Counted from the first letter of the stretch, positions 1-64,000 are shown. The stretch is 64,000 nt of DNA from Elainella sp. Prado103 (GCA_025454395.1 JALOOM010000002.1:62001-126000); one strand, 5' to 3'. The notes: generated from the letters alone by a model not told the origin. Numbers and translations: made by a program.

Positions 1-2
1 AT

Positions 3-173
3 CGGGGCTTGACCGATCATGTCACGATTCGCGGTACGGGTTGCATGAAGCAGTGCAAGGCGGGCCCCAATTTGGTCATGCCTGATAAGTCGCGATATAC
101 TCGCATCCGCCCCGATCAGGTTGCCGGTTTAATCGATCAACATTTTCCCGGTAGTAATGAGATCGCGAGCTGA
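3..173 (+). CDS. C-terminal end of a (2Fe-2S) ferredoxin-domain protein (partial)
   Basis: The frame is open from the window edge to a TGA at 171-173, and the gene starts upstream of the window. The 56 visible residues include GCMKQCKAGPN followed by LVMPDKSRYTRIRPDQV. This resembles the thioredoxin-like [2Fe-2S] ferredoxin domain found in many short cyanobacterial proteins, where the GCM-x2-C cysteines are part of the cluster ligands. The electron partner cannot be inferred. It converges on the 1259-aa gene, with 16 bp between the two stops. The ORF track misses it because no start lies in the window. The family call rests on recalled motif similarity only. Confidence 0.7.
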   Translation, partial: RGLTDHVTIRGTGCMKQCKAGPNLVMPDKSRYTRIRPDQVAGLIDQHFPGSNEIAS

Positions 174-189
174 AACTCTAATGCTACGT

Positions 190-3100
190 TTAATTTATCT
201 CTACGCCTACATGACGTAACAGATATTCTGAGATGAGCTTCAAACTTGTCAGATCTAGAGTAAATGGAACAGAAGGGCTAAGAACAAATCGTTTTTGGGT
301 CATGTTCATCATTGTCGTATAGTCATAAATGAATCCAGATACTCGATCCTCTATCTTTGTTCGAGTTTCAAAGGATTTTGTGCCTCCGGTCACGGGATCA
401 TTTAGCTCAGCAAGACTGTGCCCAAATTCTATTTTTAGAAAAGTGTCGTAAATATCCTCCTTGCTCATTTGAGAAACTGTGGAAATAGCCTCAGATATTC
501 TGATATTTCTTGACTCAACGAAGTGACCAACTACATGGGCAGTGATTCCTGAATCAAGTTGAGCTGGAGGAGACTTGTATTCTAGTGCCAAATGGAGCCT
601 ATCCGATAAATCTCTAAAAGATTCTAACTGTGTAACTTGCTTATCTCTTTCCTGGGTATCTGGCGTTGTTATCCACTCGCTGGGGCGATGTATTGCCCCT
701 AGTGCTGATCCGAGGTCTCCTGTGTAAGTCAAATATGACGGTTCAGAACCCAAAAGGGTACCAAATTGAGCAGAAATAGATGCTAGGAAATGGGCAGTTG
801 GAACCTTCATTCCATTTTCAAGGGGCAGCCATCCCTGAAACTCCTCTAACTCCTCAGCTTTTGCATAGGTAGAGTTAGCTTCTTCATTAATGTTCACAAA
901 AGGCAATCGGTTAACGAGAGGAATACGCCATTTTGTAAATATCTCAAATGAACCGCCCTGATATTTTTCATTTGTTTTTCTTCTCAATGTTTGAGCCGCT
1001 ACATAGGGATCATACTTTCCGGGAATTGTGTCTTCGACATCTCTAATTCTTTCAAGAATATCTCGATGTGTTTCTACATCAAATTTATAGGATTCAGAAC
1101 TAGAAGAGTCAGTATCTGAGAAGCCTGTACTGGAGTCTAGAGGAGCTTGAACAACTCCTTCTTGATAATTCCGAAGGCTAGCCTCATAAAACTCCTTCAA
1201 ATCAGGTAGACTTTTTTCCGGTTGGTTGTACCCCGCCCCTGGAAAGCTTGCCCATTCTCCGGCAACCTTTGCAACTGCGATTTCAAATCTTCCTGCTTCT
1301 ACATCTTCATAAGCTCCACGATTCCTGATCAGTTGCACCGCTGCTAAATCCTGGTTTTGGGGACTGAAATCTGATAAGCCAATCTGTCCACGAACCCCAT
1401 CCCAGGTTCTTTGAATAAACTGATACCGACCTGCCGCTGTCGAGGTTGTATCTCTAAACGGTTCATGAATACGAGGGTGATCGGCAAAACTATCAAACCG
1501 ATCGCCCCCAAATCGGATACGATACCCATCAGGCGCATGGGTTCCTTCAGCATAGGAGATGGTGTCTAAAAATGCCCGCATGTTGTCACTGAGACTGCTG
1601 TTTTGCGTTATTTGCCCAGAGTATTCAGGATAGCTAGAATCTGGAGTTGTACCACCCGGTAGTGCTTCAGCAGATAATCCTGAGCCTACCAACGTTCCGG
1701 TTGAGGGGGAAGTTAGATTATCTGTACGGAACGCTTCTTCCCATGTTCGTTCTCCCACCACACCATCTGCAACCAATCCCTTCTCTGCCTGAAACTGACG
1801 GGCAACTTCAGTACTCTGTTCCCCATAATAACCATCCACTTCAATGTTCCAGCCCCGATCGCGCATCCGTTGTTGCCATCGTTCCACATCGGAGTTGTAG
1901 GAAAGTTCTTGTCCAGGCTCGTAGCGAAAGACTCGACTCGATTCCTCTCCTGTCCCTGCCACACCCACAGGTAACGCCCCACGCGCCACTTCACCCGCAG
2001 GATCAACTTCGTTGCGAGTACTAAATGCTGCCGCCCAGGTCTCAGGCCCAACAATGCCATCGGGAGTCAGGCCCTTTTCTTGCTGAAACTGGCGGGCAAC
2101 TTCAGCGCTATGAGCACCGTACATGCCATCTACAGCAATTTTCCATCCCCGCTCCTGCATCCGCGCCTGCCATTTCTGGACATTGGGATCACAGACAGGC
2201 ATTGTTCCAGGTTCATATTCAAACGGATAGCCTGGATAGGTTGTTCCTTCTACAGCGGTACTGAGATCATTGGCTGCATCTTGCAGAATCTCTGGTATCC
2301 TGCCTGGATCGCTGACAACATCTGAAACTGTTTCCTCGGCCGTATTTCCAACGTTTCTAACAAATTCTTCGACGGGTTCGGGTAATAGTTCAACGATCGG
2401 TTCAGCAACCTGAGCTTTAAACGTATCCCAGCCTGAGCTTGCTGCATCTTTCAGTCCTTCGAGCCAAGCGGGTCGTTCACTGGGAATTGTTGAGCCATTT
2501 TCGTTAAAGAGAAGATCGGGTTGAGTCCCAGATAGGTTCGGGTGGTTCGGGTCGATCTCTGCTCCGCGTCTATCTTCAGCCATTTCGATCGCCCGACCAA
2601 CATGGGGCTGACCCACTCCGGTGAAGGGATCGATTCCAGGCTGCTGTAAATCTGTCGCACTTTGCTGGAGCACCTGAATCACCTGTTGATAGCTGAGGTC
2701 AGGGTTGGCTTGCCAAATTTGTGTGATCGCCCCAGTGACTCTAGCCGCCGATAAAGAGGTTCCTTCCATATCCCCTTGCCCCTGACCAGACGCTACAAAA
2801 TCTATGCCCTCTCCATAGCTAGAGTAGTTGGCTCGTTGTCCATCTTCAGCAGCACCCACTGCAATAATGTTGTCAAACTTCTGAGAAGCTTGCCCTAGAG
2901 CCGACATTTGATCGCCCTGATTGCCGGTGGCAACCACTAAAAGCACGCGATTATTGTGGGCATAGGTGAGGGCTGCATACTCTTCAGGCGTTAATTTATG
3001 GCGGGTGTCCACACTACCATCAGGGTTAATTTGTGTCAGTTCAAAGCTCAGATTGATCACTGCTTGGGATCGCCCAGATGCTTTTGCCGCATCGACAAAC

Positions 3101-3969
3101 TCAATCAATGAGTCTGACCAGTTTCCAGAACCTACACCGATCCCATACCAATCTAGAGGCTGCTGTCCTTTTTGTTCAATCATCTGGGCAACCTGCCTCC
3201 CGTGGCTGTTGCCAGTGAAGTGGGTGTCAATGATTCCAACAAAAGGCGAGTTTTCTTGACGCGGGTGAGTCAATTGAGCTGAACGATGTTGGGACTTTTG
3301 ATCTATACCATTGAGATAACTCTCCTCAAAAAGCTGATTTGCCCATTGTTCTGTGCGGGTTTGGGCAGCTTGGATCGCATCTTCAGCTTGATCAGAGAGC
3401 TTCTGCCCAATTTCAACAAACGTTTCAGTGATCTCCTGAACCTGGGGATTGGCTGCCACATCTTTCCACAGTTGCCTGACCCGTTGCAGCAATTGGGGAG
3501 CCTGCTCTTCCACCCAATGTCGTAATTGATTGTCTGGAGCCTGCCAATCTTCCTGGATGGATTGCACATTTTGGCGCAGCTCTTGTCCGATTTGCGATGC
3601 CACTTCTTCTAGGGCATGGCCAATCATTGGCTTCCCTGCTTCCACTACATCACTAATTTTCTGATAGGCTTTGCCAAGCTGATAAACGGCATAGTCGATC
3701 GGTACAATACCGCTTTCAAACTCATCTCCGTAGAGTGGGCCATCTCCTAAAAACGGTGAACGGGGCAACCCGGTGAGGTCATCGATCCCCTCACTTATTG
3801 CAGAAGAGTTATTATCCCCATGGGTCAAAGTGTCTGCAACTTTTCCTAATGCAGTCGGGTGTCGTTTAGCCGTGTGCCCTAACAACTCCTGCTCTGCTTG
3901 GGAAAGATTGGTCGAGAGTCCGGTTGAGGCATCCAAACCAAGATTCAATCTTGCATCATCTAGGGGCAT
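190..3969 (-). CDS. Subtilisin-like S8 protease / peptidoglycan-binding / GH104 endolysin fusion protein
   Basis: Domains in order over 1259 aa. Residues 1-235: helical region of unknown role without a signal peptide. About 241-440: S8 subtilisin fold with Asp248 (GIIDTH), His256 (NSHGR), oxyanion Asn350 (ATGN) and Ser405 (GTSLSAA). About 595-650 and 693-748: two PG_binding_1 repeats (VDGMYG, VDGYYG; PDGIVGPETW). About 795-930: a domain closely resembling phage lambda endolysin R (GH104 lytic transglycosylase), with SYAEGT (Glu808 as likely catalytic acid), AAGRYQF, LSDFSPQNQD and WASFPGAGY. About 950-1259: unrecognised, rather AT-rich domain. All catalytic residues expected for both enzymes are present. 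The predicted role is cleavage of protein and of the peptidoglycan glycan chain, as a wall-remodelling enzyme or a killing/lysis effector. No secretion signal and no neighbouring immunity, holin or secretion gene are visible. The function as a whole is inference. Confidence 0.85.
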   Translation of the reverse strand: MPLDDARLNLGLDASTGLSTNLSQAEQELLGHTAKRHPTALGKVADTLTHGDNNSSAISEGIDDLTGLPRSPFLGDGPLYGDEFESGIVPIDYAVYQLGKAYQKISDVVEAGKPMIGHALEEVASQIGQELRQNVQSIQEDWQAPDNQLRHWVEEQAPQLLQRVRQLWKDVAANPQVQEITETFVEIGQKLSDQAEDAIQAAQTRTEQWANQLFEESYLNGIDQKSQHRSAQLTHPRQENSPFVGIIDTHFTGNSHGRQVAQMIEQKGQQPLDWYGIGVGSGNWSDSLIEFVDAAKASGRSQAVINLSFELTQINPDGSVDTRHKLTPEEYAALTYAHNNRVLLVVATGNQGDQMSALGQASQKFDNIIAVGAAEDGQRANYSSYGEGIDFVASGQGQGDMEGTSLSAARVTGAITQIWQANPDLSYQQVIQVLQQSATDLQQPGIDPFTGVGQPHVGRAIEMAEDRRGAEIDPNHPNLSGTQPDLLFNENGSTIPSERPAWLEGLKDAASSGWDTFKAQVAEPIVELLPEPVEEFVRNVGNTAEETVSDVVSDPGRIPEILQDAANDLSTAVEGTTYPGYPFEYEPGTMPVCDPNVQKWQARMQERGWKIAVDGMYGAHSAEVARQFQQEKGLTPDGIVGPETWAAAFSTRNEVDPAGEVARGALPVGVAGTGEESSRVFRYEPGQELSYNSDVERWQQRMRDRGWNIEVDGYYGEQSTEVARQFQAEKGLVADGVVGERTWEEAFRTDNLTSPSTGTLVGSGLSAEALPGGTTPDSSYPEYSGQITQNSSLSDNMRAFLDTISYAEGTHAPDGYRIRFGGDRFDSFADHPRIHEPFRDTTSTAAGRYQFIQRTWDGVRGQIGLSDFSPQNQDLAAVQLIRNRGAYEDVEAGRFEIAVAKVAGEWASFPGAGYNQPEKSLPDLKEFYEASLRNYQEGVVQAPLDSSTGFSDTDSSSSESYKFDVETHRDILERIRDVEDTIPGKYDPYVAAQTLRRKTNEKYQGGSFEIFTKWRIPLVNRLPFVNINEEANSTYAKAEELEEFQGWLPLENGMKVPTAHFLASISAQFGTLLGSEPSYLTYTGDLGSALGAIHRPSEWITTPDTQERDKQVTQLESFRDLSDRLHLALEYKSPPAQLDSGITAHVVGHFVESRNIRISEAISTVSQMSKEDIYDTFLKIEFGHSLAELNDPVTGGTKSFETRTKIEDRVSGFIYDYTTMMNMTQKRFVLSPSVPFTLDLTSLKLISEYLLRHVGVEIN

Positions 3970-4445
3970 AGGTCAGCACTCTCAAAGTGATGAATGTTTT
4001 CTGCAAACCCACTCCCACCCTACACTGACAGCATTTTGCCTTGCATCGGAACCGGGCGCAGGGGCAATGCCCACTGGTTCACACCTAATGGATGAATGCT
4101 GTCCCTTCAGACGATCGATGATTACTCAATCAGAAACCACTTAATTCCAGATCTGCTTTCGTCCAGTTAAGTCAAAATGGCTTGGAGAGTCATCAGCAAG
4201 AAATTTCTGATTAGGGTAATTTTGCGAACCCTGGCGCAAAAAAACCTGGTTGCTATGCAGGAGAGACCCACGCAACCCATGCGGAGGAAAGTCGTAAAAG
4301 GCACATTCCCATCTATGCATAAAGATTGATGATGCATAGAACTTGTGAACCCATCCGCAAAAAGTCCCCAGATCATGGGATCCGGGGACTTGGTGACTGA
4401 CATCTTGATGACTGATATGAGGTTGACAACTCTCTGGGTACTGGC
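3970..4445. other. Gene-free spacer before the repeat element
   Basis: About 480 bp between the start of the protease/endolysin gene and the inverted-repeat element at 4446. The ORF calls here (3773..4144 + and 4167..4490 -) have no recognisable protein character and partly overlap the element or the neighbouring gene. I see no RNA gene or clear promoter. The promoter of the 1259-aa gene presumably lies just right of 3969. Confidence 0.5.
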
Positions 4446-4612
4446 TTGACTGACCAATCTTTTCCCCTCATCCCTCAATCCCTTCTCCACTAGGGACGAA
4501 GGGACTTCAAATCAGATATCTAGTTCGAAAGCCCCTCGCCCGCTCTGAGAGAGGGGTTGGGGTGTCGCTTGCTTCTGCGTAGCAGTGGGCAGTCTGAATT
4601 TTTGTCAGTCAA
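4446..4612. repeat. MITE-like element with TTGACTGAC terminal inverted repeats, copy 1
   Basis: The left end reads TTGACTGACCAA and the right end TTTGTCAGTCAA, its inverted complement apart from one base. The 167-bp interior holds the cyanobacterial C/T-rich motif family CCCCTCATCCC..CCCTTCTCC and a GCCCCTCGCCCGCTCTGAGA stretch that can fold on itself. It has no coding capacity. A second copy with about 80 shared internal bases lies at 53425-53532. The inverted repeats plus near-identity suggest a non-autonomous mobile element. No transposase with matching ends is in the window, and a target duplication is not obvious. Confidence 0.65.
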
Positions 4613-4664
4613 CCAGGGATCCTGGCTTGGTACTCTTTCTAGCAGGCAAACTGCTCCGACAGAA

Positions 4665-6335
4665 CTATTCCCGTCTGAAAGAGCCCAGCCACTCCCGCAA
4701 TAGCTCATCGGCTACACCCCGACCGCCTAAGCCGAAGGCAATACCGATCGCTACTGCAATCGCTCCCAATAGTAGACCAAACGCCAAGTTGACGATATTC
4801 GGAGCAACTCCCATCCGATCGAGCGCCATGGCACCCGCAAAAGCAATAATGGCAATCCGAGCAGTTTGCGCCAGAATGCGCGTTTGTTTACTGCCCGATC
4901 GGGTCAGCAGGTTGAAGGTAAGGTTTGCCAGATAAAGCCCAATTCCTAAGACCAACAACCCTACCAAAACATTACCGAGAATGGCGAGAATGGCGTTGAC
5001 TAATTCCGTCAGAACCGCAAACTCTAGCTTTTCGACGGCTGCCACTGCCCCAGTCAGCATGATCCCGACGAGGACTACAATGCCCACAATCTCCGAGGGA
5101 GTTTGCCGAGGTAAGGTAGGAGGCGTGGGCGGAATGACCGTTGATTGACCGAGCGAGAAATCTTCTGGGGGCACATCGGCAAAAGGATTAGCAGCAGGTG
5201 GCGGGGTGACCGTGGGTAACCCTAGCCAATTGAAAACATTGTCGAATCCAACGCTCGTGAGAATGCGAGCCACCAAATCAGCAACAAAGCGCCCAATAAC
5301 ATAGGCGATCACCAAAATCAATGCGGCTGTGAAGATGCGAGGCAATGCACTGAGGATTTGCCCCAACATGGCGACTGCCGGTGCAGAAATAGCATCGATC
5401 TGTAGAGCATTAAGGGCTGCAATAGCGGTTGGAATGAGCACCAACACATAGATGATCGTGCCGATCAACGCAGACAGGGAGAGCCCGCCAGTTGCTTGTG
5501 TCAGTCCAATGCGGCTACCAACTTGGTTCGTACCGATCGCTGTCAAAAAATTGGTAGCGACAACCCGCGCCAACCGAGCAAAAAACCAGCCAATCACCCC
5601 GATCAAGATCGCTGTAATGATCCGAGGTAGAGCAGACAGAATTTGATCGAGCAGATTTTGGACGGGGGCAAGCGGCCCTTGCAGTTGCAAGACATCCAGA
5701 ATCAGCGGCAAGAAAAACAGCAGAATGAACCAATACAGGGCATTGCCGAAGGTTTCATTCAGCATAAATGGGCTGTCGCTCAGATCTGCCCCGGTTTGTT
5801 GAGCGATCCGCGCATCTAAATTAAATCGACCCAGTCCGCGTGTGACAAGGGCTTTAGCGAGGGTAGCCAGCAACCAGGCAATTCCTAACAGCAATGCCGC
5901 CCCAGCGATCCGGGGTAGGAAACTAAAGATTTGCTGCAAGAAGGCGTTTAAAGGAGCTGAAACCGTAGAGAGCTGAAGCGCATTGAGGAAAGCGATGATC
6001 ACAAATGCCATGATCACCCAGAAGACAGCCGTACCAATCCATTTTTCGATCGGGATACTGTTTTCTGCGCCGGGTCGCCCACTCATCCAGCCTGCAATGC
6101 GATTGTCAAAATTGGTTCGCTTGAGCAGACCTTGAATAGCCGCCGCGACAATAACAGCCACGATCCAACCCAGGATCAGGATCGCTAGCGCACCCAGCAG
6201 GTTGGGCAAATAAGCTGCAATGCGTGTGATAAGCTGTCCAGCCGAGTCAACCGTGGATTCAACTGGGTTTGTCTGAGCCAACCATAAAGGAACGGTTAGT
6301 CCCGGCTGGGGGGTGACGCACCAAAGTAGATTCAT
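4665..6335 (-). CDS. Mechanosensitive-channel-like membrane protein with conserved TM-helix repeats
   Basis: 556 aa with an N-terminal hydrophobic stretch followed by at least four repeats of a pattern like LPxILGALxIxxxGWxxA paired with a hydrophobic helix (for example LPRIAGAALLLGIAWLLA, LPRIITAILIGVIGWFFA, LPRIFTAALILVIAYVIG). This is the 'conserved TM helix' family related to MscS and CmpX-type proteins. The last segment, GIAFGLGGRGVADELLREW, corresponds to the MscS pore-helix end, but the large cytoplasmic beta/alpha vestibule is missing. Such proteins sit in the inner membrane and are thought to help with osmotic or envelope stress; exact function is uncertain. A Pro-rich loop near residues 370-420 interrupts the repeats. 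It is divergent from the SRPBCC gene, with a 328-bp spacer. Confidence 0.8.
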   Translation of the reverse strand: MNLLWCVTPQPGLTVPLWLAQTNPVESTVDSAGQLITRIAAYLPNLLGALAILILGWIVAVIVAAAIQGLLKRTNFDNRIAGWMSGRPGAENSIPIEKWIGTAVFWVIMAFVIIAFLNALQLSTVSAPLNAFLQQIFSFLPRIAGAALLLGIAWLLATLAKALVTRGLGRFNLDARIAQQTGADLSDSPFMLNETFGNALYWFILLFFLPLILDVLQLQGPLAPVQNLLDQILSALPRIITAILIGVIGWFFARLARVVATNFLTAIGTNQVGSRIGLTQATGGLSLSALIGTIIYVLVLIPTAIAALNALQIDAISAPAVAMLGQILSALPRIFTAALILVIAYVIGRFVADLVARILTSVGFDNVFNWLGLPTVTPPPAANPFADVPPEDFSLGQSTVIPPTPPTLPRQTPSEIVGIVVLVGIMLTGAVAAVEKLEFAVLTELVNAILAILGNVLVGLLVLGIGLYLANLTFNLLTRSGSKQTRILAQTARIAIIAFAGAMALDRMGVAPNIVNLAFGLLLGAIAVAIGIAFGLGGRGVADELLREWLGSFRRE

Positions 6336-6663
6336 AATTAATTACTGGAGAAAGCGAATTGATGGGCTTATGAGAAATTCAGTTAGTAAAAAAATAAACT
6401 GCTTTCTGGGATTTGTATAGCTAACAGCAACACTAAGTTGTAGATATAACAATAGCTATGGCTGGAAGATGATGTCTTTCAGGATTAGACTGTCAGCTTT
6501 TGCAAAAATTACAGTTTAATTCCCAGATTTCTGCCCGATTTTCCCACTTTTTCTTGAAATTAATTCGCTGAATTGAGTCGAGTCGGAGAGTCAAGCCAAA
6601 GCCAGAACTACGCTAGAGTAGAACGGAAAAGCTTGATGAAAGTTCATATTTTCTCGATCGATC
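6336..6663. other. Divergent intergenic region
   Basis: 328 bp, visibly A/T-rich, between two divergently read genes, so it must hold both promoters. I could not assign convincing -35/-10 pairs, operators or RNA structures to it. Confidence 0.5.
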
Positions 6664-7113
6664 ATGCCCGTTTTCGAACAATCGATTCAAATTAATGCCA
6701 GTGCGACCGCGGTTGAGCAATGTTTTACCGATCTGGAATTGATGCATCGCTGGTTAAATCCAGCCCTCCGCTGTGAGCCGATCGGCGATTGGACAACCGC
6801 CGTGGGCAGCCGCAGCCGCTTTATCATCCAGGTGCCGCTGGTGCCGCCGACCCTGATCAGCACCGTGGTGGAGCGGGAGCCTGGTCTGGTCGTTTGGGAG
6901 TTTAAAGGATTTTTCAAAGGGCGGGATCGCTGGGAATGTCAGCCCACCGAGCAGGGTACGACTTTACTCAATCGGTTTGAATTTGACATCCCTAACCCGA
7001 TCGTCCGGTACGGCTTCCATCAGTTTGCCTTGAATTGGACGAAGCAAGATATGCAGGCTCAGTTGCGTCGCCTTAAACGAGTAGCCGAAGAAACCTATCA
7101 CGGCATTCGATAG
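6664..7113 (+). CDS. SRPBCC-family (polyketide cyclase/START-like) protein
   Basis: 149 aa. It opens with the typical SRPBCC pattern FEQSIQINASATAVEQCFTD, in which a first beta strand is followed by helices and a conserved hydrophobic/aromatic LELMHRWL. It continues with GSRSRFI, VVWEFKG and a C-terminal long helix (ALNWTKQDMQAQLRRLK). Length is normal for the single-domain family. These proteins form a hydrophobic cavity that binds lipids, polyketides or pigments; the ligand here is unknown. The gene stands alone, convergent with aspartate kinase downstream. ATG at 6664 is the first start and fits the family N-terminus. Confidence 0.8.
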   Translation: MPVFEQSIQINASATAVEQCFTDLELMHRWLNPALRCEPIGDWTTAVGSRSRFIIQVPLVPPTLISTVVEREPGLVVWEFKGFFKGRDRWECQPTEQGTTLLNRFEFDIPNPIVRYGFHQFALNWTKQDMQAQLRRLKRVAEETYHGIR

Positions 7114-7228
7114 ACCCCGCAACGACTTCGATCGATCCTGGAAAGCTGGAAAGATCGATCGGAATTGCAATCAGGCTGTGATCCAGTTCCAGGTTGTCAT
7201 CCAGCCCCAAACTGTGAGCCAGCCTCAG

Positions 7229-9052
7229 CTACGCCGGAACCACAATCCGTTCGTTGCCAGAAAGCTCAAAGGCCGCATGAATCACTTGCAGGGCGCGGGT
7301 GCCTTCAGTTTCCGCCACCAAGCAACTCACCTTAATTTCAGAAGTGGCGATCATCTGAATGTTGATCTGCTCTTTGGACAGCGCTTCAAACATGCGGGCA
7401 GCCACCCCGGGCCGACCCACCATGCCGGTGCCGACAATGCTGACCTTAGCGATCGACCGATCCACCATAATTTCGCCATAGCCGAGTTCGGGAGCGGCTG
7501 CCTGCAAAATCGCTTGGGCTTCATCGGCATCGAGCGCAGCCACCGTAAAGGCAATATCGCGGGTGGCGATCCCGTTGACCAACCGGCAGCGCTGGGACTG
7601 GATGATCATGTCAACGCTAATATTGCGATCTGCCAGCAAGCTAAAAATCCGGGAGGCTAAACCAGGGCGATCGGGCACATGGCGAATCGCTAGGCGAGCT
7701 TGCTTCAGATCTAAGGCGGCTCCTCGCACGGGTGGAGCCAGTTGATCGGCTTGTTGCCAGCGATGCCCTCCAATCGATTTGGCCGGCGACCGGGTGACGT
7801 TGAAGGCTTGGCACAGGGCGGCAATGGCCCGATCGCAGTCATCCTGATCGATCGCGCAGCTCACCTGCACCTCGGAGGTGGAGATCATTTCAATATTCAC
7901 CCCGGCTTCTGCCAGGGTCGAGAACATCTGAGCCGCCACCCCCGGTCGCCCAATCATCCCGGCTCCGACAATGCTCACCTTGGCCATGCGCCGATCGACC
8001 ATCACTTCGGCTTCTCCAGCCAGCGGATCGATCTGGTTGCGCAGGGCTGGGGCAATAGCAGCCGCCACCGCTTCCGCCCGGTTGAGGGAATTTTGGGTCA
8101 CCGTAAAGGCAATATCGTTGGAGTTACCTTCATGGATCGACTGAATAATCAAATCCACATCCAAATCCTGGGTGGCAATCTCACCAAACAGCCGCGCCGC
8201 GATCCCCGGTCGATCGGGTACCCGCAGCAAGGCCACCTTCGCCTGATCGGTGTCAAACTCGACGGCATCCACCGGCTGAGCAATTTCCAACCCTTCCAGC
8301 GGGCGAGGTTGGGGAATCGGCGATACCACTTTAGTACCCGGATCCTCTGTCCAGCTCGATCGCACCACCAGCGTCACGCCATAGTTGCGGGCAATTTCTA
8401 CAGCACGGGGATGCAGCACCTTGGCTCCTAAGCTAGCCAACTCCAGCATTTCATCGGAAGTGATTTCGCTCATCAGTTGAGCATCGGGCACAAGGCGGGG
8501 ATCGGTGGTGAGAATGCCAGGAACATCAGTATAAATTTCGCAGCAGTCTGCTTGTAAAGCCGCTGCCAATGCGACAGCCGAGGTATCCGATCCGCCCCGG
8601 CCCAGGGTAGTAATTTCCAGATCAATCAGGCTGCTGATGCCCTGAAACCCGGCAACCACGACGACTCGACCGTCCTGCAAATGACGCTGCAACCGATCGG
8701 TTTCAATGCTGAGAATGCGGGCGCGAGTATGTTCGGCTTCCGTGACGATGCCCACCTGGGCCCCGGTCATCGAAATCGCTGGCTGACCGAGTTCCTGAAT
8801 TGCCATACTGAGTAGCGCGATCGACTGCTGTTCGCCCGTCGAGAGCAGCATGTCCATTTCGCGGCGGTTGGGGCTAGTGGAAATCTCATGGGCCAGCTTC
8901 ACCAAGCCATCGGTGGTTTTGCCCATCGCCGACACCACTACCACCAAGCCATTGCCCGCCTGAGCAGTTTTCACGACCCGCTGGGCCACACTCTGAATCC
9001 GCTCCACCGAACCAACCGACGTACCGCCATACTTCTGGACAATCAGTGCCAT
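7229..9052 (-). CDS. lysC: Aspartate kinase with four ACT domains
   Basis: 607 aa. It phosphorylates L-aspartate to 4-phospho-L-aspartate, the first step to lysine, threonine, methionine and isoleucine. The N-terminal amino-acid kinase domain begins [14 protein letters not shown] and includes [18 protein letters not shown] and the [12 protein letters not shown] motif (about residues 1-240). Residues about 265-600 hold two pairs of ACT domains, shown by repeated [12 protein letters not shown] / [12 protein letters not shown] and [16 protein letters not shown] / [16 protein letters not shown]. The duplicated ACT pair is the arrangement known from cyanobacterial enzymes, with feedback control by Lys and Thr. 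Monocistronic by position. Confidence 0.95.
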
Positions 9053-9266
9053 ATCCTGCGCCCGCGTTTATTCTTAACGCTTACAACCTTCTTAAATTAA
9101 CAGACTTGCAGGGCGATCGTAGAACCTCAGCCGGGTTTCTAGGGTTTCGCTTAACTATATTTAATGACGAATTTGGTTTCGATCAGTTGCCCCCACTACC
9201 ACCTTGTGATGATAATGCTCTACAGAGGTTCTGCCTCACCCATGGAGCGTCGGGTGGAGCAGAATC

Positions 9267-10364
9267 TCAACCCTTTTGTGGATCCGGCACATTCACCCAA
9301 CTGCCACTCTGGCTCGATCGATGGGTTAGATCCATCAGGAGCTGGGAGTAGACCCCTTCTTGCAAAGATGGCGACAGCGAAACGCCGCGATCGATCCCTT
9401 CTACCCAGCGATCGACCACCCGAATAAACGGCGCTAACCGCCCATCGGCATAGGTTTGGGGAAATTCTAACCGCTGCGGCATGTCTAGCTCAACGAGTGG
9501 TTCGCCCTGCTGACTGCCCCAGAGTTTGAAGCCATGCACATAGTCGCTAGGATTGTCGCTGCCCAGAATCAACGTGCCGCGATCACCATAAATCTCCAGC
9601 CAATGCCCGCGCCCCCGGTAGGTCACTGCGCTCAAACAAGCCTGGCAAGGTGTGCCATCGGTCAGCTCCAGCATCAGCAAACAGGTATCATCGGCATCGA
9701 CGGGCTTCAGTTCACCTGTAGTGGGATCGGGGCGAGTGGGGATCGTTGTGCTCAACTGACCACAGAGGCGTTTGACGGGCGCAAATAGCCAGGCCAGGTA
9801 GTCGAAGAAATGGGAGCCGATCGCGCCCAGAACCCCACCCCCCTGATCCTTGCGGGCATACCAATTCCAGGGACGAGTCGCATCCGCTCGACTACTGACC
9901 AGCCAATCCACCTTGATCAGCCGCTTTTGCCCGACATAGCCTGCTGCCAACAGTTCTGCCAACCGCTGCCAGGCCGGCACAAACCGAAACTCAAAATCCA
10001 TAATAGTGATCACCCCTTGCGTTTGGGCCAACTGGTATAGCGCCGTGGCCTCGTTCACATTCAGGGCAGTTGGTTTTTCCAGCAGGAGGTGCTTTCCGGC
10101 TTGCAGCACTGCTTGCGCCATTTCATAATGCAGAAAAGGGGGGGTAGAAATGCTGACAGCTTGCACGGCCGGAAGCTGCACTAAATCTGCAAGCTGCGAA
10201 CAGGCATACGGAATCTGATGCGCTTGGGCGATCGCCTCCGCCTGGGCTGGATCGCGATGATAAACCGCCACGACTTCCGTGCGATGGTGAATTTGCAAGC
10301 CCGGAATGTGGATCTTCTGCCCAAATCCAGTGCCGACGACTGCCACCCCAAGAGAATCTGCCAT
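9267..10364 (-). CDS. Gfo/Idh/MocA-family NAD(P)-dependent oxidoreductase
   Basis: 365 aa. The N-terminal Rossmann fold carries VAVVGTGFGQKIHIPGL, and the family's hallmark EKP sequence occurs in LLLEKPTALNVNEA (about residue 95), followed by FEFRFVPAWQRL. The C-terminal half is the alpha/beta GFO_IDH_MocA domain. Members oxidise or reduce sugars, inositols, biliverdin and related compounds. The substrate here is not evident; length and motifs do not indicate biliverdin reductase in particular. It is divergent from groEL2, sharing a 147-bp spacer that contains the CIRCE element. Confidence 0.88.
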   Translation of the reverse strand: MADSLGVAVVGTGFGQKIHIPGLQIHHRTEVVAVYHRDPAQAEAIAQAHQIPYACSQLADLVQLPAVQAVSISTPPFLHYEMAQAVLQAGKHLLLEKPTALNVNEATALYQLAQTQGVITIMDFEFRFVPAWQRLAELLAAGYVGQKRLIKVDWLVSSRADATRPWNWYARKDQGGGVLGAIGSHFFDYLAWLFAPVKRLCGQLSTTIPTRPDPTTGELKPVDADDTCLLMLELTDGTPCQACLSAVTYRGRGHWLEIYGDRGTLILGSDNPSDYVHGFKLWGSQQGEPLVELDMPQRLEFPQTYADGRLAPFIRVVDRWVEGIDRGVSLSPSLQEGVYSQLLMDLTHRSSQSGSWVNVPDPQKG

Positions 10365-10449
10365 ACTTCACGTCCTCATTTAAAAACAGCAAGTTTTTCT
10401 TTATCTCATCATCCCACCCTCAAAGTTCGGCTATCCCCCCATGACCGTT

Positions 10450-12203
<1,754 letters not shown>

Positions 12204-12260
12204 CCCCCCCCAATCGCTGAAGGGGCACCATAAGCCGTGCCCTGTCCGATTCAAAGTCCA

Positions 12261-12282
12261 AGGGGTGCAAGCTTGTGCCCCT
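12261..12282. other. 22-bp inverted repeat after groEL2
   Basis: AGGGGTGCAAG directly followed by CTTGTGCCCCT forms an almost perfect hairpin of up to 11 pairs (two G-T) with essentially no spacer. No T-tract follows, so it is not a standard intrinsic terminator. It may slow transcription or protect the groEL2 mRNA 3' end. Confidence 0.4.
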
Positions 12283-12395
12283 CGGCAGGATCACGAGGCT
12301 GAGATCCAATGGGAGTCGCTGACCCATCGAGGTTGGGCGCGCTATTCTGGAAAAGCACTATTCTGGAAAGCAGTCCTATCCGATCACAGTTGGCA

Positions 12396-14747
12396 ATGCT
12401 CGATATCTCTCAACAGCTCGCAATCGAACTTTCTCTTCAACCGTTTCAGGTAGAAAATGCCCTGGCGTTATTGGCGGAAGGCGGTACCGTTCCCTTCATT
12501 GCCCGCTATCGCAAAGAGCGCACGGGTGAAATGAATGAAATACAACTGCGAGACTTGTTCGATCGCTATGCTTACCTGACCGAACTGGAAACCCGCAAAG
12601 CCGCTATTCTCAAGTCGATCGCCGATCAGGGCAAGCTAACCGCAGACCTGGAAGCCAAAATTACCGCCTGTCTGCAAAAAAACGAACTTGAAGATCTCTA
12701 TTTGCCCTATCGCCCCAAACGGCGCACTAAAGCGACGATCGCCCGTGAAAAGGGGTTAGAGCCGCTGGCAACCTGGATCCAGTCTCTCAATCAACCTCAA
12801 GCAGGAGCCGCGCCGCTCTTAGCGGAAGCCGCCCAATATGTTGATGCAGAAAAAGGGGTCAAATCCGCTGAGGAAGCCTTACAGGGGGCATCCGACATCC
12901 TGGCGGAAGAGGTGGCCGAGAAAGCCGAATTACGGGCTTATCTGCGAGATTTCCTGCTGGAATCTGGGGTGTTTGTGTCGCGGATCAAGCCGGATTATCC
13001 GGAAGGCTCCACTAAGTTTGAGATGTACCGCAGCTACCAGTCGCGGGTCAAAACCATTGCTCCTCACAATCTGCTGGCTTTGTATCGCGGTGAAGCGGAA
13101 GGGGTTTTGGAATTCGATCTAGACTTTGATGTCGAGTCCTCGCTGATCTATCTAGAGTCGCAGGAGAGCCGCAGCCAGCAGCGCCCAGTGCGGGAGTTCT
13201 ATCGCCGCATGTTGGAAGATGCCTTTAATCGGCTGATCAAAACTTCGCTGATCAATGAAGTGCGATCCCTGAAAAAGCAGGCGGCTGATGTCGAATCGAT
13301 TAAAACCTTCGAGGCCAATTTACGCGAATTGCTGCTAGCTGCACCGGCCGGCATGAAACCCACTTTGGCGATCGATCCAGGATTCCGCACCGGCTGCAAG
13401 GTGGCAGTGCTAGATCAAACCGGCAAGTTTTTGGATTACCAAACCATCTTTCCCCACCAAGCGGCTGCCCAGCGAGTCCAAGCAGCTAAGACGGTGCAAA
13501 CCCTGATCGAAAAGCATCAGGTGGCTTTGATTGCGATCGGCAACGGCACCGCTAGCCGCGAAACGGACGAGTTTGTCAGCGAAGTGTTGCAGCAACTAGA
13601 CCGTAAACCGATCAAAGTGATCGTGAATGAAGCCGGAGCCTCGGTATATTCGGCCAGCGAGGTGGCCATTGCCGAATTTCCTGATTTTGATGTGACGGTG
13701 CGGGGCGCGATCAGCATTGGGCGCAGATTGCAGGATCCGCTCGCAGAACTGGTGAAGATCGATCCCAAGTCGATCGGGGTGGGACAATACCAGCATGATG
13801 TTGATCAAAAGCTGCTGAAGAAAAAGCTGGATGAAACGGTGGAAAGCTGCGTAAACTACGTCGGTGTAGACTTGAACACAGCTTCAAAAGAACTGCTCAC
13901 CTTTGTCTCCGGCATTAACGCTACCGTTGCGAATAACATTGTGTCCTACCGGAACCAGAATGGTGCGTTTCGCAGTCGGCGCGAGTTGCTAAAAGTGCCC
14001 AAACTGGGCCCGAAAGCCTTCGAGCAGGCTGCCGGTTTTTTGCGGATTCGGGACGGCGAAAATCCGCTCGACAACACGGCCGTTCACCCCGAAAGCTACA
14101 AGGTAGTGCAGTCGATCGCGACCGATTTGCAAGTCCCCTTGAATGCGGTCACGCAGCTCGCCGAGCAGTTGCGCAAAGTAGACTTAAAACGCTATGTCAC
14201 CGAAACGATCGGTGAACCGACCCTGCGCGATATTGTGGCCGAGCTAGAGAAGCCGGGCCGTGATCCCCGGGCTGAGTTCAAGTACGCCACCTTCCAGGCT
14301 GGAATCAAGGAAATTAGCGATCTCAAGCCTGACATGGAGCTAGAAGGCGTGGTCACGAACGTGGCCAACTTTGGGGCTTTTGTGGATATTGGCGTGCATC
14401 AGGATGGCTTGGTGCATGTGTCGCAGTTGGCCGATCGATTTGTCAGCGATCCCAAACAGGTGGTGAAGGTAGGACAGGTAGTGAAGGTGCGGGTGCTGGA
14501 GGTCAACGAAGCCCTGAAACGGATCAGCCTCTCCATGCGTTCTGCAGATGCCTCGCCTCGTGCTGATCGCCCTCAACCCCACTCGTCCGATCGCCCTGCC
14601 AATCCATCCACTGGACATCGATCGGCCAAGCCAACTGGGAATCGATCGCAGTCGGAGCGAAAAACTCCTGCTGAGCCGCCCGCTCCTTCCTCATCTGCTC
14701 CCACCGATCTCGAAGCACTGAAAGCAAAATTTAATCGCAAGCTTTAA
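12396..14747 (+). CDS. tex: Tex-family RNA-binding transcription accessory protein
   Basis: 783 aa from ATG 12396 (MLDISQQLAIEL). The longer ORF start adds 29 residues not typical of the family. Order: Tex N-terminal helical domain (GGTVPFIARYRKERTGEM), YqgF/RNase H-like domain (LAIDPGFRTGCKVAVLD), helix-hairpin-helix (LLTFVSGINATVANNIV, LLKVPKLGPKAFEQAAGF), then an S1 RNA-binding domain (LEGVVTNVANFGAFVDIGVHQDGLVHVSQ) ending near residue 720. A basic Pro/Ser/Arg-rich tail of about 65 residues is likely disordered. Tex binds RNA and acts with the transcription machinery in other bacteria. It follows groEL2 by 192 bp but is probably separately transcribed. Confidence 0.93.
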   Translation: MLDISQQLAIELSLQPFQVENALALLAEGGTVPFIARYRKERTGEMNEIQLRDLFDRYAYLTELETRKAAILKSIADQGKLTADLEAKITACLQKNELEDLYLPYRPKRRTKATIAREKGLEPLATWIQSLNQPQAGAAPLLAEAAQYVDAEKGVKSAEEALQGASDILAEEVAEKAELRAYLRDFLLESGVFVSRIKPDYPEGSTKFEMYRSYQSRVKTIAPHNLLALYRGEAEGVLEFDLDFDVESSLIYLESQESRSQQRPVREFYRRMLEDAFNRLIKTSLINEVRSLKKQAADVESIKTFEANLRELLLAAPAGMKPTLAIDPGFRTGCKVAVLDQTGKFLDYQTIFPHQAAAQRVQAAKTVQTLIEKHQVALIAIGNGTASRETDEFVSEVLQQLDRKPIKVIVNEAGASVYSASEVAIAEFPDFDVTVRGAISIGRRLQDPLAELVKIDPKSIGVGQYQHDVDQKLLKKKLDETVESCVNYVGVDLNTASKELLTFVSGINATVANNIVSYRNQNGAFRSRRELLKVPKLGPKAFEQAAGFLRIRDGENPLDNTAVHPESYKVVQSIATDLQVPLNAVTQLAEQLRKVDLKRYVTETIGEPTLRDIVAELEKPGRDPRAEFKYATFQAGIKEISDLKPDMELEGVVTNVANFGAFVDIGVHQDGLVHVSQLADRFVSDPKQVVKVGQVVKVRVLEVNEALKRISLSMRSADASPRADRPQPHSSDRPANPSTGHRSAKPTGNRSQSERKTPAEPPAPSSSAPTDLEALKAKFNRKL

Positions 14748-14775
14748 TTTTTAGAGCGGTTCCACAAAACATGAC

Positions 14776-15600
14776 TTAACCCCAACTGACAATCCCTGAC
14801 CATTGCACTTTCTTTTGAGACTCCCGGCGATAAGAGAAAAATCGATCGGGATTTTGGTAGGTACAGTAGGGGGCGATCGCAATTTGATCGGGTTCAATCC
14901 CCAATTGCCGCAACTGAAGCGCGTTGACTTTCCGCACATCGAGCCTGGCCCGACCGGGTTGGGGATCGTCTAGCACAGGAGAATCGGGTAACTGACGTAA
15001 CGTGGCAACTACTGCTTCAACTGGTTGGGTAGGGTCTGGTTGTTCTGGCAAAATGGTTTGCCCGACTTGGGCGGCGACGGTGGTTGAGACTTGATAAACT
15101 TCTCCGGTAATCGCCGGCCCCATGACCACGCGCAAGTCTGGCAGTTGCGATCCCTGGGACTGCATCTGGGCGATCGTTTTGGGTACAATTTGAGCCGCTG
15201 TGCCGCGCCAACCGGCATGAATGGCCGCTACTCGCCCCGTGGCTAGATCACCAATCAGTAAAGGCGTACAGTCTGCCGTACAGGCCCACACAGACTGGTT
15301 TTCCCGACTGGTGAATAATCCATCTGCTTCAGCAAGAGGAACCTCGTCGTTGTCCCGATCCGTCGATCGCACGGGCGGGAGGGAATCCGCATTCAGCACC
15401 TGATCTCCATGCACCTGTTTGACGCGATACACAGTTGCTGCGGGATGGAGGATCTCGATCAAGGCTTCGGGGGGGCGGGGTGCAAACTGCTGGGTGAAAA
15501 AGCCGTGGCTCCAATCGTTCAGGAGGCTACAAGTCAGATAGGGTAAGCCCTGCCAGGTTTGCCAATGCCAGTCTGAAGGCTGGGTAAACGGAGTCTGCAT
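14776..15600 (-). CDS. pgeF: Peptidoglycan editing factor PgeF (laccase-domain / DUF152, YfiH)
   Basis: 274 aa from ATG at 15600 (MQTPFTQPSDWHWQ); the ORF track extends 21 codons further without family support. Signature residues are CTADCTPLLIGD, VAAIHAGWRGTAAQIV and the C-terminal IAPYCTYQNPDRFFSYRRE, with Cys and His positions forming the zinc site of the family. PgeF hydrolyses wrongly incorporated residues in UDP-MurNAc peptides in E. coli; the older label is multicopper polyphenol oxidase. It lies 34 bp downstream of a small gene on the same strand and converges with tex. Confidence 0.9.
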   Translation of the reverse strand: MQTPFTQPSDWHWQTWQGLPYLTCSLLNDWSHGFFTQQFAPRPPEALIEILHPAATVYRVKQVHGDQVLNADSLPPVRSTDRDNDEVPLAEADGLFTSRENQSVWACTADCTPLLIGDLATGRVAAIHAGWRGTAAQIVPKTIAQMQSQGSQLPDLRVVMGPAITGEVYQVSTTVAAQVGQTILPEQPDPTQPVEAVVATLRQLPDSPVLDDPQPGRARLDVRKVNALQLRQLGIEPDQIAIAPYCTYQNPDRFFSYRRESQKKVQWSGIVSWG

Positions 15601-15634
15601 GGGAGAAGTTTGCCTGTTTGAGCGGGTTTGCTTC

Positions 15635-15883
15635 TCACAGCTTAACCCGCAGTGCCGCTTCAATCTGCTGAAAAATTGCCGGTAATGCAGTGGCTTCAGT
15701 GGGTTCAGGCTGGGTCAGATGCGTAGGTGAAGGGTTGGATGCATCAGACTGATGATCAGCCAAAAACTGAAGGGGATTGACCTCAACCGATCGCGTTGTG
15801 AGCAGTACAGGGGTTTGATGCTGCTGATACCAAGTTAGGGCTCCGGTGGTGAGTAGCGTTGCAAGGGCAAACCGCTGGAACAT
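15635..15883 (-). CDS. Small hypothetical membrane-anchored or exported protein
   Basis: 82 aa from ATG 15883 (MFQRFALATLLTTGALTWYQQHQ). The N-terminus has a basic residue followed by a hydrophobic stretch, consistent with a signal anchor. The rest is polar and Pro/Ser/Thr-rich, ending in a short amphipathic helix (LPAIFQQIEAALRVK). I do not recognise a family. It directly precedes pgeF on the same strand (34 bp), so the two may be cotranscribed. The ORF-track start 17 codons upstream is possible but places extra residues before the hydrophobic segment. It could also be spurious. Confidence 0.5.
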   Translation of the reverse strand: MFQRFALATLLTTGALTWYQQHQTPVLLTTRSVEVNPLQFLADHQSDASNPSPTHLTQPEPTEATALPAIFQQIEAALRVKL

Positions 15884-16313
15884 GCGTGATTGGAATGGGT
15901 GAGTTAGGAAGTGCCGCATAAAATCCCCCGCCAAAACCGAGTGCTGTGCTTCCTTCTACGGGGTAAAACGGACTGATTCCTGATGTAAGGACTGCTCTTC
16001 TCGTCATCTTCACGGAGACTTAATCTCAACTTAGAAAATCCCAGATTGACCGATCGGGTTACTCCTGACCCAGGCGATCGATCGCTAAGATGGAAAGCGA
16101 TTGATTGCATGAATTGCTTGCACGAATTGATTGCATGAGTGGTGAAAGACAGACATCTATGATTGAGCTGACCACCGAATGTGCTATTTTTAGGGGCGTT
16201 GTGTAATGGTGTGGAACCTGAAAAGAGGCAAGCCGAGTCGTAAGTTAGACAGGCTTGATGTTGAACCTCGTGCTAAGCATTCACTGCCCATTGTTGTCTG
16301 TGAGGATGCCGGA

Positions 16314-17642
16314 ATGACTCAGCCTTGTCCATTGATCAAGATCAAATTGGTCAAATCGACACATAAATCTGATCGCCATTTATCTTGGCTCTGGCTCAGT
16401 GGATTGTGCTGGCTGGGGAGTAGTCTAGGTGGGGCGGCTTGGGCCCAGACGACACCGGAGATGATAGTACCGAGTGCGGAAGAACTATTGCCGGTTGAAT
16501 CGATCGAGACCCCTCCTCCGGTTGAATCTCCAGAAATGTATGCTGAACCAGCGGTGGAACCTCCTCCCTCTACAGAGCCGATCGAACCGGCGATCGAGCC
16601 ACCGAGTCGATCGGTTGATCTAGAGCTGATTAGCCCCGTCGAAGATGCCAATGGTTCCCCACCTTTGGTGACCCCCAATTTGGAAACTCAGGCAGAAGCA
16701 GCATTTGGTGAATCCCCCGCTCAATCCTCGGCTGGCTTTGGGGCTGGCTTTGGGGCTGGCTTTGGCAGTTTCATCGATCAAACCCCCTATTCGTTGGGTG
16801 CCACAGATAATCCGAATGTCGTGATTTCAGAGCGCTCAACCGGCTGTGAAGCAACAGTTCAGCTCGGACAGGCGGTTTCGGGCGGACTTTGTTCTTTTAC
16901 GCAAGAATATGCTGCCGAACAGATGGGAGTAACGATCGGTGGATCAAACGGTGAATTTAGTTTGGGGGTGGTGTATAGCGGAGGTCGTACTACTCCTGCC
17001 GGTCGCGACTACTACAATTTGACGATTCGCCCACCTGCGCGCCTCACGAGTGGTAATCTCGGCTTACTCTTTCCTTTGTCGATCCCGGCTGCCATTACCT
17101 CAGCATTCGGTTGGCGTATCCATCCGGTCATTGGCAATAGTCGGTTTCACTCTGGGACTGATTTAGGTGCTCCCCACGGTACGCCGGTCTTGGCGGCCTT
17201 CTCTGGCAAGGTGGCAGTGGCTGATTTTATGGGAGGCTACGGGCTCACAGTCGTGCTGCAACATCAAAACAGCACCGAAGAAACCCTGTATGGGCACTTG
17301 TCAGAGATTTTTGTCAAGCCTGGTGAAGAGGTCAAACAAGGCGAAGTGATCGGTCGGGTCGGCAGCACAGGGCTTTCAACCGGGCCACACCTCCACTTTG
17401 AGTTTCGTAAACAAACCCCGGATGGTTGGGTTGTGATGGATGCAGGCAGTACGCTTGAATATGCGCTCTCCCAGTTTATGAATGCCTTGAAATTGGGTTT
17501 AGCCTATCCACCAAAGCTGGCTCTGCTCCAGTCCACTAGCTTTAGCAAAGCCCTGGAAATGGCCAATACCAAGAACGCTCCTGACTCTTCTGCTTCAGAG
17601 GCTGACCTGAGATCGGCTGTAGCCGCTCCGGAACTGAGATAA
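16314..17642 (+). CDS. Exported M23-family peptidoglycan metallopeptidase (LytM/NlpD-like)
   Basis: 442 aa from ATG 16314, preceded by GAGG, giving a signal peptide (HLSWLWLSGLCWLGSS...GGAAWA). The upstream in-frame ATG at 16206 would bury that signal. Residues about 45-150 are Pro/Glu-rich and low complexity. The C-terminal M23 domain shows the zinc ligands FHSGTDLGAPHG (His, Asp) and GPHLHFEFR (HxH), with GWRIHPVIG before them. Such enzymes cleave peptide cross-links in the periplasm or regulate amidases during division. A short GAGFGAGFGAGFG repeat lies before the domain. The gene is followed after 16 bp by the YggT gene in the same direction. Confidence 0.9.
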   Translation: MTQPCPLIKIKLVKSTHKSDRHLSWLWLSGLCWLGSSLGGAAWAQTTPEMIVPSAEELLPVESIETPPPVESPEMYAEPAVEPPPSTEPIEPAIEPPSRSVDLELISPVEDANGSPPLVTPNLETQAEAAFGESPAQSSAGFGAGFGAGFGSFIDQTPYSLGATDNPNVVISERSTGCEATVQLGQAVSGGLCSFTQEYAAEQMGVTIGGSNGEFSLGVVYSGGRTTPAGRDYYNLTIRPPARLTSGNLGLLFPLSIPAAITSAFGWRIHPVIGNSRFHSGTDLGAPHGTPVLAAFSGKVAVADFMGGYGLTVVLQHQNSTEETLYGHLSEIFVKPGEEVKQGEVIGRVGSTGLSTGPHLHFEFRKQTPDGWVVMDAGSTLEYALSQFMNALKLGLAYPPKLALLQSTSFSKALEMANTKNAPDSSASEADLRSAVAAPELR

Positions 17643-17658
17643 GATCAAACAGTGATGG

Positions 17659-17970
17659 ATGAAGGTAATGCAATTGTCTATGACTGCTCCAACGATCGCC
17701 GCTTGGGTGCTGGGCCCGTTACTGGGCGGGATGATTTTCTTATTTATCTTTCGGATCGTGTTGACCTGGTATCCCCAAGTGGATGTGCAGAAGTTTCCGT
17801 TCAGTTTAGTATTTTGGCCAACAGAACCGTTCCTGTTGCCGCTACGCCAGGTGATCCCGCCGATCGGGGGCGTGGATATCACACCGATCATCGGAGTCGG
17901 CGTATTTAGCTTTCTCCGGGAGATCTTGCTAGGGCAACAGGGATTGCTCACTCTGCTCAACCATGTTTGA
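17659..17970 (+). CDS. YggT-family (Ycf19-like) membrane protein
   Basis: 103 aa. Two hydrophobic segments (VLGPLLGGMIFLFIFRIVLTWYP and IIGVGVFSFLREILLG) are separated by the family's loop with FPFSLVFWPTEPFLLPLRQVIPPIGGVDITPI. YggT/Ycf19 proteins are thylakoid or plasma membrane proteins of cyanobacteria and plastids, implicated in cell shape, nucleoid and thylakoid organisation. Start choice between ATG 17659 and later Met codons (QLSMTAP) is uncertain. Convergent with the glycan gene at 17989, with only 18 bp between stops. Confidence 0.9.
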   Translation: MKVMQLSMTAPTIAAWVLGPLLGGMIFLFIFRIVLTWYPQVDVQKFPFSLVFWPTEPFLLPLRQVIPPIGGVDITPIIGVGVFSFLREILLGQQGLLTLLNHV

Positions 17971-17988
17971 TGGATTAATTGGCATGGG

Positions 17989-18897
17989 CTATTTCAGGCT
18001 CAGCTTGCGTAAGGCTCTTTGCCAGAACTGAGGTTTCGGTGAGGCCGGTACGGGCTGCATTGAGGGCTTTGCTTCGTTGAGATAGCGATAATGGGCCCAA
18101 ATTTCCCAATAGGGGCAGCCTGGTTCAATGCGAATCCCCGCCCAGTGTAGATATTGCAGAGGTTGGTTGACTTTGGGATCGATCAATCGATCGCCAGATT
18201 GCCAGAAATGCTGGCTACCGGCCCAGTTGCCAGGTGCCTTTTCCGAACGACGAACGAGATTCAGGCGTTTCGGGAAGCGACTCAGGACGGTGTAATTGAG
18301 GATCGGTTGATCCGAGGTTTTTTGAGAAAAGTCGAAATACTCCGGGTGAGCTGCACATTCTGCGAAGATTTCACCCAGATCTGCCTCACTGATCACCCCT
18401 TTTTTGCTGCCCCAAAAGCCTGAGTTAAACACGTCCTGGCAATCGGTAGCACTCAAAACACCAGATTCAATCACAGCCGGGGTAAACACATTGGTGAGTC
18501 CGGTCGTATGCTGGTAATCGCAGCAGATAAAATCGTAGGTTTCTAATTCGTTCAGGTGATCGGCAATTTTCTCAAATACGACTACATCGGTGTCAATATA
18601 AAGGAACCGATCGAATTCACCAAACCAGCAGGCAAACTTACGAACAACGTTCGGCCGCGCAAAGAAACCATTGCCAAAAGTCTGTTGAAGTTGTGCTGTG
18701 AGGCGATCGATAAACTCCAGATCGGCAAATACGGTGACTCCGTAGGGCTTCAATACTTCAGCAATCTGGTGATACTGATCGTTATAGGGGATCATCACCA
18801 CGGGTGTTTCAGGATCGTAAAACCGAATGCTTTTGATCAGTGCAATCGTCTGTTCGGTTACCCGATCGTTCGCAGTAATGTAGATACCACGCTTCAT
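17989..18897 (-). CDS. Npun_R2821/Npun_R2823-type glycosyltransferase-like protein, copy 1
   Basis: 302 aa. It begins MKRGIYITANDRVTEQTIALIKSIR, has FLYIDTDVVVFEKI (a GT-A style DxD-like acidic motif near residue 105) and YDFICCDYQ, then FNSGFWGSKKG. The arrangement is that of nucleotide-sugar dependent GT-A enzymes such as the GT8 class, and it matches a cyanobacterial family named after Nostoc loci. Acceptor and donor are unknown. A paralogue follows at 18960, read in the same direction with a 62-bp spacer. Together with the GT10 gene they form a glycan-modifying cluster. The function is inferred from fold signature and context. Confidence 0.75.
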   Translation of the reverse strand: MKRGIYITANDRVTEQTIALIKSIRFYDPETPVVMIPYNDQYHQIAEVLKPYGVTVFADLEFIDRLTAQLQQTFGNGFFARPNVVRKFACWFGEFDRFLYIDTDVVVFEKIADHLNELETYDFICCDYQHTTGLTNVFTPAVIESGVLSATDCQDVFNSGFWGSKKGVISEADLGEIFAECAAHPEYFDFSQKTSDQPILNYTVLSRFPKRLNLVRRSEKAPGNWAGSQHFWQSGDRLIDPKVNQPLQYLHWAGIRIEPGCPYWEIWAHYRYLNEAKPSMQPVPASPKPQFWQRALRKLSLK

Positions 18898-18959
18898 GAA
18901 ATTATCCTCGTAAATAAACCTGCTATGGGGTGGTGGGTTGAAGATTCCTGAGCCAAAAA

Positions 18960-19964
18960 TTAGCGAGCAGAGGCAAGACCGAGCTTACGCAGTAGCCGAT
19001 CGGAAAAACTGGGTGGGGCGTTGTAAGCCACTGGTTTACCCACTAACATCGGGCGAGCTTCGTGCAGAAACCGATAGTGCAAAAATAGCTCGCGGTAGGG
19101 AAAATCAATGTTCTCTCCGGCGCAGACAGCTCGAAAGAGGCGGCTAGATAATCCAATGTAATGCAGGTAAGTCAGGGCGGCTTCCCGATCGTAGAGGCGG
19201 TCATCCCGCATGTGAAAATGGCTCGAGGTGACCGAGTTACCAGCTCGCTGACTCACTGGCAGATGAAGCGCTAGATTATGAACTCCCACCTTGCTGCGGA
19301 GTGCCATATAGTTCAGCACGGACTGATTGGGGGCTCCCATGTAAAGCAATTCAGCATCCCCAGATGCAAGTTGTTCTACTAGCCAATCTCGTTGTTCCGT
19401 TGGGAAAAGACCGCGTTTAGAGGCGTAGCAACCGGCGCAGAAAATTTCTGACTCAACCTGTTCGTGCGGAAACTGCTGCCACAACCGATCGGATTGAACA
19501 TTGAAAATATGGGCCGGATCCTTGAACTGAAAGTCATACACCACAAAGTCATGCTGGTCGAGGGCTGTGAAGAAGACTTCCAGCGAACTGAGCACCAATG
19601 TATCTGCATCCAAATAAATGAAGCGATCGAACGGTGCAGCAAAGTCAAAAGCTGCATAACGATGGTTGGATCCCAGCCGATAGACCCCGTTGATTCCTTG
19701 GGCTTGCCAAGTAGTGAGCGCAGATGGGTGGGTTTGCCAGACGCGGGTTGAGAAGTCTTCCCAGCGTCCAAAAATTTCTGGATCGTCCATCAGCGTTACA
19801 TGCGGACGAGATGCCACAATTTCACGCACCCGCTCAATTCGATCGTCGAAAGCAATCACACAAACGGGATAGGGTTTGCCTGCATTAACTTCAATACTGT
19901 TGAGGAGTGCCATCAGTTGATCCGCAACCCCATCGTTGGCTAGCGTATAAATTCCGTCGATCAT
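18960..19964 (-). CDS. Npun_R2821/Npun_R2823-type glycosyltransferase-like protein, copy 2
   Basis: 334 aa, paralogous to the gene at 17989: MIDGIYTLANDGVADQLMALLNSIE aligns with the other N-terminus, and FIYLDADTLVLSSLE gives the DAD (DxD-like) metal and nucleotide site. Further common parts are HDFVVYDFQ, CAGCYASKRGLF and FLHEARPM near the C-terminus. No signal peptide or TM segment is visible, so it is likely cytosolic. It lies between copy 1 and the GT10 gene on the same strand. Substrate is unknown. Sequence divergence between the copies is large enough that they need not share an acceptor. Confidence 0.75.
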   Translation of the reverse strand: MIDGIYTLANDGVADQLMALLNSIEVNAGKPYPVCVIAFDDRIERVREIVASRPHVTLMDDPEIFGRWEDFSTRVWQTHPSALTTWQAQGINGVYRLGSNHRYAAFDFAAPFDRFIYLDADTLVLSSLEVFFTALDQHDFVVYDFQFKDPAHIFNVQSDRLWQQFPHEQVESEIFCAGCYASKRGLFPTEQRDWLVEQLASGDAELLYMGAPNQSVLNYMALRSKVGVHNLALHLPVSQRAGNSVTSSHFHMRDDRLYDREAALTYLHYIGLSSRLFRAVCAGENIDFPYRELFLHYRFLHEARPMLVGKPVAYNAPPSFSDRLLRKLGLASAR

Positions 19965-20186
19965 GGCAAATAAAAATTAAGAAAGGACACAAGAAAGAAC
20001 AAACCAAAAACAGGAAATCAGCAGCAGAAAATCAACAGCAGAAAATCAGGAAACTAATTCACTGACCAGAGAACATGAGGCTAGACAACGTTGGGCGATA
20101 TCTTGACCTTGAACGTCTCAGCCTTCTATGTCTTAGGAACCAGAATTCATTAAAATTGCTGCCAAAAGTTGGGGCACCAGGTACTT

Positions 20187-21143
20187 CTACAACTCGATGT
20201 CTGCCACAAATTCGGATAACCAATTGACTAGATTCAGCTTGTGCAAAATAATCTGGCGAGCTTCAGCAATTGCATCTCGAGCGGCATACCAGGCATCAGG
20301 ACTAGAAATCACTTCCCGAATGTAAGCCATCCCTTGCTCATCAAAGCTGGGTAAACGCAAGAAACTACCTGGTGGCAGTAATTGATCGGCTGCTGCCCCC
20401 CCGTAATAGATCGGTAAACACCAGGACAACAGGGCATCCCATAACTTCTCACTGACATACCAGCGATTATCAGCATAGTTTTCGATCGCCAAGTTGTAGT
20501 AGTAAGGAGCCATGGCGTGCCACTTATTGGCTAACATTCCGTAGGATTTTGACCAATCAGGCAAGCCACGACCATACAGATCAAAATCCAAATGATTCTC
20601 CTGGAGGCATTTCAGAAAATTAAGGCGGGTGCGATGATGGGCAGTGCGATCGATCCCCGATGTAATCCAGGAACAAGTATGAGTTTTTGTGGGAATGGGA
20701 GCCTGATTTAACTCCTGGAAGGATCGCCCCACATACCAGATGGCTGGCATATAGTTGGGCATGGGAGCCAAGTCATCCGGACCAGAAACGTAGCCACAGT
20801 AGCGTTGAGCCGTGGCATAATCGGCCGAGCGTTTTGCCAAGAGTTCGGGAAAAGGCGGTTCTCGCACCAGGGAAATCACTCGTTCTTTGGGCAAGTGCCG
20901 CAATTTGGACTGAATCTGGGCTGTTGGATCGACGGGTTTCTGAAACCGCTTCAACCAACCTTTGCCAGGAGTAGGCTGGAAATCATGAAAATTGTAGAGC
21001 AACAAAACATCAGGCTGGGGGGCATTGGCGAGCATTTGCACATTGCCCCAGATCCCAAAATGCTCCGGTGTCTGATTCCACATCCAGTCACGCTGAGTCA
21101 GCCCCTGGTAAGAGGAGATCATGCCGATAATTTTTTTGCCCAT
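20187..21143 (-). CDS. Glycosyltransferase family 10 (fucosyltransferase-like) protein
   Basis: 318 aa. The C-terminal half carries the GT10 alpha-1,3-fucosyltransferase pattern: NRWYVSEKLWDALLSWCLPIYYGG (compare Y-V-T/S-E-K-x-x-D/N-A-L...P-V/I-Y-Y/W-G), preceded by FDLYGRGLP. The N-terminal half (MGKKIIGMISSYQGLTQRDWMWNQTP) has a variable acceptor-side fold with VLLLYNFHDFQP. It would transfer a sugar, possibly fucose from GDP-fucose, to a glycan in the cytoplasm. It lies 222 bp upstream of the two Npun_R2821-type genes on the same strand, suggesting a joint role in surface glycan or glycoprotein synthesis. Confidence 0.82.
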   Translation of the reverse strand: MGKKIIGMISSYQGLTQRDWMWNQTPEHFGIWGNVQMLANAPQPDVLLLYNFHDFQPTPGKGWLKRFQKPVDPTAQIQSKLRHLPKERVISLVREPPFPELLAKRSADYATAQRYCGYVSGPDDLAPMPNYMPAIWYVGRSFQELNQAPIPTKTHTCSWITSGIDRTAHHRTRLNFLKCLQENHLDFDLYGRGLPDWSKSYGMLANKWHAMAPYYYNLAIENYADNRWYVSEKLWDALLSWCLPIYYGGAAADQLLPPGSFLRLPSFDEQGMAYIREVISSPDAWYAARDAIAEARQIILHKLNLVNWLSEFVADIEL

Positions 21144-21352
21144 GAGCAGCAGGGAATTGGTAAAGGTTAAAGATTATCCGGGTCAGTGAATCCAGTCCGT
21201 GCAATGGCTAGATCATATTCATTGAGGATCCAGACCATGCTTCGGCTGAGATGAATCACTCGTAGAGTTCCCTCAAAACTGCACCTGTGCAACAACTCTT
21301 CTAGCTGCGGCAATGAATGGATTAGCCTGATTTTCGCCAGTCGTGAGGCTAC

Positions 21353-22405
21353 TTAACCGCCCGTGGGTCGGATATCTACCATTTTCTCGGCACGAATCAG
21401 CTTGCGATCGGCAATTTTCTGAACGGCTTCAATCAGGGATCGGGTTTGTTGAGTGCCTGGGGAGGCTTCAAACCGGGTGGGAAACTTACCCCGAGCAATC
21501 ATCCGAAGTCCTAACGGCGTTAAGCTCGATAACCCTTGCCAATCCCGAAACGAGTTACCTACGACTTTCAAGCCAAAGAGTCGTTCGTCAATCCACCCGC
21601 CCTGTTTGACCAACTCAATTAAAACTTTGCGATGCCGGATCGATCGGCTATCGGTCGCAGATTTGCGGCTCAAGATTTCATTTTTAATTTTGCTGATCTG
21701 CTCCATTGGCTCAACCCCCATGGGACAGACCGCATTACAGTAATAGCAGCGAGTACAGCCCCAAACACCTTGGGTACCTTCGTTATAGCGTTCCAGTCGC
21801 TGTTCAGTCTGGCTATCTCGTGAATCGATAATGGTGCGATAGGCCTTGGCGAGCGCATGAGGGCCCACAAAATCAGGATTGACTTCACGAGCATTACATT
21901 CGGAGTAGCAGGCTCCACAAAGAATGCAATTCCCCATTTGATTGAGCCGATCCCGCTCCTCTGGAGTTTGCAGAAATTCCCGTTCGGGTACTTGGCGGGC
22001 GCTGGTGCTGACGAAGGGATCGATCGCCTGCAAGGTATCCCAAAAGCTTTTCATTTCTACTACCAGGTCTTTGATCACCGGCATATTGCCCATGGGAGCG
22101 ATCGTTAAGGTAGGAAGGAGATCGGGGTTGGCGGGAGTAGCACTGGCAATCGCAGCAAGACGGGCAACCTCACTGCCAACATTTTCTTTGCACGCCAAGG
22201 CCGATCGACCATTAATTCGCATACTGCAACTGCCGCAGATTGTATTCCGGCAATTTTTCCGAAATGCCAGGGTACCATCCTGCTGCCATTTAATTTGGTT
22301 TAAACAGTCAAGAATAGTACTGCTGGGATCGACCTCTAAGCGGTAGGTTTGGATCCGAGGAGCAGTATTAGAGGTTTGGCGAATGATCTGAAACTGGACT
22401 TCCAT
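21353..22405 (-). CDS. sdhB: Succinate dehydrogenase / fumarate reductase iron-sulfur subunit
   Basis: 350 aa. N-terminal 2Fe-2S ferredoxin fold with CRNTICGSCSMRINGRSALAC; C-terminal dicluster region with CILCGACYSECNA and CTRCYYCNAVCPMGVEP for the 4Fe-4S and 3Fe-4S centres. It passes electrons from SdhA to quinone in thylakoid or plasma membrane. The protein is about 100 residues longer than the usual bacterial SdhB of about 240 residues. The extra length is mainly a C-terminal extension after the last cysteine motif, as is common in the cyanobacterial and archaeal-like type. No sdhA or membrane anchor gene adjoins it; sdhA is 16 kb away. Confidence 0.93.
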   Translation of the reverse strand: MEVQFQIIRQTSNTAPRIQTYRLEVDPSSTILDCLNQIKWQQDGTLAFRKNCRNTICGSCSMRINGRSALACKENVGSEVARLAAIASATPANPDLLPTLTIAPMGNMPVIKDLVVEMKSFWDTLQAIDPFVSTSARQVPEREFLQTPEERDRLNQMGNCILCGACYSECNAREVNPDFVGPHALAKAYRTIIDSRDSQTEQRLERYNEGTQGVWGCTRCYYCNAVCPMGVEPMEQISKIKNEILSRKSATDSRSIRHRKVLIELVKQGGWIDERLFGLKVVGNSFRDWQGLSSLTPLGLRMIARGKFPTRFEASPGTQQTRSLIEAVQKIADRKLIRAEKMVDIRPTGG

Positions 22406-22566
22406 AGCAAAGAAATTGGCTGGGAGGGAGGCTAACGTTGTCTCTTTTCAGTCTAGACTCAAACCTTAGAGCCGAGACGGCGTTGAAATCAAACATTTGA
22501 CAGTTTACAGAATTTCATGTAGCAAATCACTGCTATGATCTCTTAGAAAAATCGGGCAGATAGAGT

Positions 22567-22794
22567 GTGGTTGATATTAAGACTGAAATTTCCAGATCGT
22601 TTTTCAACGCACATCAAAAAGCCGCTTGTAAACAAGGACTTGTATTTCTTGAGAAGTTCATGAGAAGTTTCAGTGAACTTAATTCAGTGAACCCAGAACT
22701 CGTAAAAGTTATGGCTGAATCAGACAAATTTAAAGCTATATTTTTAGATAAAACTGACGGTGAATCTTTGCTGGGTCGTCTAAAGGATCGATGA
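22567..22794 (+). CDS. Small hypothetical protein preceding cyAbrB
   Basis: 75 aa with a GTG start at 22567; an internal in-frame ATG lies at 22660 (MRSFSELNS). Content is helical and charged (FFNAHQKAACKQGLVFLEKF; ESLLGRLKDR), without TM segments or a known motif. The region is visibly more AT-rich than its neighbours. It is 14 bp upstream of the cyAbrB gene in the same direction, so cotranscription is plausible. I do not recognise the family, and start choice is unsure because neither candidate has a strong ribosome-binding site. Confidence 0.5.
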   Translation: MVDIKTEISRSFFNAHQKAACKQGLVFLEKFMRSFSELNSVNPELVKVMAESDKFKAIFLDKTDGESLLGRLKDR

Positions 22795-22808
22795 AAAATT
22801 AGGAAGCA

Positions 22809-23198
22809 ATGACGGAAACTGCAACTACGCCATTAACTGGAAAGGCACTCCTCCAAAAAGTGAAAGAACTGTCGCACTTGCCCCGCCGTGAGAAGGCTAA
22901 GCGATGCGGCTATTACACCGTTGGCAAGAATAATCAAACTCGCGTAAATCTGGCGGACTTTTTTGAGGCTTTACTGGAAGCAAAAGGGACAACCCTCAAT
23001 GTTGAAGGCGCAAAAGATGGGCGTGGTCGAGAACCGACCTATCGCGTCAGTGTTCACAAAAATGGGCAGATCGTGATCGGTTCAACTTATACGGAAAAGA
23101 TGGGATTAAAGCCAGGTGATGAGTTTGAAATTAAACTTGGATATAAGCATATTCATCTGATTCAGATTGGTAATAGCGAAGAGGATTCCGAAGACTAG
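22809..23198 (+). CDS. cyAbrB (CalA-like) transcriptional regulator
   Basis: 129 aa. Diagnostic stretches are PLTGKALLQKVKELSHLPRREKAKRCGYYTV, KDGRGREPTYRVSVHKNGQIVIG and the C-terminal AbrB-like GLKPGDEFEIKLGYKHIHLIQ. This is the cyanobacterial cyAbrB family (Synechocystis sll0359/sll0822, Anabaena CalA), in which the AbrB-like swapped-hairpin DNA-binding part is C-terminal rather than N-terminal. These regulators affect carbon/nitrogen balance, hydrogenase and SOD expression. The similarity looks closer to the sll0359 (cyAbrB1) type, but I cannot separate the two without alignment. Confidence 0.92.
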   Translation: MTETATTPLTGKALLQKVKELSHLPRREKAKRCGYYTVGKNNQTRVNLADFFEALLEAKGTTLNVEGAKDGRGREPTYRVSVHKNGQIVIGSTYTEKMGLKPGDEFEIKLGYKHIHLIQIGNSEEDSED

Positions 23199-23303
23199 AA
23201 CTGATATTTCATTGTCACATTTTGCTTTGTTTTCTACTTTGTCTGCATTGCTTTGACTGTATTTCTTTGACTGCATTACGATTTCCAACATTTCAAACTT
23301 AAT

Positions 23304-24197
23304 TTGAGTGGAATTCATCCCGTTGTAATTGGAATTGGTTTTTTTGCGATCTGGCTGTTTCTCTGGCTACCGATCGCTTATCCAATTGCTTTAAGAGTAG
23401 GTTGGCGACCATTTCAACCCAGTTTGCCGTCCCAAAAAATTCTCCTGTTATTGCCGCTTTATGGCATGGTTCCTCTGCTGTTGTGGGGAATAACCCGGTT
23501 GAATCATACCAGTTTCAAAGACTATGGCTGGCTCTGGCCCCAACTGCTCCGATCGTTTGGTTGGGGCGGGCTGATTGCGGCGGTTAGCCTGCTGCTGCTT
23601 TTCCTTCTGCAATATCGATTGGGTTGGCTAGCAAGATCAGCCCTAGATGCCGCTAATGCTGCCAATGTAGGTGCTGCCAATGTAGGTGCTGCCAATGTAG
23701 GTGCTGCCAATGTAGGTGCTGCCAATGTAGTGACCTGGCGACAGCAACTCTCGACGGTGATTGCCGTTTTGGGGTTAGCCGTTTGGATCAGTGGCACCGA
23801 AGAATTAGTGTTTCGCGGATTTTTACAGACTCAACTGCAGCAAGCCTGGCCCATTTGGCTGGCAGCCGTGATCGCCAGTGGCATTTTTGCGATCCTGCAT
23901 GGTGTGTGGGAAGGTGCGAGGGTTATACCCCAGTTGCCTGGCTTGTGGTTGATGGGTATGGTGTTGGTGCTGGCCAGGCTCGTCGATCAGAATAGTTTGG
24001 GGTTAGCCTGGGGATTGCATACAGGCTGGGTTTGGGTGATCGCTAGCTTAGATAGTCTAGGCTGGTTGCAATTTACCCCTAAAGCACCTGCTTGGCTGAC
24101 CGGCATTAACCAACAACCGATCGCGGGTGTGCTGAGTGGCTTATTTTTGAGTGGGACAGCGGTTGGGCTGTGGCTATTGTTTGGCTCGGCGGTTTAA
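23304..24197 (+). CDS. CPBP-family intramembrane metalloprotease
   Basis: 297 aa with a TTG start at 23304; no ATG start exists near. Multiple TM helices are obvious. CPBP/Abi motifs are present: EELVFRGFLQTQL (EExxxR), FAILHGVWEG (FxxxH), and a later helix (GLAWGLHTGWVWVIAS) with the third conserved His. Family members include Rce1-type CaaX peptidases and bacteriocin self-immunity proteins; in cyanobacteria the substrates are mostly unknown. A loop of five AANVG units, encoded by a 15-bp tandem repeat, sits between helices 3 and 4. Confidence 0.85.
   Translation: MSGIHPVVIGIGFFAIWLFLWLPIAYPIALRVGWRPFQPSLPSQKILLLLPLYGMVPLLLWGITRLNHTSFKDYGWLWPQLLRSFGWGGLIAAVSLLLLFLLQYRLGWLARSALDAANAANVGAANVGAANVGAANVGAANVVTWRQQLSTVIAVLGLAVWISGTEELVFRGFLQTQLQQAWPIWLAAVIASGIFAILHGVWEGARVIPQLPGLWLMGMVLVLARLVDQNSLGLAWGLHTGWVWVIASLDSLGWLQFTPKAPAWLTGINQQPIAGVLSGLFLSGTAVGLWLLFGSAV
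23658..23730 (+). repeat. In-frame 15-bp tandem repeat inside the CPBP gene
   Basis: Nearly five copies of GCTGCCAATGTAGGT, identical at the DNA level and encoding AANVG repeats. Identity of the units points to recent expansion. The unit length is a multiple of three, so copy number changes keep the frame. Confidence 0.95.
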
Positions 24198-24258
24198 GTT
24201 TAACTAGATGGGTATGACCAGTGCGACAGAATTGAAGCAAGAATGAATCAGGAATTCT

Positions 24259-25080
24259 ATGCCAGGACAACTATTGGGTGATCGATACGAAGTTGAAAAG
24301 CAGCTCGGTAAGCAATCGGGGCGGTGGACATTGCTGGCACGCGATCTCGTGACGCAAGATCCTGTCATCCTCAAAGTGCTTTGCATTGATGAAGAAATGC
24401 TGGCTGATGATTTAATGCTATTTCAGCGTGAGATTGAAACTTTACAAACCCTGGAGCACCCTGATACTCCTAAATACCTGGGATATTTTGAAATTGAACT
24501 CCCTAAAGCAGGCAAGGCGATCGTACTGCTTCAAAGCTACATTGCAGGTCAATCTCTGCAAACCTACTTGGCAGAAGGGCGAGTATTTAGTGAACCAGAG
24601 GCCCGTCAAATTGCTGGTGCGATTCTGCCGATTTTGACCTATCTCCATAACCATCAGCCTGCCATCATCCATCGAGATATTAAACCTAGCAATATCCTTC
24701 TGACCGGATCGCCCGATCAACCCACCGCTGGACAAATTTGCTTGATCGACTTTGGGTCTGTGCGGCTCTCGACTACGCTACCGATGGATCAAACCACTAC
24801 CACGATCGTGGGATCGGATGGCTATATTCCGCCAGAACAAATCGGGCGACGAGCAGTCAATGCCTCTGATCTCTATGGATTGGGAGTCACTTTAATTTCG
24901 AGTTTGACTGGCTTGCCTGCCACTCAGTTGCCTCGGCAGGGAATCCAGATCGATGTCAGGCGTAGTGTGGACTGTAGTCCGGCATTTACACAGTGGTTAT
25001 GCCAAATGACCGACGTTGAACTATATCGCCGATTTAGCACAGCCGAGGCAGCATTAGAGGCATTGCTAGCTCTGGAATAA
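24259..25080 (+). CDS. Serine/threonine protein kinase (Hanks type)
   Basis: 273 aa, essentially a bare kinase domain without TM helix or sensory tail. Key residues are VAIK-type Lys39 in VILKVL, the alphaC Glu within FQREIETL, the catalytic IIHRDIKPSNIL (Asp140, Asn145), DFG at 164-166 (LIDFGSVRL), the activation segment ending GYIPPEQIG, and DLYGLGVTLI. The glycine loop is weak (LGKQSGRWTLLA). It is expected to be cytosolic and active, phosphorylating protein Ser/Thr; targets are unknown. It is short compared with the usual PknB-like proteins that carry PASTA or repeat domains. It stands between the CPBP gene and tatA. Confidence 0.93.
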   Translation: MPGQLLGDRYEVEKQLGKQSGRWTLLARDLVTQDPVILKVLCIDEEMLADDLMLFQREIETLQTLEHPDTPKYLGYFEIELPKAGKAIVLLQSYIAGQSLQTYLAEGRVFSEPEARQIAGAILPILTYLHNHQPAIIHRDIKPSNILLTGSPDQPTAGQICLIDFGSVRLSTTLPMDQTTTTIVGSDGYIPPEQIGRRAVNASDLYGLGVTLISSLTGLPATQLPRQGIQIDVRRSVDCSPAFTQWLCQMTDVELYRRFSTAEAALEALLALE

Positions 25081-25234
25081 TCCTGAAATTCCCACCTGCC
25101 TCCTGAGAACGGCCTGTCCGGAACTGAGCAACTCCCCCTATAGTTAGGGAAGCGGCTAACGTTTGAGAATCCCTATCCTTAGGGAAAATAGTTAGAAAGC
25201 AAGTCACCACAGGAAGTCATTGCAGGAGAACGCT

Positions 25235-25399
25235 ATGCTACATCTCGGCTGGGCAGAAGTTGGATTAATCACCCTTGCTGCACTGCTCGTCTTCGGGCCG
25301 AAAAAGATCCCTGAACTTGGCAGCGCCTTGGGTAAAACGCTGCGTGGATTCAAAGAAGAGATTAAATCGTCTGAGGAAACCGAGGCAGAACAAGATTAG
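25235..25399 (+). CDS. tatA: Twin-arginine translocase subunit TatA/TatE (54 aa, not in ORF track)
   Basis: ATG at 25235 preceded by AGGAG, stop TAG at 25397-25399. The 54-aa product starts MLHLGWAEVGLITLAALLVFGPKKIPELG, with the TatA signature of one TM helix, the FGPKKIPELG hinge, then an amphipathic helix (ALGKTLRGFKEE) and an acidic tail. It was below the ORF track's length limit. TatA oligomers form the protein-conducting pore of the Tat pathway in the plasma and thylakoid membranes. It is convergent with cphA, with 14 bp between stops, and follows the kinase gene by 154 bp. Confidence 0.92.
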   Translation: MLHLGWAEVGLITLAALLVFGPKKIPELGSALGKTLRGFKEEIKSSEETEAEQD

Positions 25400-25413
25400 G
25401 ATCCAACGATCGG

Positions 25414-28134
25414 TTATCCCCCTGATTGCACGTAAGATCCAGATTCGATCGAGACATTTGGAGCTGAAGCAACCGATGTTTCGATCGAGCCGTTCGGTAT
25501 GGCGGCAGTCGGCAATGCCAAATCCGGTAAGGGATTCCTGTCCTGAATTAAACGAATGGCAGCAGTGACACTCTCTGGAAAGATGACCACTAAACTTCCA
25601 GGCGGTGCCTGATCCAAAGCCTGATTGAGTGCTGTTGTTTCATCTAAAACCACCTCATAGGGGATCCCGGTTTTGGCTGCTTCAATGCCTTCCACAATCA
25701 GCTTAGCCACCTCTCCGGCTGCCCGGCCGCGACGATCTTGATCTTCCTTGACCAGAATTTGATCGAACATGCGAGCGGAGAGATCACCCAGCATCAAGAA
25801 GTCTTCATCTCGCCGATCGCCCGGTGCCCCAACCACGCCAATGCGTTGCCCTGACCAATTGCGGACAAACCCCCCGATCGCTTCATAACTATGGGGATTA
25901 TGGGCGTAGTCCACCATGGCATGAAAACGACCAAGGTTAAATAGGTTCATTCGCCCAGGCGTTTGCCCAACCGAAGCCTGGAAAGTCAGTAAAGCCGTGC
26001 GAATATCTTCAATTCGGATGCCATGGGCAAAGGCCGCGACACTAGCCGCTAGGGCATTGGCGATCATGAACGGAGCCCGGCCGCCCATTGTCAGCGGCAA
26101 ATTCACCGCCTGCTCAATGCGCAATGTCCAATCTCCCTTCAAAATCGACAGGTAACCATTTTCATAGATGGCGGCCAGCCCCCCCTGTTGGGTGTGGGTA
26201 CGCACGATCGGGTGATCGGGGCTCATGGAGAAGTAAGCCACCTGAGCATTCACCCGGTTGGCCATGGCAGCGACTAGCGGATCATCGGCATTCAGCACCG
26301 CATAGCCATTGGGCTGCACCGACTCCACCACCACACTCTTGAGGTGGGCCAGGTCTTCGACAGTGTCAATGTCACCAATGCCTAAATGATCGGCAGCCAC
26401 GTTTAGGACAACACCGATATCACACTGACTGAAGCCGAGCCCCGATCGCAAAATTCCACCCCGGGCGGTTTCCAGAACGGCCACTTCCACGGTGGGATCG
26501 CGCAGGATCGTTTGGGCGCTTTGGGGGCCGGTGGTATCCCCTTGCTCGACTAGATAGCCGCCAATGTAAATGCCATCAGTGGTGGTGTAGCCAACAGTGC
26601 GTCCGGTTTGCTTGACAATATGAGCCAACAACCGGGTCGTGGTGGTTTTGCCATTAGTGCCAGTAACCGACAAAATGGGTACCCGACTGGGACTACCGGA
26701 CGGAAACAGCATGTCTAAGACAGGTTCTGCCACGTTGCGGGGAATGCCTTCACTGGGGCAAAAATGCATCCGGAAGCCAGGAGCAGCATTGACTTCCACA
26801 ATCACCCCATCCACTTCACGCAGCGGTTTGGAAATATCAGAAGTAACGACATCGATCCCAGCAATATCCAGCCCGATCGTTTTAGCGACCCGTTGGGCGA
26901 TCCAGATATTTTCCGGGTGGATCTCATCCGTGCGATCGATCGCGGTGCCGCCTGTACTGAGGTTGGCAGTGGCTTTGAGATAGCAGATTTCCCCGGCGGG
27001 TAAAACAGTCTCCAGATCGTAGCCTTGCCGCTCCATCAGCTCCCAGGATGTACGATCCAGCTCAATCCGGGTCAAGATGTTTTCATGCCCATCACCCCGT
27101 CGGGGATCGCGGTTGGTTTCTTCAATTCGCTCGGCAATGGTAGATTTACCATCTCCGATCACATGGGCCGGCACTCGCTCAGCGACTGCGACCACTTTGC
27201 CATTCACCACCAGAACCCGGTGATCACGGCCCACATAGTATCGCTCGATGATAATGCCCTTGGAAACTGCTTTGGCGGCATCATAGGCTTCTTCCGCCAA
27301 ATCCCAGGTCGTGATGTTGATCGTGATGCCCCGCCCATGGTTGCCATCAAGCGGCTTGATCACAATCGGGTATCCCCCCACATCTTCGATCGCCTGCTCC
27401 AATTCATCCAGATAGTAGATCACCGTGCCACGAGGTACTGGGATACCCGCATCTCGCAAAATTTTCTTAGTCCCTTCTTTATCGGAAGCCAGCTCGACCC
27501 CCAAAATGCTGGTATTGCCGCTCAGAGTGGCTTGAATGCGCTTTTGGTACACACCATAGCCCAATTGAATGAGCGATCGGGCACTCAAGGGTAGCCAGGG
27601 AATCCCTCTTGATTCGGCTTCGCGGACAATATTCTCGGTGCTGGGCCCTAAGGCCGCTTGGGAGCCAAAATCTTGCAGATCTTGCAGATCTTGCTCCAGC
27701 TCGCTAGCGGGATAAAAGCCCGTCTCTAGGATGGTTTGGCATAGTCGCACCGCTGCCCGTCCGGTATATCGTCCAGCTTGCTCATCGACATACTCAAACA
27801 CCACCTGATAGATGCCAGCCTCGGCCGTTTCACGAACCCGCCCGAACTGAACGGGCATCTCTGCTAGTGTTTGCAGCTCCAGCGCGACATGTTGAATGAC
27901 CTGAGCAAGAGATACACCTTGGCGAACGCGCTGCAAAAAACCTGCCGGGGCTTCCGGCGAGATCTGTTCAGCGAGGCTGGGGAGAATCTCAGAGAGCCCT
28001 TCATAAAAACCGGAGATTTGATCGGTTGAAGTGTCTGCTAAGTCTTCTAAATCTAACCGTAATACGATCAGTTTAGGATGACGAATACTCCAATAATTAG
28101 GGCCACGCAGCGTCTGTGTTTTGAGAATTTTCAT
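25414..28134 (-). CDS. cphA: Cyanophycin synthetase
   Basis: 906 aa. It builds the storage polymer cyanophycin (poly-Asp with Arg side chains) from Asp, Arg and ATP in the cytoplasm. The N-terminal domain starts MKILKTQTLRGPNYWSIRHPKL, as in the family. The ATP-grasp domain (about 200-470) has GNHGRGITINI and VIVEVNAAPGFRMH. The Mur-ligase-like domain has GTNGKTTTTRLLAHI (about 490), ARGGILRSGLGF, and DYAHNPHSYEAI near 740. Length matches known enzymes of about 870-900 aa; a Ser/Ala-rich C-terminal tail adds a little. It follows cphB on the same strand with a 261-bp gap, the usual cyanobacterial order. Confidence 0.97.
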   Translation of the reverse strand: MKILKTQTLRGPNYWSIRHPKLIVLRLDLEDLADTSTDQISGFYEGLSEILPSLAEQISPEAPAGFLQRVRQGVSLAQVIQHVALELQTLAEMPVQFGRVRETAEAGIYQVVFEYVDEQAGRYTGRAAVRLCQTILETGFYPASELEQDLQDLQDFGSQAALGPSTENIVREAESRGIPWLPLSARSLIQLGYGVYQKRIQATLSGNTSILGVELASDKEGTKKILRDAGIPVPRGTVIYYLDELEQAIEDVGGYPIVIKPLDGNHGRGITINITTWDLAEEAYDAAKAVSKGIIIERYYVGRDHRVLVVNGKVVAVAERVPAHVIGDGKSTIAERIEETNRDPRRGDGHENILTRIELDRTSWELMERQGYDLETVLPAGEICYLKATANLSTGGTAIDRTDEIHPENIWIAQRVAKTIGLDIAGIDVVTSDISKPLREVDGVIVEVNAAPGFRMHFCPSEGIPRNVAEPVLDMLFPSGSPSRVPILSVTGTNGKTTTTRLLAHIVKQTGRTVGYTTTDGIYIGGYLVEQGDTTGPQSAQTILRDPTVEVAVLETARGGILRSGLGFSQCDIGVVLNVAADHLGIGDIDTVEDLAHLKSVVVESVQPNGYAVLNADDPLVAAMANRVNAQVAYFSMSPDHPIVRTHTQQGGLAAIYENGYLSILKGDWTLRIEQAVNLPLTMGGRAPFMIANALAASVAAFAHGIRIEDIRTALLTFQASVGQTPGRMNLFNLGRFHAMVDYAHNPHSYEAIGGFVRNWSGQRIGVVGAPGDRRDEDFLMLGDLSARMFDQILVKEDQDRRGRAAGEVAKLIVEGIEAAKTGIPYEVVLDETTALNQALDQAPPGSLVVIFPESVTAAIRLIQDRNPLPDLALPTAAIPNGSIETSVASAPNVSIESGSYVQSGG

Positions 28135-28395
28135 AGGACAACCAAAGATATCCGGCAGCAGGTAGGGGCATCTAGTCTAGTCTTGTGCTGAGAAAACAGC
28201 GAAACCGTTCACTATGAACAGTTTGACAAAATGGATGCCAGCATCCCCTTGAAGCTGACCGCGTTGAAACTGGCACATCCTCAACCCCAACTCTCTCTTT
28301 CAGCCTACTTGCAGCCGACGGTCAAAAAACTTACCTTTTCTCTAAATTTCCAGCAGATAGATTCTGACTCACCTTATCTCACAAATTTCAGTCAC

Positions 28396-29277
28396 TCAAC
28401 ATCGATCGGCAGGAATGACCTGTCTTTTTTCTAGATCATAGCGATCACCTTGGCTGAGAATATGCAAGTGCAGGTTATGGATGCCGATTGGATCCGCATT
28501 GCTGACCTGAGCATAATTGGTGTGGGTCATCTCAACGGGATCGACGATGGTGACCGTGCCTTTGCCAATCACTTGAAGGCTGCTGAATCTGCCGTAGCTC
28601 TCAAACAGGTTACCTTCGAACATAGCGCAAGTATCTTCATCAATACCGATGCCCAGCTTGTCGGGGTAGGCAGCCACCGCGCTTAGCAGCCGAGCCATCC
28701 GATTGCGATTATGAAAATGCTGATCCACGATCACCTCAGGGATGATCCCTAGCCCGATCGTCATATCGACTAAGGATTGATTAGGGGATTCGCCACTTCC
28801 TCCTCCGGCGATCATGTGGTGTCCCATCACAGCGGCTCCGGCACTGGTTCCGGCCAGCGTGACTTCACCAGAGCGAGCCCGCTGGCGCACACAGTTCATG
28901 ATCGGGGTATCAGACAATAGATCGCAAAGGCGCAGTTGATCCCCGCCGGTCATAAACACGCCAGTGCAGTCTTCGATAAAGGCTTGCCAATCTCCATCTG
29001 AGCCATGTTCTCGATCGCGGATATCGATCACCTCGATCGCCTTGGCACCCATCTCCTCGAAGATATCGTGATAGCGGCTACCAATCACTGCTGGCTCCCG
29101 TGAAGCCGATGGAATGATGGCAATGCGGGCATCCGTACCGCCCGATCGCTGAAAAAAAGTGTGTAAGATTTGTCGTCCATGAAGTTTGTCTTCGGCACCG
29201 CCAATGACCAGGACGGCTGTTTTCGTAGGCTGGGGCATCCTCTGCTGAAGGGGTTGAGAGTCTAGTTGCAGCATCAT
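28396..29277 (-). CDS. cphB: Cyanophycinase
   Basis: 293 aa from ATG 29277 (MMLQLDSQPLQQRMPQPTKTAV). The ORF begins 32 codons earlier at 29373, but known cyanophycinases begin near the shorter start. It is a peptidase family S51 member that hydrolyses cyanophycin to beta-Asp-Arg dipeptides. Motifs are VIGGAEDKLHG, IPSASREPAVIG, GVFMTGGDQLRL, the catalytic serine in LAGTSAGAAVMGHH, VDQHFHNRNRMARL and GIGIDEDTCAMFEG. It forms a synthesis/breakdown pair with cphA downstream on the same strand. A small insertion (GNLFESYGRFSSLQ) sits near the C-terminus compared with the compact family form. Confidence 0.93.
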   Translation of the reverse strand: MMLQLDSQPLQQRMPQPTKTAVLVIGGAEDKLHGRQILHTFFQRSGGTDARIAIIPSASREPAVIGSRYHDIFEEMGAKAIEVIDIRDREHGSDGDWQAFIEDCTGVFMTGGDQLRLCDLLSDTPIMNCVRQRARSGEVTLAGTSAGAAVMGHHMIAGGGSGESPNQSLVDMTIGLGIIPEVIVDQHFHNRNRMARLLSAVAAYPDKLGIGIDEDTCAMFEGNLFESYGRFSSLQVIGKGTVTIVDPVEMTHTNYAQVSNADPIGIHNLHLHILSQGDRYDLEKRQVIPADRC

Positions 29278-29373
29278 ATCGCTTCTGGACAATGATTTGG
29301 GCATCCGAAATTTGGGCATCCGATGAATCAATTGCTCCAGTAGCTTACCGAAGACGATGCCTAGTTTATTCAT

Positions 29374-29835
29374 GAGTCAATCAAGAGAAGTGTGATCCCA
29401 TCTCTCCGGCTTCTTGGGAACAAATTTGATCCTTTATTAAATTATCCTAAAAGGAGAATTCGTGCCTTAAAAGTCTATAGCAGGAGATAGGTAGGAATTG
29501 CGAGAAAGCTCAAGAAATTTAACCAGCTAGCTTGATGCTCCCAGCCTTCGATCTGACGCTACAAGGACTGAACCAAGGTTTAATCCACAGGTCTGACCCA
29601 AGGTTTGATCCGCAAGTCTGAGCCAACGGCTGATTGACTGACAAAGCTGATTGACTGACAAAACGGTTTAGTCCGATCGCCTCTCCCCGGATTCTATGGC
29701 CGTAAATTGATTAAGTTTATTTTCACTGATGACTTTGCAAGCCAGGCCGAGGAACGGTAAATTTTTGTATAGGATTTGTATAGGCTACGACGAACGCTCA
29801 CCTTTGTTCATCCCCATGGCTAGAACCCGATTTTC
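29374..29835. other. Gene-free spacer with degenerate short repeats
   Basis: About 460 bp between divergent cphB and the prenyltransferase. From about 29565 to 29665 it holds degenerate direct repeats of ...AAGGTTTGATCC and two close copies of GCTGATTGACTGACAAA, whose TTGACTGACAAA core equals the end of the inverted-repeat element at 4446 and 53425. No complete element is present here. Promoters of both genes must lie in this interval. Confidence 0.6.
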
Positions 29836-30711
29836 ATGATCACTCAGGATCCTCAAGAGCCGACTTGGCTTACAGTGGTGCGACTGCTGCGTTGGGACAA
29901 ACCGGCTGGTCGGCTCATTCTCATGATTCCTGCCCTTTGGGCTGTCGTCTTGGCGGCACAGGGTTTTCCCCCATTACCTCTGGTTGGGGTGATTGTTTTG
30001 GGCAGTTTGGCCACCAGTGCCGCAGGTTGTGTGGTAAACGATCTGTGGGATCGGGATATCGATCCCCAGGTCAGCCGCACCCGAAACCGACCCCTAGCAG
30101 CCCGATCGCTCTCGGTTAAAACGGGGATCGGGGTTGCATTTATTGCCTTTCTCTGTGCCCTAGGCTTGGCATTTTACCTGAATCGCTTCAGTTTCTGGCT
30201 GTGTGTTGCAGCGGTGCCGTTTATTGTACTCTATCCCCTGGCTAAGCGAGTTTTTCCGGTACCTCAGCTTGTGCTGTCACTCTGTTGGGGTTTCACCGTT
30301 CTGATTAGCTGGAGTGCGGTAACGGGCGAGCTCGATCGATCGGCTTGGTTACTCTGGGGGGCGACGGTGCTATGGACTCTGGGTTTCGATACGGTTTATG
30401 CCATGGCCGATCGACTAGATGATGAACGGGTCGGCGTAAACTCTAGCGCTCGCTTTTTCGGAGACTATGCCCCTGCTGCCGTTGGCGTTTTTTGGGTTGG
30501 TAGTGCCCTGCTGCTCGTGAACATGGCATGGCAGTTGATGTTGGGTTTCCCTTTCTGGATCGGGCTAGCGATCGTGATAGCAGGTTGGAGCTGGCAGGTT
30601 TATCAGCTCTCAGATCATCCTGAGCCGAGCTTATATGGCAAAATCTTTCGACAAAATGTTTGGCTAGGGTTTGTGTTGCTGCTGGGGATAGAATTAGGTT
30701 TGCTGGTCTAG
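29836..30711 (+). CDS. 4-hydroxybenzoate polyprenyltransferase (UbiA family, plastoquinone pathway)
   Basis: 291 aa, about eight TM helices. The two Asp-rich prenyl-diphosphate/Mg sites are NDLWDRDIDPQVSRTRNRPL (about residue 68) and MADRLDDERVGVNSSARFFGD (about 190). This corresponds to the cyanobacterial 4-hydroxybenzoate solanesyltransferase (Synechocystis slr0926, PlqA), which attaches solanesyl diphosphate to 4-hydroxybenzoate in plastoquinone-9 synthesis at the membrane. Other UbiA proteins (homogentisate or chlorophyll synthases) have different motif contexts, so the assignment is good but not proven. It is monocistronic and divergent from cphB. Confidence 0.9.
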   Translation: MITQDPQEPTWLTVVRLLRWDKPAGRLILMIPALWAVVLAAQGFPPLPLVGVIVLGSLATSAAGCVVNDLWDRDIDPQVSRTRNRPLAARSLSVKTGIGVAFIAFLCALGLAFYLNRFSFWLCVAAVPFIVLYPLAKRVFPVPQLVLSLCWGFTVLISWSAVTGELDRSAWLLWGATVLWTLGFDTVYAMADRLDDERVGVNSSARFFGDYAPAAVGVFWVGSALLLVNMAWQLMLGFPFWIGLAIVIAGWSWQVYQLSDHPEPSLYGKIFRQNVWLGFVLLLGIELGLLV

Positions 30712-30818
30712 TGTGGTGACCTTAGAGGGGGTTTGAGAAGTTCTACGATGAGAAGTTCTCCTATCAGTCGCAAAACGCACGACCGCCCTAAATTCTCCTG
30801 ACTAGATTCTCCTTAAAG

Positions 30819-30914
30819 GATCGCTGAGACAGGGGATCGCTGGAATAGCAGATCACTGGAATAGCAGATCGCTGGAATAGCAGATCACTGGAATAGCAGA
30901 TCACTGAGGCAGGA
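30819..30914. repeat. 16-bp tandem repeat, six units
   Basis: Six consecutive 16-bp units of the form GATCRCTGGAATAGCA; the first and last are more diverged (GATCGCTGAGACAGGG, GATCACTGAGGCAGGA). Variation between GATCGC and GATCAC alternates among units. Confidence 0.95.
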
Positions 30915-31200
30915 GATTATAGAGATTCATTGATGGTTTTTACAGTGAAGCTACACTGAAGCTTCGCAGACGGTGATTTTTGCAAAACCATAAAGAATAT
31001 CTTTCGCCCAGGTTCGTTCGCCCGAAATCAAGTTAGCCTGATGATAAGACTAGGCGATAGTTGGATTTGAACCTAAACCGATCGAGATCAATCTGGACAG
31101 ACCGATCAAGCTCGATCCTCTAACATCGGTTTCCCCTTGTTGGCTTCTCACTGGATCGTCTTAATTTGATCGTCGATTACTCAACTGAATCTGATTGAGT

Positions 31201-31280
31201 CGGTTCAAATTAGGTCAGTTCAAATTAGGTCAGTTCAAATTAGGTCAGTTCAAATTAGGTCAGTAATTAGGTCGGTTCAG
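31201..31280. repeat. 15-bp tandem repeat, four units plus partial copies
   Basis: Units CAGTTCAAATTAGGT repeated at 31216, 31231 and 31246, with a near copy (CGGTTCAAATTAGGT) at 31201 and a shortened copy at 31261. It lies 68-147 bp upstream of the phosphoribosyltransferase start, so it is in its probable promoter or leader region. Confidence 0.93.
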
Positions 31281-31347
31281 AGGGCTGGTTCAATGGAGCA
31301 CTCAGGTTTAGCCAGCTCCAGTTGTACAGGCAAAGGAGTTCTGTACT

Positions 31348-32016
31348 ATGGAACGGAAATTTCGCGATCGAACAGAAGCAGGTCAACTATTGGCGGCTCA
31401 ACTTCAAGCCTATGCCCATTGTCCCAATGGGTTGGTGCTAGCTTTGCCTCGGGGTGGAGTACCCGTAGCCTATGAGATTGCTGAAGCTTTGAACCTACCC
31501 CTGGATGTCTGTTTGGTGCGCAAGCTAGGGGTGCCTGGACAAGAAGAGTTGGCGATGGGGGCGATCGCACCAGGGGGAGTCATGATTCTCAACAATGAAG
31601 TGTTGCGGATGTTGCATCTCTCCCGGCAAACCCTGCTGCAAGTGGCAAACATCGAAAAACGCGAACTTGAGCGACGGCAACGGGTATATCAATCCGATCG
31701 ACCCCTGCCGATCATTCGGGATCGAACGATTATTTTGGTGGATGATGGCATTGCCACCAGCTCTACCCTACGGGCTGCCATTACTGTATTGCAGCGGCAG
31801 CGGCCTCAGCAAATTATTGTGGCCGTTCCAGTCATGCCGATCGCAATCTATGCATCCTTGAAAAAGCTAGTTCAACAGGTGATTAGCTTATCAATGCCGG
31901 AACCGTTGCGATCGATCGGGCAATGGTATGAAGATTTTTCTCAAACATCGGATGCCGAAGTTTGTCATTTGTTAAAACAAGCATCAATTCGTCAAATGGA
32001 ATGCTCTCTCGGATAG
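31348..32016 (+). CDS. Phosphoribosyltransferase-family protein
   Basis: 222 aa. The type I PRTase PRPP-binding loop is IILVDDGIATSSTLRAAI (about residues 128-145), and the N-terminal half has LVLALPRGGVPVAYEIAEAL and LVRKLGVPGQEELAMGAIAPGG, typical of the stand-alone 'predicted phosphoribosyltransferase' family (COG1926). Substrate is unknown; in other bacteria such proteins are sometimes fused to dienelactone-hydrolase-like domains. There is no operon partner in close range. The ATG at 31348 fits the family start MERKFRDRTEAG. Confidence 0.87.
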   Translation: MERKFRDRTEAGQLLAAQLQAYAHCPNGLVLALPRGGVPVAYEIAEALNLPLDVCLVRKLGVPGQEELAMGAIAPGGVMILNNEVLRMLHLSRQTLLQVANIEKRELERRQRVYQSDRPLPIIRDRTIILVDDGIATSSTLRAAITVLQRQRPQQIIVAVPVMPIAIYASLKKLVQQVISLSMPEPLRSIGQWYEDFSQTSDAEVCHLLKQASIRQMECSLG

Positions 32017-32196
32017 TAAATTGATAATCTAAGGGATAGTCTAAGCAAGCATGGATAGCAAGTTGATTTCAAATTAATGATGCTGTCAAACTAATGCCAA
32101 ACTAATACCCAATCAATGCCAAACCAGTGTTAGACCAATATTGGATCAATGTTGAACCAATGTTGAATTTGTGAGTTGAATTTGTGAGGAGAACCT

Positions 32197-32538
32197 ATGT
32201 CAGACTTTCAAGATTTTTTAAAGCGGCAATTTGCCTACGTGGCGATCGGTGAATTCAAACCCGGTAAATTTGAAGAAGCACAGCAGCTCTATGAGCAGGC
32301 AGTAGCAACCTATGGCGAAGGGTTTCAGGGCTCCTATTTGCTACAAGAGCCAGGTACCGATCGCGGGATCGCTATCATCTTTTGGGAGAGTGCTTCTGAC
32401 ATGGAAGCCAGTCATACAGAAGCCCATGAGCAACTGATGAAAAAAATGGCTCCTCTGTTTGCTTCCCATCCTCAAACTTCGCTATGTGAGGTTGTCTGTA
32501 ATATTCAAACTGAGCAACCAGTGGCCGAATTGGTCTAA
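32197..32538 (+). CDS. Conserved cyanobacterial small protein, possible ABM-like ferredoxin-fold domain
   Basis: 113 aa: MSDFQDFLKRQFAYVAIGEFKPGKFEEAQQLYEQAVATYGEGFQGSYLLQEPGTDRGIAIIFWES and onward. The pattern of strand-helix-strand-strand-helix-strand with GIAIIFWESASDMEA suits the dimeric alpha/beta-barrel (ABM) fold used by monooxygenases and stress-related proteins. No catalytic residues can be named, so the role is unknown. The start has a well-placed GAGGAG 7 nt upstream, which supports the ATG at 32197. The 180-bp spacer before it contains degenerate CCAAT-type repeats. Confidence 0.7.
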   Translation: MSDFQDFLKRQFAYVAIGEFKPGKFEEAQQLYEQAVATYGEGFQGSYLLQEPGTDRGIAIIFWESASDMEASHTEAHEQLMKKMAPLFASHPQTSLCEVVCNIQTEQPVAELV

Positions 32539-32811
32539 CGCAGTTGTACCCTGAATAATCCAATCAAATAGATTGTCAAATCCAATCAAATGGGTTGTCA
32601 AGAGATCATTCATGGGTAGCCAAGCTCTATGGCAGAGTGATGCCTAGATAATAAAAATCTAGATACATAAAAGTCTAGATGCATGGTGACCGTGAAAGTG
32701 GAAAATACTGGCAAATTGATGTTAATCAAATGGATGAAGCTCAAAATGCCAGTCTACATATCAGCGTATGTATTAGCTAATATGCCGATAATATATGCTA
32801 AATATATCGGG

Positions 32812-33102
32812 CTATTCGACTGAAACGGCTTTGACCTCCACTGACTCAGCAGTCTTTGGCTCGGCTGCTGGTTCGGTATTTTTGCTTTTGATCGCTCTAA
32901 TCCGTTCGGTTAAAATTTGTGAAACTTCTGTCACCAAAACAGTCAGAATCAATACGTCATCGATTTGGCCAACAATCGGAATGATATCGGGTAATAGATC
33001 GATCGGGCTCAGCAAATAAACCAAGGTTCCTAAAATAATTAACCAGCGATATTTAGAATCCCGAATCAGCTTACGATACCAGTCGGTGAAGGTGTTAGAC
33101 AT
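32812..33102 (-). CDS. YkvA-type (DUF1232) small membrane protein
   Basis: 96 aa. The DUF1232 core is LIRDSKYRWLIILGTLVYLLSPIDLLPDIIPIVGQIDDVLIL, including the characteristic SPIDLLPD-x2-P-x3-G-x-IDD signature. One or two TM segments are followed by a charged Glu/Lys/Ala tail. Function is unknown for the family. The start ATG at 33102 has GGAGA upstream. Between it and the sugar kinase gene upstream is a repeat array at 33217-33287. Confidence 0.88.
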   Translation of the reverse strand: MSNTFTDWYRKLIRDSKYRWLIILGTLVYLLSPIDLLPDIIPIVGQIDDVLILTVLVTEVSQILTERIRAIKSKNTEPAAEPKTAESVEVKAVSVE

Positions 33103-33216
33103 GTGAATCTCCTCTTGATGACTTCTATATTCTGACAGGTGAACCGATTGGATAGAATACTCAACCTACCCAGAGAACCGTATCGTTTCCAGGGTAGAGA
33201 ACCGCCACCCTGCCAA

Positions 33217-33287
33217 GTATAGAGACGGAGTCAAGGTATAGAGACGGAGTCAAGATATAGCGGAGTCAAAGGTATAGCGACGGAGTT
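33217..33287. repeat. 19-bp tandem repeat, about four units
   Basis: Units of GTATAGAGACGGAGTCAAG, the later ones degenerate (ATATAGCGGAGTCAAAG, GTATAGCGACGGAGTTA). The array runs up to the stop codon of the FGGY kinase at 33286. Confidence 0.88.
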
Positions 33288-34560
33288 AGGCGCAAAGACG
33301 TAGGCTACAAAGGCGAGCAGTACCATAAGCAGCTTCTGTTTGGGGTGAAATCTGTACCGGAACTTGTAGATGGCGCGATCGAATTTGCGTCCAGGTTGCG
33401 TTTTGGGCTCCACCACCAGCCGTATAAACTCGACTTAAGGTCGTAGCACCAAGTTGCTGGAGTCGTTGATAGCCCTCTGCTTCAATCCGAGCGATCCCTT
33501 CTAATAACCCTTGCAGAAATTGCTTTGGATCGGCGGGGCGAGGGCTTAAGCAAGGAGCGAGATTGGGATCGTTGATCGGAAAGCGTTCGCCGGGTTTCAG
33601 CAGGGGATAGTAGTGGAGTTGACTGGGGCGATCGGGCTGAATTTGGCGGCTCAAAGCCTGAAGTTCGGCTGGGCTAAAAAATTGTTGCAGGACAGCTCCA
33701 CCCGTATTGGACGCTCCCCCAACCAGCCAGAACTGCCCCAAACGATGGCTATAGATTCCAGTGGCTGATTCTTCAATGCGGATATGGCTCAACAGCTTCA
33801 ACACCAATGTGGATCCAAGTGAAGTGACTGCTTCTCCGGGTTGGCTGGCTCCACTGGCTAAAAAAGCTGCAATACTGTCGGTTGTACCTGCACAAACGAC
33901 GCAGTCAGGGGGAAACTGAAAGGTTTCTACCCATGCCGAGCGCAAGCAACCGATCGCAGTCCCAGGAGGAAAAACCTGGGGGAGATGGATGGGTAAATTC
34001 AGGCGCAAAAGCCAGTCCGGATAGCAAAGCTGCTCGACATCGTAACCCAATTTCAAAGCATTGTGATAATCGCTGATGCCCAATTGCCCATGGAGTAGAA
34101 ATGCTAACCAATCCGCTTGATGAAGTAAATAAGGCATTGTGGTGATCGATCGAGCCTGTTCTACCCACCATAAGACTTTGGCTAAACTGGAGGTGGCGCT
34201 GATCACAACCGGCTGAGTTGAAGCAATTTGCTGGATTTTCCCTAACTGATCTCTACCTCGATCGTCGAAATATAAAATGGGTGTATCCAAAGGATGACCA
34301 AGCACATCACACAATAGAACGGTGGAAGAGGTTCCATCAACGGCAACAGATCTAATCTGGCGACGGAGGGCTAAAGGGATTTGTCCGATCAAGGTTTCTA
34401 ACCCAGATTGCCATTCAGCAGTAGTTTGCTCGCTCAAATGAATGCTGCTCTGAGCCTGAATTTGACCCAACGGATCCAGAACGATTGCTCTTGCGCCGGA
34501 AGTACCGAAATCAATACCGAGGGAGAGGGGTTGCACGCGATTGATCCTGCAAGTCTTCAT
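33286..34560 (-). CDS. FGGY-family sugar kinase (SePSK-like ribulokinase type)
   Basis: 424 aa. The N-terminal domain has LGIDFGTSGARAIVLD (phosphate-binding DFGTS), VAVDGTSSTVLL and ILYFDDRGRDQL; the C-terminal domain has GTTDSIAAFLASG, TSLGSTLVLKLL and YTAGGGAQNATWTQIR. It resembles the cyanobacterial and plastid XK1-type kinase (Synechococcus SePSK, Arabidopsis XK-1), reported to phosphorylate D-ribulose, better than canonical xylulokinases, which are about 490 aa. It is last in a same-strand run dinB-azoR-kinase, with only 10 bp to azoR. The preferred sugar is inference. Confidence 0.85.
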   Translation of the reverse strand: MKTCRINRVQPLSLGIDFGTSGARAIVLDPLGQIQAQSSIHLSEQTTAEWQSGLETLIGQIPLALRRQIRSVAVDGTSSTVLLCDVLGHPLDTPILYFDDRGRDQLGKIQQIASTQPVVISATSSLAKVLWWVEQARSITTMPYLLHQADWLAFLLHGQLGISDYHNALKLGYDVEQLCYPDWLLRLNLPIHLPQVFPPGTAIGCLRSAWVETFQFPPDCVVCAGTTDSIAAFLASGASQPGEAVTSLGSTLVLKLLSHIRIEESATGIYSHRLGQFWLVGGASNTGGAVLQQFFSPAELQALSRQIQPDRPSQLHYYPLLKPGERFPINDPNLAPCLSPRPADPKQFLQGLLEGIARIEAEGYQRLQQLGATTLSRVYTAGGGAQNATWTQIRSRHLQVPVQISPQTEAAYGTARLCSLRLCA

Positions 34561-34570
34561 CAGGAAGAAA

Positions 34571-35206
34571 TTACCAAACGGTGGCTAACTGATCAAGCTG
34601 TTGTTTGGCTGCTATGAGGCTCTGCTGTCGAATTTGGGGATCCGCCAAGCGATCGGCATAGATAAACATCACATCGGTAATACCGAGAACACCAAAAATA
34701 GCCCGCAAAAACGGGGCTTGAAAATCGCGATCGGCTCGTCCGGACTCTGGTCGGTAACTGAACTTGCGAGTGATCACGACTAACATTTTCTTATTTTGCA
34801 AAGCACCTTGAGGAAGGCCGTCTTGAAATGTAACCGTTCGATCGCGTCGAACGATTTGATCAATATAAGCTTTAAGGCTGGAAGGAATACCCAAGTTATA
34901 CATGGGAACTCCTAACACATAGCAATCGGCAGCCATCAGCTCATCAATCAACTGATTGGAAAGCACAATTGCCTGGTTCATGGCTGGAGTTCGATCGACT
35001 GGTGCAGTTTCATAGGCTGCCACCCAGGTTTCATCAAGGTGGGGAATTGGATTCCGCCCCAAATCTCGATAAATCACTCGACTGTTTGGATTGGCTTGCT
35101 GCCAGTGCTGCACAAAATGCTGAGTCAGTTGGCGGGAATCAGACTGAGTGATCCGAGCACTCGAATCAAGGTGCAACAGTTGGCGAGACTGAAACTCAGG
35201 GCTCAT
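34571..35206 (-). CDS. azoR: FMN-dependent NADH-azoreductase (flavodoxin-like fold)
   Basis: 211 aa. The family start pattern LLHLDSSARITQSDSRQL corresponds to the FMN phosphate-binding loop, followed by VLGVPMYNLGIPSSLKAYIDQIVRRDRTVTF and LVVITRKFSYRPESG. AzoR-type enzymes are dimeric FMN oxidoreductases that reduce quinones and azo compounds two electrons at a time, probably in detoxification. Gene position: 60 bp downstream of dinB and 10 bp upstream of the FGGY kinase, same strand, likely one operon. Confidence 0.92.
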   Translation of the reverse strand: MSPEFQSRQLLHLDSSARITQSDSRQLTQHFVQHWQQANPNSRVIYRDLGRNPIPHLDETWVAAYETAPVDRTPAMNQAIVLSNQLIDELMAADCYVLGVPMYNLGIPSSLKAYIDQIVRRDRTVTFQDGLPQGALQNKKMLVVITRKFSYRPESGRADRDFQAPFLRAIFGVLGITDVMFIYADRLADPQIRQQSLIAAKQQLDQLATVW

Positions 35207-35266
35207 GACAGACTGTTCTTAGAAAAATTGGTCAAAACTCAAACGCTGGAGATTGCACCGATCGAA

Positions 35267-35791
35267 CTAGGGGAATAGGCTCTGCGGCAAGCTAGGCATC
35301 CAAGGCAGATCAGTGATACCCACATCGTAACCCAACTGTGACAGTAAAGTTGTGAGCTGCCCGCGATGGTGGGTTTGATGATTGAACAGGTGCGTGACCA
35401 ACAGCCAGTTTGGTAAGGTGCGAGTTTTGCCATCAACCCCACTGGTATAGGTTAACGATCGATTTAACCAGGTCGCAGTCAACTGGTGGGCCCAACCGAG
35501 AATCTGTTGATCGGTGATTTCGCGTTCTTGACGGAGTTGAGCAAAGTCCGCATATAACTCTTCCCCAATTTTGCCTGCAAATGGCTGGCTGAGAAATCGC
35601 CCCAGCCAAATCCGATCGCCAAACAGCAGATGATTTAAAGTCCCATGAATCGATTTGAAGAAAGCTCCTTGATCTCTGCGACGTACCTCATCTGGAACTT
35701 CGGCACAAACGGCATAGAGCTTTTGATTCATCCACTGGTTATATTCTGCCAGGGTGGCATAGATCACCTGGCTAGTTGTGCGATCGGACAT
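35267..35791 (-). CDS. DinB-family putative metal-dependent hydrolase
   Basis: 174 aa from ATG 35791 (MSDRTTSQVIYATLAEYNQWMNQ); the ORF track extends 23 codons further without family support. DinB four-helix bundle landmarks are SIHGTLNHLLFGDRIWLGRF with the first metal His, and THLFNHQTHHRGQL with the other two His in an HxxHRGQ pattern. Related enzymes use metal and sometimes a low-molecular-weight thiol for transfer reactions; the substrate here is unknown. It is the first gene of the dinB-azoR-kinase run. Confidence 0.9.
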   Translation of the reverse strand: MSDRTTSQVIYATLAEYNQWMNQKLYAVCAEVPDEVRRRDQGAFFKSIHGTLNHLLFGDRIWLGRFLSQPFAGKIGEELYADFAQLRQEREITDQQILGWAHQLTATWLNRSLTYTSGVDGKTRTLPNWLLVTHLFNHQTHHRGQLTTLLSQLGYDVGITDLPWMPSLPQSLFP

Positions 35792-35868
35792 AGAATTGAG
35801 ATTCCTGACTGAGTTATGATCGAATGGCGACGGATGATACGATTTATATCTACAAACCAATACCTATT

Positions 35869-36204
35869 TTAGTCGTAGAAGCGTCGATCGAGCCAAATGC
35901 GAGTTTCCAATTCCGATCCAAAGGTCTTATCAGTACCAGTTACTGGATCATACACATGGTAATACTCTTGACCATTAGTTCCTCGTTTCTGCCGGATTTT
36001 CAGGGTAGAGCTAGGCATTAAAAGCCGATATAACAGATCCCACAGCTCCTGCCAAAGTGACGGTTGCACCTTTTCTGATGTTGTCTGACGACTCGCGGTA
36101 GTCTTCGGTGAAACAAACGGCACAATATTCGATTGGGATAAACTGATATCCAAAGTATCCAAGGAATTATCCGATGAGAATGGTGCAGAATCAAAGCTTT
36201 TCAT
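35869..36204 (-). CDS. Conserved hypothetical small protein
   Basis: 111 aa from ATG 36204 (MKSFDSAPFSSDNSLDTLD), which has a good AGGTGA ribosome-binding site 6-7 nt upstream. The longer ORF-track start (182 aa) would translate the tandem repeat at 36311-36403 and is rejected. The N-terminal half is polar and probably disordered; the C-terminal half contains RQKRGTNGQEYYHVYDPVTGTDKTFGSELETRIWLDRRFYD, likely a small beta-rich domain seen in other cyanobacterial hypothetical proteins. No function can be assigned. Confidence 0.7.
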   Translation of the reverse strand: MKSFDSAPFSSDNSLDTLDISLSQSNIVPFVSPKTTASRQTTSEKVQPSLWQELWDLLYRLLMPSSTLKIRQKRGTNGQEYYHVYDPVTGTDKTFGSELETRIWLDRRFYD

Positions 36205-36310
36205 AGTTTCACCTGGAGAATGATAAGTGATCCAATCCGATCGATAATGTTCGGGATAGATTAGAGATGAATGGGTCAGAAATAACCGAATCAACGCTGA
36301 ACAGTAATGC

Positions 36311-36403
36311 ACAAGTCTGATAAATAACTGACAAACAAGTCTGATAGACAAGCCTTGATAGACAAGTCTGATAGACAAGCCTGATAGACAAGTCTGACCA
36401 ACA
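36311..36403. repeat. 13-bp tandem repeat
   Basis: Units of ACAAGTCTGATAG, about five consecutive near-identical copies (with ACAAGCCTGATAG variants and one 14-bp unit) after a more diverged first copy. Confidence 0.93.
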
Positions 36404-36485
36404 GAGTGATCAATCATTCATCAGTGCTCAGCCAATGATGAACAATAATGTTGAGAAGCGTGAAAGATGGGGCAGTACACTAATT

Positions 36486-36530
36486 GCTGAGATATTTGCT
36501 GCTGAGATATTTGCTGCTGAGATATTCGCT
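36486..36530. repeat. 15-bp tandem repeat, three units
   Basis: GCTGAGATATTTGCT twice, then GCTGAGATATTCGCT, followed by a partial GAAGATAT. Confidence 0.9.
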
Positions 36531-36782
36531 GAAGATATCCTTGAAGATAAAGAACAAGTGACTGAATGGGTAATCAATCAGATTGGATAGCTAGTCGAAC
36601 CCGATCAGTGCTGAACTGCTTCTAATCTAAGCGCTACCTGAAGGAGAATCAAAAATCTAGCTTGATGGATTGTATGAATCAAACAGATGGAATCGATCGA
36701 ACTCATCAAAGGGTGGATCTTCAATTTCACTGTGATACTCCGTTTGCCCAGACATCTCCTAGTTTTTAGAGAGAGAAGCCTC

Positions 36783-36857
36783 TGCTCTCAAAACATTGCT
36801 CTCAAAACATTGCTCTGAGAATGAATCACTCTGAGAATGAGTCACTCTGAGAATGAA
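36783..36857. repeat. Two adjoining tandem repeats (14 and 15 bp units)
   Basis: TGCTCTCAAAACAT occurs twice, then CACTCTGAGAATGA-type units three times. The second unit seems derived from the first through the shared CTCTNA core. Confidence 0.85.
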
Positions 36858-37113
36858 AGGAACATCACTCAAACCTGAATTAATCTGGAATATTTAGTAT
36901 TTTCCTCAAGAAAACTTGAACTGCCCAGATGCAGTTGAGGTAAATTGTGATGGTAACAGTTCAAGTCTGGCAAACTGTTATGGTACTTCTAAAGCCTAAC
37001 TGTATTGGTGTTCCCAATTGGTGTTCCTGTCAGTATTCAAAATGTCCTACTCAAATGGATGCTCAACTGAGCATTGAGACTTGAGGTATTGACGACCGTT
37101 ACTTATCACGGAT

Positions 37114-38562
37114 ATGCAACTCACTCAACCTTTTCCCAATCACGCCCCCGGTCAGAACTTGTATGAACAGGTTGCCGATCGGATTCAAAGCCTGATTGCC
37201 GAAGGCACTTTGCAGGTCGGCGATCGGTTACCTTCTGTGCGAAAACTGCATGAACAGTGGTCAATTAGCATCTCAACGGTGCTCGAAGCCTATCGTCTGT
37301 TGGAAGATCGAGGCTTAATTGCTGCCCGTCCTCAGTCGGGCTATTACGTCAAGCAGTCTTTTTTGAAGGCAACGAATGAGCCCCAACCATCTGCCCCTCC
37401 CCAAAAACCGCGCCATGTTGACAACTCCTTAGGGTTTCGGGTAATTTGCACGATCCGCGATTCCCAAACGATCAAACTTGGGGCAGCCGTTCCCAGTATG
37501 GAACTCTTACCATTAAATGCGCTGAACCGTTTGATGGGGCAAATTTTGCGGCAAAATGCCACTCTGGCTCATGCCTATGATGTGCCACCCGGTTGCGAGC
37601 CCCTACGCCATGAGGTGGCACGTCGGTTGATGGATGCTGGTTGTTCGATTTCGCCCGATCAAATTGTCACGACCAATGGCACGTTTGAATCGGTTTACTT
37701 GGCGCTAAAAGCCACCACTCAGCCTGGTGATACAGTCGCGATCGAGTCTCCAACCTATTATGGGCTGCTGGAAGCATTAGAAATCCTGCACTTGAAGGCG
37801 CTGGAATTGCCAACCCATCCCCGCGATGGTCTATCACTTTGCCATCTGGAGGCAGCCCTACAAAAAAAACGGATCGCAGCCTGTGCGTTGGTTTCCAACT
37901 TTAGCAACCCCTTGGGCACCTGTATGAGTGACTCCAAAAAGCAGCAAGTGGTCGAACTGTTGACCCAATATGAGGTGCCTCTGATCGAGGATGACATTTA
38001 TGGTGATCTGTACTTTGAAGGCAGCCGACCCAAGGCAATGAAATCGTTCGATCGAGCCGGATTGGTGCTCTACTGTTCTTCGAGTAGCAAAACTCTGTCG
38101 CCGGGGTTTCGGGTGGGTTGGACGGCTCCGGGTCGCTACCAGGCAAAGGTGGAACAACTCAAGTGGATCATCAACCAAACGACGGCGATCGCCCCCCAAT
38201 TGACCATTGCAGCCTTTTTATCCAACGGGGGCTACGATCGACACCTGCGGCAGTTACGTCGAGCCTATCAATCGCAGATGGCCCGGATGGCTCAGGCGAT
38301 CCATGACTATTTTCCACCCGAAACCCGCGTTACCCGCCCCAATGGTGGGCATGTCCTATGGTTAGAATTACCCACGCACTGTAATGCACTGCAACTCTAT
38401 GAAACTGCTCTCCAGCACCACATCAGCATTGCGCCGGGGCAGATTTTCTCTCCCTCTAACAGCTACGAAAACTGCTGTCGTCTCAACTGTGGGTTGCCCT
38501 GGTCGGATGAGATCGATCGGGCAATGCAAACCCTGGGGCGATTAATTGCTCAACAAGCGTGA
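37114..38562 (+). CDS. MocR/PdxR-type GntR regulator with aminotransferase domain
   Basis: 482 aa. N-terminal GntR winged helix (about 15-85): LYEQVADRIQSLIAEGTLQVGDRLPSVRKL and STVLEAYRLLEDRGLIAARPQSGYYV. The C-terminal fold-type I PLP domain (about 115-480) has TTNGTFESVYLAL, VSNFSNPLGTCMS, DDIYGDLYFEG, and the PLP lysine in CSSSSKTLSPGFRVGW. These regulators sense PLP or amino compounds. Known members control vitamin B6, GABA or taurine genes, usually divergently transcribed. Here the divergent neighbour is the small hypothetical at 35869, nearly 1 kb away, so no target is evident. No pdxST genes are in the window. Confidence 0.92.
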   Translation: MQLTQPFPNHAPGQNLYEQVADRIQSLIAEGTLQVGDRLPSVRKLHEQWSISISTVLEAYRLLEDRGLIAARPQSGYYVKQSFLKATNEPQPSAPPQKPRHVDNSLGFRVICTIRDSQTIKLGAAVPSMELLPLNALNRLMGQILRQNATLAHAYDVPPGCEPLRHEVARRLMDAGCSISPDQIVTTNGTFESVYLALKATTQPGDTVAIESPTYYGLLEALEILHLKALELPTHPRDGLSLCHLEAALQKKRIAACALVSNFSNPLGTCMSDSKKQQVVELLTQYEVPLIEDDIYGDLYFEGSRPKAMKSFDRAGLVLYCSSSSKTLSPGFRVGWTAPGRYQAKVEQLKWIINQTTAIAPQLTIAAFLSNGGYDRHLRQLRRAYQSQMARMAQAIHDYFPPETRVTRPNGGHVLWLELPTHCNALQLYETALQHHISIAPGQIFSPSNSYENCCRLNCGLPWSDEIDRAMQTLGRLIAQQA

Positions 38563-38646
38563 GATGAAGAATAGGCTCAACCTGCTTCTGCGGCCTGCTT
38601 CTGCGGCCTGATGTGACTGCCTAATGTGACTGCCTGATTCTACTGC

Positions 38647-40374
38647 CTAATATTTCCGATCCTGTGGCTCAAACATATTGACCACTACAGGCATGTACCG
38701 GATCTCAATTCCGGCAGGAGAATAATAGGCCAGAGTATGTTTCAGGAAATTTTGATCATCGCGATCGGGAAAATCTTCACGGGCATGGGCTCCTCGGCTT
38801 TCCTGGCGGTTCAGTGCTCCTGTGAGGATCATTTCTCCGACGATCAGTAGACTTTGCAGTTCTAAGGCTTCGACCAGTTCCGTGTTAAACAGGCTACCCT
38901 TATCATCCAGATAGACTTGTTCGGATTGCTGTCGCAGCAATTGTAACTGCTCAATTCCCTGCTTCATTAAAGCTTCACTGCGAAATACCCCACAATATTC
39001 CGTCATGCAATCCTGAAATGCTTCCCGAATTTGAGCAATTCGATATTGACCTGGTCGATCGATCAGGGTTTGAATCTGCTGTTTGGCTTGATGGAGATAG
39101 AGTGGTTCGTTTAAGTCGGGTAACTTACAATTTTGCACATACTGGGCGATCGCCGCTCCCGTTCTTCGTCCATATACGACACATTCCAGTAGCGAATTAC
39201 TCCCAAGTCGATTGGCTCCATGCACAGAAACACAAGCCGTCTCACCCGCAGCAAAAAAGCCTTCTACTAACCCTTCAGCACTGCTGCGAACTTGCCCATT
39301 CGTATTGACTGGAATACCACCCATCGAATAGTGAACGGTTGGGCGCACAGGAATCGGCTCATGCACTGCATCTACTCCAGCCAACCGATGGGATTCTTCC
39401 CAAGCAAAAGGAATGCGGCTCATGATTTTATCTCGTCCGAGATGGCGCACATCCAGGTAAACAAATGGGCCACCGGCACTGCCATCTTTATGAACTCCGC
39501 GACCGGCGCGAATCTCTCGGGCGATCGCTCTAGAGGTGATATCGCGTGGGGCCAACTCCATGCGACTGGGCGCATAGCGAGCCATGAAGCGTTCTCCCTC
39601 GCTGTTGATCAGATAAGCTCCTTCGCCCCGCACGGCCTCCGAAATCAGCACACCGACCGGATAGAGCCCGGTGGGATGAAACTGCACGAACTCCATGTCT
39701 TCCAACGGCAGTCCGGCAGCGGCCGTCATGGCCAAGCCATCGCCCGTGGAGGCATAATCGTTGGAAGTGGTGTTGTAGACTCGTCCATATCCTCCAGTAG
39801 CAAACATCACGGCTTTAGCCCGCACAATGGCGATCTGACCATCGCGAATCCGAAACATAACCAGCCCTTTGGCTTGCCCTGCTTCCAGAATCAGCCGCAT
39901 CACATACCATTCGTCGTAGAGATGTACCCCATAGCGTCGCAGGTTATTGACTAACTCATGCAGAATGGCATGTCCGGTTTTGTCAGCAGCATAGCAAGTC
40001 CGATTATGGGAATGCCCGCCAAAGGCTCGCTGGGCGATCCGACCATCGGATAATCGAGAGAACAACACCCCCATGTGCTCCAAGTCGATCACGACATCCG
40101 GGGCTTCCTGGGTGAGAATGGCGACTGCGTCTTGGTCAGCCAAATAGTCCGATCCCTTCACCGTATCAAAGGCATGGGCCTGCCAAGAGTCGGTGGCATC
40201 GACGTTTTTGAGCGTGGCTGCCATTCCGCCTTGGGCCGCTACGGAATGGGAACGGATCGGATGGGTTTTGGCGATTAAGGCAACGCTGAGGCTGGGATCG
40301 GTACGAACGATTTCTAGTGCAGCCCGTGATCCAGCTAAACCGCCACCCACAATCACAACATCATGCTCAATCAT
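38647..40374 (-). CDS. sdhA: Succinate dehydrogenase / fumarate reductase flavoprotein subunit
   Basis: 575 aa. FAD-binding start MIEHDVVIVGGGLAGSRAALEI; the covalent-FAD histidine region SHSVAAQGGMAATL; active-site regions FVQFHPTGLYPVG, RGEGAYLINSEGERFM and HYSMGGIPVNTNGQ; GLFAAGE-like GFFAAGETACVSVHGANRLGSNSLLECVV; C-terminal RGAHAREDFPDRDD. It oxidises succinate to fumarate and, with SdhB, feeds plastoquinone, a main respiratory entry point in cyanobacteria. It is convergent with the MocR gene and separate from sdhB. Confidence 0.95.
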   Translation of the reverse strand: MIEHDVVIVGGGLAGSRAALEIVRTDPSLSVALIAKTHPIRSHSVAAQGGMAATLKNVDATDSWQAHAFDTVKGSDYLADQDAVAILTQEAPDVVIDLEHMGVLFSRLSDGRIAQRAFGGHSHNRTCYAADKTGHAILHELVNNLRRYGVHLYDEWYVMRLILEAGQAKGLVMFRIRDGQIAIVRAKAVMFATGGYGRVYNTTSNDYASTGDGLAMTAAAGLPLEDMEFVQFHPTGLYPVGVLISEAVRGEGAYLINSEGERFMARYAPSRMELAPRDITSRAIAREIRAGRGVHKDGSAGGPFVYLDVRHLGRDKIMSRIPFAWEESHRLAGVDAVHEPIPVRPTVHYSMGGIPVNTNGQVRSSAEGLVEGFFAAGETACVSVHGANRLGSNSLLECVVYGRRTGAAIAQYVQNCKLPDLNEPLYLHQAKQQIQTLIDRPGQYRIAQIREAFQDCMTEYCGVFRSEALMKQGIEQLQLLRQQSEQVYLDDKGSLFNTELVEALELQSLLIVGEMILTGALNRQESRGAHAREDFPDRDDQNFLKHTLAYYSPAGIEIRYMPVVVNMFEPQDRKY

Positions 40375-40460
40375 GGTTTATTTTCGTCTGTGTTCTCTGG
40401 TGCTCTCCCTCTCTATCCTGACGCAGATGGCAAAAAATCCTCCAGAAACCCGGAAGTTCT

Positions 40461-40826
40461 TTAGAAAGTAGAGGCTTGATCCATCCCCCGATCGCCCATT
40501 CGATCGAATTCGAGATAACGAGTGCCTTGATAGCGCAACATGCCTCGATCGCCTTCTGCCAATAGTCCGTATTCTCGACCGGAAAGTCGCAGTTCGACGC
40601 GCTCACCCGATCGAGTTTCAAAAGTGCAATAGTAGGACGTTTGGGTGAGGCTACTTGTGTTGTGCCCGCCTGATCCAGATACATGCGTCCGTTTAGTAAC
40701 AATGATGGCAGCTACGGTCTGGATGGGTTGCTGATTGTTCCACTGCCACTGCCAAAGACTGCTCCCGATCGCAAATAGAAATATTCCTATGACCAAAACA
40801 AGGATCAGAATCGGAAAAAAATCCAT
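40461..40826 (-). CDS. DUF2500-family membrane protein
   Basis: 121 aa. One N-terminal TM helix (FFPILILVLVIGIFLFAIGSSLW) is followed by the DUF2500 beta domain: AAIIVTKRTHVSG, TSYYCTFETRSGERVELRLSGREYGLLAEGDRGMLRYQGTRYLEF. The family (E. coli YhhM) has unknown function. The gene precedes sdhA on the same strand with an 86-bp spacer. The 13-bp repeat array begins directly upstream of its start. Confidence 0.88.
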   Translation of the reverse strand: MDFFPILILVLVIGIFLFAIGSSLWQWQWNNQQPIQTVAAIIVTKRTHVSGSGGHNTSSLTQTSYYCTFETRSGERVELRLSGREYGLLAEGDRGMLRYQGTRYLEFDRMGDRGMDQASTF

Positions 40827-40835
40827 GGCTGGGGG

Positions 40836-41046
40836 GCTCGATTAAAACTGGCTCAATCAATGGACTCAATCAAGGGGCTCAATCAATGGACTCAATCAAT
40901 GGACTCTATTAATGGGCTCAATCAATGGACACTCAATCAATGGACTCAATCAATGGACTCAATCAATGGACTCAATCAATGGGCTCAATCAATGGGCTCA
41001 ATCAATGGGCTCGATTAAAACTAGCTCAATCAATGGACTCAATCAT
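40836..41046. repeat. 13-bp tandem array of about 14 units running into hisZ
   Basis: Units GRCTCAATCAATG, most identical; the copies at 40902 and 40928 differ (the latter has 2 extra bases). The array is framed by two direct copies of GGCTCGATTAAAACT (40836 and 41008), and the last units code for the C-terminal residues of hisZ (MIESID). Confidence 0.95.
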
Positions 41047-42240
41047 CGGTTGACCGGCTGGATCGATCCAGACAATTTGTTGAATTTGGCGACGTTGAGC
41101 ATAGCTGCGCACTTCATCCGGGCTGGATCGTTCTAGTTCCACTTCAACCCGCACGCGGTGATCAGACTCGCGGATTTTTTGAGCATAGGTGAAGGCCGCC
41201 CCATGAGACTCCGGGCTGTTGGGCACAACGAGCCAATCACTGGGTGGAGTCTGGGTGGGTAAACAACCCGTGGGCAGCAACACCTGGTGCAGCCCCTCAA
41301 TGTTCATGACGAAACCAATCCCAGGTTGACTCTCCCCTTTGGGATGATAAAGGCCCAGCAACTGATCATAACGCCCCCCTTGGCCTAGAACCTGTTGTCC
41401 AGTTGCACTGACGGCTTCAAAGACGATGCCGGTATAGTAATCAAAGGTTTGAATCAGGCTCAGATCAAGGAGGATATTGGGCTGTGCGGGGCTCGATCCA
41501 ATCGCCTGTTGCAGCAGCTCCATCAAGCTTTTCAGTCGGTTCACTGTGGCTCGTTGTTCAGTTGCCAATGCTAACTGAGAAACCCGTTGTAAGACATCCA
41601 TGGGTTGCCCGCGCAGATCCAGCAGGAGCAAGGCCCGATCGCGCAACTCATCGGTGAGGGGCAACTGTTCGAGCTGGATCCGATCGAGGTGAGCAATGGC
41701 GGAGCGAACTGCTGGACGCAGGGCTTCTGGAAAACTAGAGAGGAGCGATCGAGTCAGACCGGCTTCTCCCAAAATCACCGTGCTGTCATTCAGGTTGAGG
41801 TTGCGGAGGCAGTCTAAAACCAGAAGCAGCATTTCGGCATCCGCCGCGACACTTCCTGCCCCGAGTAGCTCCACTCCGGCTTGATAAAACTCATGCTGCC
41901 GTGTATCTCGAGCAGTACGACGAAACACATTGGCATTGTAGTAAAGCCGCTGCGGATAGGGAGCACCGGCTAACCGAGTCACGGCTGCCCGAGCAATGGA
42001 AGCAGTTAATTCGGGCCGTAGCCCTAGGAATTCACCTTCGCGATCCTGAAGTTGGATAACAGTGGTTGGGTCGATCGCGCCCCCTGCCATCAAAGTATCC
42101 AGCCGCTCTAAGGTGGAAGTAATGATGCGGTGGTAGCCCCAGCCATGAAAGACTTGCTGCAAGCGATCTTCAATCCAGCGTTTTTGGGCCACATCCAGGG
42201 GAAAGAGATCCCTTGCGCCTACAGGAGGTTGGTAAACCAT
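41026..42240 (-). CDS. hisZ: ATP phosphoribosyltransferase regulatory subunit HisZ
   Basis: 404 aa. Class II aminoacyl-tRNA synthetase-like fold related to HisRS but without its anticodon domain: PPVGARDLFPLDVAQKRWIEDRL, LRPELTASIARAAVTRL, RRTARDTRQHEFYQAGVELLG, FDYYTGIVFEAVS, LGQGGRYDQLLGLY. HisZ associates with short-form HisG to catalyse and regulate the first step of histidine synthesis. It overlaps the preceding J-domain gene by one base (TAATG), so translational coupling is likely. Its last six codons lie in the tandem repeat, so the C-terminus may vary between strains. Confidence 0.93.
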   Translation of the reverse strand: MVYQPPVGARDLFPLDVAQKRWIEDRLQQVFHGWGYHRIITSTLERLDTLMAGGAIDPTTVIQLQDREGEFLGLRPELTASIARAAVTRLAGAPYPQRLYYNANVFRRTARDTRQHEFYQAGVELLGAGSVAADAEMLLLVLDCLRNLNLNDSTVILGEAGLTRSLLSSFPEALRPAVRSAIAHLDRIQLEQLPLTDELRDRALLLLDLRGQPMDVLQRVSQLALATEQRATVNRLKSLMELLQQAIGSSPAQPNILLDLSLIQTFDYYTGIVFEAVSATGQQVLGQGGRYDQLLGLYHPKGESQPGIGFVMNIEGLHQVLLPTGCLPTQTPPSDWLVVPNSPESHGAAFTYAQKIRESDHRVRVEVELERSSPDEVRSYAQRRQIQQIVWIDPAGQPMIESID

Positions 42241-43202
42241 TATTTCTTCTTGCCACCAAATAGCCCAAACAAGCCACCACCCTTCGGATCCGATTTTCCA
42301 GGTTTGCCCGATCGGGGATCAGATTTACCCTTTGGATCAGGAGCACCGGCCTTAGCGTTTGAACCTTCCAGTCTACGTTTACCTTCCAAGGCTACCGCAT
42401 CTTGGGGATTCAGCTCCAACGCTTTGTTGAAATGAATTTTGGCCATCGTCGCCTGATTGGTTTTCAGGTAAATTACCCCTAAGCGGCTATGACAAGCACT
42501 ACTGGTCGGATCCATTTTGAGGGCATCCCGCAGTTCCAGAATGGCTCGTGGAAAGTTTTGCTTGGTTTCAAACTCTTGGGCCCGTCGTAAATACGCTGCG
42601 ATCAGGGTTTCACGGGATGGCGGCGGGGCAGCAGAAGTCGCAGCAGGCGGACGAGGAGTAGCCGGATTGGGAGTGGCAGTGGCTGAAGCGGTCGTGGATT
42701 TGCGCATGGGAATACTGTCTCCCCGCCCTTCTTTACGCATTAGATAAACCAGATTCAGCTCGCTCATCTGCCCGGTGATTTCCAGGGTTTTATCTAGCTG
42801 CTTATATTGTCGCTCTGAAAGTTCACGGAGGGCTGCTTTATAGGCACTTTCGATGTCACTAGCCGAAGCAACCCGCCGAGCCGGATCGCTGGTGAGCACA
42901 ACAGTTTCTTGCTGTTTGAGCGCCTGTTGCCCCTTCAGCTTTAAAACAATGCAATATTCAGTATAGTTTTTCTCCTGAGATAGCTTCTCATAGGCTGGAT
43001 TCACCAACTTCGAGAGATAATCAGAAGCCCGCTGCCGATCGGTCGGATCTTCAGTAGCACAGCTATCGGGATGCAGCCGCCGGGCGATTAACAAATAGCG
43101 CTTGCGGATTTCTTTTGGGTCAGCATCAACGGACACACCCAAAATAGCGTGATAATCAGTAAAATCGGCGTTAAATAACCCTTGCTCTATCCTCAAAGAC
43201 AT
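42240..43202 (-). CDS. J-domain protein with TPR repeats
   Basis: 320 aa. J-domain at residues about 15-80 (YHAILGVSVDADPKEIRKRYLLIARRLHPDS; HPD motif at 44-46). The middle is an Ala/Pro/Thr linker. TPR-like repeats at about 205-275 include RRAQEFETKQNFPRAILELRDALKMDP and YLKTNQATMAKIHFNKALELNPQD. The C-terminal tail is Lys/Gly/Pro-rich and basic. It probably recruits DnaK (HPD stimulates its ATPase) to an unknown client bound by the TPRs. It lacks the Gly/Phe and zinc regions of classical DnaJ. The hisZ start overlaps its stop. Confidence 0.9.
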   Translation of the reverse strand: MSLRIEQGLFNADFTDYHAILGVSVDADPKEIRKRYLLIARRLHPDSCATEDPTDRQRASDYLSKLVNPAYEKLSQEKNYTEYCIVLKLKGQQALKQQETVVLTSDPARRVASASDIESAYKAALRELSERQYKQLDKTLEITGQMSELNLVYLMRKEGRGDSIPMRKSTTASATATPNPATPRPPAATSAAPPPSRETLIAAYLRRAQEFETKQNFPRAILELRDALKMDPTSSACHSRLGVIYLKTNQATMAKIHFNKALELNPQDAVALEGKRRLEGSNAKAGAPDPKGKSDPRSGKPGKSDPKGGGLFGLFGGKKK

Positions 43203-43372
43203 GCTGCCTGCCCTAAAAGCCCGATTTCAGGATTGCTTCTTGTGTAATCCAGCCTAACCTAAAAACAGTAAAACGATACGGCTGAGGAGCGGGTTTTCAG
43301 CTCGGGTTTTCAGCAAAGAATCCGAGGTGCAAACGATGGTCAAAACGACGGTCGAACCGATGGGAGATCCGG

Positions 43373-44209
43373 CTAACTCGATCGGGGCAGGCAATCCGGC
43401 GGTAGAGGTTGGATTTTCAGCAACTCTTGGCTGAGTTCGGCATGGATGGCTCCGTTAGTGGCCAAAATTCGTCCAGTTTCGATCGCGAAAGGGGATTGGT
43501 CGTAAGCCGTGACAGTGCCCCCAGCCTCAGTGACAATCACCACACCCGCAGCCAAATCCCAGGGGGACAGTCCTCGTTCCCAGTAGCCATCCAGTTTGCC
43601 ACAAGCGACATAAGCGAGATCGATGGAAGCAGCTCCACCCCGCCGCACTCCCTGCGTCAAATGGGTCAGCGCACAGAACTCAGCGTAATTGTTATCAGGG
43701 GTTTCCCAGCGATCGTAGGCAAATCCAGTCACCAGCAAACTCTGTCTCAGGGTGGGGGTTGGAGAAACTTGAATGGGCTGGCGGTTGCAAGTTGCCCCTA
43801 GCCCGGTAGCAGCTCGAAATAGATCACCCCGATTTGGATCGAAAATCACGCCCACTTGGGGCACACCGGCGATCAAGAGCCCGATCGAACAGGCATAGAA
43901 GGGATATTGATGGGCATAATTGGTGGTGCCATCCAGGGGATCGATCGCCCAGAGCAATTCACTGCTGCGGGTGCCTTGCGAGCCAGACTCTTCAGCTAAA
44001 ATGGCGTGATCGGGAAAATGGCGTTGAATCACCTGCAAAATGGCCGCTTCAGCCGCTCGATCGGCCACTGTCACCAGATCTCCGGGTCGCCCTTTTTCCC
44101 TGGCTTCTACTTTGCCCGCGTAGGTTTGTAAGATCGCTCCACCGGCTAAAGCAGCTTCCGTGGCGATTTCTAAGGCACGTTGTAAAAACTGAGTGGATGG
44201 GTCAGACAT
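43373..44209 (-). CDS. Inositol monophosphatase family protein
   Basis: 278 aa from ATG 44209 (MSDPSTQFLQRAL); an alternative GTG at 44224 overlaps the ferredoxin stop by 4 nt. Metal-site motifs are ILAEESGSQG, AIDPLDGTTNYAHQYPFYACSIGL and the C-terminal SPWDLAAGVVIVTEAGG. It resembles the plastid IMPL1 and bacterial SuhB branches and probably dephosphorylates inositol-1-phosphate or a related sugar phosphate in a Mg-dependent way. It directly follows the ferredoxin gene (11 bp), so the two are likely cotranscribed. Histidinol-phosphate phosphatase activity, as in the plant IMPL2 branch, is less likely. Confidence 0.9.
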   Translation of the reverse strand: MSDPSTQFLQRALEIATEAALAGGAILQTYAGKVEAREKGRPGDLVTVADRAAEAAILQVIQRHFPDHAILAEESGSQGTRSSELLWAIDPLDGTTNYAHQYPFYACSIGLLIAGVPQVGVIFDPNRGDLFRAATGLGATCNRQPIQVSPTPTLRQSLLVTGFAYDRWETPDNNYAEFCALTHLTQGVRRGGAASIDLAYVACGKLDGYWERGLSPWDLAAGVVIVTEAGGTVTAYDQSPFAIETGRILATNGAIHAELSQELLKIQPLPPDCLPRSS

Positions 44210-44220
44210 GATCGATCGCT

Positions 44221-44589
44221 TCACTCCTCATCCAGCGGCAACCCCCGCTTCACCTTGCCCTTGCCGAAATATTGCCCAAATTGCAGTTCATAAACTTCAT
44301 CTTCGTCCTGGGTTTCCACCTCCAGGTTGGAGCAGGGATAACAGACGCAGAGCAGCGCATAGCCATCTTCACGCAGCTTGGGGGACAGTCCCACTGCCTC
44401 CGGTTGGCGCACTTCTCCCGATCGTACTCGCACCGCGCAGGTGGTACAGGCTCCATTGCGACAGGAGAAAGGCAGCTCAACCCCTTGGCTCTCGGCACTC
44501 ATCAAAATGTAGCGATCGTCGGGAACTTGTACGGTGTGGTAGGTGTTGGTTTGCCGGTTGTAAATGCGAACGGTATAAACTTGCGTCAT
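44221..44589 (-). CDS. [2Fe-2S] ferredoxin with C-terminal extension (FdC2-like)
   Basis: 122 aa. Plant-type ferredoxin ligands at Cys43, Cys48, Cys51 and Cys81 (FSCRNGACTTCAV ... LLCVCYPCSN). The family-typical acidic start is missing, and a C-terminal extension of about 20 residues, VETQDEDEVYELQFGQYFGKG, closely matches the extension of plant/algal FdC2, as does RQPEAVGLSPKL. FdC2-like ferredoxins have a more positive potential and specific partners distinct from photosynthetic PetF. The acceptor here is unknown. It is the first gene of the Fd-IMPase pair, divergent from tRNA-Ser. Confidence 0.92.
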   Translation of the reverse strand: MTQVYTVRIYNRQTNTYHTVQVPDDRYILMSAESQGVELPFSCRNGACTTCAVRVRSGEVRQPEAVGLSPKLREDGYALLCVCYPCSNLEVETQDEDEVYELQFGQYFGKGKVKRGLPLDEE

Positions 44590-44818
44590 GCTGCCTCAGT
44601 ATGCTGCCTCAGTATTCAATATGCATTCAATATGCTGCCGTGCAGTCAGCAGGTAAGTCAAAAGCAGGTGAAGTCTAATCAGACATCCACAGCCTATGAT
44701 AAGCGGCTACGGGGTGGCTGGGGGGCAAAATCAGGAAAAATTCGCTTCCCTCTTTTCGATTGATCAATCTTTTGCTACGATGGTGATTCTGTGGCGGATT
44801 GCCGCAGTAATCCCCCCT

Positions 44819-44905
44819 GGAGAGATGGCCGAGTGGTTGAAGGCGCAGCACTGGAAATGCTGTTTACTCGTAAGGGTAACCAGGGTTCGAATCCCTGTCT
44901 CTCCG
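44819..44905 (+). tRNA. tRNA-Ser (GGA anticodon)
   Basis: 87 nt: acceptor GGAGAGA pairs with TCTCTCC (44898-44904), discriminator G. D-arm GGCCGAGTGGTTGAAGGC, anticodon arm GCAGCACTGGAAATGCTG with anticodon GGA, a long variable arm typical of class II tRNAs, and T-arm CAGGGTTCGAATCCCTG. CCA is not encoded. Confidence 0.97.
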
Positions 44906-44939
44906 TTTTCAACCGTGCCTCAATCATGCATTTTGCCTG

Positions 44940-47900
44940 CTACTGTTTGGGCACATATCCTGATAAGGCCGGTGTATAGATTCCTAATTGTGTGCCTTTC
45001 GCATCGTAGAGTTCGATCGGAACTTGGGTGACATCGCCAATATCTGCCAGGGATCGTAACAATCGATTCACCTGATCCACCCCCGTGGTTGAGGTTTGGC
45101 TCGATGGGGTTCGGTTGATTAAGGCAGACACTGTTTGAGCATATTCATCTGTAAACTGAACTCGCACAGACTGGGGTGAAAGCGTGTAGCTACAGAGTCG
45201 CGGTGAACCACTACAGGCTTGATCCAGAGCCGGTTTTGCGGTTTGTACAGCGATCGATCGCTGCGAATTTTGCTGGGATTGCTGTAAGGATTGGCTGTAG
45301 GAGCCCATCAGCGTTTGGGCTTGATTGTAGTAGGTAGAGCTGGTGGGGACTTGGCGGGCGTAGGAGAGTGCATTTTGCCAAGCGGTGGCTGCCTGAATCC
45401 ATTGTCCTTGCTGTTCCAGGGTTTGAGCTTGTTTGGCAGCGTTAATAGCCTGTGTATAGGTACTTTCTGCGGTTTGTTCCTGGGAGCGTTTCAGGTTGGC
45501 TTCGGCCAGTTGAGGTTGATAAATCGCTAGGAGTTGTTGGGCTTCATTGTGGGCCATCGTGCCTTGGGGCACCTGCTGCAACTGTTCGATCGCCGTCATC
45601 CAGGTTGAAGCGGTTTCTTGCCAGTTGGTGGGCGAAGTCGCGGCGGCAGCTCTGGCAGCGGCTAATTGTTCAATTTTACGAGCAGCAGTAATGCGATCCT
45701 GAGCCTGTTGTTCGATCGCAATCCGTTGATTAATGTCGTTCAAATTGGTTTGATATTCTGCCTGCTTTCGTTGGGCTAACCCATAGAGCGAACTGGTGGG
45801 AGAAATTTTGTCTAATTGATCGATCACATCTCGCCAAAGCCAACGAATTTCGCGCCATTCGGGTAAGGGGTGCGGCGGGTTTTGACTGCGCTGCGCTGCG
45901 TTATTGGCCTGCTCCAGGGCATCTACAACTTGTCCTAGAACTACTGACTGATCTTCATAGCTCTTGAGTACCGTTTGGGACTCGCTATAGTAGCGTGACC
46001 AGGATGGAATTGTGCTGAGTAGGTAGCTGGCTTCACTCAGTTGTTTGTGCGCTTCTACAATGGACAGGGCAGAATCGGTAGTCTGTGCAGTTTGGATGGC
46101 GGTCTGGCTGAGGGAGCGGGCCCGCTCTAAAGGTTCACAACCTCCGATCACACAAGGTCGTGTCACCAGATAGAGCCCCCCGGCACTGAGGGTCGTGGCG
46201 ATCACACCGGCAAGCGCCAGATGAGCCGGAGATCGTAACCAGTTAAATAGGGGTCTACGTTCAAAATCAGATGTTGCGACTGTTTCAGATGTCACAAAAT
46301 CAGATGTTGCGACTGTTTCAGATGCCGCAATATCAGATGTCGCAATATCAGATGTCGCAATATCAGATGCCGCAAGTACTTCCGAAGATTCAGAATAGGT
46401 CAGATTGATATTAGGTTCTTGATTTTGATCAGCATTACCCTTGGCGCTACTCAAAAAGTCGGGCTCTTGTATATCGATCGATCTTTCTTGACTCAAATCG
46501 ACTGTTTGATCTATTTCTTCTACTTCTACCTCTTCTACTTCTGAATCTATAGCGGCATTAACGATATCAACTTGATCATTTACTTCACTGATAATTATGT
46601 TTTCGGTAATTATGTTTTCGGTAATTAAATTTGCTGCTATCGGTGGATGTTGTAGATCGATCGGTAATTCGTCGGCCGTCTCAATGCCGCTGTCAATGCT
46701 ATCATCTGGCAAAACGTCAGCTTCTGCCCAAAGCATGGTTTCATCAGATTCGGGTAGATCAGATGCGGTTTCTAAGCCCTCATCCAGCTCCAGGCTGTCA
46801 TCCGGCAAAAGATCGGGTTCTGCCCAGCCTATAGTGGAGTCAAAATGATTGATATCATGAATATCATTGGTGTAATCACTATTATTAACGTAATCGGTAT
46901 AATTAACATCATCTACATCAATGGTGTGGCTAATCCCATCGACGTAATCAGTATCACTAGATTCTAGTAAGTGATTAGTTTCAGTATATTCATTGATGGC
47001 ATTGCTGCGATCGATCGTGATTGTTTCGTCAGATGACGGGTCAGATGACGGGGTTAAAGCTGCCCCATGGTTCGGTTCTGGTGGCCAATCGCTAGCTGTT
47101 TCGAGGCTATCAATTTCGAGACTATCTTCCGGTAACAGGTCTTCAGTGAACAGGTCTTCAGTGAACAGGTCTTCAGTGAACACAGAATCAGGATCGATCG
47201 GGTCAAGATCTAGAGATCCTGGCGGTACAGGTTGAGCATCGAACTGAGCGTTAGATTGATCAAGAAATTGATCGATCTCAGTCAGTTCGATCGGTGTAGT
47301 CTCATCGATCGGTGTAGTTTCGGCAGTTGCTCCAGTAATCAATCCATCCGAACCATCCAATGAGCGATGAGATAAATTAGGCAATGCATGGGTTTCAATC
47401 GAAATGGGTTCACCCGAATTGGTAAAGTTGTCTGGAGGGGACAGATCTAAATCAATTTGCTCTAATCGATCGATGAATGCCTGTTCGTTTGGTTCTGGTG
47501 GTTGCTCGACTGCTAAACCTTGCTCGATCGAATCTCCGATGTCCGCGATCGGTGAGTCAGGCATTGAGGAGAGAGCGGCTGGTGAGGGATCGGGCTCAAC
47601 GGGTGACAGCACGGGCTCGGAACTGTCTGAAAAGAGTGCCGCAAAGGTCAATGGTTCTGAGGGTTCCGACTCTACGGGAGGCGGTGCCGCAAATTCTGGT
47701 GTCGCGAGTGGGGCTTCAGCAAACTCTGGTTCGGCGATGGCTGGGAGGGATTCTAGTTCAGCAACTTCTAATTCAGGTTCAGGTCGATCGAGTTCAATTG
47801 CGATGAGTTCGGGCTTTCCTTGCTCCTGTGCAGTTTCACTGGATCCTGCGGGCGGCGGTTCAGGTGCTGTCAGTTCGAGATCCGATTTCGGTTCAGATGC

Positions 47901-48749
47901 TGCTTGCAGTTCAGGGATCGCAGAGATTATGGCAGCAAATTCGGTGGCAGCAAATTCGGTGGCAGCAAATTCGGTGGCAGCAAATTCTGATTCAGTCAGT
48001 TCGGCTTCGATCGGTTCGATCGTCACAAACTCGGGTTCGGCCAGTTCAGACTCTCTTGGCTGTGTTGCTGGACTGACTGGTGCTTCTGGACTGGCTGGTG
48101 CTTCTGGACTGGCTGGTGCTGCTGGACTGACTGGTGCTGCTAGAATTGCAGATTCTATGGCAAGCTCAGGTTCGGTGTGTTCGACTACTTCAGCGATCGA
48201 TTCAGTCTGTTCGAAGTTTACTGGTTCAAGCCTTGGTTCAAGCCTTGGAAGACCTGATTCAAGTTCAATGGGTGGTTCTACCAATCCAGATTCATGTCCA
48301 GATTCATGAACTTCCGGTTGCAGATCAGGTTGCAGATCAACTTGGGAACTGCTGGTTGGGACGATCGCTACAGGGCGTAAATTAATCTGAAAACTGTGGG
48401 AAGCATAGGGCTGCTGATAACCAGCAATTCTCAGAAAAAGCTGAACTGAGATCGGCGATGGAGCGGTTGCCGTGTGATTTTTAAGCAGCTCTGGCAAAAT
48501 CTGGCGGATCGTTTGTTCTAGTCTCTCGAAGGTTTTCTCAGTATCAGGTTCAATATGGAGGAGGTGTTCCGCCAAGATTAAAAAGCGATCATCTCGCACG
48601 GTGGAGCGAAGTTGGAACGGTTGAGGCGGCATCCACTGCTGGCGAAGCTCATATTGCAGATCGGAGCCCAGATGCGTCCAGTCCTGCGGAGCAGTGGAAT
48701 TCCTCACTCCCATTGGTTGATTCCGATTCAAAAAACGCTGTTTCACCAT
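44940..48749 (-). CDS. Large hypothetical single-pass membrane protein with acidic linker and helical repeats
   Basis: 1269 aa from ATG 48749 (AGGTG upstream); the ORF-track TTG start adds 13 residues. Parts: (1) residues about 10-135, a soluble domain with LRSTVRDDRFLILAEHLLHIEPDTEKTFERLEQTI; (2) about 136-830, a very acidic, Pro/Ser/Glu-rich, probably disordered stretch with many short repeats (for example ATEFA, FTEDL, SPEAP, ATSDI); (3) a TM helix at about 841-863 (ALAGVIATTLSAGGLYLVT); (4) about 880-1150, four degenerate helical repeats with WxxAxxxWxxAxxxLxxVPxxSxYYxxAQ pattern; (5) a C-terminal domain with a Cys pair (QACSGSPRLCSY). Topology suggests a cytoplasmic N-terminus and an exported C-terminus. 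I do not recognise a function. Confidence 0.75.
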   Translation of the reverse strand: MVKQRFLNRNQPMGVRNSTAPQDWTHLGSDLQYELRQQWMPPQPFQLRSTVRDDRFLILAEHLLHIEPDTEKTFERLEQTIRQILPELLKNHTATAPSPISVQLFLRIAGYQQPYASHSFQINLRPVAIVPTSSSQVDLQPDLQPEVHESGHESGLVEPPIELESGLPRLEPRLEPVNFEQTESIAEVVEHTEPELAIESAILAAPVSPAAPASPEAPASPEAPVSPATQPRESELAEPEFVTIEPIEAELTESEFAATEFAATEFAATEFAAIISAIPELQAASEPKSDLELTAPEPPPAGSSETAQEQGKPELIAIELDRPEPELEVAELESLPAIAEPEFAEAPLATPEFAAPPPVESEPSEPLTFAALFSDSSEPVLSPVEPDPSPAALSSMPDSPIADIGDSIEQGLAVEQPPEPNEQAFIDRLEQIDLDLSPPDNFTNSGEPISIETHALPNLSHRSLDGSDGLITGATAETTPIDETTPIELTEIDQFLDQSNAQFDAQPVPPGSLDLDPIDPDSVFTEDLFTEDLFTEDLLPEDSLEIDSLETASDWPPEPNHGAALTPSSDPSSDETITIDRSNAINEYTETNHLLESSDTDYVDGISHTIDVDDVNYTDYVNNSDYTNDIHDINHFDSTIGWAEPDLLPDDSLELDEGLETASDLPESDETMLWAEADVLPDDSIDSGIETADELPIDLQHPPIAANLITENIITENIIISEVNDQVDIVNAAIDSEVEEVEVEEIDQTVDLSQERSIDIQEPDFLSSAKGNADQNQEPNINLTYSESSEVLAASDIATSDIATSDIAASETVATSDFVTSETVATSDFERRPLFNWLRSPAHLALAGVIATTLSAGGLYLVTRPCVIGGCEPLERARSLSQTAIQTAQTTDSALSIVEAHKQLSEASYLLSTIPSWSRYYSESQTVLKSYEDQSVVLGQVVDALEQANNAAQRSQNPPHPLPEWREIRWLWRDVIDQLDKISPTSSLYGLAQRKQAEYQTNLNDINQRIAIEQQAQDRITAARKIEQLAAARAAAATSPTNWQETASTWMTAIEQLQQVPQGTMAHNEAQQLLAIYQPQLAEANLKRSQEQTAESTYTQAINAAKQAQTLEQQGQWIQAATAWQNALSYARQVPTSSTYYNQAQTLMGSYSQSLQQSQQNSQRSIAVQTAKPALDQACSGSPRLCSYTLSPQSVRVQFTDEYAQTVSALINRTPSSQTSTTGVDQVNRLLRSLADIGDVTQVPIELYDAKGTQLGIYTPALSGYVPKQ
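46255..48180 (-). repeat. Cluster of in-frame short tandem repeats in the 1269-aa gene
   Basis: Units of 15 or 18 bp: CTTCAGTGAACAGGT (47137-47183), GCAGCAAATTCGGTG (near 47935-47985), CTGGTGCTTCTGGA-type (near 48070-48135), and GTCGCAATATCAGAT-type (near 46320-46370). All preserve the reading frame and encode acidic or Ala/Pro-rich strings. Confidence 0.85.
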
Positions 48750-48904
48750 ACACCTGGAAGACAGACTAATCCGGTCGGTTGTGGCCAAACCCCAAGGGTG
48801 GTTTAGCTCATACCAGTATGGCGCGAGGGAGTTCGCTTCGGCGAGAGTTCGTTGAGTCTTGCTCTGGGTTCTGGAATTGGGATCTATAAATATTCTCGAC
48901 CTGC

Positions 48905-48935
48905 TTGCAAAACCTCTGCTTAGACTGGCTACAAT
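48905..48935 (+). promoter_or_regulatory. Putative promoter of the 6S RNA gene
   Basis: TTGCAA at 48905-48910 and TACAAT at 48930-48935 with 19-bp spacing, a little long for sigma-70. Transcription would begin near 48941, exactly where the closing helix of the 6S RNA begins. Confidence 0.55.
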
Positions 48936-48940
48936 AGGGA

Positions 48941-49130
48941 AGGTTCTACTGCGACGTTGGTGCCTGCCAATAGAGTTTTATGATCTATGTTTTTTGAATA
49001 AGGGAACCTAAAGCATCCTGGTGGCAGTAGACCGGGCTTGTACCCGGAAACTTTAAACCAGTGATTAAGGTGCCCACCTGGATTTTTTTCCAGGTCAAAA
49101 ACTGAGGTAAGACGGCGTTGCGGGGAACTC
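48941..49130 (+). ncRNA. ssaA: 6S RNA (RNA polymerase regulator)
   Basis: About 190 nt, the size of cyanobacterial 6Sa RNA. The ends pair: AGGTTC/TACTGCGACG at the 5' side with GGCGTTGCGGGGAACT at 49113-49129. The core has the CCGGGCTTGTACCCGG hairpin followed by AAACTTTAAACCAG, comparable with CCGAGAAGCCTTAAAACTG of E. coli 6S, and then GGTGCCCACCTGGA with a T loop and TCCAGGTC, comparable with the CACCTTGAACC hairpin. The product is expected to mimic an open promoter and sequester RNA polymerase. Exact ends are estimated; a covariance-model search would settle the call. Confidence 0.8.
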
Positions 49131-49156
49131 TCATCATGTCATTGCGAGTGTTTAAT

Positions 49157-49189
49157 TCCCTTGTCTAGGTCAGACGAGGGAGTTTTTGT
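49157..49189 (+). terminator. Rho-independent terminator after 6S RNA
   Basis: TCCCTTGTCT, loop AGGTC, AGACGAGGGA (10-bp stem with one G-T pair), followed by GTTTTTGTTT. It lies 27 nt beyond the 6S RNA end and well before the NTRC promoter. Confidence 0.85.
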
Positions 49190-49234
49190 TTGTCTAGAAG
49201 TTGATTGATCTAAGCGGGAATCTCAGGTTGCCCT

Positions 49235-49263
49235 TTGCAATCTCTCTAGAGTTTCGGTACAAT
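49235..49263 (+). promoter_or_regulatory. Putative sigma-70-type promoter of the NTRC gene
   Basis: TTGCAA at 49235-49240, 17-bp spacer, TACAAT at 49258-49263. Predicted start near 49270, giving a very short leader before ATG 49287. The two hexamers equal those proposed for the 6S RNA promoter. Confidence 0.65.
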
Positions 49264-49286
49264 CGTCTACAGTAAGCGTAGTCGTT

Positions 49287-50687
49287 ATGAGTTTATATAA
49301 AGCCATGACAAACCCATCGGTTGAAAACCTCGTCATTATTGGATCGGGCCCGGCTGGCTACACGGCCGCCATCTATGCTGCCAGAGCAAACCTGAAGCCG
49401 TTTGTGTTTGAAGGCTTTCAAGCAGGAGGTTTGCCCGGCGGACAGCTCATGACCACTACTGAAGTTGAGAATTTCCCCGGCTTTCCAGAAGGGATCATGG
49501 GGCCAGAATTGATGGATCGGATGAAGGCACAGGCGATCCGGTGGGGGGCAGAGCTGGTCACTGAAGATGTCACCCAAGTTGATTTTAGCCAGCGGCCATT
49601 TGTGATTCGCTCAGAGGAGCGGGAAGTGCGGGCCCATAGCATTATTATTGCCACCGGAGCGACTGCCAAGCGTCTGGGACTACCCAGTGAGTCTCTGTAC
49701 TGGAGCCGTGGCATTTCTGCTTGTGCGATCTGTGATGGAGCAACTCCGGTTTTCCGCAACCAAGAAATTGTCGTGATCGGCGGTGGAGACTCGGCTGCTG
49801 AGGAGGCGGTTTACCTGACCAAGTATGGCGATCGGGTTCATTTGCTGGTGCGGGGTGACAAAATGCGGGCCAGTAAGGCCATGCAGGATCGGGTGTTAAA
49901 GAATCCTAAAATCACGGTACATTGGCATACCGAGGCTGTCGATGTCTATGGTGCGGCAGGCTGGATGCAAGGGGTGCGGGTCTGGAATAACAAAACTCAG
50001 CAAGAGCATGACATTCCGGCCAAAGGATTGTTCTACGCGATCGGTCATACCCCGAATACTCGTCTGTTTGAAGGGCAACTTGAGCTGGATGATGTCGGCT
50101 ACATCGTGACTCGGCATGATGTGCAAACCAACATTGAGGGGGTTTATGCGGCGGGCGATGTGCAAGATCACGAGTTCCGCCAAGGGATTACGGCGGCGGG
50201 CACGGGTTGTATGGCGGCCATGCTAGCAGAACGTTGGTTAACCGCTAACGATTTGGCGCAAGAGTTTCATCAAACCGAAGCTTCTGAGAAGCCAGAAACC
50301 GAACCCACGCCTCACAAAACCGAAGCGGAAGAAGCGGCTGAGTTTGATCTCACACACACCCGTCATGAAGGAGGTTATGCGCTGCGTAAGCTCTACCATG
50401 AAAGCGATCGATTGATTATGGTCAAATATGCTTCGCCGACCTGCGGCCCCTGTCACACGCTGAAGCCGATTCTGAGCAAAATCGTCGATGAGTTTGACGG
50501 GCGCATTCACTATGTAGAAATCGACATTGAGCAGGATCCGACGATCGCGGAATCAGCAGGTGTTGTGGGAACACCCACCATTCAGTTCTTTAAAGACAAG
50601 GCATTGGTGCATGAAATGAAGGGAGTGAAGCCCAAGAGCCAATACCGGGAAGCGATCGAAAGTCGTCTGGCGGTATCAGTGGGTTAA
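49287..50687 (+). CDS. NADPH-thioredoxin reductase with fused thioredoxin (NTRC)
   Basis: 466 aa. Thioredoxin reductase part (about 1-325): [19 protein letters not shown], redox SACAICDGA (Cys-Ala-Ile-Cys), [37 protein letters not shown] charged Glu/Pro linker (about 330-355) is followed by a thioredoxin domain with [12 protein letters not shown] (Cys-Gly-Pro-Cys) and [16 protein letters not shown] of cyanobacteria and plastids uses NADPH to reduce 2-Cys peroxiredoxin and links redox state to carbon and antioxidant metabolism. Start may be 49287 (MSLYKAM) or the Met at 49305 (MTNPSVEN); both fit. Confidence 0.95.
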
Positions 50688-50775
50688 AGTGACCAATGGG
50701 TCAAAGTAACTAATGGGTCAAAGTAACTAATGGGTCAAAGTAACTAATGGGTCAAAGTGACCAATGGGTCAAAGT
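50686..50775. repeat. 17-bp tandem repeat, five units
   Basis: AAAGTRACYAATGGGTC in five units; the outer two read GTGACCAA and the three inner ones GTAACTAA. The first unit begins within the NTRC stop codon. Confidence 0.95.
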
Positions 50776-50812
50776 AGGGCAGATACGCTTGCTTTGACGG
50801 CTGCGCCCGGCT

Positions 50813-50831
50813 TCATCATGCTTCATGATGA
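50813..50831. other. Short hairpin downstream of NTRC
   Basis: TCATCATG, loop CTT, CATGATGA: an 8-bp perfect stem, no T-run after it. Could stabilise the NTRC transcript end; not a clear terminator. Confidence 0.4.
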
Positions 50832-50906
50832 CTGATGCAATAAACTTCTCCATAGACTGCGTTGACATCCTTGAGCGAGGTTGAATTCATGTTCTGAGGT
50901 TGATTC

Positions 50907-51236
50907 ATGTCTGCCCGATCGATCGCTAAATTCAAGATTCTGTTTGCCTTGATGCTAGTCTGCTCGATCGGGCTAGCAACGGGGTGGAAAGCGGCAGTTC
51001 AGGCGGTGCCACCCCCCGAAGATCAGCCTGAGGAAATTCTACGTACAGAAATTATTCTGGAGGCTCGCTCCCCGCAGGATGGCAAACCCTTAACAGCGGC
51101 CGAATATGCCGAACTTCAGGCTCAACTAGAGGAAGAAGCGCGCCGCATCGGTTCAGTGCCGCCCCAACTGCGTGAACTGGTGACCTTGTTGAAGATTCGG
51201 CGGGTGCTACGTACCATTTTGCCATTTTTACCTTAA
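50907..51236 (+). CDS. Small exported hypothetical protein
   Basis: 109 aa. N-terminal signal peptide or anchor (KFKILFALMLVCSIGLATGWKAAVQA) followed by a mature part with EDQPEEILRTEIILEARSPQDGKPLTAAEYAELQAQLEE and a hydrophobic C-terminus (LKIRRVLRTILPFLP). It resembles short uncharacterised proteins found widely in cyanobacteria; no role is known to me. Convergent with the ClC gene, with 9 bp between stops. Confidence 0.75.
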   Translation: MSARSIAKFKILFALMLVCSIGLATGWKAAVQAVPPPEDQPEEILRTEIILEARSPQDGKPLTAAEYAELQAQLEEEARRIGSVPPQLRELVTLLKIRRVLRTILPFLP

Positions 51237-51245
51237 CCACCAACG

Positions 51246-53306
51246 CTAAGGTGCAGGCGTACCAGTGGCTGTCGCTTGTTCCGATCGAGGATGGGGAGCT
51301 TCTTCCAGATCCATGGGTTTGAGGTTGAGATCTTCAAGCCGTAATGCTTGGGTTGGAACTGCCGTATCGGAAAGGGCTGTCTCAGCACCGGCAGGATCGG
51401 CGTGGAATCGATCGCTTTCTAAATGCAGCGTCTCCACCGTTGAACGATGACGTTGCAAAACCTCCAGAGTCCGGGCAATGCCATCAGCGATCGTAATTTC
51501 TGCTTGGGTCAATAATCCCAAAACTTGCGGAGGCTGTTCGCGGGAGATGACTGGCAACTGTTGTAAACCGCGAGTGGTCATGCGGCTGGCAGCCTCAGTC
51601 AACCGTTCATCTGGAAAGGCATAGACTAACTTGGTGGTGCAGACCGTTTGGATCGGCTGTTGCAGTAGAGTTTGAATCTCAGCTTCAGTTTTGAGGCGCA
51701 GGATCAGCCGATTCACATCTTGCAAGGTCAAAATGCCGATCAACATTTCATCTGCATCCAGCACAAGGGCACCGTGAGAGCGCTGGGTAATTAACTGCTC
51801 GGCTGCACTAAGTAGGGGGAGATTACCCGCCAGTTTTAGGGGGTTGGGACGAATTGCATCTGCGACGGTCAAGCTAGAGGCTAGGTCTAGATCGGGCTCA
51901 GCAGTGGTTGGTTCCGGTTTCGTGGAGTTGTCGATCACCACCTGAGGATGGAGATATTCCACCAGCCAGATACTCAGCCCTACGGCGGCCATCAACGGCA
52001 ACACGATCCGATAATCATGGGTCAGTTCAAACAATAACAGAATTGCCGTTAAGGGGGCTCGGACGCTACCAGCCAACACAGCCGCCATTCCCACCATGGC
52101 ATAGGCCGGCGGAGAAGCCATATAGTTGTGCAGCATCGGTAGGGCGATCGCCAGTACCTTGCCGTAGACTGACCCTAGAGAGGCACCCAAAAATAAAGCT
52201 GGAGCAAACACCCCACCCACGAAACCACTGCCAAAGCTGATGGCAGTCATGATCAGCTTCACGATCAGCAGCGAAATCACCAGTTGGAGGGGAAACTGCA
52301 CATCTTGCAGGATCGATTCTACGGTTTCGTAGCCCACCCCCAAAATTTGAGGTAGTTTGAGGGCAACTAAGCCGAGGCAGGCTCCACCAATAACGGGATG
52401 AAACGGTCGCGGAATTTGGCTGAGCCACTGCAATCCGGCGATCTTACCTTGAAAACTCTGTTGTGAGAGGCGCAAGGCTTGCACGTATAACAGTGATACC
52501 AGGCTAGCTAATAGTCCCAATCCCACATACAGCGGCAATTCCATCAGGCTGCGAACTTCGTAGGCCGGTAAGGCAAACGCAGGCTGGGAGCCTAAGCCAA
52601 TTTGAGCGATCCAAGCAGAGACAACGGCTGCCAACAGCACCACACTGGCCGTGGAAGCCGCAAAAGTGGTTCCCAAAATGACCTCTAGGGCGAAGAACAC
52701 ACCTGCGATCGGAGCATTGAAGCCTGCTGCTAAACCGGCCGCTGCCCCTGCACTGAGCAGCAATTTTCGTCGTTCCTGGGAAACCCGCAGCACCTGCCCC
52801 AACAACAAGCTAAAGTAGGCCCCAATTTCCACACTGGGGCCTTCTGGCCCAAGAGAGGCTCCACTGCCGAGCGAGACAGAGGCAGTCACCATCTTCGTAA
52901 CCGGATTCAGTAACCCGACTTCTCGGCTACCTTGAACCACTTCCACTAATGTGGCTAATCCGGGGCCAAAATCTTTGATCCACCATCGCAATAGCCCGAT
53001 CGCTATTCCACCCAATAGGGGAATCAATCCCAGAGTCCAATGTCCCCACATCGACAGAGTGCTGGACATTTCGCCAAACATGAAACCATGAATGAGGTGA
53101 ATCAATGCTCGAAATAGGACTACACCTACACCCGCACCAATCCCCACTAAAACCGCCAGTAGCAGCACGACTGTTTCTGGGGTTGGCTGAAGTTGGCTCA
53201 GTAAAGCGTTCAGTGATTTCGATGGCGGATCGGGCGAAATCAACGAGGGAGGGGTTTCGGCAGACGACGGCATGGGATATCGATCGGGGAGGAAAGGGTA
53301 GGGCAA
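51246..53306 (-). CDS. ClC-family chloride channel/transporter with CBS domains
   Basis: 686 aa (675 if the second Met at 53273 is used). ClC core (about 45-470): GSGASLGPEGPSVEIG with the gating glutamate in GPEGP, FNAPIAGVFFALEVILG, SFGSGFVGGVFAPALFLGASLG and VGMAAVLAGSVRAPLTAILLLFEL. The C-terminal cytosolic region has two CBS domains (about 485-540 and 550-610), often binding adenine nucleotides. A Pro/Glu/Ala-rich tail follows. The protein exchanges or conducts Cl- across a membrane. The glutamate equivalent to E. coli ClcA Glu203 could not be placed by eye, so channel versus antiporter is open. Confidence 0.92.
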   Translation of the reverse strand: MPYPFLPDRYPMPSSAETPPSLISPDPPSKSLNALLSQLQPTPETVVLLLAVLVGIGAGVGVVLFRALIHLIHGFMFGEMSSTLSMWGHWTLGLIPLLGGIAIGLLRWWIKDFGPGLATLVEVVQGSREVGLLNPVTKMVTASVSLGSGASLGPEGPSVEIGAYFSLLLGQVLRVSQERRKLLLSAGAAAGLAAGFNAPIAGVFFALEVILGTTFAASTASVVLLAAVVSAWIAQIGLGSQPAFALPAYEVRSLMELPLYVGLGLLASLVSLLYVQALRLSQQSFQGKIAGLQWLSQIPRPFHPVIGGACLGLVALKLPQILGVGYETVESILQDVQFPLQLVISLLIVKLIMTAISFGSGFVGGVFAPALFLGASLGSVYGKVLAIALPMLHNYMASPPAYAMVGMAAVLAGSVRAPLTAILLLFELTHDYRIVLPLMAAVGLSIWLVEYLHPQVVIDNSTKPEPTTAEPDLDLASSLTVADAIRPNPLKLAGNLPLLSAAEQLITQRSHGALVLDADEMLIGILTLQDVNRLILRLKTEAEIQTLLQQPIQTVCTTKLVYAFPDERLTEAASRMTTRGLQQLPVISREQPPQVLGLLTQAEITIADGIARTLEVLQRHRSTVETLHLESDRFHADPAGAETALSDTAVPTQALRLEDLNLKPMDLEEAPHPRSEQATATGTPAP

Positions 53307-53392
53307 AGCAAGGCAGATTCCACCTCTATTGTGATGGATTGTGCTCTAGAATTGGGGCGGGTGAGCGACTTTTCAGGCTCAGTTTCCAGCCG

Positions 53393-53584
53393 AATTGCAG
53401 TGAGTTGCAGTGAATTGCAGTGAATTGACTGACAAATCTTTTCCCCTCATCCCTAAATCCCTTCTCCCACTAGGGGCGAAGGGACTTGCAATCAAATCCT
53501 GGTTCGAAAGCCCCTCGCCCGCTGTCAGTCAATCAGGAGTTGCAGTAAATTGCAGTGAATTGCAGTAAATTGCAGTGAATTGCA
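53393..53584. repeat. 11-bp tandem array interrupted by the inverted-repeat element
   Basis: Units ATTGCAGTGAA / ATTGCAGTAAA lie on both sides (53393-53424 and 53538-53584) of the element at 53425-53532. The two halves share the same unit and phase type, so they appear to be one array split by insertion. Confidence 0.85.
53425..53532. repeat. MITE-like element with TTGACTGACA inverted ends, copy 2
   Basis: Left end TTGACTGACAAA, right end TGTCAGTCAA. The 108-bp body shares the TTTTCCCCTCATCCC, CCCTTCTCC and GGTTCGAAAGCCCCTCGCCCG segments with the 167-bp copy at 4446 but lacks about 60 bp on the right side. Non-coding. Confidence 0.7.
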
Positions 53585-53932
53585 CAGCGCTATCTCAATC
53601 CTACAAAGCCTGACTGTATCTGACCGGATCAACCCAGCGGATTTCAATCCAGATTTCTTCACCCACCCCAAAAGGCGCGATTATCCTGTGCTATCCTAGG
53701 AGAGTTGTCTAAATCTCACACATCCGGGGTTTCGGGTGTTTCTGAGCGTCAATTCGACTGGCATTCTGCGGTTTTGGTATTTTGCGTTTGGGAGAAGCTC
53801 TGCCCGATCGATCAAATCCTTAACAGCAATTGATTCATCAAAATGGAATTCAGAGTGATTCAAGCTGATGAATTGGGTGAATGCCCTCAGAAATACGCCT
53901 GGATGGAAGATAAACCCGATAGGAGTTAAATA

Positions 53933-54724
53933 ATGCCAGTTGTTACGTTGGCTCAATTACTGGAGTCTGGAGTTCATTTTGGGCACCAGACTCGTCGTTG
54001 GAATCCCAAAATGTCGCCCTACATCTACACAGCGCGCAACGGGGTTCACATTATTGATCTGGTGCAGACTGCCCAGCTCATGGAAGCAGCCTATGTCTAT
54101 TTGCGCAATGCTTCGGAACAAGGGAAGCGGGTGTTGTTTGTAGGCACAAAGCGTCAAGCTGCTGGGATTATTGCCCAAGAGGCGGCTCGCTGCGGTTCGT
54201 TTTACGTCAATCAACGTTGGCTCGGTGGCATGCTGACCAACTGGATGACGATTAAAACTCGGGTAGAGCGGTTGAAAGAGCTAGAACGGCGGCAGGAAAC
54301 TGGGGCCCTCGATCTGTTGCCTAAAAAAGAGGCAGCAATGCTGCGACGGGAGTTAGAAAAGCTGCAAAAGTATCTGGGTGGACTGCGAGGCATGCGCAAA
54401 GTTCCAGATATTGTGATCATTGTTGATCAGCGTCGAGAGTATAACGCGGTTCAAGAGTGTCAGAAGCTGAATGTACCGATCGTGTCGTTGCTGGATACCA
54501 ACTGCGATCCGGATACGGTGGATATTCCGATTCCGGCCAATGATGATGCCATTCGCTCGATCAAGCTGATTGTGGGTCGCCTAGCTGATGCTATCTACGA
54601 AGGTCGTCATGGTCAGCTCGATGCTGAAGATGATTACTACGAAGATTACGAAGACATGGGTGACGAAGAGGGCGAATATGATGAGGGTGATTTTGCTGAC
54701 GATGATGAGGAGTCAGAAGAATAA
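53933..54724 (+). CDS. rpsB: 30S ribosomal protein S2
   Basis: 263 aa. Starts [31 protein letters not shown], with [26 protein letters not shown] and [16 protein letters not shown], all hallmarks of S2. The C-terminal tail of about 35 residues is almost entirely Asp/Glu/Tyr (for example [20 protein letters not shown]), longer and more acidic than in E. coli. S2 binds the head of the small subunit and is needed for S1 attachment. tsf follows, the standard rpsB-tsf order. Confidence 0.97.
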
Positions 54725-54774
54725 GTGACTTGAGTCATTGAAAGGAGATCAAAATCTAGCCTGGGCTCTCGGTT

Positions 54775-54966
54775 ATGATTCTCCTTAGTCCTTTTCTGTT
54801 TAATCTTTCACCGAGCCTCCTGGAGGATGTCTTGGTCGGTTGGATCGGTTTGAATCTGGCGGCTGCTCTTGCGCTGATAGCCCTAATGGGTGCTTCCAAA
54901 AGTCCTGTAGGAGTTTGGATTCAATCTGTTGGGAGAGGAGGGGAAGCAGATCTGCTTGATCGATGA
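54775..54966 (+). CDS. Possible small membrane protein between rpsB and tsf
   Basis: 63 aa with one clear hydrophobic segment (VGWIGLNLAAALALIALMGA) and polar ends. A Shine-Dalgarno-like AAGGAGAT exists 27 nt upstream, too far for normal use, and no closer site is obvious. No family is recognised. The rpsB-tsf spacer is otherwise empty (352 bp). It may be a chance ORF. Confidence 0.3.
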   Translation: MILLSPFLFNLSPSLLEDVLVGWIGLNLAAALALIALMGASKSPVGVWIQSVGRGGEADLLDR

Positions 54967-55076
54967 ACCTCCTAGACATCTTCTGGTATCTACGGCTTCC
55001 ACATTAGCAATGACGATTAGCAATGACGAGATGGTTTCCATCTCAATCAACTTATCTAGACAGGATTGAAGGAACA

Positions 55077-55961
55077 ATGGCGGATATACCAGCAAAGCTT
55101 GTCAAAGAACTGCGGGATAAAACCAACGCAGGGTTCGGAGACTGCAAAAAAGCGCTTGAAGCAACCGATGGTGATATCGAGAAAGCGATGGAATGGCTCC
55201 GTCAAAAGGGGATTACCTCGGCCGAGAAGAAGGCAGGCAAAATCACAGCCGAAGGATTGGTTGGAAGCTACATCCATACCGGTGGCCGGGTTGGGGTTCT
55301 AGTTGAAGTGAATTGCCAAACCGACTTTGTGGCACGGAATGAGGCATTTCAAGCCTTGGTCAAAGACATCGCGATGCAAATTGCGGCTTGCCCCAATGTG
55401 GAGTATGTCAAAGTTGAAGACATCCCCACTGATGTGGTTGAGAAAGAAAAATCGATCGAAATGGGTCGTGATGACCTGGGCAACAAGCCTGACAACGTGC
55501 GGGAAAAAATTGTGGCCGGTCGGATCGAAAAGCGCCTGAAAGAGCTCTCATTACTTGAACAGCCTTACATTAAAGATCAAAGCATTACGGTGGCAGAACT
55601 GGTCAAACAGAAGATTGCCGGTCTGGGTGAAAACATCCAGGTACGCCGTTTTGTCCGCTTTGTGATGGGTGAAGGGATTGAAAAGGAAGAGAGCGATTTT
55701 GCGGCAGAAGTAGCGGCTCAAACGGGTACGGCTGAAGCAGTTGCCCCAACACCAGAAGTTGAGGCGGCGGCTCCGGAGGTGGCTGAACCGGAAGTGGCGG
55801 CTCCTGCAGTAGCTGAACCGGAAGTGGCGGCCGAACCAGAAGTCGTGGCCGAACCGGAAGCCGGGGCCGAACCGGAAGCCGTTGAGACCAAACCGGAACC
55901 TAAGGCAGAAGCTAAAGCTCCTAAGTCTGAGTCGAAAAAAGACAAGAAGAAAAAGAAATAG
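55077..55961 (+). CDS. tsf: Translation elongation factor Ts with long acidic/basic tail
   Basis: 294 aa from ATG 55077, preceded by AAGGA. The ORF-track start 18 codons earlier is rejected because EF-Ts begins [27 protein letters not shown]. The core (1-205) includes the EF-Tu contact [10 protein letters not shown] and ends [23 protein letters not shown]. Residues 219-294 are an unusual Pro/Ala/Glu/Val tail of EVAEPE-type repeats ending in a Lys cluster (SKKDKKKKK). Synechocystis EF-Ts is about 218 aa, so the tail is an extension. It recycles EF-Tu from GDP to GTP. Confidence 0.96.
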
Positions 55962-55988
55962 TGGTTTCCTCGACTAGAGGCATTGAAG

Positions 55989-56032
55989 CTGGGTAATGGG
56001 GTTCGGGAATACCGATCGCCTGTTACCCATTT
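55989..56032 (+). terminator. Possible terminator hairpin after tsf
   Basis: TGGGTAA (about 55990) and TTACCCA (about 56023) form a 7-bp stem with a long internal loop, followed by TTTCTG. Weak T-run; could end the rpsB-tsf transcript. Confidence 0.35.
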
Positions 56033-56153
56033 CTGTAAGTGATTTCTAGTCGCGATTTCTATTTCTACATCAGACTCCTATTTCTATGATCACTATTTCT
56101 ATGATCAAGGGTGCGCTAAACCCAGAAACAAGAGCAGAGGAAAAGATAGCGTT

Positions 56154-57461
56154 ATGGTCAGAGCAGTAGAACAAATCGCCCAAGAAATTGCTGCTTTGGA
56201 TCAAGCGACCGTGGCGTTAGGGGAATCTTTTCAGGCAGTCTATCGCGACTATTTGGTGGCATTGGGACAGGCGATCCAAACTCAGCTCGTGCAGGCGGCC
56301 TACCACATTTGCACCCACGGTTACCCAGAGCAGTTTATTCAGCTTTCGCTAGCTCAACGGCAAGATTTACAACAAACCTTACGCCGGATGGGTAAACAAG
56401 CTACGCAAGATTTACTGACCTGTCTTGAACCGATCGTGCCGGTTGATCCGAGTGAATTGCGGTCGAGCCGAGCCAGTGCTCTGAGTAAGGTTGCCCTTAA
56501 AACGGAGAACCCGGAGCAAGATTTATCAGTCGCACTCTTTGTGATGGATAGTTTGGATCAACCAGATGCGGATTTCCAGAGCCAACTGCAAGTGAGTTTG
56601 GCCGATCAGGACTCAGATGATCAACGTTCAAATGATCCGGACTTAAATGATCCGAACTTCAGTGATCCGGACTTAAATGATCCGAACTTAAATGATCCGA
56701 ACTTCAGTGATCCGAACTTAAATGATCCGAACTTCAGTGATCCGGACTTAAATGATCCGAACTTCAGTGATCCGGACTCGATCGCTCCGAATTCCAGCAA
56801 TCCGGATTTCAGCGATCCGAATTCAGCCCAAGCAAGCTTGCAACATCCGTCTTCGTTAGAGCTACCTACAGCCTCAGCAGATTCTGCCAGTTTAGATGAG
56901 AATCAGACCGATCAATCTGGGGTGACAGACGATCCTGCAAGCGAGACATCGGAGGAGGCACCGGAGAAGGCATCCGATCTCCAGGAAGCGAGGGCTGAGT
57001 CTCCACCATCACGCCCGATTCAGCCGAGAGACATTGCCCACTGGCAAACGCAGGTGGAAGCTAAAGTCAACGAGCTGTTGCAAGACCTGTCCCATGCGAC
57101 GAATCAAGTCTTGCAGAAAGCGAAAATTCTTCCCCATCGGTTACCCGAACCCGTGCTGGAAGTAGCCACCAAAGCCGATCTTTCTTCCGAGACGACTGCT
57201 AGCCCACCCAACCTGCTCAGTTTACTGATCGAGTCTGAGACCGATCAAGATAAACCATCGATCACCCAGGTGATGGCGATCCGGCTCCGGCTTTCAGAGA
57301 TTGAGTTTGGCAATGCTGAAACCACAAGTCAGCGATCCCGACTGCGACAACTGATGGCTCAACTCAGCAAGATCGGGCGGGAATACCAACGGAAACAACG
57401 AGAATATGCGGTGGTTCAGGCCGAAGCGGCTTGGCGATCCAGTTGGTTTGAGGGCGATTGA
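56154..57461 (+). CDS. Conserved hypothetical protein upstream of recG, with Asp-Pro pentapeptide repeats
   Basis: 435 aa. N-terminal helical region about 1-95 (LGESFQAVYRDYLVALGQAIQTQLVQAAYHICTHGYPEQF). Residues about 159-223 are 13 five-residue units of the type LNDPN/FSDPD, encoded by a 15-bp DNA repeat. A low-complexity Glu/Ser stretch follows. The C-terminal part about 290-435 (IAHWQTQVEAKVNELLQDLSHATNQVLQKAKILP; MAIRLRLSEIEFGNAETTSQRSRLRQLM) is helical and appears to be the conserved core. The gene sits 30-48 bp before recG in the same direction, so cotranscription is likely. Function is unknown. Confidence 0.8.
   Translation: MVRAVEQIAQEIAALDQATVALGESFQAVYRDYLVALGQAIQTQLVQAAYHICTHGYPEQFIQLSLAQRQDLQQTLRRMGKQATQDLLTCLEPIVPVDPSELRSSRASALSKVALKTENPEQDLSVALFVMDSLDQPDADFQSQLQVSLADQDSDDQRSNDPDLNDPNFSDPDLNDPNLNDPNFSDPNLNDPNFSDPDLNDPNFSDPDSIAPNSSNPDFSDPNSAQASLQHPSSLELPTASADSASLDENQTDQSGVTDDPASETSEEAPEKASDLQEARAESPPSRPIQPRDIAHWQTQVEAKVNELLQDLSHATNQVLQKAKILPHRLPEPVLEVATKADLSSETTASPPNLLSLLIESETDQDKPSITQVMAIRLRLSEIEFGNAETTSQRSRLRQLMAQLSKIGREYQRKQREYAVVQAEAAWRSSWFEGD
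56626..56826 (+). repeat. 15-bp in-frame repeat in the recG-upstream gene, 13 units
   Basis: Alternating TTAAATGATCCGRAC and TTCAGTGATCCGRAC units encoding LNDP[ND] and FSDP[ND]; the last three units are more diverged. Confidence 0.95.
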
Positions 57462-57509
57462 TCGGCAAAATCTTCGCTAATCTGAAGGGGGATGGATCGG
57501 AATTGCAGC

Positions 57510-60110
57510 ATGTTGGACTGGCTAAGGCTACAAAAAGCGCTCTCAGTGGAGGCAGAGCGAGGGTTTAATGACTTGCTGGGCAGTCAGTATCGCTTCAGTG
57601 AGTTTTTAGGGCTGAGTCTAAACCAGCCGCCCTCAGCCTTGTCAGGATCCGATCGCCAGCGCTTGCAAGACATTGCCGATGAATTTTCGCGCTATGGAGA
57701 AATGAGCTTTGCTCAACGGCAGCATCTGGTGGCAGAAACCCGACGTGTGCTCCACCAAACTCGCAAAATATTAGAGGCTCAGGCGGTTGCAGGACAGGAA
57801 ACCTCAATCGGGACAGATCCAGTGACATCAGCCGTCGGATCTGTTCCGATCGATGGATCGGTGAGTGCGGCTATGAATACTGTCGGACAACTCCAGAGTC
57901 AAGCTGTTGTGGCTCAAAATCACGCTTCAACCCAGACGCGATCGATCCAGCTCAAGGCAACTCAACCCAAGACAACTGCGATCGGAGAGCAAAAAGGTCG
58001 GGTAGCGGTGCAACTCAATCAGAGCGTGACCTATTTGCCCGGAGTAGGAGCCAAGAACAGTGAACGGCTGGCTAAGCTGGGGCTGTATACAGTGCGCGAT
58101 CTACTCTACTACTATCCGCGCGATCACATCGACTATGCTCGTCAGGTCAAGATTCGCGATCTAAAAGCAGGGGCAACGGTGACGATCGTAGCCACCATCA
58201 AGCGGATCAACTGCTTTACCAGTCCCAAACAAGCCAAACTCACCATTTTGGAACTCGTCGTGCGCGATCACACGGGATCCCTGAAACTGAATCGTTTTTA
58301 TCGCGGGGCTCGCTTCCAGAATCGGGGTTGGCAGGAGCAGCAAAAAAAACTGTATCCGGTTGGGGCGGTGGTGGCTGTCTCTGGCTTGGTGAAGGAAGAT
58401 AAATTTGGCATCACGTTGGACGAACCACAAATTGAGGTGATCGATCACTCCGATGCCTCGATCGATTCGCTGCAAGTGGGACGGGTGGTGCCGGTGTATG
58501 GTTTGACTGAAGGTGTGGGAGCTGACGTGGTACGTAAAGCCGTGGTGGCTGCTCTGCCTGCGGTTTCCCAAATCCAAGAACCTCTACCGGAGGGATTGCG
58601 CCAAAAATATGATCTCATTGGCATTCAACCAGCGATCCAAAATATTCACTTTCCTCCAGATGCCTTGGCGCTAGAAGCCGCTCGGCAGCGCTTGGTATTT
58701 GATGAGTTCTTCTATCTTCAGTTGGGATTACTGAAACGCCGGTTATTGCAGCGCCAGACCCAAGCCAGTAGCCCGATCGCCCCAACGGGACATCTGATCG
58801 ATCAGTTTTATCAAGTCTTGCCCTTCCAGCTCACGGCCGCCCAACAGCGGGTCGTAAACGATATCTTGAACGACTTGCAGCAAACCGCACCGATGAATCG
58901 ATTGGTGCAGGGTGATGTGGGATCGGGGAAAACGGTGGTGGCAGTGATTGCCACATTGGCAGCGATCCAATCTGGTTTTCAGGCAGCATTGATGGCTCCG
59001 ACCGAGGTGTTGGCAGAGCAGCATTACCGCAAGCTAGTGAGCTGGTTTAATCTACTGAGCCTGCCGGTAGACTTGTTAACTGGATCAACGCGCATCTCCA
59101 AACGCAAACAGATTCTGTCTCAGCTAGCAACGGGAGAGTTACCGCTGTTGGTGGGCACCCATGCCCTGATCGAAGACCCAGTCCAGTTTCAGCGGCTTGG
59201 GCTGGTGGTGATTGACGAACAGCATCGGTTTGGTGTGCAACAGCGGGCTCGGTTGCAGCAAAAGGGAGATTCACCCCACGTCTTAACCATGACGGCGACT
59301 CCAATCCCACGCACTTTAGCGTTGACGATGCATGGGGATCTGGATGTGAGCCAGATTGATGAATTGCCACCCGGTCGGCAACCAATTCAAACCACCTTAC
59401 TGACTGGGCGCGATCGCGCTGATGCCTATGACTTGATCCGACGGGAAGTGGCTCAGGGGCGGCAGGTCTATGTGGTGTTGCCCTTAGTAGAAGAATCCGA
59501 AAAGTTGGATCTAAAGTCGGCGATCGATGAATATCAGCACTTACAGGAAGTGGTATTTCCAGACTTTCGGGTCGGTTTGCTGCATGGTCGTCTCAGCTCG
59601 ATCGAAAAAGATGAGGCGATTACTGCCTTCCGCGATCACCAAACAGATATTCTCGTTTCTACAACGGTGGTGGAGGTGGGCGTGGATGTGCCCAATGCCA
59701 CTGTGATGCTGATCGAACATGCCGAACGGTTTGGTCTATCCCAGTTGCATCAGTTGCGCGGTCGGGTGGGTCGAGGGGCAGCTCAGTCTTTCTGTTTGTT
59801 GATGAATAGCTCTAAGTCGGAAACGGCCCGTCAGCGACTGAAGGTTTTAGAACAATCCCAAGATGGCTTCTTTATTTCGGAGATGGATCTGCGGTTTCGT
59901 GGCCCAGGAGAAGTGCTCGGAACGCGCCAATCAGGATTGCCGGATTTTGCGCTTGCTAGCTTGGTGGAAGATCAAGAAGTGTTGGTCTTGGCTCGCGAAG
60001 CGGCTGAGCGGGTTTTGGAGTTGGATCCTAGCCTGACAAAATGGCCACTGCTGCACACTGAATTGAATGATCGTTATCAACGGTTGATGGGTGGAACGAT
60101 TTTAACTTGA
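57510..60110 (+). CDS. recG: ATP-dependent DNA helicase RecG
   Basis: 866 aa from ATG 57510 (MLDWLRLQKALS); ATG 57492 is six codons earlier and has its purine run immediately adjacent. A cyanobacterial N-terminal extension of about 160 residues precedes the wedge/OB domain (YLPGVGAKNSERLAKLGLYTVRDLLYYYPRDHIDY). Helicase motifs are GDVGSGKTVVAVIA (Walker A), VVIDEQHRFGVQQR (motif II DEQH), TMTATPIPRTLALTMHGD, VLVSTTVVEVGVDVPNAT-like motif V (ILVSTTVVEVGVDVPN) and QLRGRVGRG (VI). RecG remodels stalled replication forks and Holliday junctions. The end DLRFRGPGEVLGTRQSGLPDF is typical. Confidence 0.96.
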   Translation: MLDWLRLQKALSVEAERGFNDLLGSQYRFSEFLGLSLNQPPSALSGSDRQRLQDIADEFSRYGEMSFAQRQHLVAETRRVLHQTRKILEAQAVAGQETSIGTDPVTSAVGSVPIDGSVSAAMNTVGQLQSQAVVAQNHASTQTRSIQLKATQPKTTAIGEQKGRVAVQLNQSVTYLPGVGAKNSERLAKLGLYTVRDLLYYYPRDHIDYARQVKIRDLKAGATVTIVATIKRINCFTSPKQAKLTILELVVRDHTGSLKLNRFYRGARFQNRGWQEQQKKLYPVGAVVAVSGLVKEDKFGITLDEPQIEVIDHSDASIDSLQVGRVVPVYGLTEGVGADVVRKAVVAALPAVSQIQEPLPEGLRQKYDLIGIQPAIQNIHFPPDALALEAARQRLVFDEFFYLQLGLLKRRLLQRQTQASSPIAPTGHLIDQFYQVLPFQLTAAQQRVVNDILNDLQQTAPMNRLVQGDVGSGKTVVAVIATLAAIQSGFQAALMAPTEVLAEQHYRKLVSWFNLLSLPVDLLTGSTRISKRKQILSQLATGELPLLVGTHALIEDPVQFQRLGLVVIDEQHRFGVQQRARLQQKGDSPHVLTMTATPIPRTLALTMHGDLDVSQIDELPPGRQPIQTTLLTGRDRADAYDLIRREVAQGRQVYVVLPLVEESEKLDLKSAIDEYQHLQEVVFPDFRVGLLHGRLSSIEKDEAITAFRDHQTDILVSTTVVEVGVDVPNATVMLIEHAERFGLSQLHQLRGRVGRGAAQSFCLLMNSSKSETARQRLKVLEQSQDGFFISEMDLRFRGPGEVLGTRQSGLPDFALASLVEDQEVLVLAREAAERVLELDPSLTKWPLLHTELNDRYQRLMGGTILT

Positions 60111-60945
60111 TTTGCCCATATTCGTTGATAGTGAATACTCGTTAATGATTAGGTGATATTTAGAGAGATATTTACGCTCGGTCGTTTCCTTGTATCAATT
60201 TGTAAAATGGATTAACTAATCCAGATTAACTAATCCCAAAAAGGTCAACCCTTGAAAGGCTCAACCACAGCATAACAAAAATGAGAGCGAGGGGTGCAGT
60301 TGGGTGGTTTAAAACATAGTTTAAATCATAAATATTAAATTGAAGCTATACTAATCCAACCAATCTGACAGTATGCTGATGCTAATGATTAGGAATGCAG
60401 CGTACATTGGTTTAGGAAATCTTCGGGATCCTGAACTTTTTCTAAACCTAAATGATTTCAGGAGTACACTTTTTCCCCTCGCTGACTGCAATGTAGCGAC
60501 AGAATCTTGTTCTGAAAAACTTCCAAAATTTCTATAGGTTTTCTTTAAGAACGCCAAAAAGGCTGACTGAGGCGCGATCACAGCATTTTGGATCGTTCAT
60601 TTGTGGGGCGATCGATGTTCTGATGTATCTGGGATACTAAAATCCGCCAAATTTTCTGGCTTATAATGCCAGGAAAATCAACTTGAAAACTTCCATCAAA
60701 TGCCAGGTAAAAGCAATTTTGCCTAGGTTCAGGTACAGGATTTTGAAGCAGGAACCTTTCTGCCTCTGCATCTGGAAATTTTGTATCTTGTGACTGCGTA
60801 TCTTGTGATTACGTATCTTGTGATTACGTATTTTGCAACTGTGTATCTTGCGACTGTTTTTGACGCGAACAGCATCATGTCAGTCTGTCTACACAACCTG
60901 TCTACACAACCGAATCTACTACCCTGTTAAGGTGTTTGGATCATT
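60111..60945. other. 835-bp spacer between recG and phosphoketolase
   Basis: No supported gene; the ORF 60351..60581 (-) has no protein-like character. It includes the 15-bp tandem array at 60783-60857. The right end must hold the phosphoketolase promoter and leader. I saw no riboswitch-like fold. Confidence 0.6.
60783..60857. repeat. 15-bp tandem repeat, five units
   Basis: GTATCTTGTGATTAC type units; the second and third are identical and the others differ at up to five positions. The array ends 88 bp before the phosphoketolase ATG. Confidence 0.93.
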
Positions 60946-63384
60946 ATGGTAGCAACTCCTTCGAGACCCAGCATTGATACCGCTTCGATTAGCTCTTTTG
61001 GTCAAGCCCGATCGACTGTTGAGGGTGCTCCCTTAAGTCAGGAAGAGCTACAAAATATGCATGCCTACTGGCGTGCTGCGAATTATTTGGCAGCAGGCAT
61101 GATCTACCTGCGTGAGAATCCGCTACTGCGCGAACCCCTCAAGCCTGAGCATATTAAACAGCGCTTGCTGGGGCACTGGGGATCCAGCCCTGGGATCAGC
61201 TTTTTGTATACCCACCTTAACCGGATGATCCGCAACCTCGATCAAGATCTGCTGTTTGTGGTGGGAGCCGGACATGGAGCCCCCGGATTTTTGGGCCCAT
61301 GCTACCTGGAAGGAACTTACTCGCAATTCTTCTCCCACTGCACCGAAGATACGGCAGGAATGCAGCGCTTTTTCAAACAGTTTTCGTTTCCAGGCGGAGT
61401 CGGCAGCCACTGTACACCCGAAACCCCTGGCTCGATCCATGAAGGCGGTGAATTAGGCTATAGCCTCTCCCATGCCTTTGGAGCTGCCTTTGATAACCCC
61501 AATTTGATTGTGGTAACCATGCCAGGAGACGGCGAATCTGAAACCGGGCCACTGGCCACCTCTTGGCATTCCAACAAGTTTCTCAATCCGATCCGCGATG
61601 GGGCAGTGCTGCCGGTACTGCACTTGAACGGCTACAAAATCAACAACCCGACGATTTTGTCCCGGATCAGCCACGAAGAATTGAAAGCCTTGTTCCAGGG
61701 CTATGGTTGGACTCCTTATTTTGTCGAAGGAGACGAGCCCGTCAGTATGCACCAAGCGATGGCTGCGACCCTCGATCACTGCATTGCCGAAATCCATCAG
61801 ATTCAACAGGAAGCTCGCAGCAGTGGAGTTCCCACTCGCCCCCGCTGGCCGATGATCGTACTCCGCACTCCTAAAGGCTGGACGGGGCCCAAAGATGTAG
61901 ATGGGCATAAGGTGGAAGGATTCTGGCGGGCACATCAGGTGCCAATGGGTGGGATGCACAGTAACCCAGACCACCTGAGATTGCTAGAAGAATGGATGCG
62001 CAGCTACAAGCCGGAAGAGCTGTTTGACGAAAACGGCACCGTATTTCCCCACATTAAAGCCACGGCACCAACCGGCACCAAACGCTTAGGATCCACTCCC
62101 TACGCCAATGGGGGGCTGTTGCGTCGAGAACTCAATATGCCTGACTTCCGGCAGTATGGCATTGCGGTCGATCGGCCGGGTGTGATGGAAGCGGAAAATA
62201 CCCGCCCGCTGGGTGTATTCCTGCGGGATGTGATGAAGAACAACCTGGATATCTTCCGGGTGTTCGGGCCGGATGAAAATACTTCCAACAAGCTGCAAGC
62301 GATTTACGAAGTCAGCAAAAAGTTTTGGATCGCTGAGTTCCTGCCGGAAGATCTGGATGGCGGTGAGTTATCTCCCGATGGTCGGGTGATGGAGATGCTG
62401 AGTGAGCATACCCTGGAAGGTTGGCTAGAAGCTTATTTATTGACCGGACGGCACGGCTTCTTCTCGACTTATGAATCCTTTGCCCATGTGATCGACTCCA
62501 TGGTTGGGCAACATGCCAAGTGGCTAGAAATCTGCAAGCACATCAAGTGGCGTGAAGAGGTTTCGTCCCTGAATATTTTGATTACCTCTACTGTGTGGCG
62601 GCAGGATCACAATGGCTTCACCCATCAGGATCCGGGCTTTTTGGATGTGATCATGAATAAGAGTCCAGAAGTGGTTCGGATCTATCTACCACCCGATGTC
62701 AACTCCCTGCTATCAGTCGCGAGTCACTGCTTGCAGAGCACCGATTACGTCAATGTGATCGTCTCAGACAAGCAGCTCCACTTGCAGTATCACGATATGG
62801 ACGCTGCCGTCCGCAATTGCACGAAGGGGATCGATATCTGGGAATGGGCCAGCACTGATGCCGGAGAAGAACCCGATGTTGTAATGGCGACTGCGGGTGA
62901 TATTCCTACGAAGGAGTCGCTGGCCGCTTCAGTGATGCTACGGGAGCATTTCCCCGATCTCAAAATCCGCTTTGTTAACGTGATCGATCTCTTCAAGCTG
63001 GCTCCTTCAACCGAGCATCCGCACGGCATGAGTGACAGTGATTTTGACAGTTTGTTCACGCTTGACAAGCCGGTGATCTTCAACTTCCATGGCTATCCCT
63101 GGCTGATTCACCGCCTCACCTATCGCCGCACAAACCATCCCAATATCCATGTGCGCGGCTATAAGGAAAAGGGCAACATCAACACCCCACTGGAACTCGC
63201 GATCTGCAACCAAATCGATCGCTTCAGTATTGCCATTGATGTGATCGATCGAGTGGCCAAACTGAAGGTTGCAGGGGCCCATGTGAAGGAACAACTCAAA
63301 GATGAGATGATCTCTTGCCGCCAATATGCTTTTGAGCATGGCATCGATCGCCCTGATGTGGTGAACTGGCGCTGGCCTTACTAA
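60946..63384 (+). CDS. xpk: Xylulose-5-phosphate/fructose-6-phosphate phosphoketolase
   Basis: 812 aa. ThDP enzyme converting X5P (or F6P) and phosphate to acetyl phosphate plus G3P (or E4P). Characteristic parts are [60 protein letters not shown] (ThDP GDG motif), [27 protein letters not shown], and in the C-terminal third [25 protein letters not shown]. It supports acetate or acetyl-CoA formation in dark or heterotrophic metabolism in cyanobacteria. Its terminator is at 63395; enolase follows. Confidence 0.97.
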
Positions 63385-63394
63385 ATTCAACCCC

Positions 63395-63424
63395 CTGGGG
63401 TGGGCAAGGCTCACCCCTTTTTGC
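63395..63424 (+). terminator. Rho-independent terminator of the phosphoketolase gene
   Basis: GGGGTGGGCAAGGCTCACCCC hairpin (GGGGTG with CACCCC, plus GC/GC pairs) followed directly by TTTTTTGC, starting 13 nt after the stop codon. Confidence 0.85.
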
Positions 63425-63676
63425 ATTTTTAGGCTGATGTTGTGTTTTTCTACAGAAATTGGCAATTGATTGCTGGTCACAAATTTCTGTCTGATTTGGG
63501 TCTGAACTCAGATCCAATTCGCCATTAGAAAATAAGATGGGTTGGATTGATTCGGACAAAAAACGGGATCGCATCAGTCTAAAATCGCTGAAGTGCGTTT
63601 GTCTCTAGATAGAGAGCGGTGGTGATCGCCTCTACCGAGCTTCGCTGAAGTTGCTGAAATCACGATTACACAATGA

Positions 63677-64000
<324 letters not shown>

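What the first reader, a model, noticed from the sequence alone, without database searches (positions are those of the whole stretch)
190..3969. S8 protease fused to two peptidoglycan-binding domains and a lambda-R-like GH104 endolysin
One 1259-aa protein combines an intact subtilisin triad (Asp248, His256, Ser405), two PG_binding_1 repeats and a domain very close to phage lambda endolysin (SYAEGT, AAGRYQF, WASFPGAGY). I know of no described cyanobacterial protein with this order. It has no signal peptide, and no holin, secretion or immunity gene lies next to it. It could be a wall-directed effector, a programmed lysis enzyme or a self-processing muramidase. This is the best candidate for an undescribed activity in the window.
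Basis: partly seen in the sequence, partly recalled or inferred. Interest (0 to 1): 0.72.

Follow-up and report, generated by a model that had tools for sequence, protein, structure and literature searches.

The report
Cyanobacterial subtilase–wall-hydrolase toxin-type protein
A filamentous cyanobacterium carries a large protein that fuses a protein-cutting domain, two cell-wall-binding domains, a lysozyme and an orphan tail; its relatives look like a little-known family of modular, interchangeable-tail toxins, several of them sitting next to their own export machinery.

Summary
Window 190-3969(-) is one intact 1259-aa ORF: N-terminal helical domain, S8 subtilase (Asp248/His256/Asn350/Ser405), two PG_binding_1 domains, a GH104 lambda-R-type lysozyme (E = 4e-26, catalytic-Glu equivalent E808), then ~320 aa with no relative anywhere I searched. 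No signal peptide or membrane segment is visible. The order is unique: 1 of 127 distinct proteins with this subtilase carries GH104. The subtilase itself is a distinct family in 53 of 390 cyanobacterial genomes. The window protein falls in a sub-clade with an 8-residue Asp-His spacing (usually ~38), whose members share N-terminal parts but end in unrelated domains: SsdA-type deaminase, CHAP + lipase, GIY-YIG-like, Gly-zipper. A distant homologue of the window's N-terminus carries PT-HINT and EndoU. Eleven of 15 short-spacing loci have a type I secretion ABC/HlyD next door; the window gene does not. Best reading: an exported polymorphic-toxin-type muralytic effector whose subtilase processes the polypeptide. 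Modules and clade are shown; toxicity, autoprocessing and export route are inferred. No immunity gene is adjacent. Verdict: new variant of a known kind (polymorphic toxins). I found no description of this subtilase/T1SS branch in the searchable literature.

The parts
190..3969 (-). 1259-aa protein: N-terminal domain, S8 subtilase, two PG_binding_1, GH104 lysozyme, orphan C-terminus
3259..3969 (-). N-terminal domain aa 1-237 (D-LTGL and YGDEFESG motifs, amphipathic helices), shared with 4 strong relatives; weak matches to others, one of which (L148) carries PT-HINT and EndoU
2515..3258 (-). S8 subtilase domain aa 238-485, short Asp-His spacing clade
   Evidence: AlphaFold2 model pLDDT 82, best PDB matches all subtilisin-like
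3226..3228 (-). catalytic Asp248
   Evidence: alignment
3202..3204 (-). catalytic His256 (8 residues after Asp248, as in all 15 members of the clade that could be typed)
2920..2922 (-). oxyanion-hole type Asn350
2755..2757 (-). catalytic Ser405
2029..2187 (-). PG_binding_1 domain 1 (aa 595-647)
1735..1893 (-). PG_binding_1 domain 2 (aa 693-745)
1183..1590 (-). GH104 lambda-R-type lysozyme domain (aa 794-929)
   Evidence: E=4e-26; E=2.8e-44
1546..1548 (-). Glu808, equivalent of the catalytic Glu19 of lambda endolysin
   Evidence: alignment (lambda SEGT = YAEGT here)
193..1149 (-). orphan C-terminal region aa 941-1259, GC 0.41 against 0.51 for the S8 part
1..173 (+). 3' end of a convergent (2Fe-2S) ferredoxin-like gene, 16 bp from the end of the ORF: there is no immunity gene downstream

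Best explanation
It is a modular, exported, wall-attacking effector of the polymorphic-toxin type. Proposed working: the N-terminal domain serves export, probably through an ABC-type (type I) exporter without a signal peptide. The subtilase is synthesised as part of the polypeptide and cuts it, or an attached partner, around export, as QhpE does before ABC export. The two PG_binding_1 domains dock on the peptidoglycan of a target cell, the GH104 domain cuts the glycan strands, and the orphan C-terminal domain is either a second toxin or a targeting/inhibitory part. Shown by sequence: the domains, the conserved catalytic residues, the clade, the shared N-terminus with exchanged C-termini, and the low-GC C-terminus. 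Inferred: export route, autoprocessing, toxicity, target.
For: Relatives share the N-terminus and subtilase but have different tails: the Oculatella LEGE 06141 protein (L037) aligns over aa 2-504 at 41% and then carries LysM repeats and a Gly-zipper-like tail; L106 has 3 PG_binding_1, CHAP and a lipase-like abhydrolase; L109 ends in SsdA_C deaminase, 3.6e-7. Among 13 short-spacing proteins the last 200 aa are unrelated except for three pairs. A conserved pretoxin-like segment precedes six different tails. L148, which shares the window's N-terminal domain weakly (1.1e-12), carries PT-HINT at 1.2e-20 and EndoU at 4.8e-4, the latter below cut-off. The C-terminal GC of the window protein drops to 0.41 (GC3 0.32) and most relatives show the same drop. 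T1SS ABC/HlyD genes flank 11 of 15 short-spacing loci against 1 of 111 others, Fisher 8e-12, loci not independent. In L114 the adjacent 629-aa gene has the same leader plus GH24 lysozyme and CHAP. The genome holds an orthologous PpiC-ABC pair and a second PpiC-ABC-HlyD operon elsewhere.
Against: The four members of the window's own sub-clade (window, L037, L106, L116) have no T1SS gene nearby, so that link belongs to the sister clade. No immunity gene is adjacent to the window gene. The C-terminal domain has no recognised toxin family. Most of the wider subtilase family has ordinary wall-associated or matrix-type modules (DUF4114, LysM, LGFP, M23), which fit wall remodelling equally well. EndoU-like and GIY-YIG-like tails of L118, L114 and L128 are motif-level only; Pfam did not confirm them. 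The subtilase triad geometry could not be measured.
Confidence: 0.58

Rival explanations
1. It is the cell's own wall-remodelling enzyme (autolysin), for example for filament breakage or septal passage, kept latent by its N-terminal part and activated by the built-in subtilase.
For: Cyanobacterial relatives with the same type of subtilase often end in LysM, LGFP, CHAP or M23 wall modules. No immunity gene lies beside it. Its PG_binding_1 modules are closest to those of stand-alone chromosomal GH24 and VanY-type wall hydrolases. It lies among housekeeping genes.
Against: No other genome searched, including four of the same genus, holds the full architecture. The C-terminus is an orphan and of low GC, unlike a core autolysin. 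The clade also carries deaminase- and lipase-type ends.
Confidence: 0.24
2. [quoted passage not shown]
For: A full eCIS cluster, with an eCIS_core + AHH nuclease protein, is present in the genome. Subtilisin is listed among processing proteases of PVC-delivered polymorphic toxins (PMC3482391).
Against: The protein has no eCIS_core domain, the gene lies on another contig, and sister-clade genes sit with T1SS genes instead.
Confidence: 0.1
3. It is a prophage-derived lysis or tail enzyme.
For: GH104 is typical of phage endolysins and tail lysozymes.
Against: No phage genes were seen near it. No phage record holds the architecture. The subtilase family gave only one weak hit in viral contigs. Closer GH104 relatives are chromosomal.
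Confidence: 0.03

Closest known systems
Polymorphic toxin systems (Zhang et al. 2012, PMC3482391)
   Same: Conserved N-terminal half with exchanged C-terminal domains, built-in protease (subtilisin is listed among processing proteases), PGB1/LysM adhesion domains in some toxins, low-GC tail.
   Different: The passages of the paper's export table that I read list T2SS, T5SS, T6SS, PVC, T7SS and TcdB/TcaC, and the held text has no mention of type I secretion. Here a sister clade is linked to a T1SS and the window gene has no immunity gene.
Lambda endolysin R (GH104 lytic transglycosylase; PDB 1am7, 3d3d)
   Same: The catalytic domain with the SEGT/YAEGT glutamate, AGRYQ and WAS-PGAGY motifs.
   Different: There it is a stand-alone 158-aa phage protein; here it is one module of 1259 aa and lies closer to chromosomal cyanobacterial GH104.
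QhpE subtilisin-like protease of the qhp operon (NF049966; PMC7876137)
   Same: A subtilase family matched at 1.1e-8 by the window protein; QhpE works once on a partner before export by an ABC transporter.
   Different: QhpE is a separate small protein that cuts the QhpC leader; here the protease is fused to wall-active modules.
Oculatella sp. LEGE 06141 protein (L037/L151)
   Same: 41% identity over aa 2-504, same N-terminal domain and short-spacing subtilase.
   Different: Continues with LysM repeats and a Gly-zipper-like tail; a 191-aa gene follows 5 bp downstream.

Membership tests
Peptidase S8 (subtilase) | Profile match and subtilisin fold | tested here: met
   Pfam 1.9e-19; AlphaFold2 model pLDDT 82, top PDB matches all subtilisin-like, TM about 0.6
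Peptidase S8 (subtilase) | Asp/His/Ser triad and oxyanion Asn | tested here: met
   D248, H256, N350, S405, aligned and invariant in the clade
Peptidase S8 (subtilase) | Usual Asp-His spacing and active-site geometry | tested here: inconclusive
GH104 (lambda R type) | Homology to lambda endolysin over the catalytic domain with the Glu in SEGT | tested here: met
   (4e-26, aa 794-929), E808
GH104 (lambda R type) | Lytic transglycosylase activity | not testable with these tools
   needs a zymogram or product analysis
PG_binding_1 | Profile match over cut-off, two copies | tested here: met
   81.6 bits against a cut-off of 23, two stretches
Polymorphic toxin | Shared N-terminal part with exchanged C-terminal domains among relatives | tested here: met
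Polymorphic toxin | Recognised toxin domain at the C-terminus of this protein | tested here: inconclusive
   GH104 is a plausible toxin; the last ~320 aa match nothing
Polymorphic toxin | Adjacent immunity gene | tested here: not met
   3' neighbour is convergent ferredoxin-like, 5' neighbour a mechanosensitive-channel-like gene; L037 and L111 do have small genes 5-16 bp downstream, one DUF4279
Type I secretion substrate | ABC and HlyD genes linked | tested here: not met
   Not linked here; linked in 11 of 15 short-spacing loci, none of them in the window's sub-clade; unlinked operons exist in this genome
eCIS cargo | eCIS_core (PF13699) domain | tested here: not met
   no hit

The most novel reading that the evidence does not exclude
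Filamentous cyanobacteria possess an undescribed class of polymorphic toxins, many of them exported by a dedicated type I system whose C39-like domain appears to lack its cleaving cysteine, in which a subtilase with an unusually short Asp-His loop is part of the toxin and replaces the transporter's missing leader peptidase. The window protein is a version that breaks the target wall itself and delivers a new C-terminal toxin.
Probability: 0.3. Interest if true: 0.75.

Novelty: new variant of a known kind. Interest (0 to 1): 0.55.

Why it matters
Protein-based antagonism among cyanobacteria is little known. The family gives a searchable marker (the short-spacing subtilase plus adjacent ABC/HlyD) for toxin loci in mat-forming genera. 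It raises a testable question: whether a fused subtilase stands in for the leader peptidase of the exporter. The wall-cutting member could be a tool for lysing cyanobacteria, and its orphan tail a new domain.

Tried and rejected
Single-sequence AlphaFold2 of aa 938-1259 gave pLDDT 35 and was discarded. The C-terminus was searched in Pfam, PDB, plasmids, phages, viral contigs, 389 other cyanobacterial genomes and the collected ORFs: nothing; the SLS1_C 0.0043 and T-cell-receptor 0.017 matches are treated as chance. A whole-protein scan of genome contigs returned nothing because its patterns were too specific; the S8 alignment worked. The wider family's HELTH-type metallopeptidase tails (L041, L103, L084) resembled eCIS_core by eye, but Pfam did not support that. 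Prophage origin was rejected. The D-LTGL motif as a secretion signal remains an idea: it is short, and I did not test it statistically.

Full report
What is there. The window lies in a cyanobacterial draft genome of 5.8 Mb (its family also holds Oculatella sp. LEGE 06141), at contig 26, 62001-126000. The reported gene is a single intact ORF, 190-3969 on the minus strand, 1259 aa. Pfam gives Peptidase_S8 (1.9e-19) and PG_binding_1 twice (4.6e-23). The lambda endolysin domain is found by sequence against PDB 1am7 (4e-26, aa 794-929) and by PHROG endolysin profiles (2.8e-44). There is no hydrophobic stretch in the first 60 residues (best 19-residue mean 0.17) and no membrane segment elsewhere.

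Corrections. The GH104 part is not especially close to lambda: phage endolysins reach about 47% identity and chromosomal cyanobacterial GH104 proteins 53%. The finding also missed two regions: aa 1-237, a helical domain shared with relatives, and aa 941-1259, which matched nothing in 389 other cyanobacterial genomes, plasmids, phages, viral contigs, Pfam or PDB. The tail has GC 0.41 (third position 0.32) against 0.51 (0.48) for the subtilase part of the same gene and 0.49-0.58 for 14 other long genes of the window.

The subtilase family. A profile of the S8 domain (A1) finds it in 53 of 390 genomes of the class, in 35 of 160 genera. In the collection of 85,462 species genomes, 121 stretches were confirmed and all 79 listed loci are cyanobacterial. 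I collected 127 distinct proteins. Those whose Asp-His spacing I could read fall into two kinds: mostly 35-46 residues (one at 17), and exactly 8 residues in 15 proteins. The 15 group together on a tree with one protein that could not be typed (100/99 support), and the window protein sits in a sub-clade with L037, L106 and L116 (99/98). An AlphaFold2 model of the window S8 domain on 14 sequences has pLDDT 82, and its best PDB matches are subtilisins (TM about 0.6), so the short loop is compatible with the fold; active-site geometry was not measurable.

Exchanged tails. Members share the front and differ behind. L037 aligns with the window over aa 2-504 and then has LysM repeats and a Gly-zipper-like end. 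L106 has the same N-terminal domain, then three PG_binding_1, CHAP and a lipase-like abhydrolase. L109 ends in SsdA_C deaminase, 3.6e-7. L108 has a Gly-zipper end (below cut-off); L114, L128 and L118 have GIY-YIG-like and EndoU-like ends by motif only, which Pfam did not confirm. Among the last 200 aa of 13 members only three pairs are similar. A pretoxin-like segment (GH-ALD-AG-IPVVG-AD--NA-WY--EGDY-NA) precedes six of the different tails. The N-terminal domain profile (A2) also reaches L148 weakly (1.1e-12); that protein carries PG_binding_1, PT-HINT (1.2e-20) and an EndoU match below cut-off. This is the architecture logic of polymorphic toxins. GH104 occurs in only 1 of the 127 proteins, so the reported order is unique in this survey.

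Export. Eleven of the 15 short-spacing loci have an ABC transporter with a C39-type domain next to the toxin gene, ten of them with a HlyD-family adaptor as well (L120, a contig-edge locus, shows only the ABC and PpiC genes), some with a PpiC-like gene; among the other 111 proteins counted one does (Fisher 8e-12, not corrected for relatedness). By eye the C39 domain lacks the catalytic cysteine (SSAAACLTM or NSAAACLTM where peptidases have DCG). In L114 the neighbouring gene shares the leader (43% over 81 aa) and is a GH24 lysozyme with CHAP. The window's sub-clade lacks linked exporters. The window genome does have an orthologous PpiC-ABC pair (62% identity, contig 32) and a PpiC-ABC-HlyD operon (contig 120), both beside RTX-type proteins, and an eCIS cluster (contig 35). 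Export by T1SS is therefore the favoured but unproven route.

Immunity. The 3' neighbour is a convergent ferredoxin-like gene 16 bp away and the 5' neighbour is a mechanosensitive-channel-like gene (both named by eye from sequence), so no immunity candidate exists here. L037 and L111 do have small genes 5 and 16 bp downstream, the latter DUF4279. This absence is the main point against a classical toxin reading, and with the LysM/LGFP/M23-rich long-spacing relatives it keeps the autolysin rival alive at about 0.24.

Known context. Zhang et al. 2012 (PMC3482391) list subtilisin among processing proteases of polymorphic toxins; the held text does not mention type I secretion. QhpE is a subtilase that cuts its partner once before ABC export (PMC7876137), and its profile matches the window domain (1.1e-8). 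My literature searches found no description of this cyanobacterial family; that covers open-licence papers only.

Verdict. Observation confirmed, interpretation partly supported. The protein is a new variant of the polymorphic-toxin kind with a wall-cutting module. Shown: modules, residues, clade, exchanged tails, sister-clade exporter link. Inferred: function, processing, export, target.

Noticed in passing
own genome contig 35, 22000-41000 (L231): eCIS-type cluster with a CDC48-like AAA ATPase, sheath, tube, VgrG-like, PAAR and gpJ-type genes, and a protein combining eCIS_core (1.1e-31) with an AHH nuclease toxin domain (5.3e-11).
   Followed up: partly
own genome contigs 32 and 120 (L146, L147): PpiC-like + ABC(C39-type) genes on contig 32 and PpiC + ABC + HlyD on contig 120, each beside an RTX-type protein; possible exporters of the finding's protein.
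   Followed up: partly
L114, 10476-12365: 629-aa protein next to a GIY-YIG-like toxin gene has the same leader sequence but carries GH24 lysozyme + LysM + CHAP, as if a wall-opening partner is exported with the toxin.
   Followed up: partly
L103, L084, L041: Long-spacing members end in a conserved HEL(T/A)H(V/I)WQY metallopeptidase-like domain that no Pfam model caught; at least six of 127 family members carry it.
   Followed up: no
L031, L046, L033, L047: Stand-alone PG_binding_1 + GH24 or VanY-type hydrolases share the short D-LTGL motif ahead of the wall-binding part with the window protein; possible common targeting signal.
   Followed up: no
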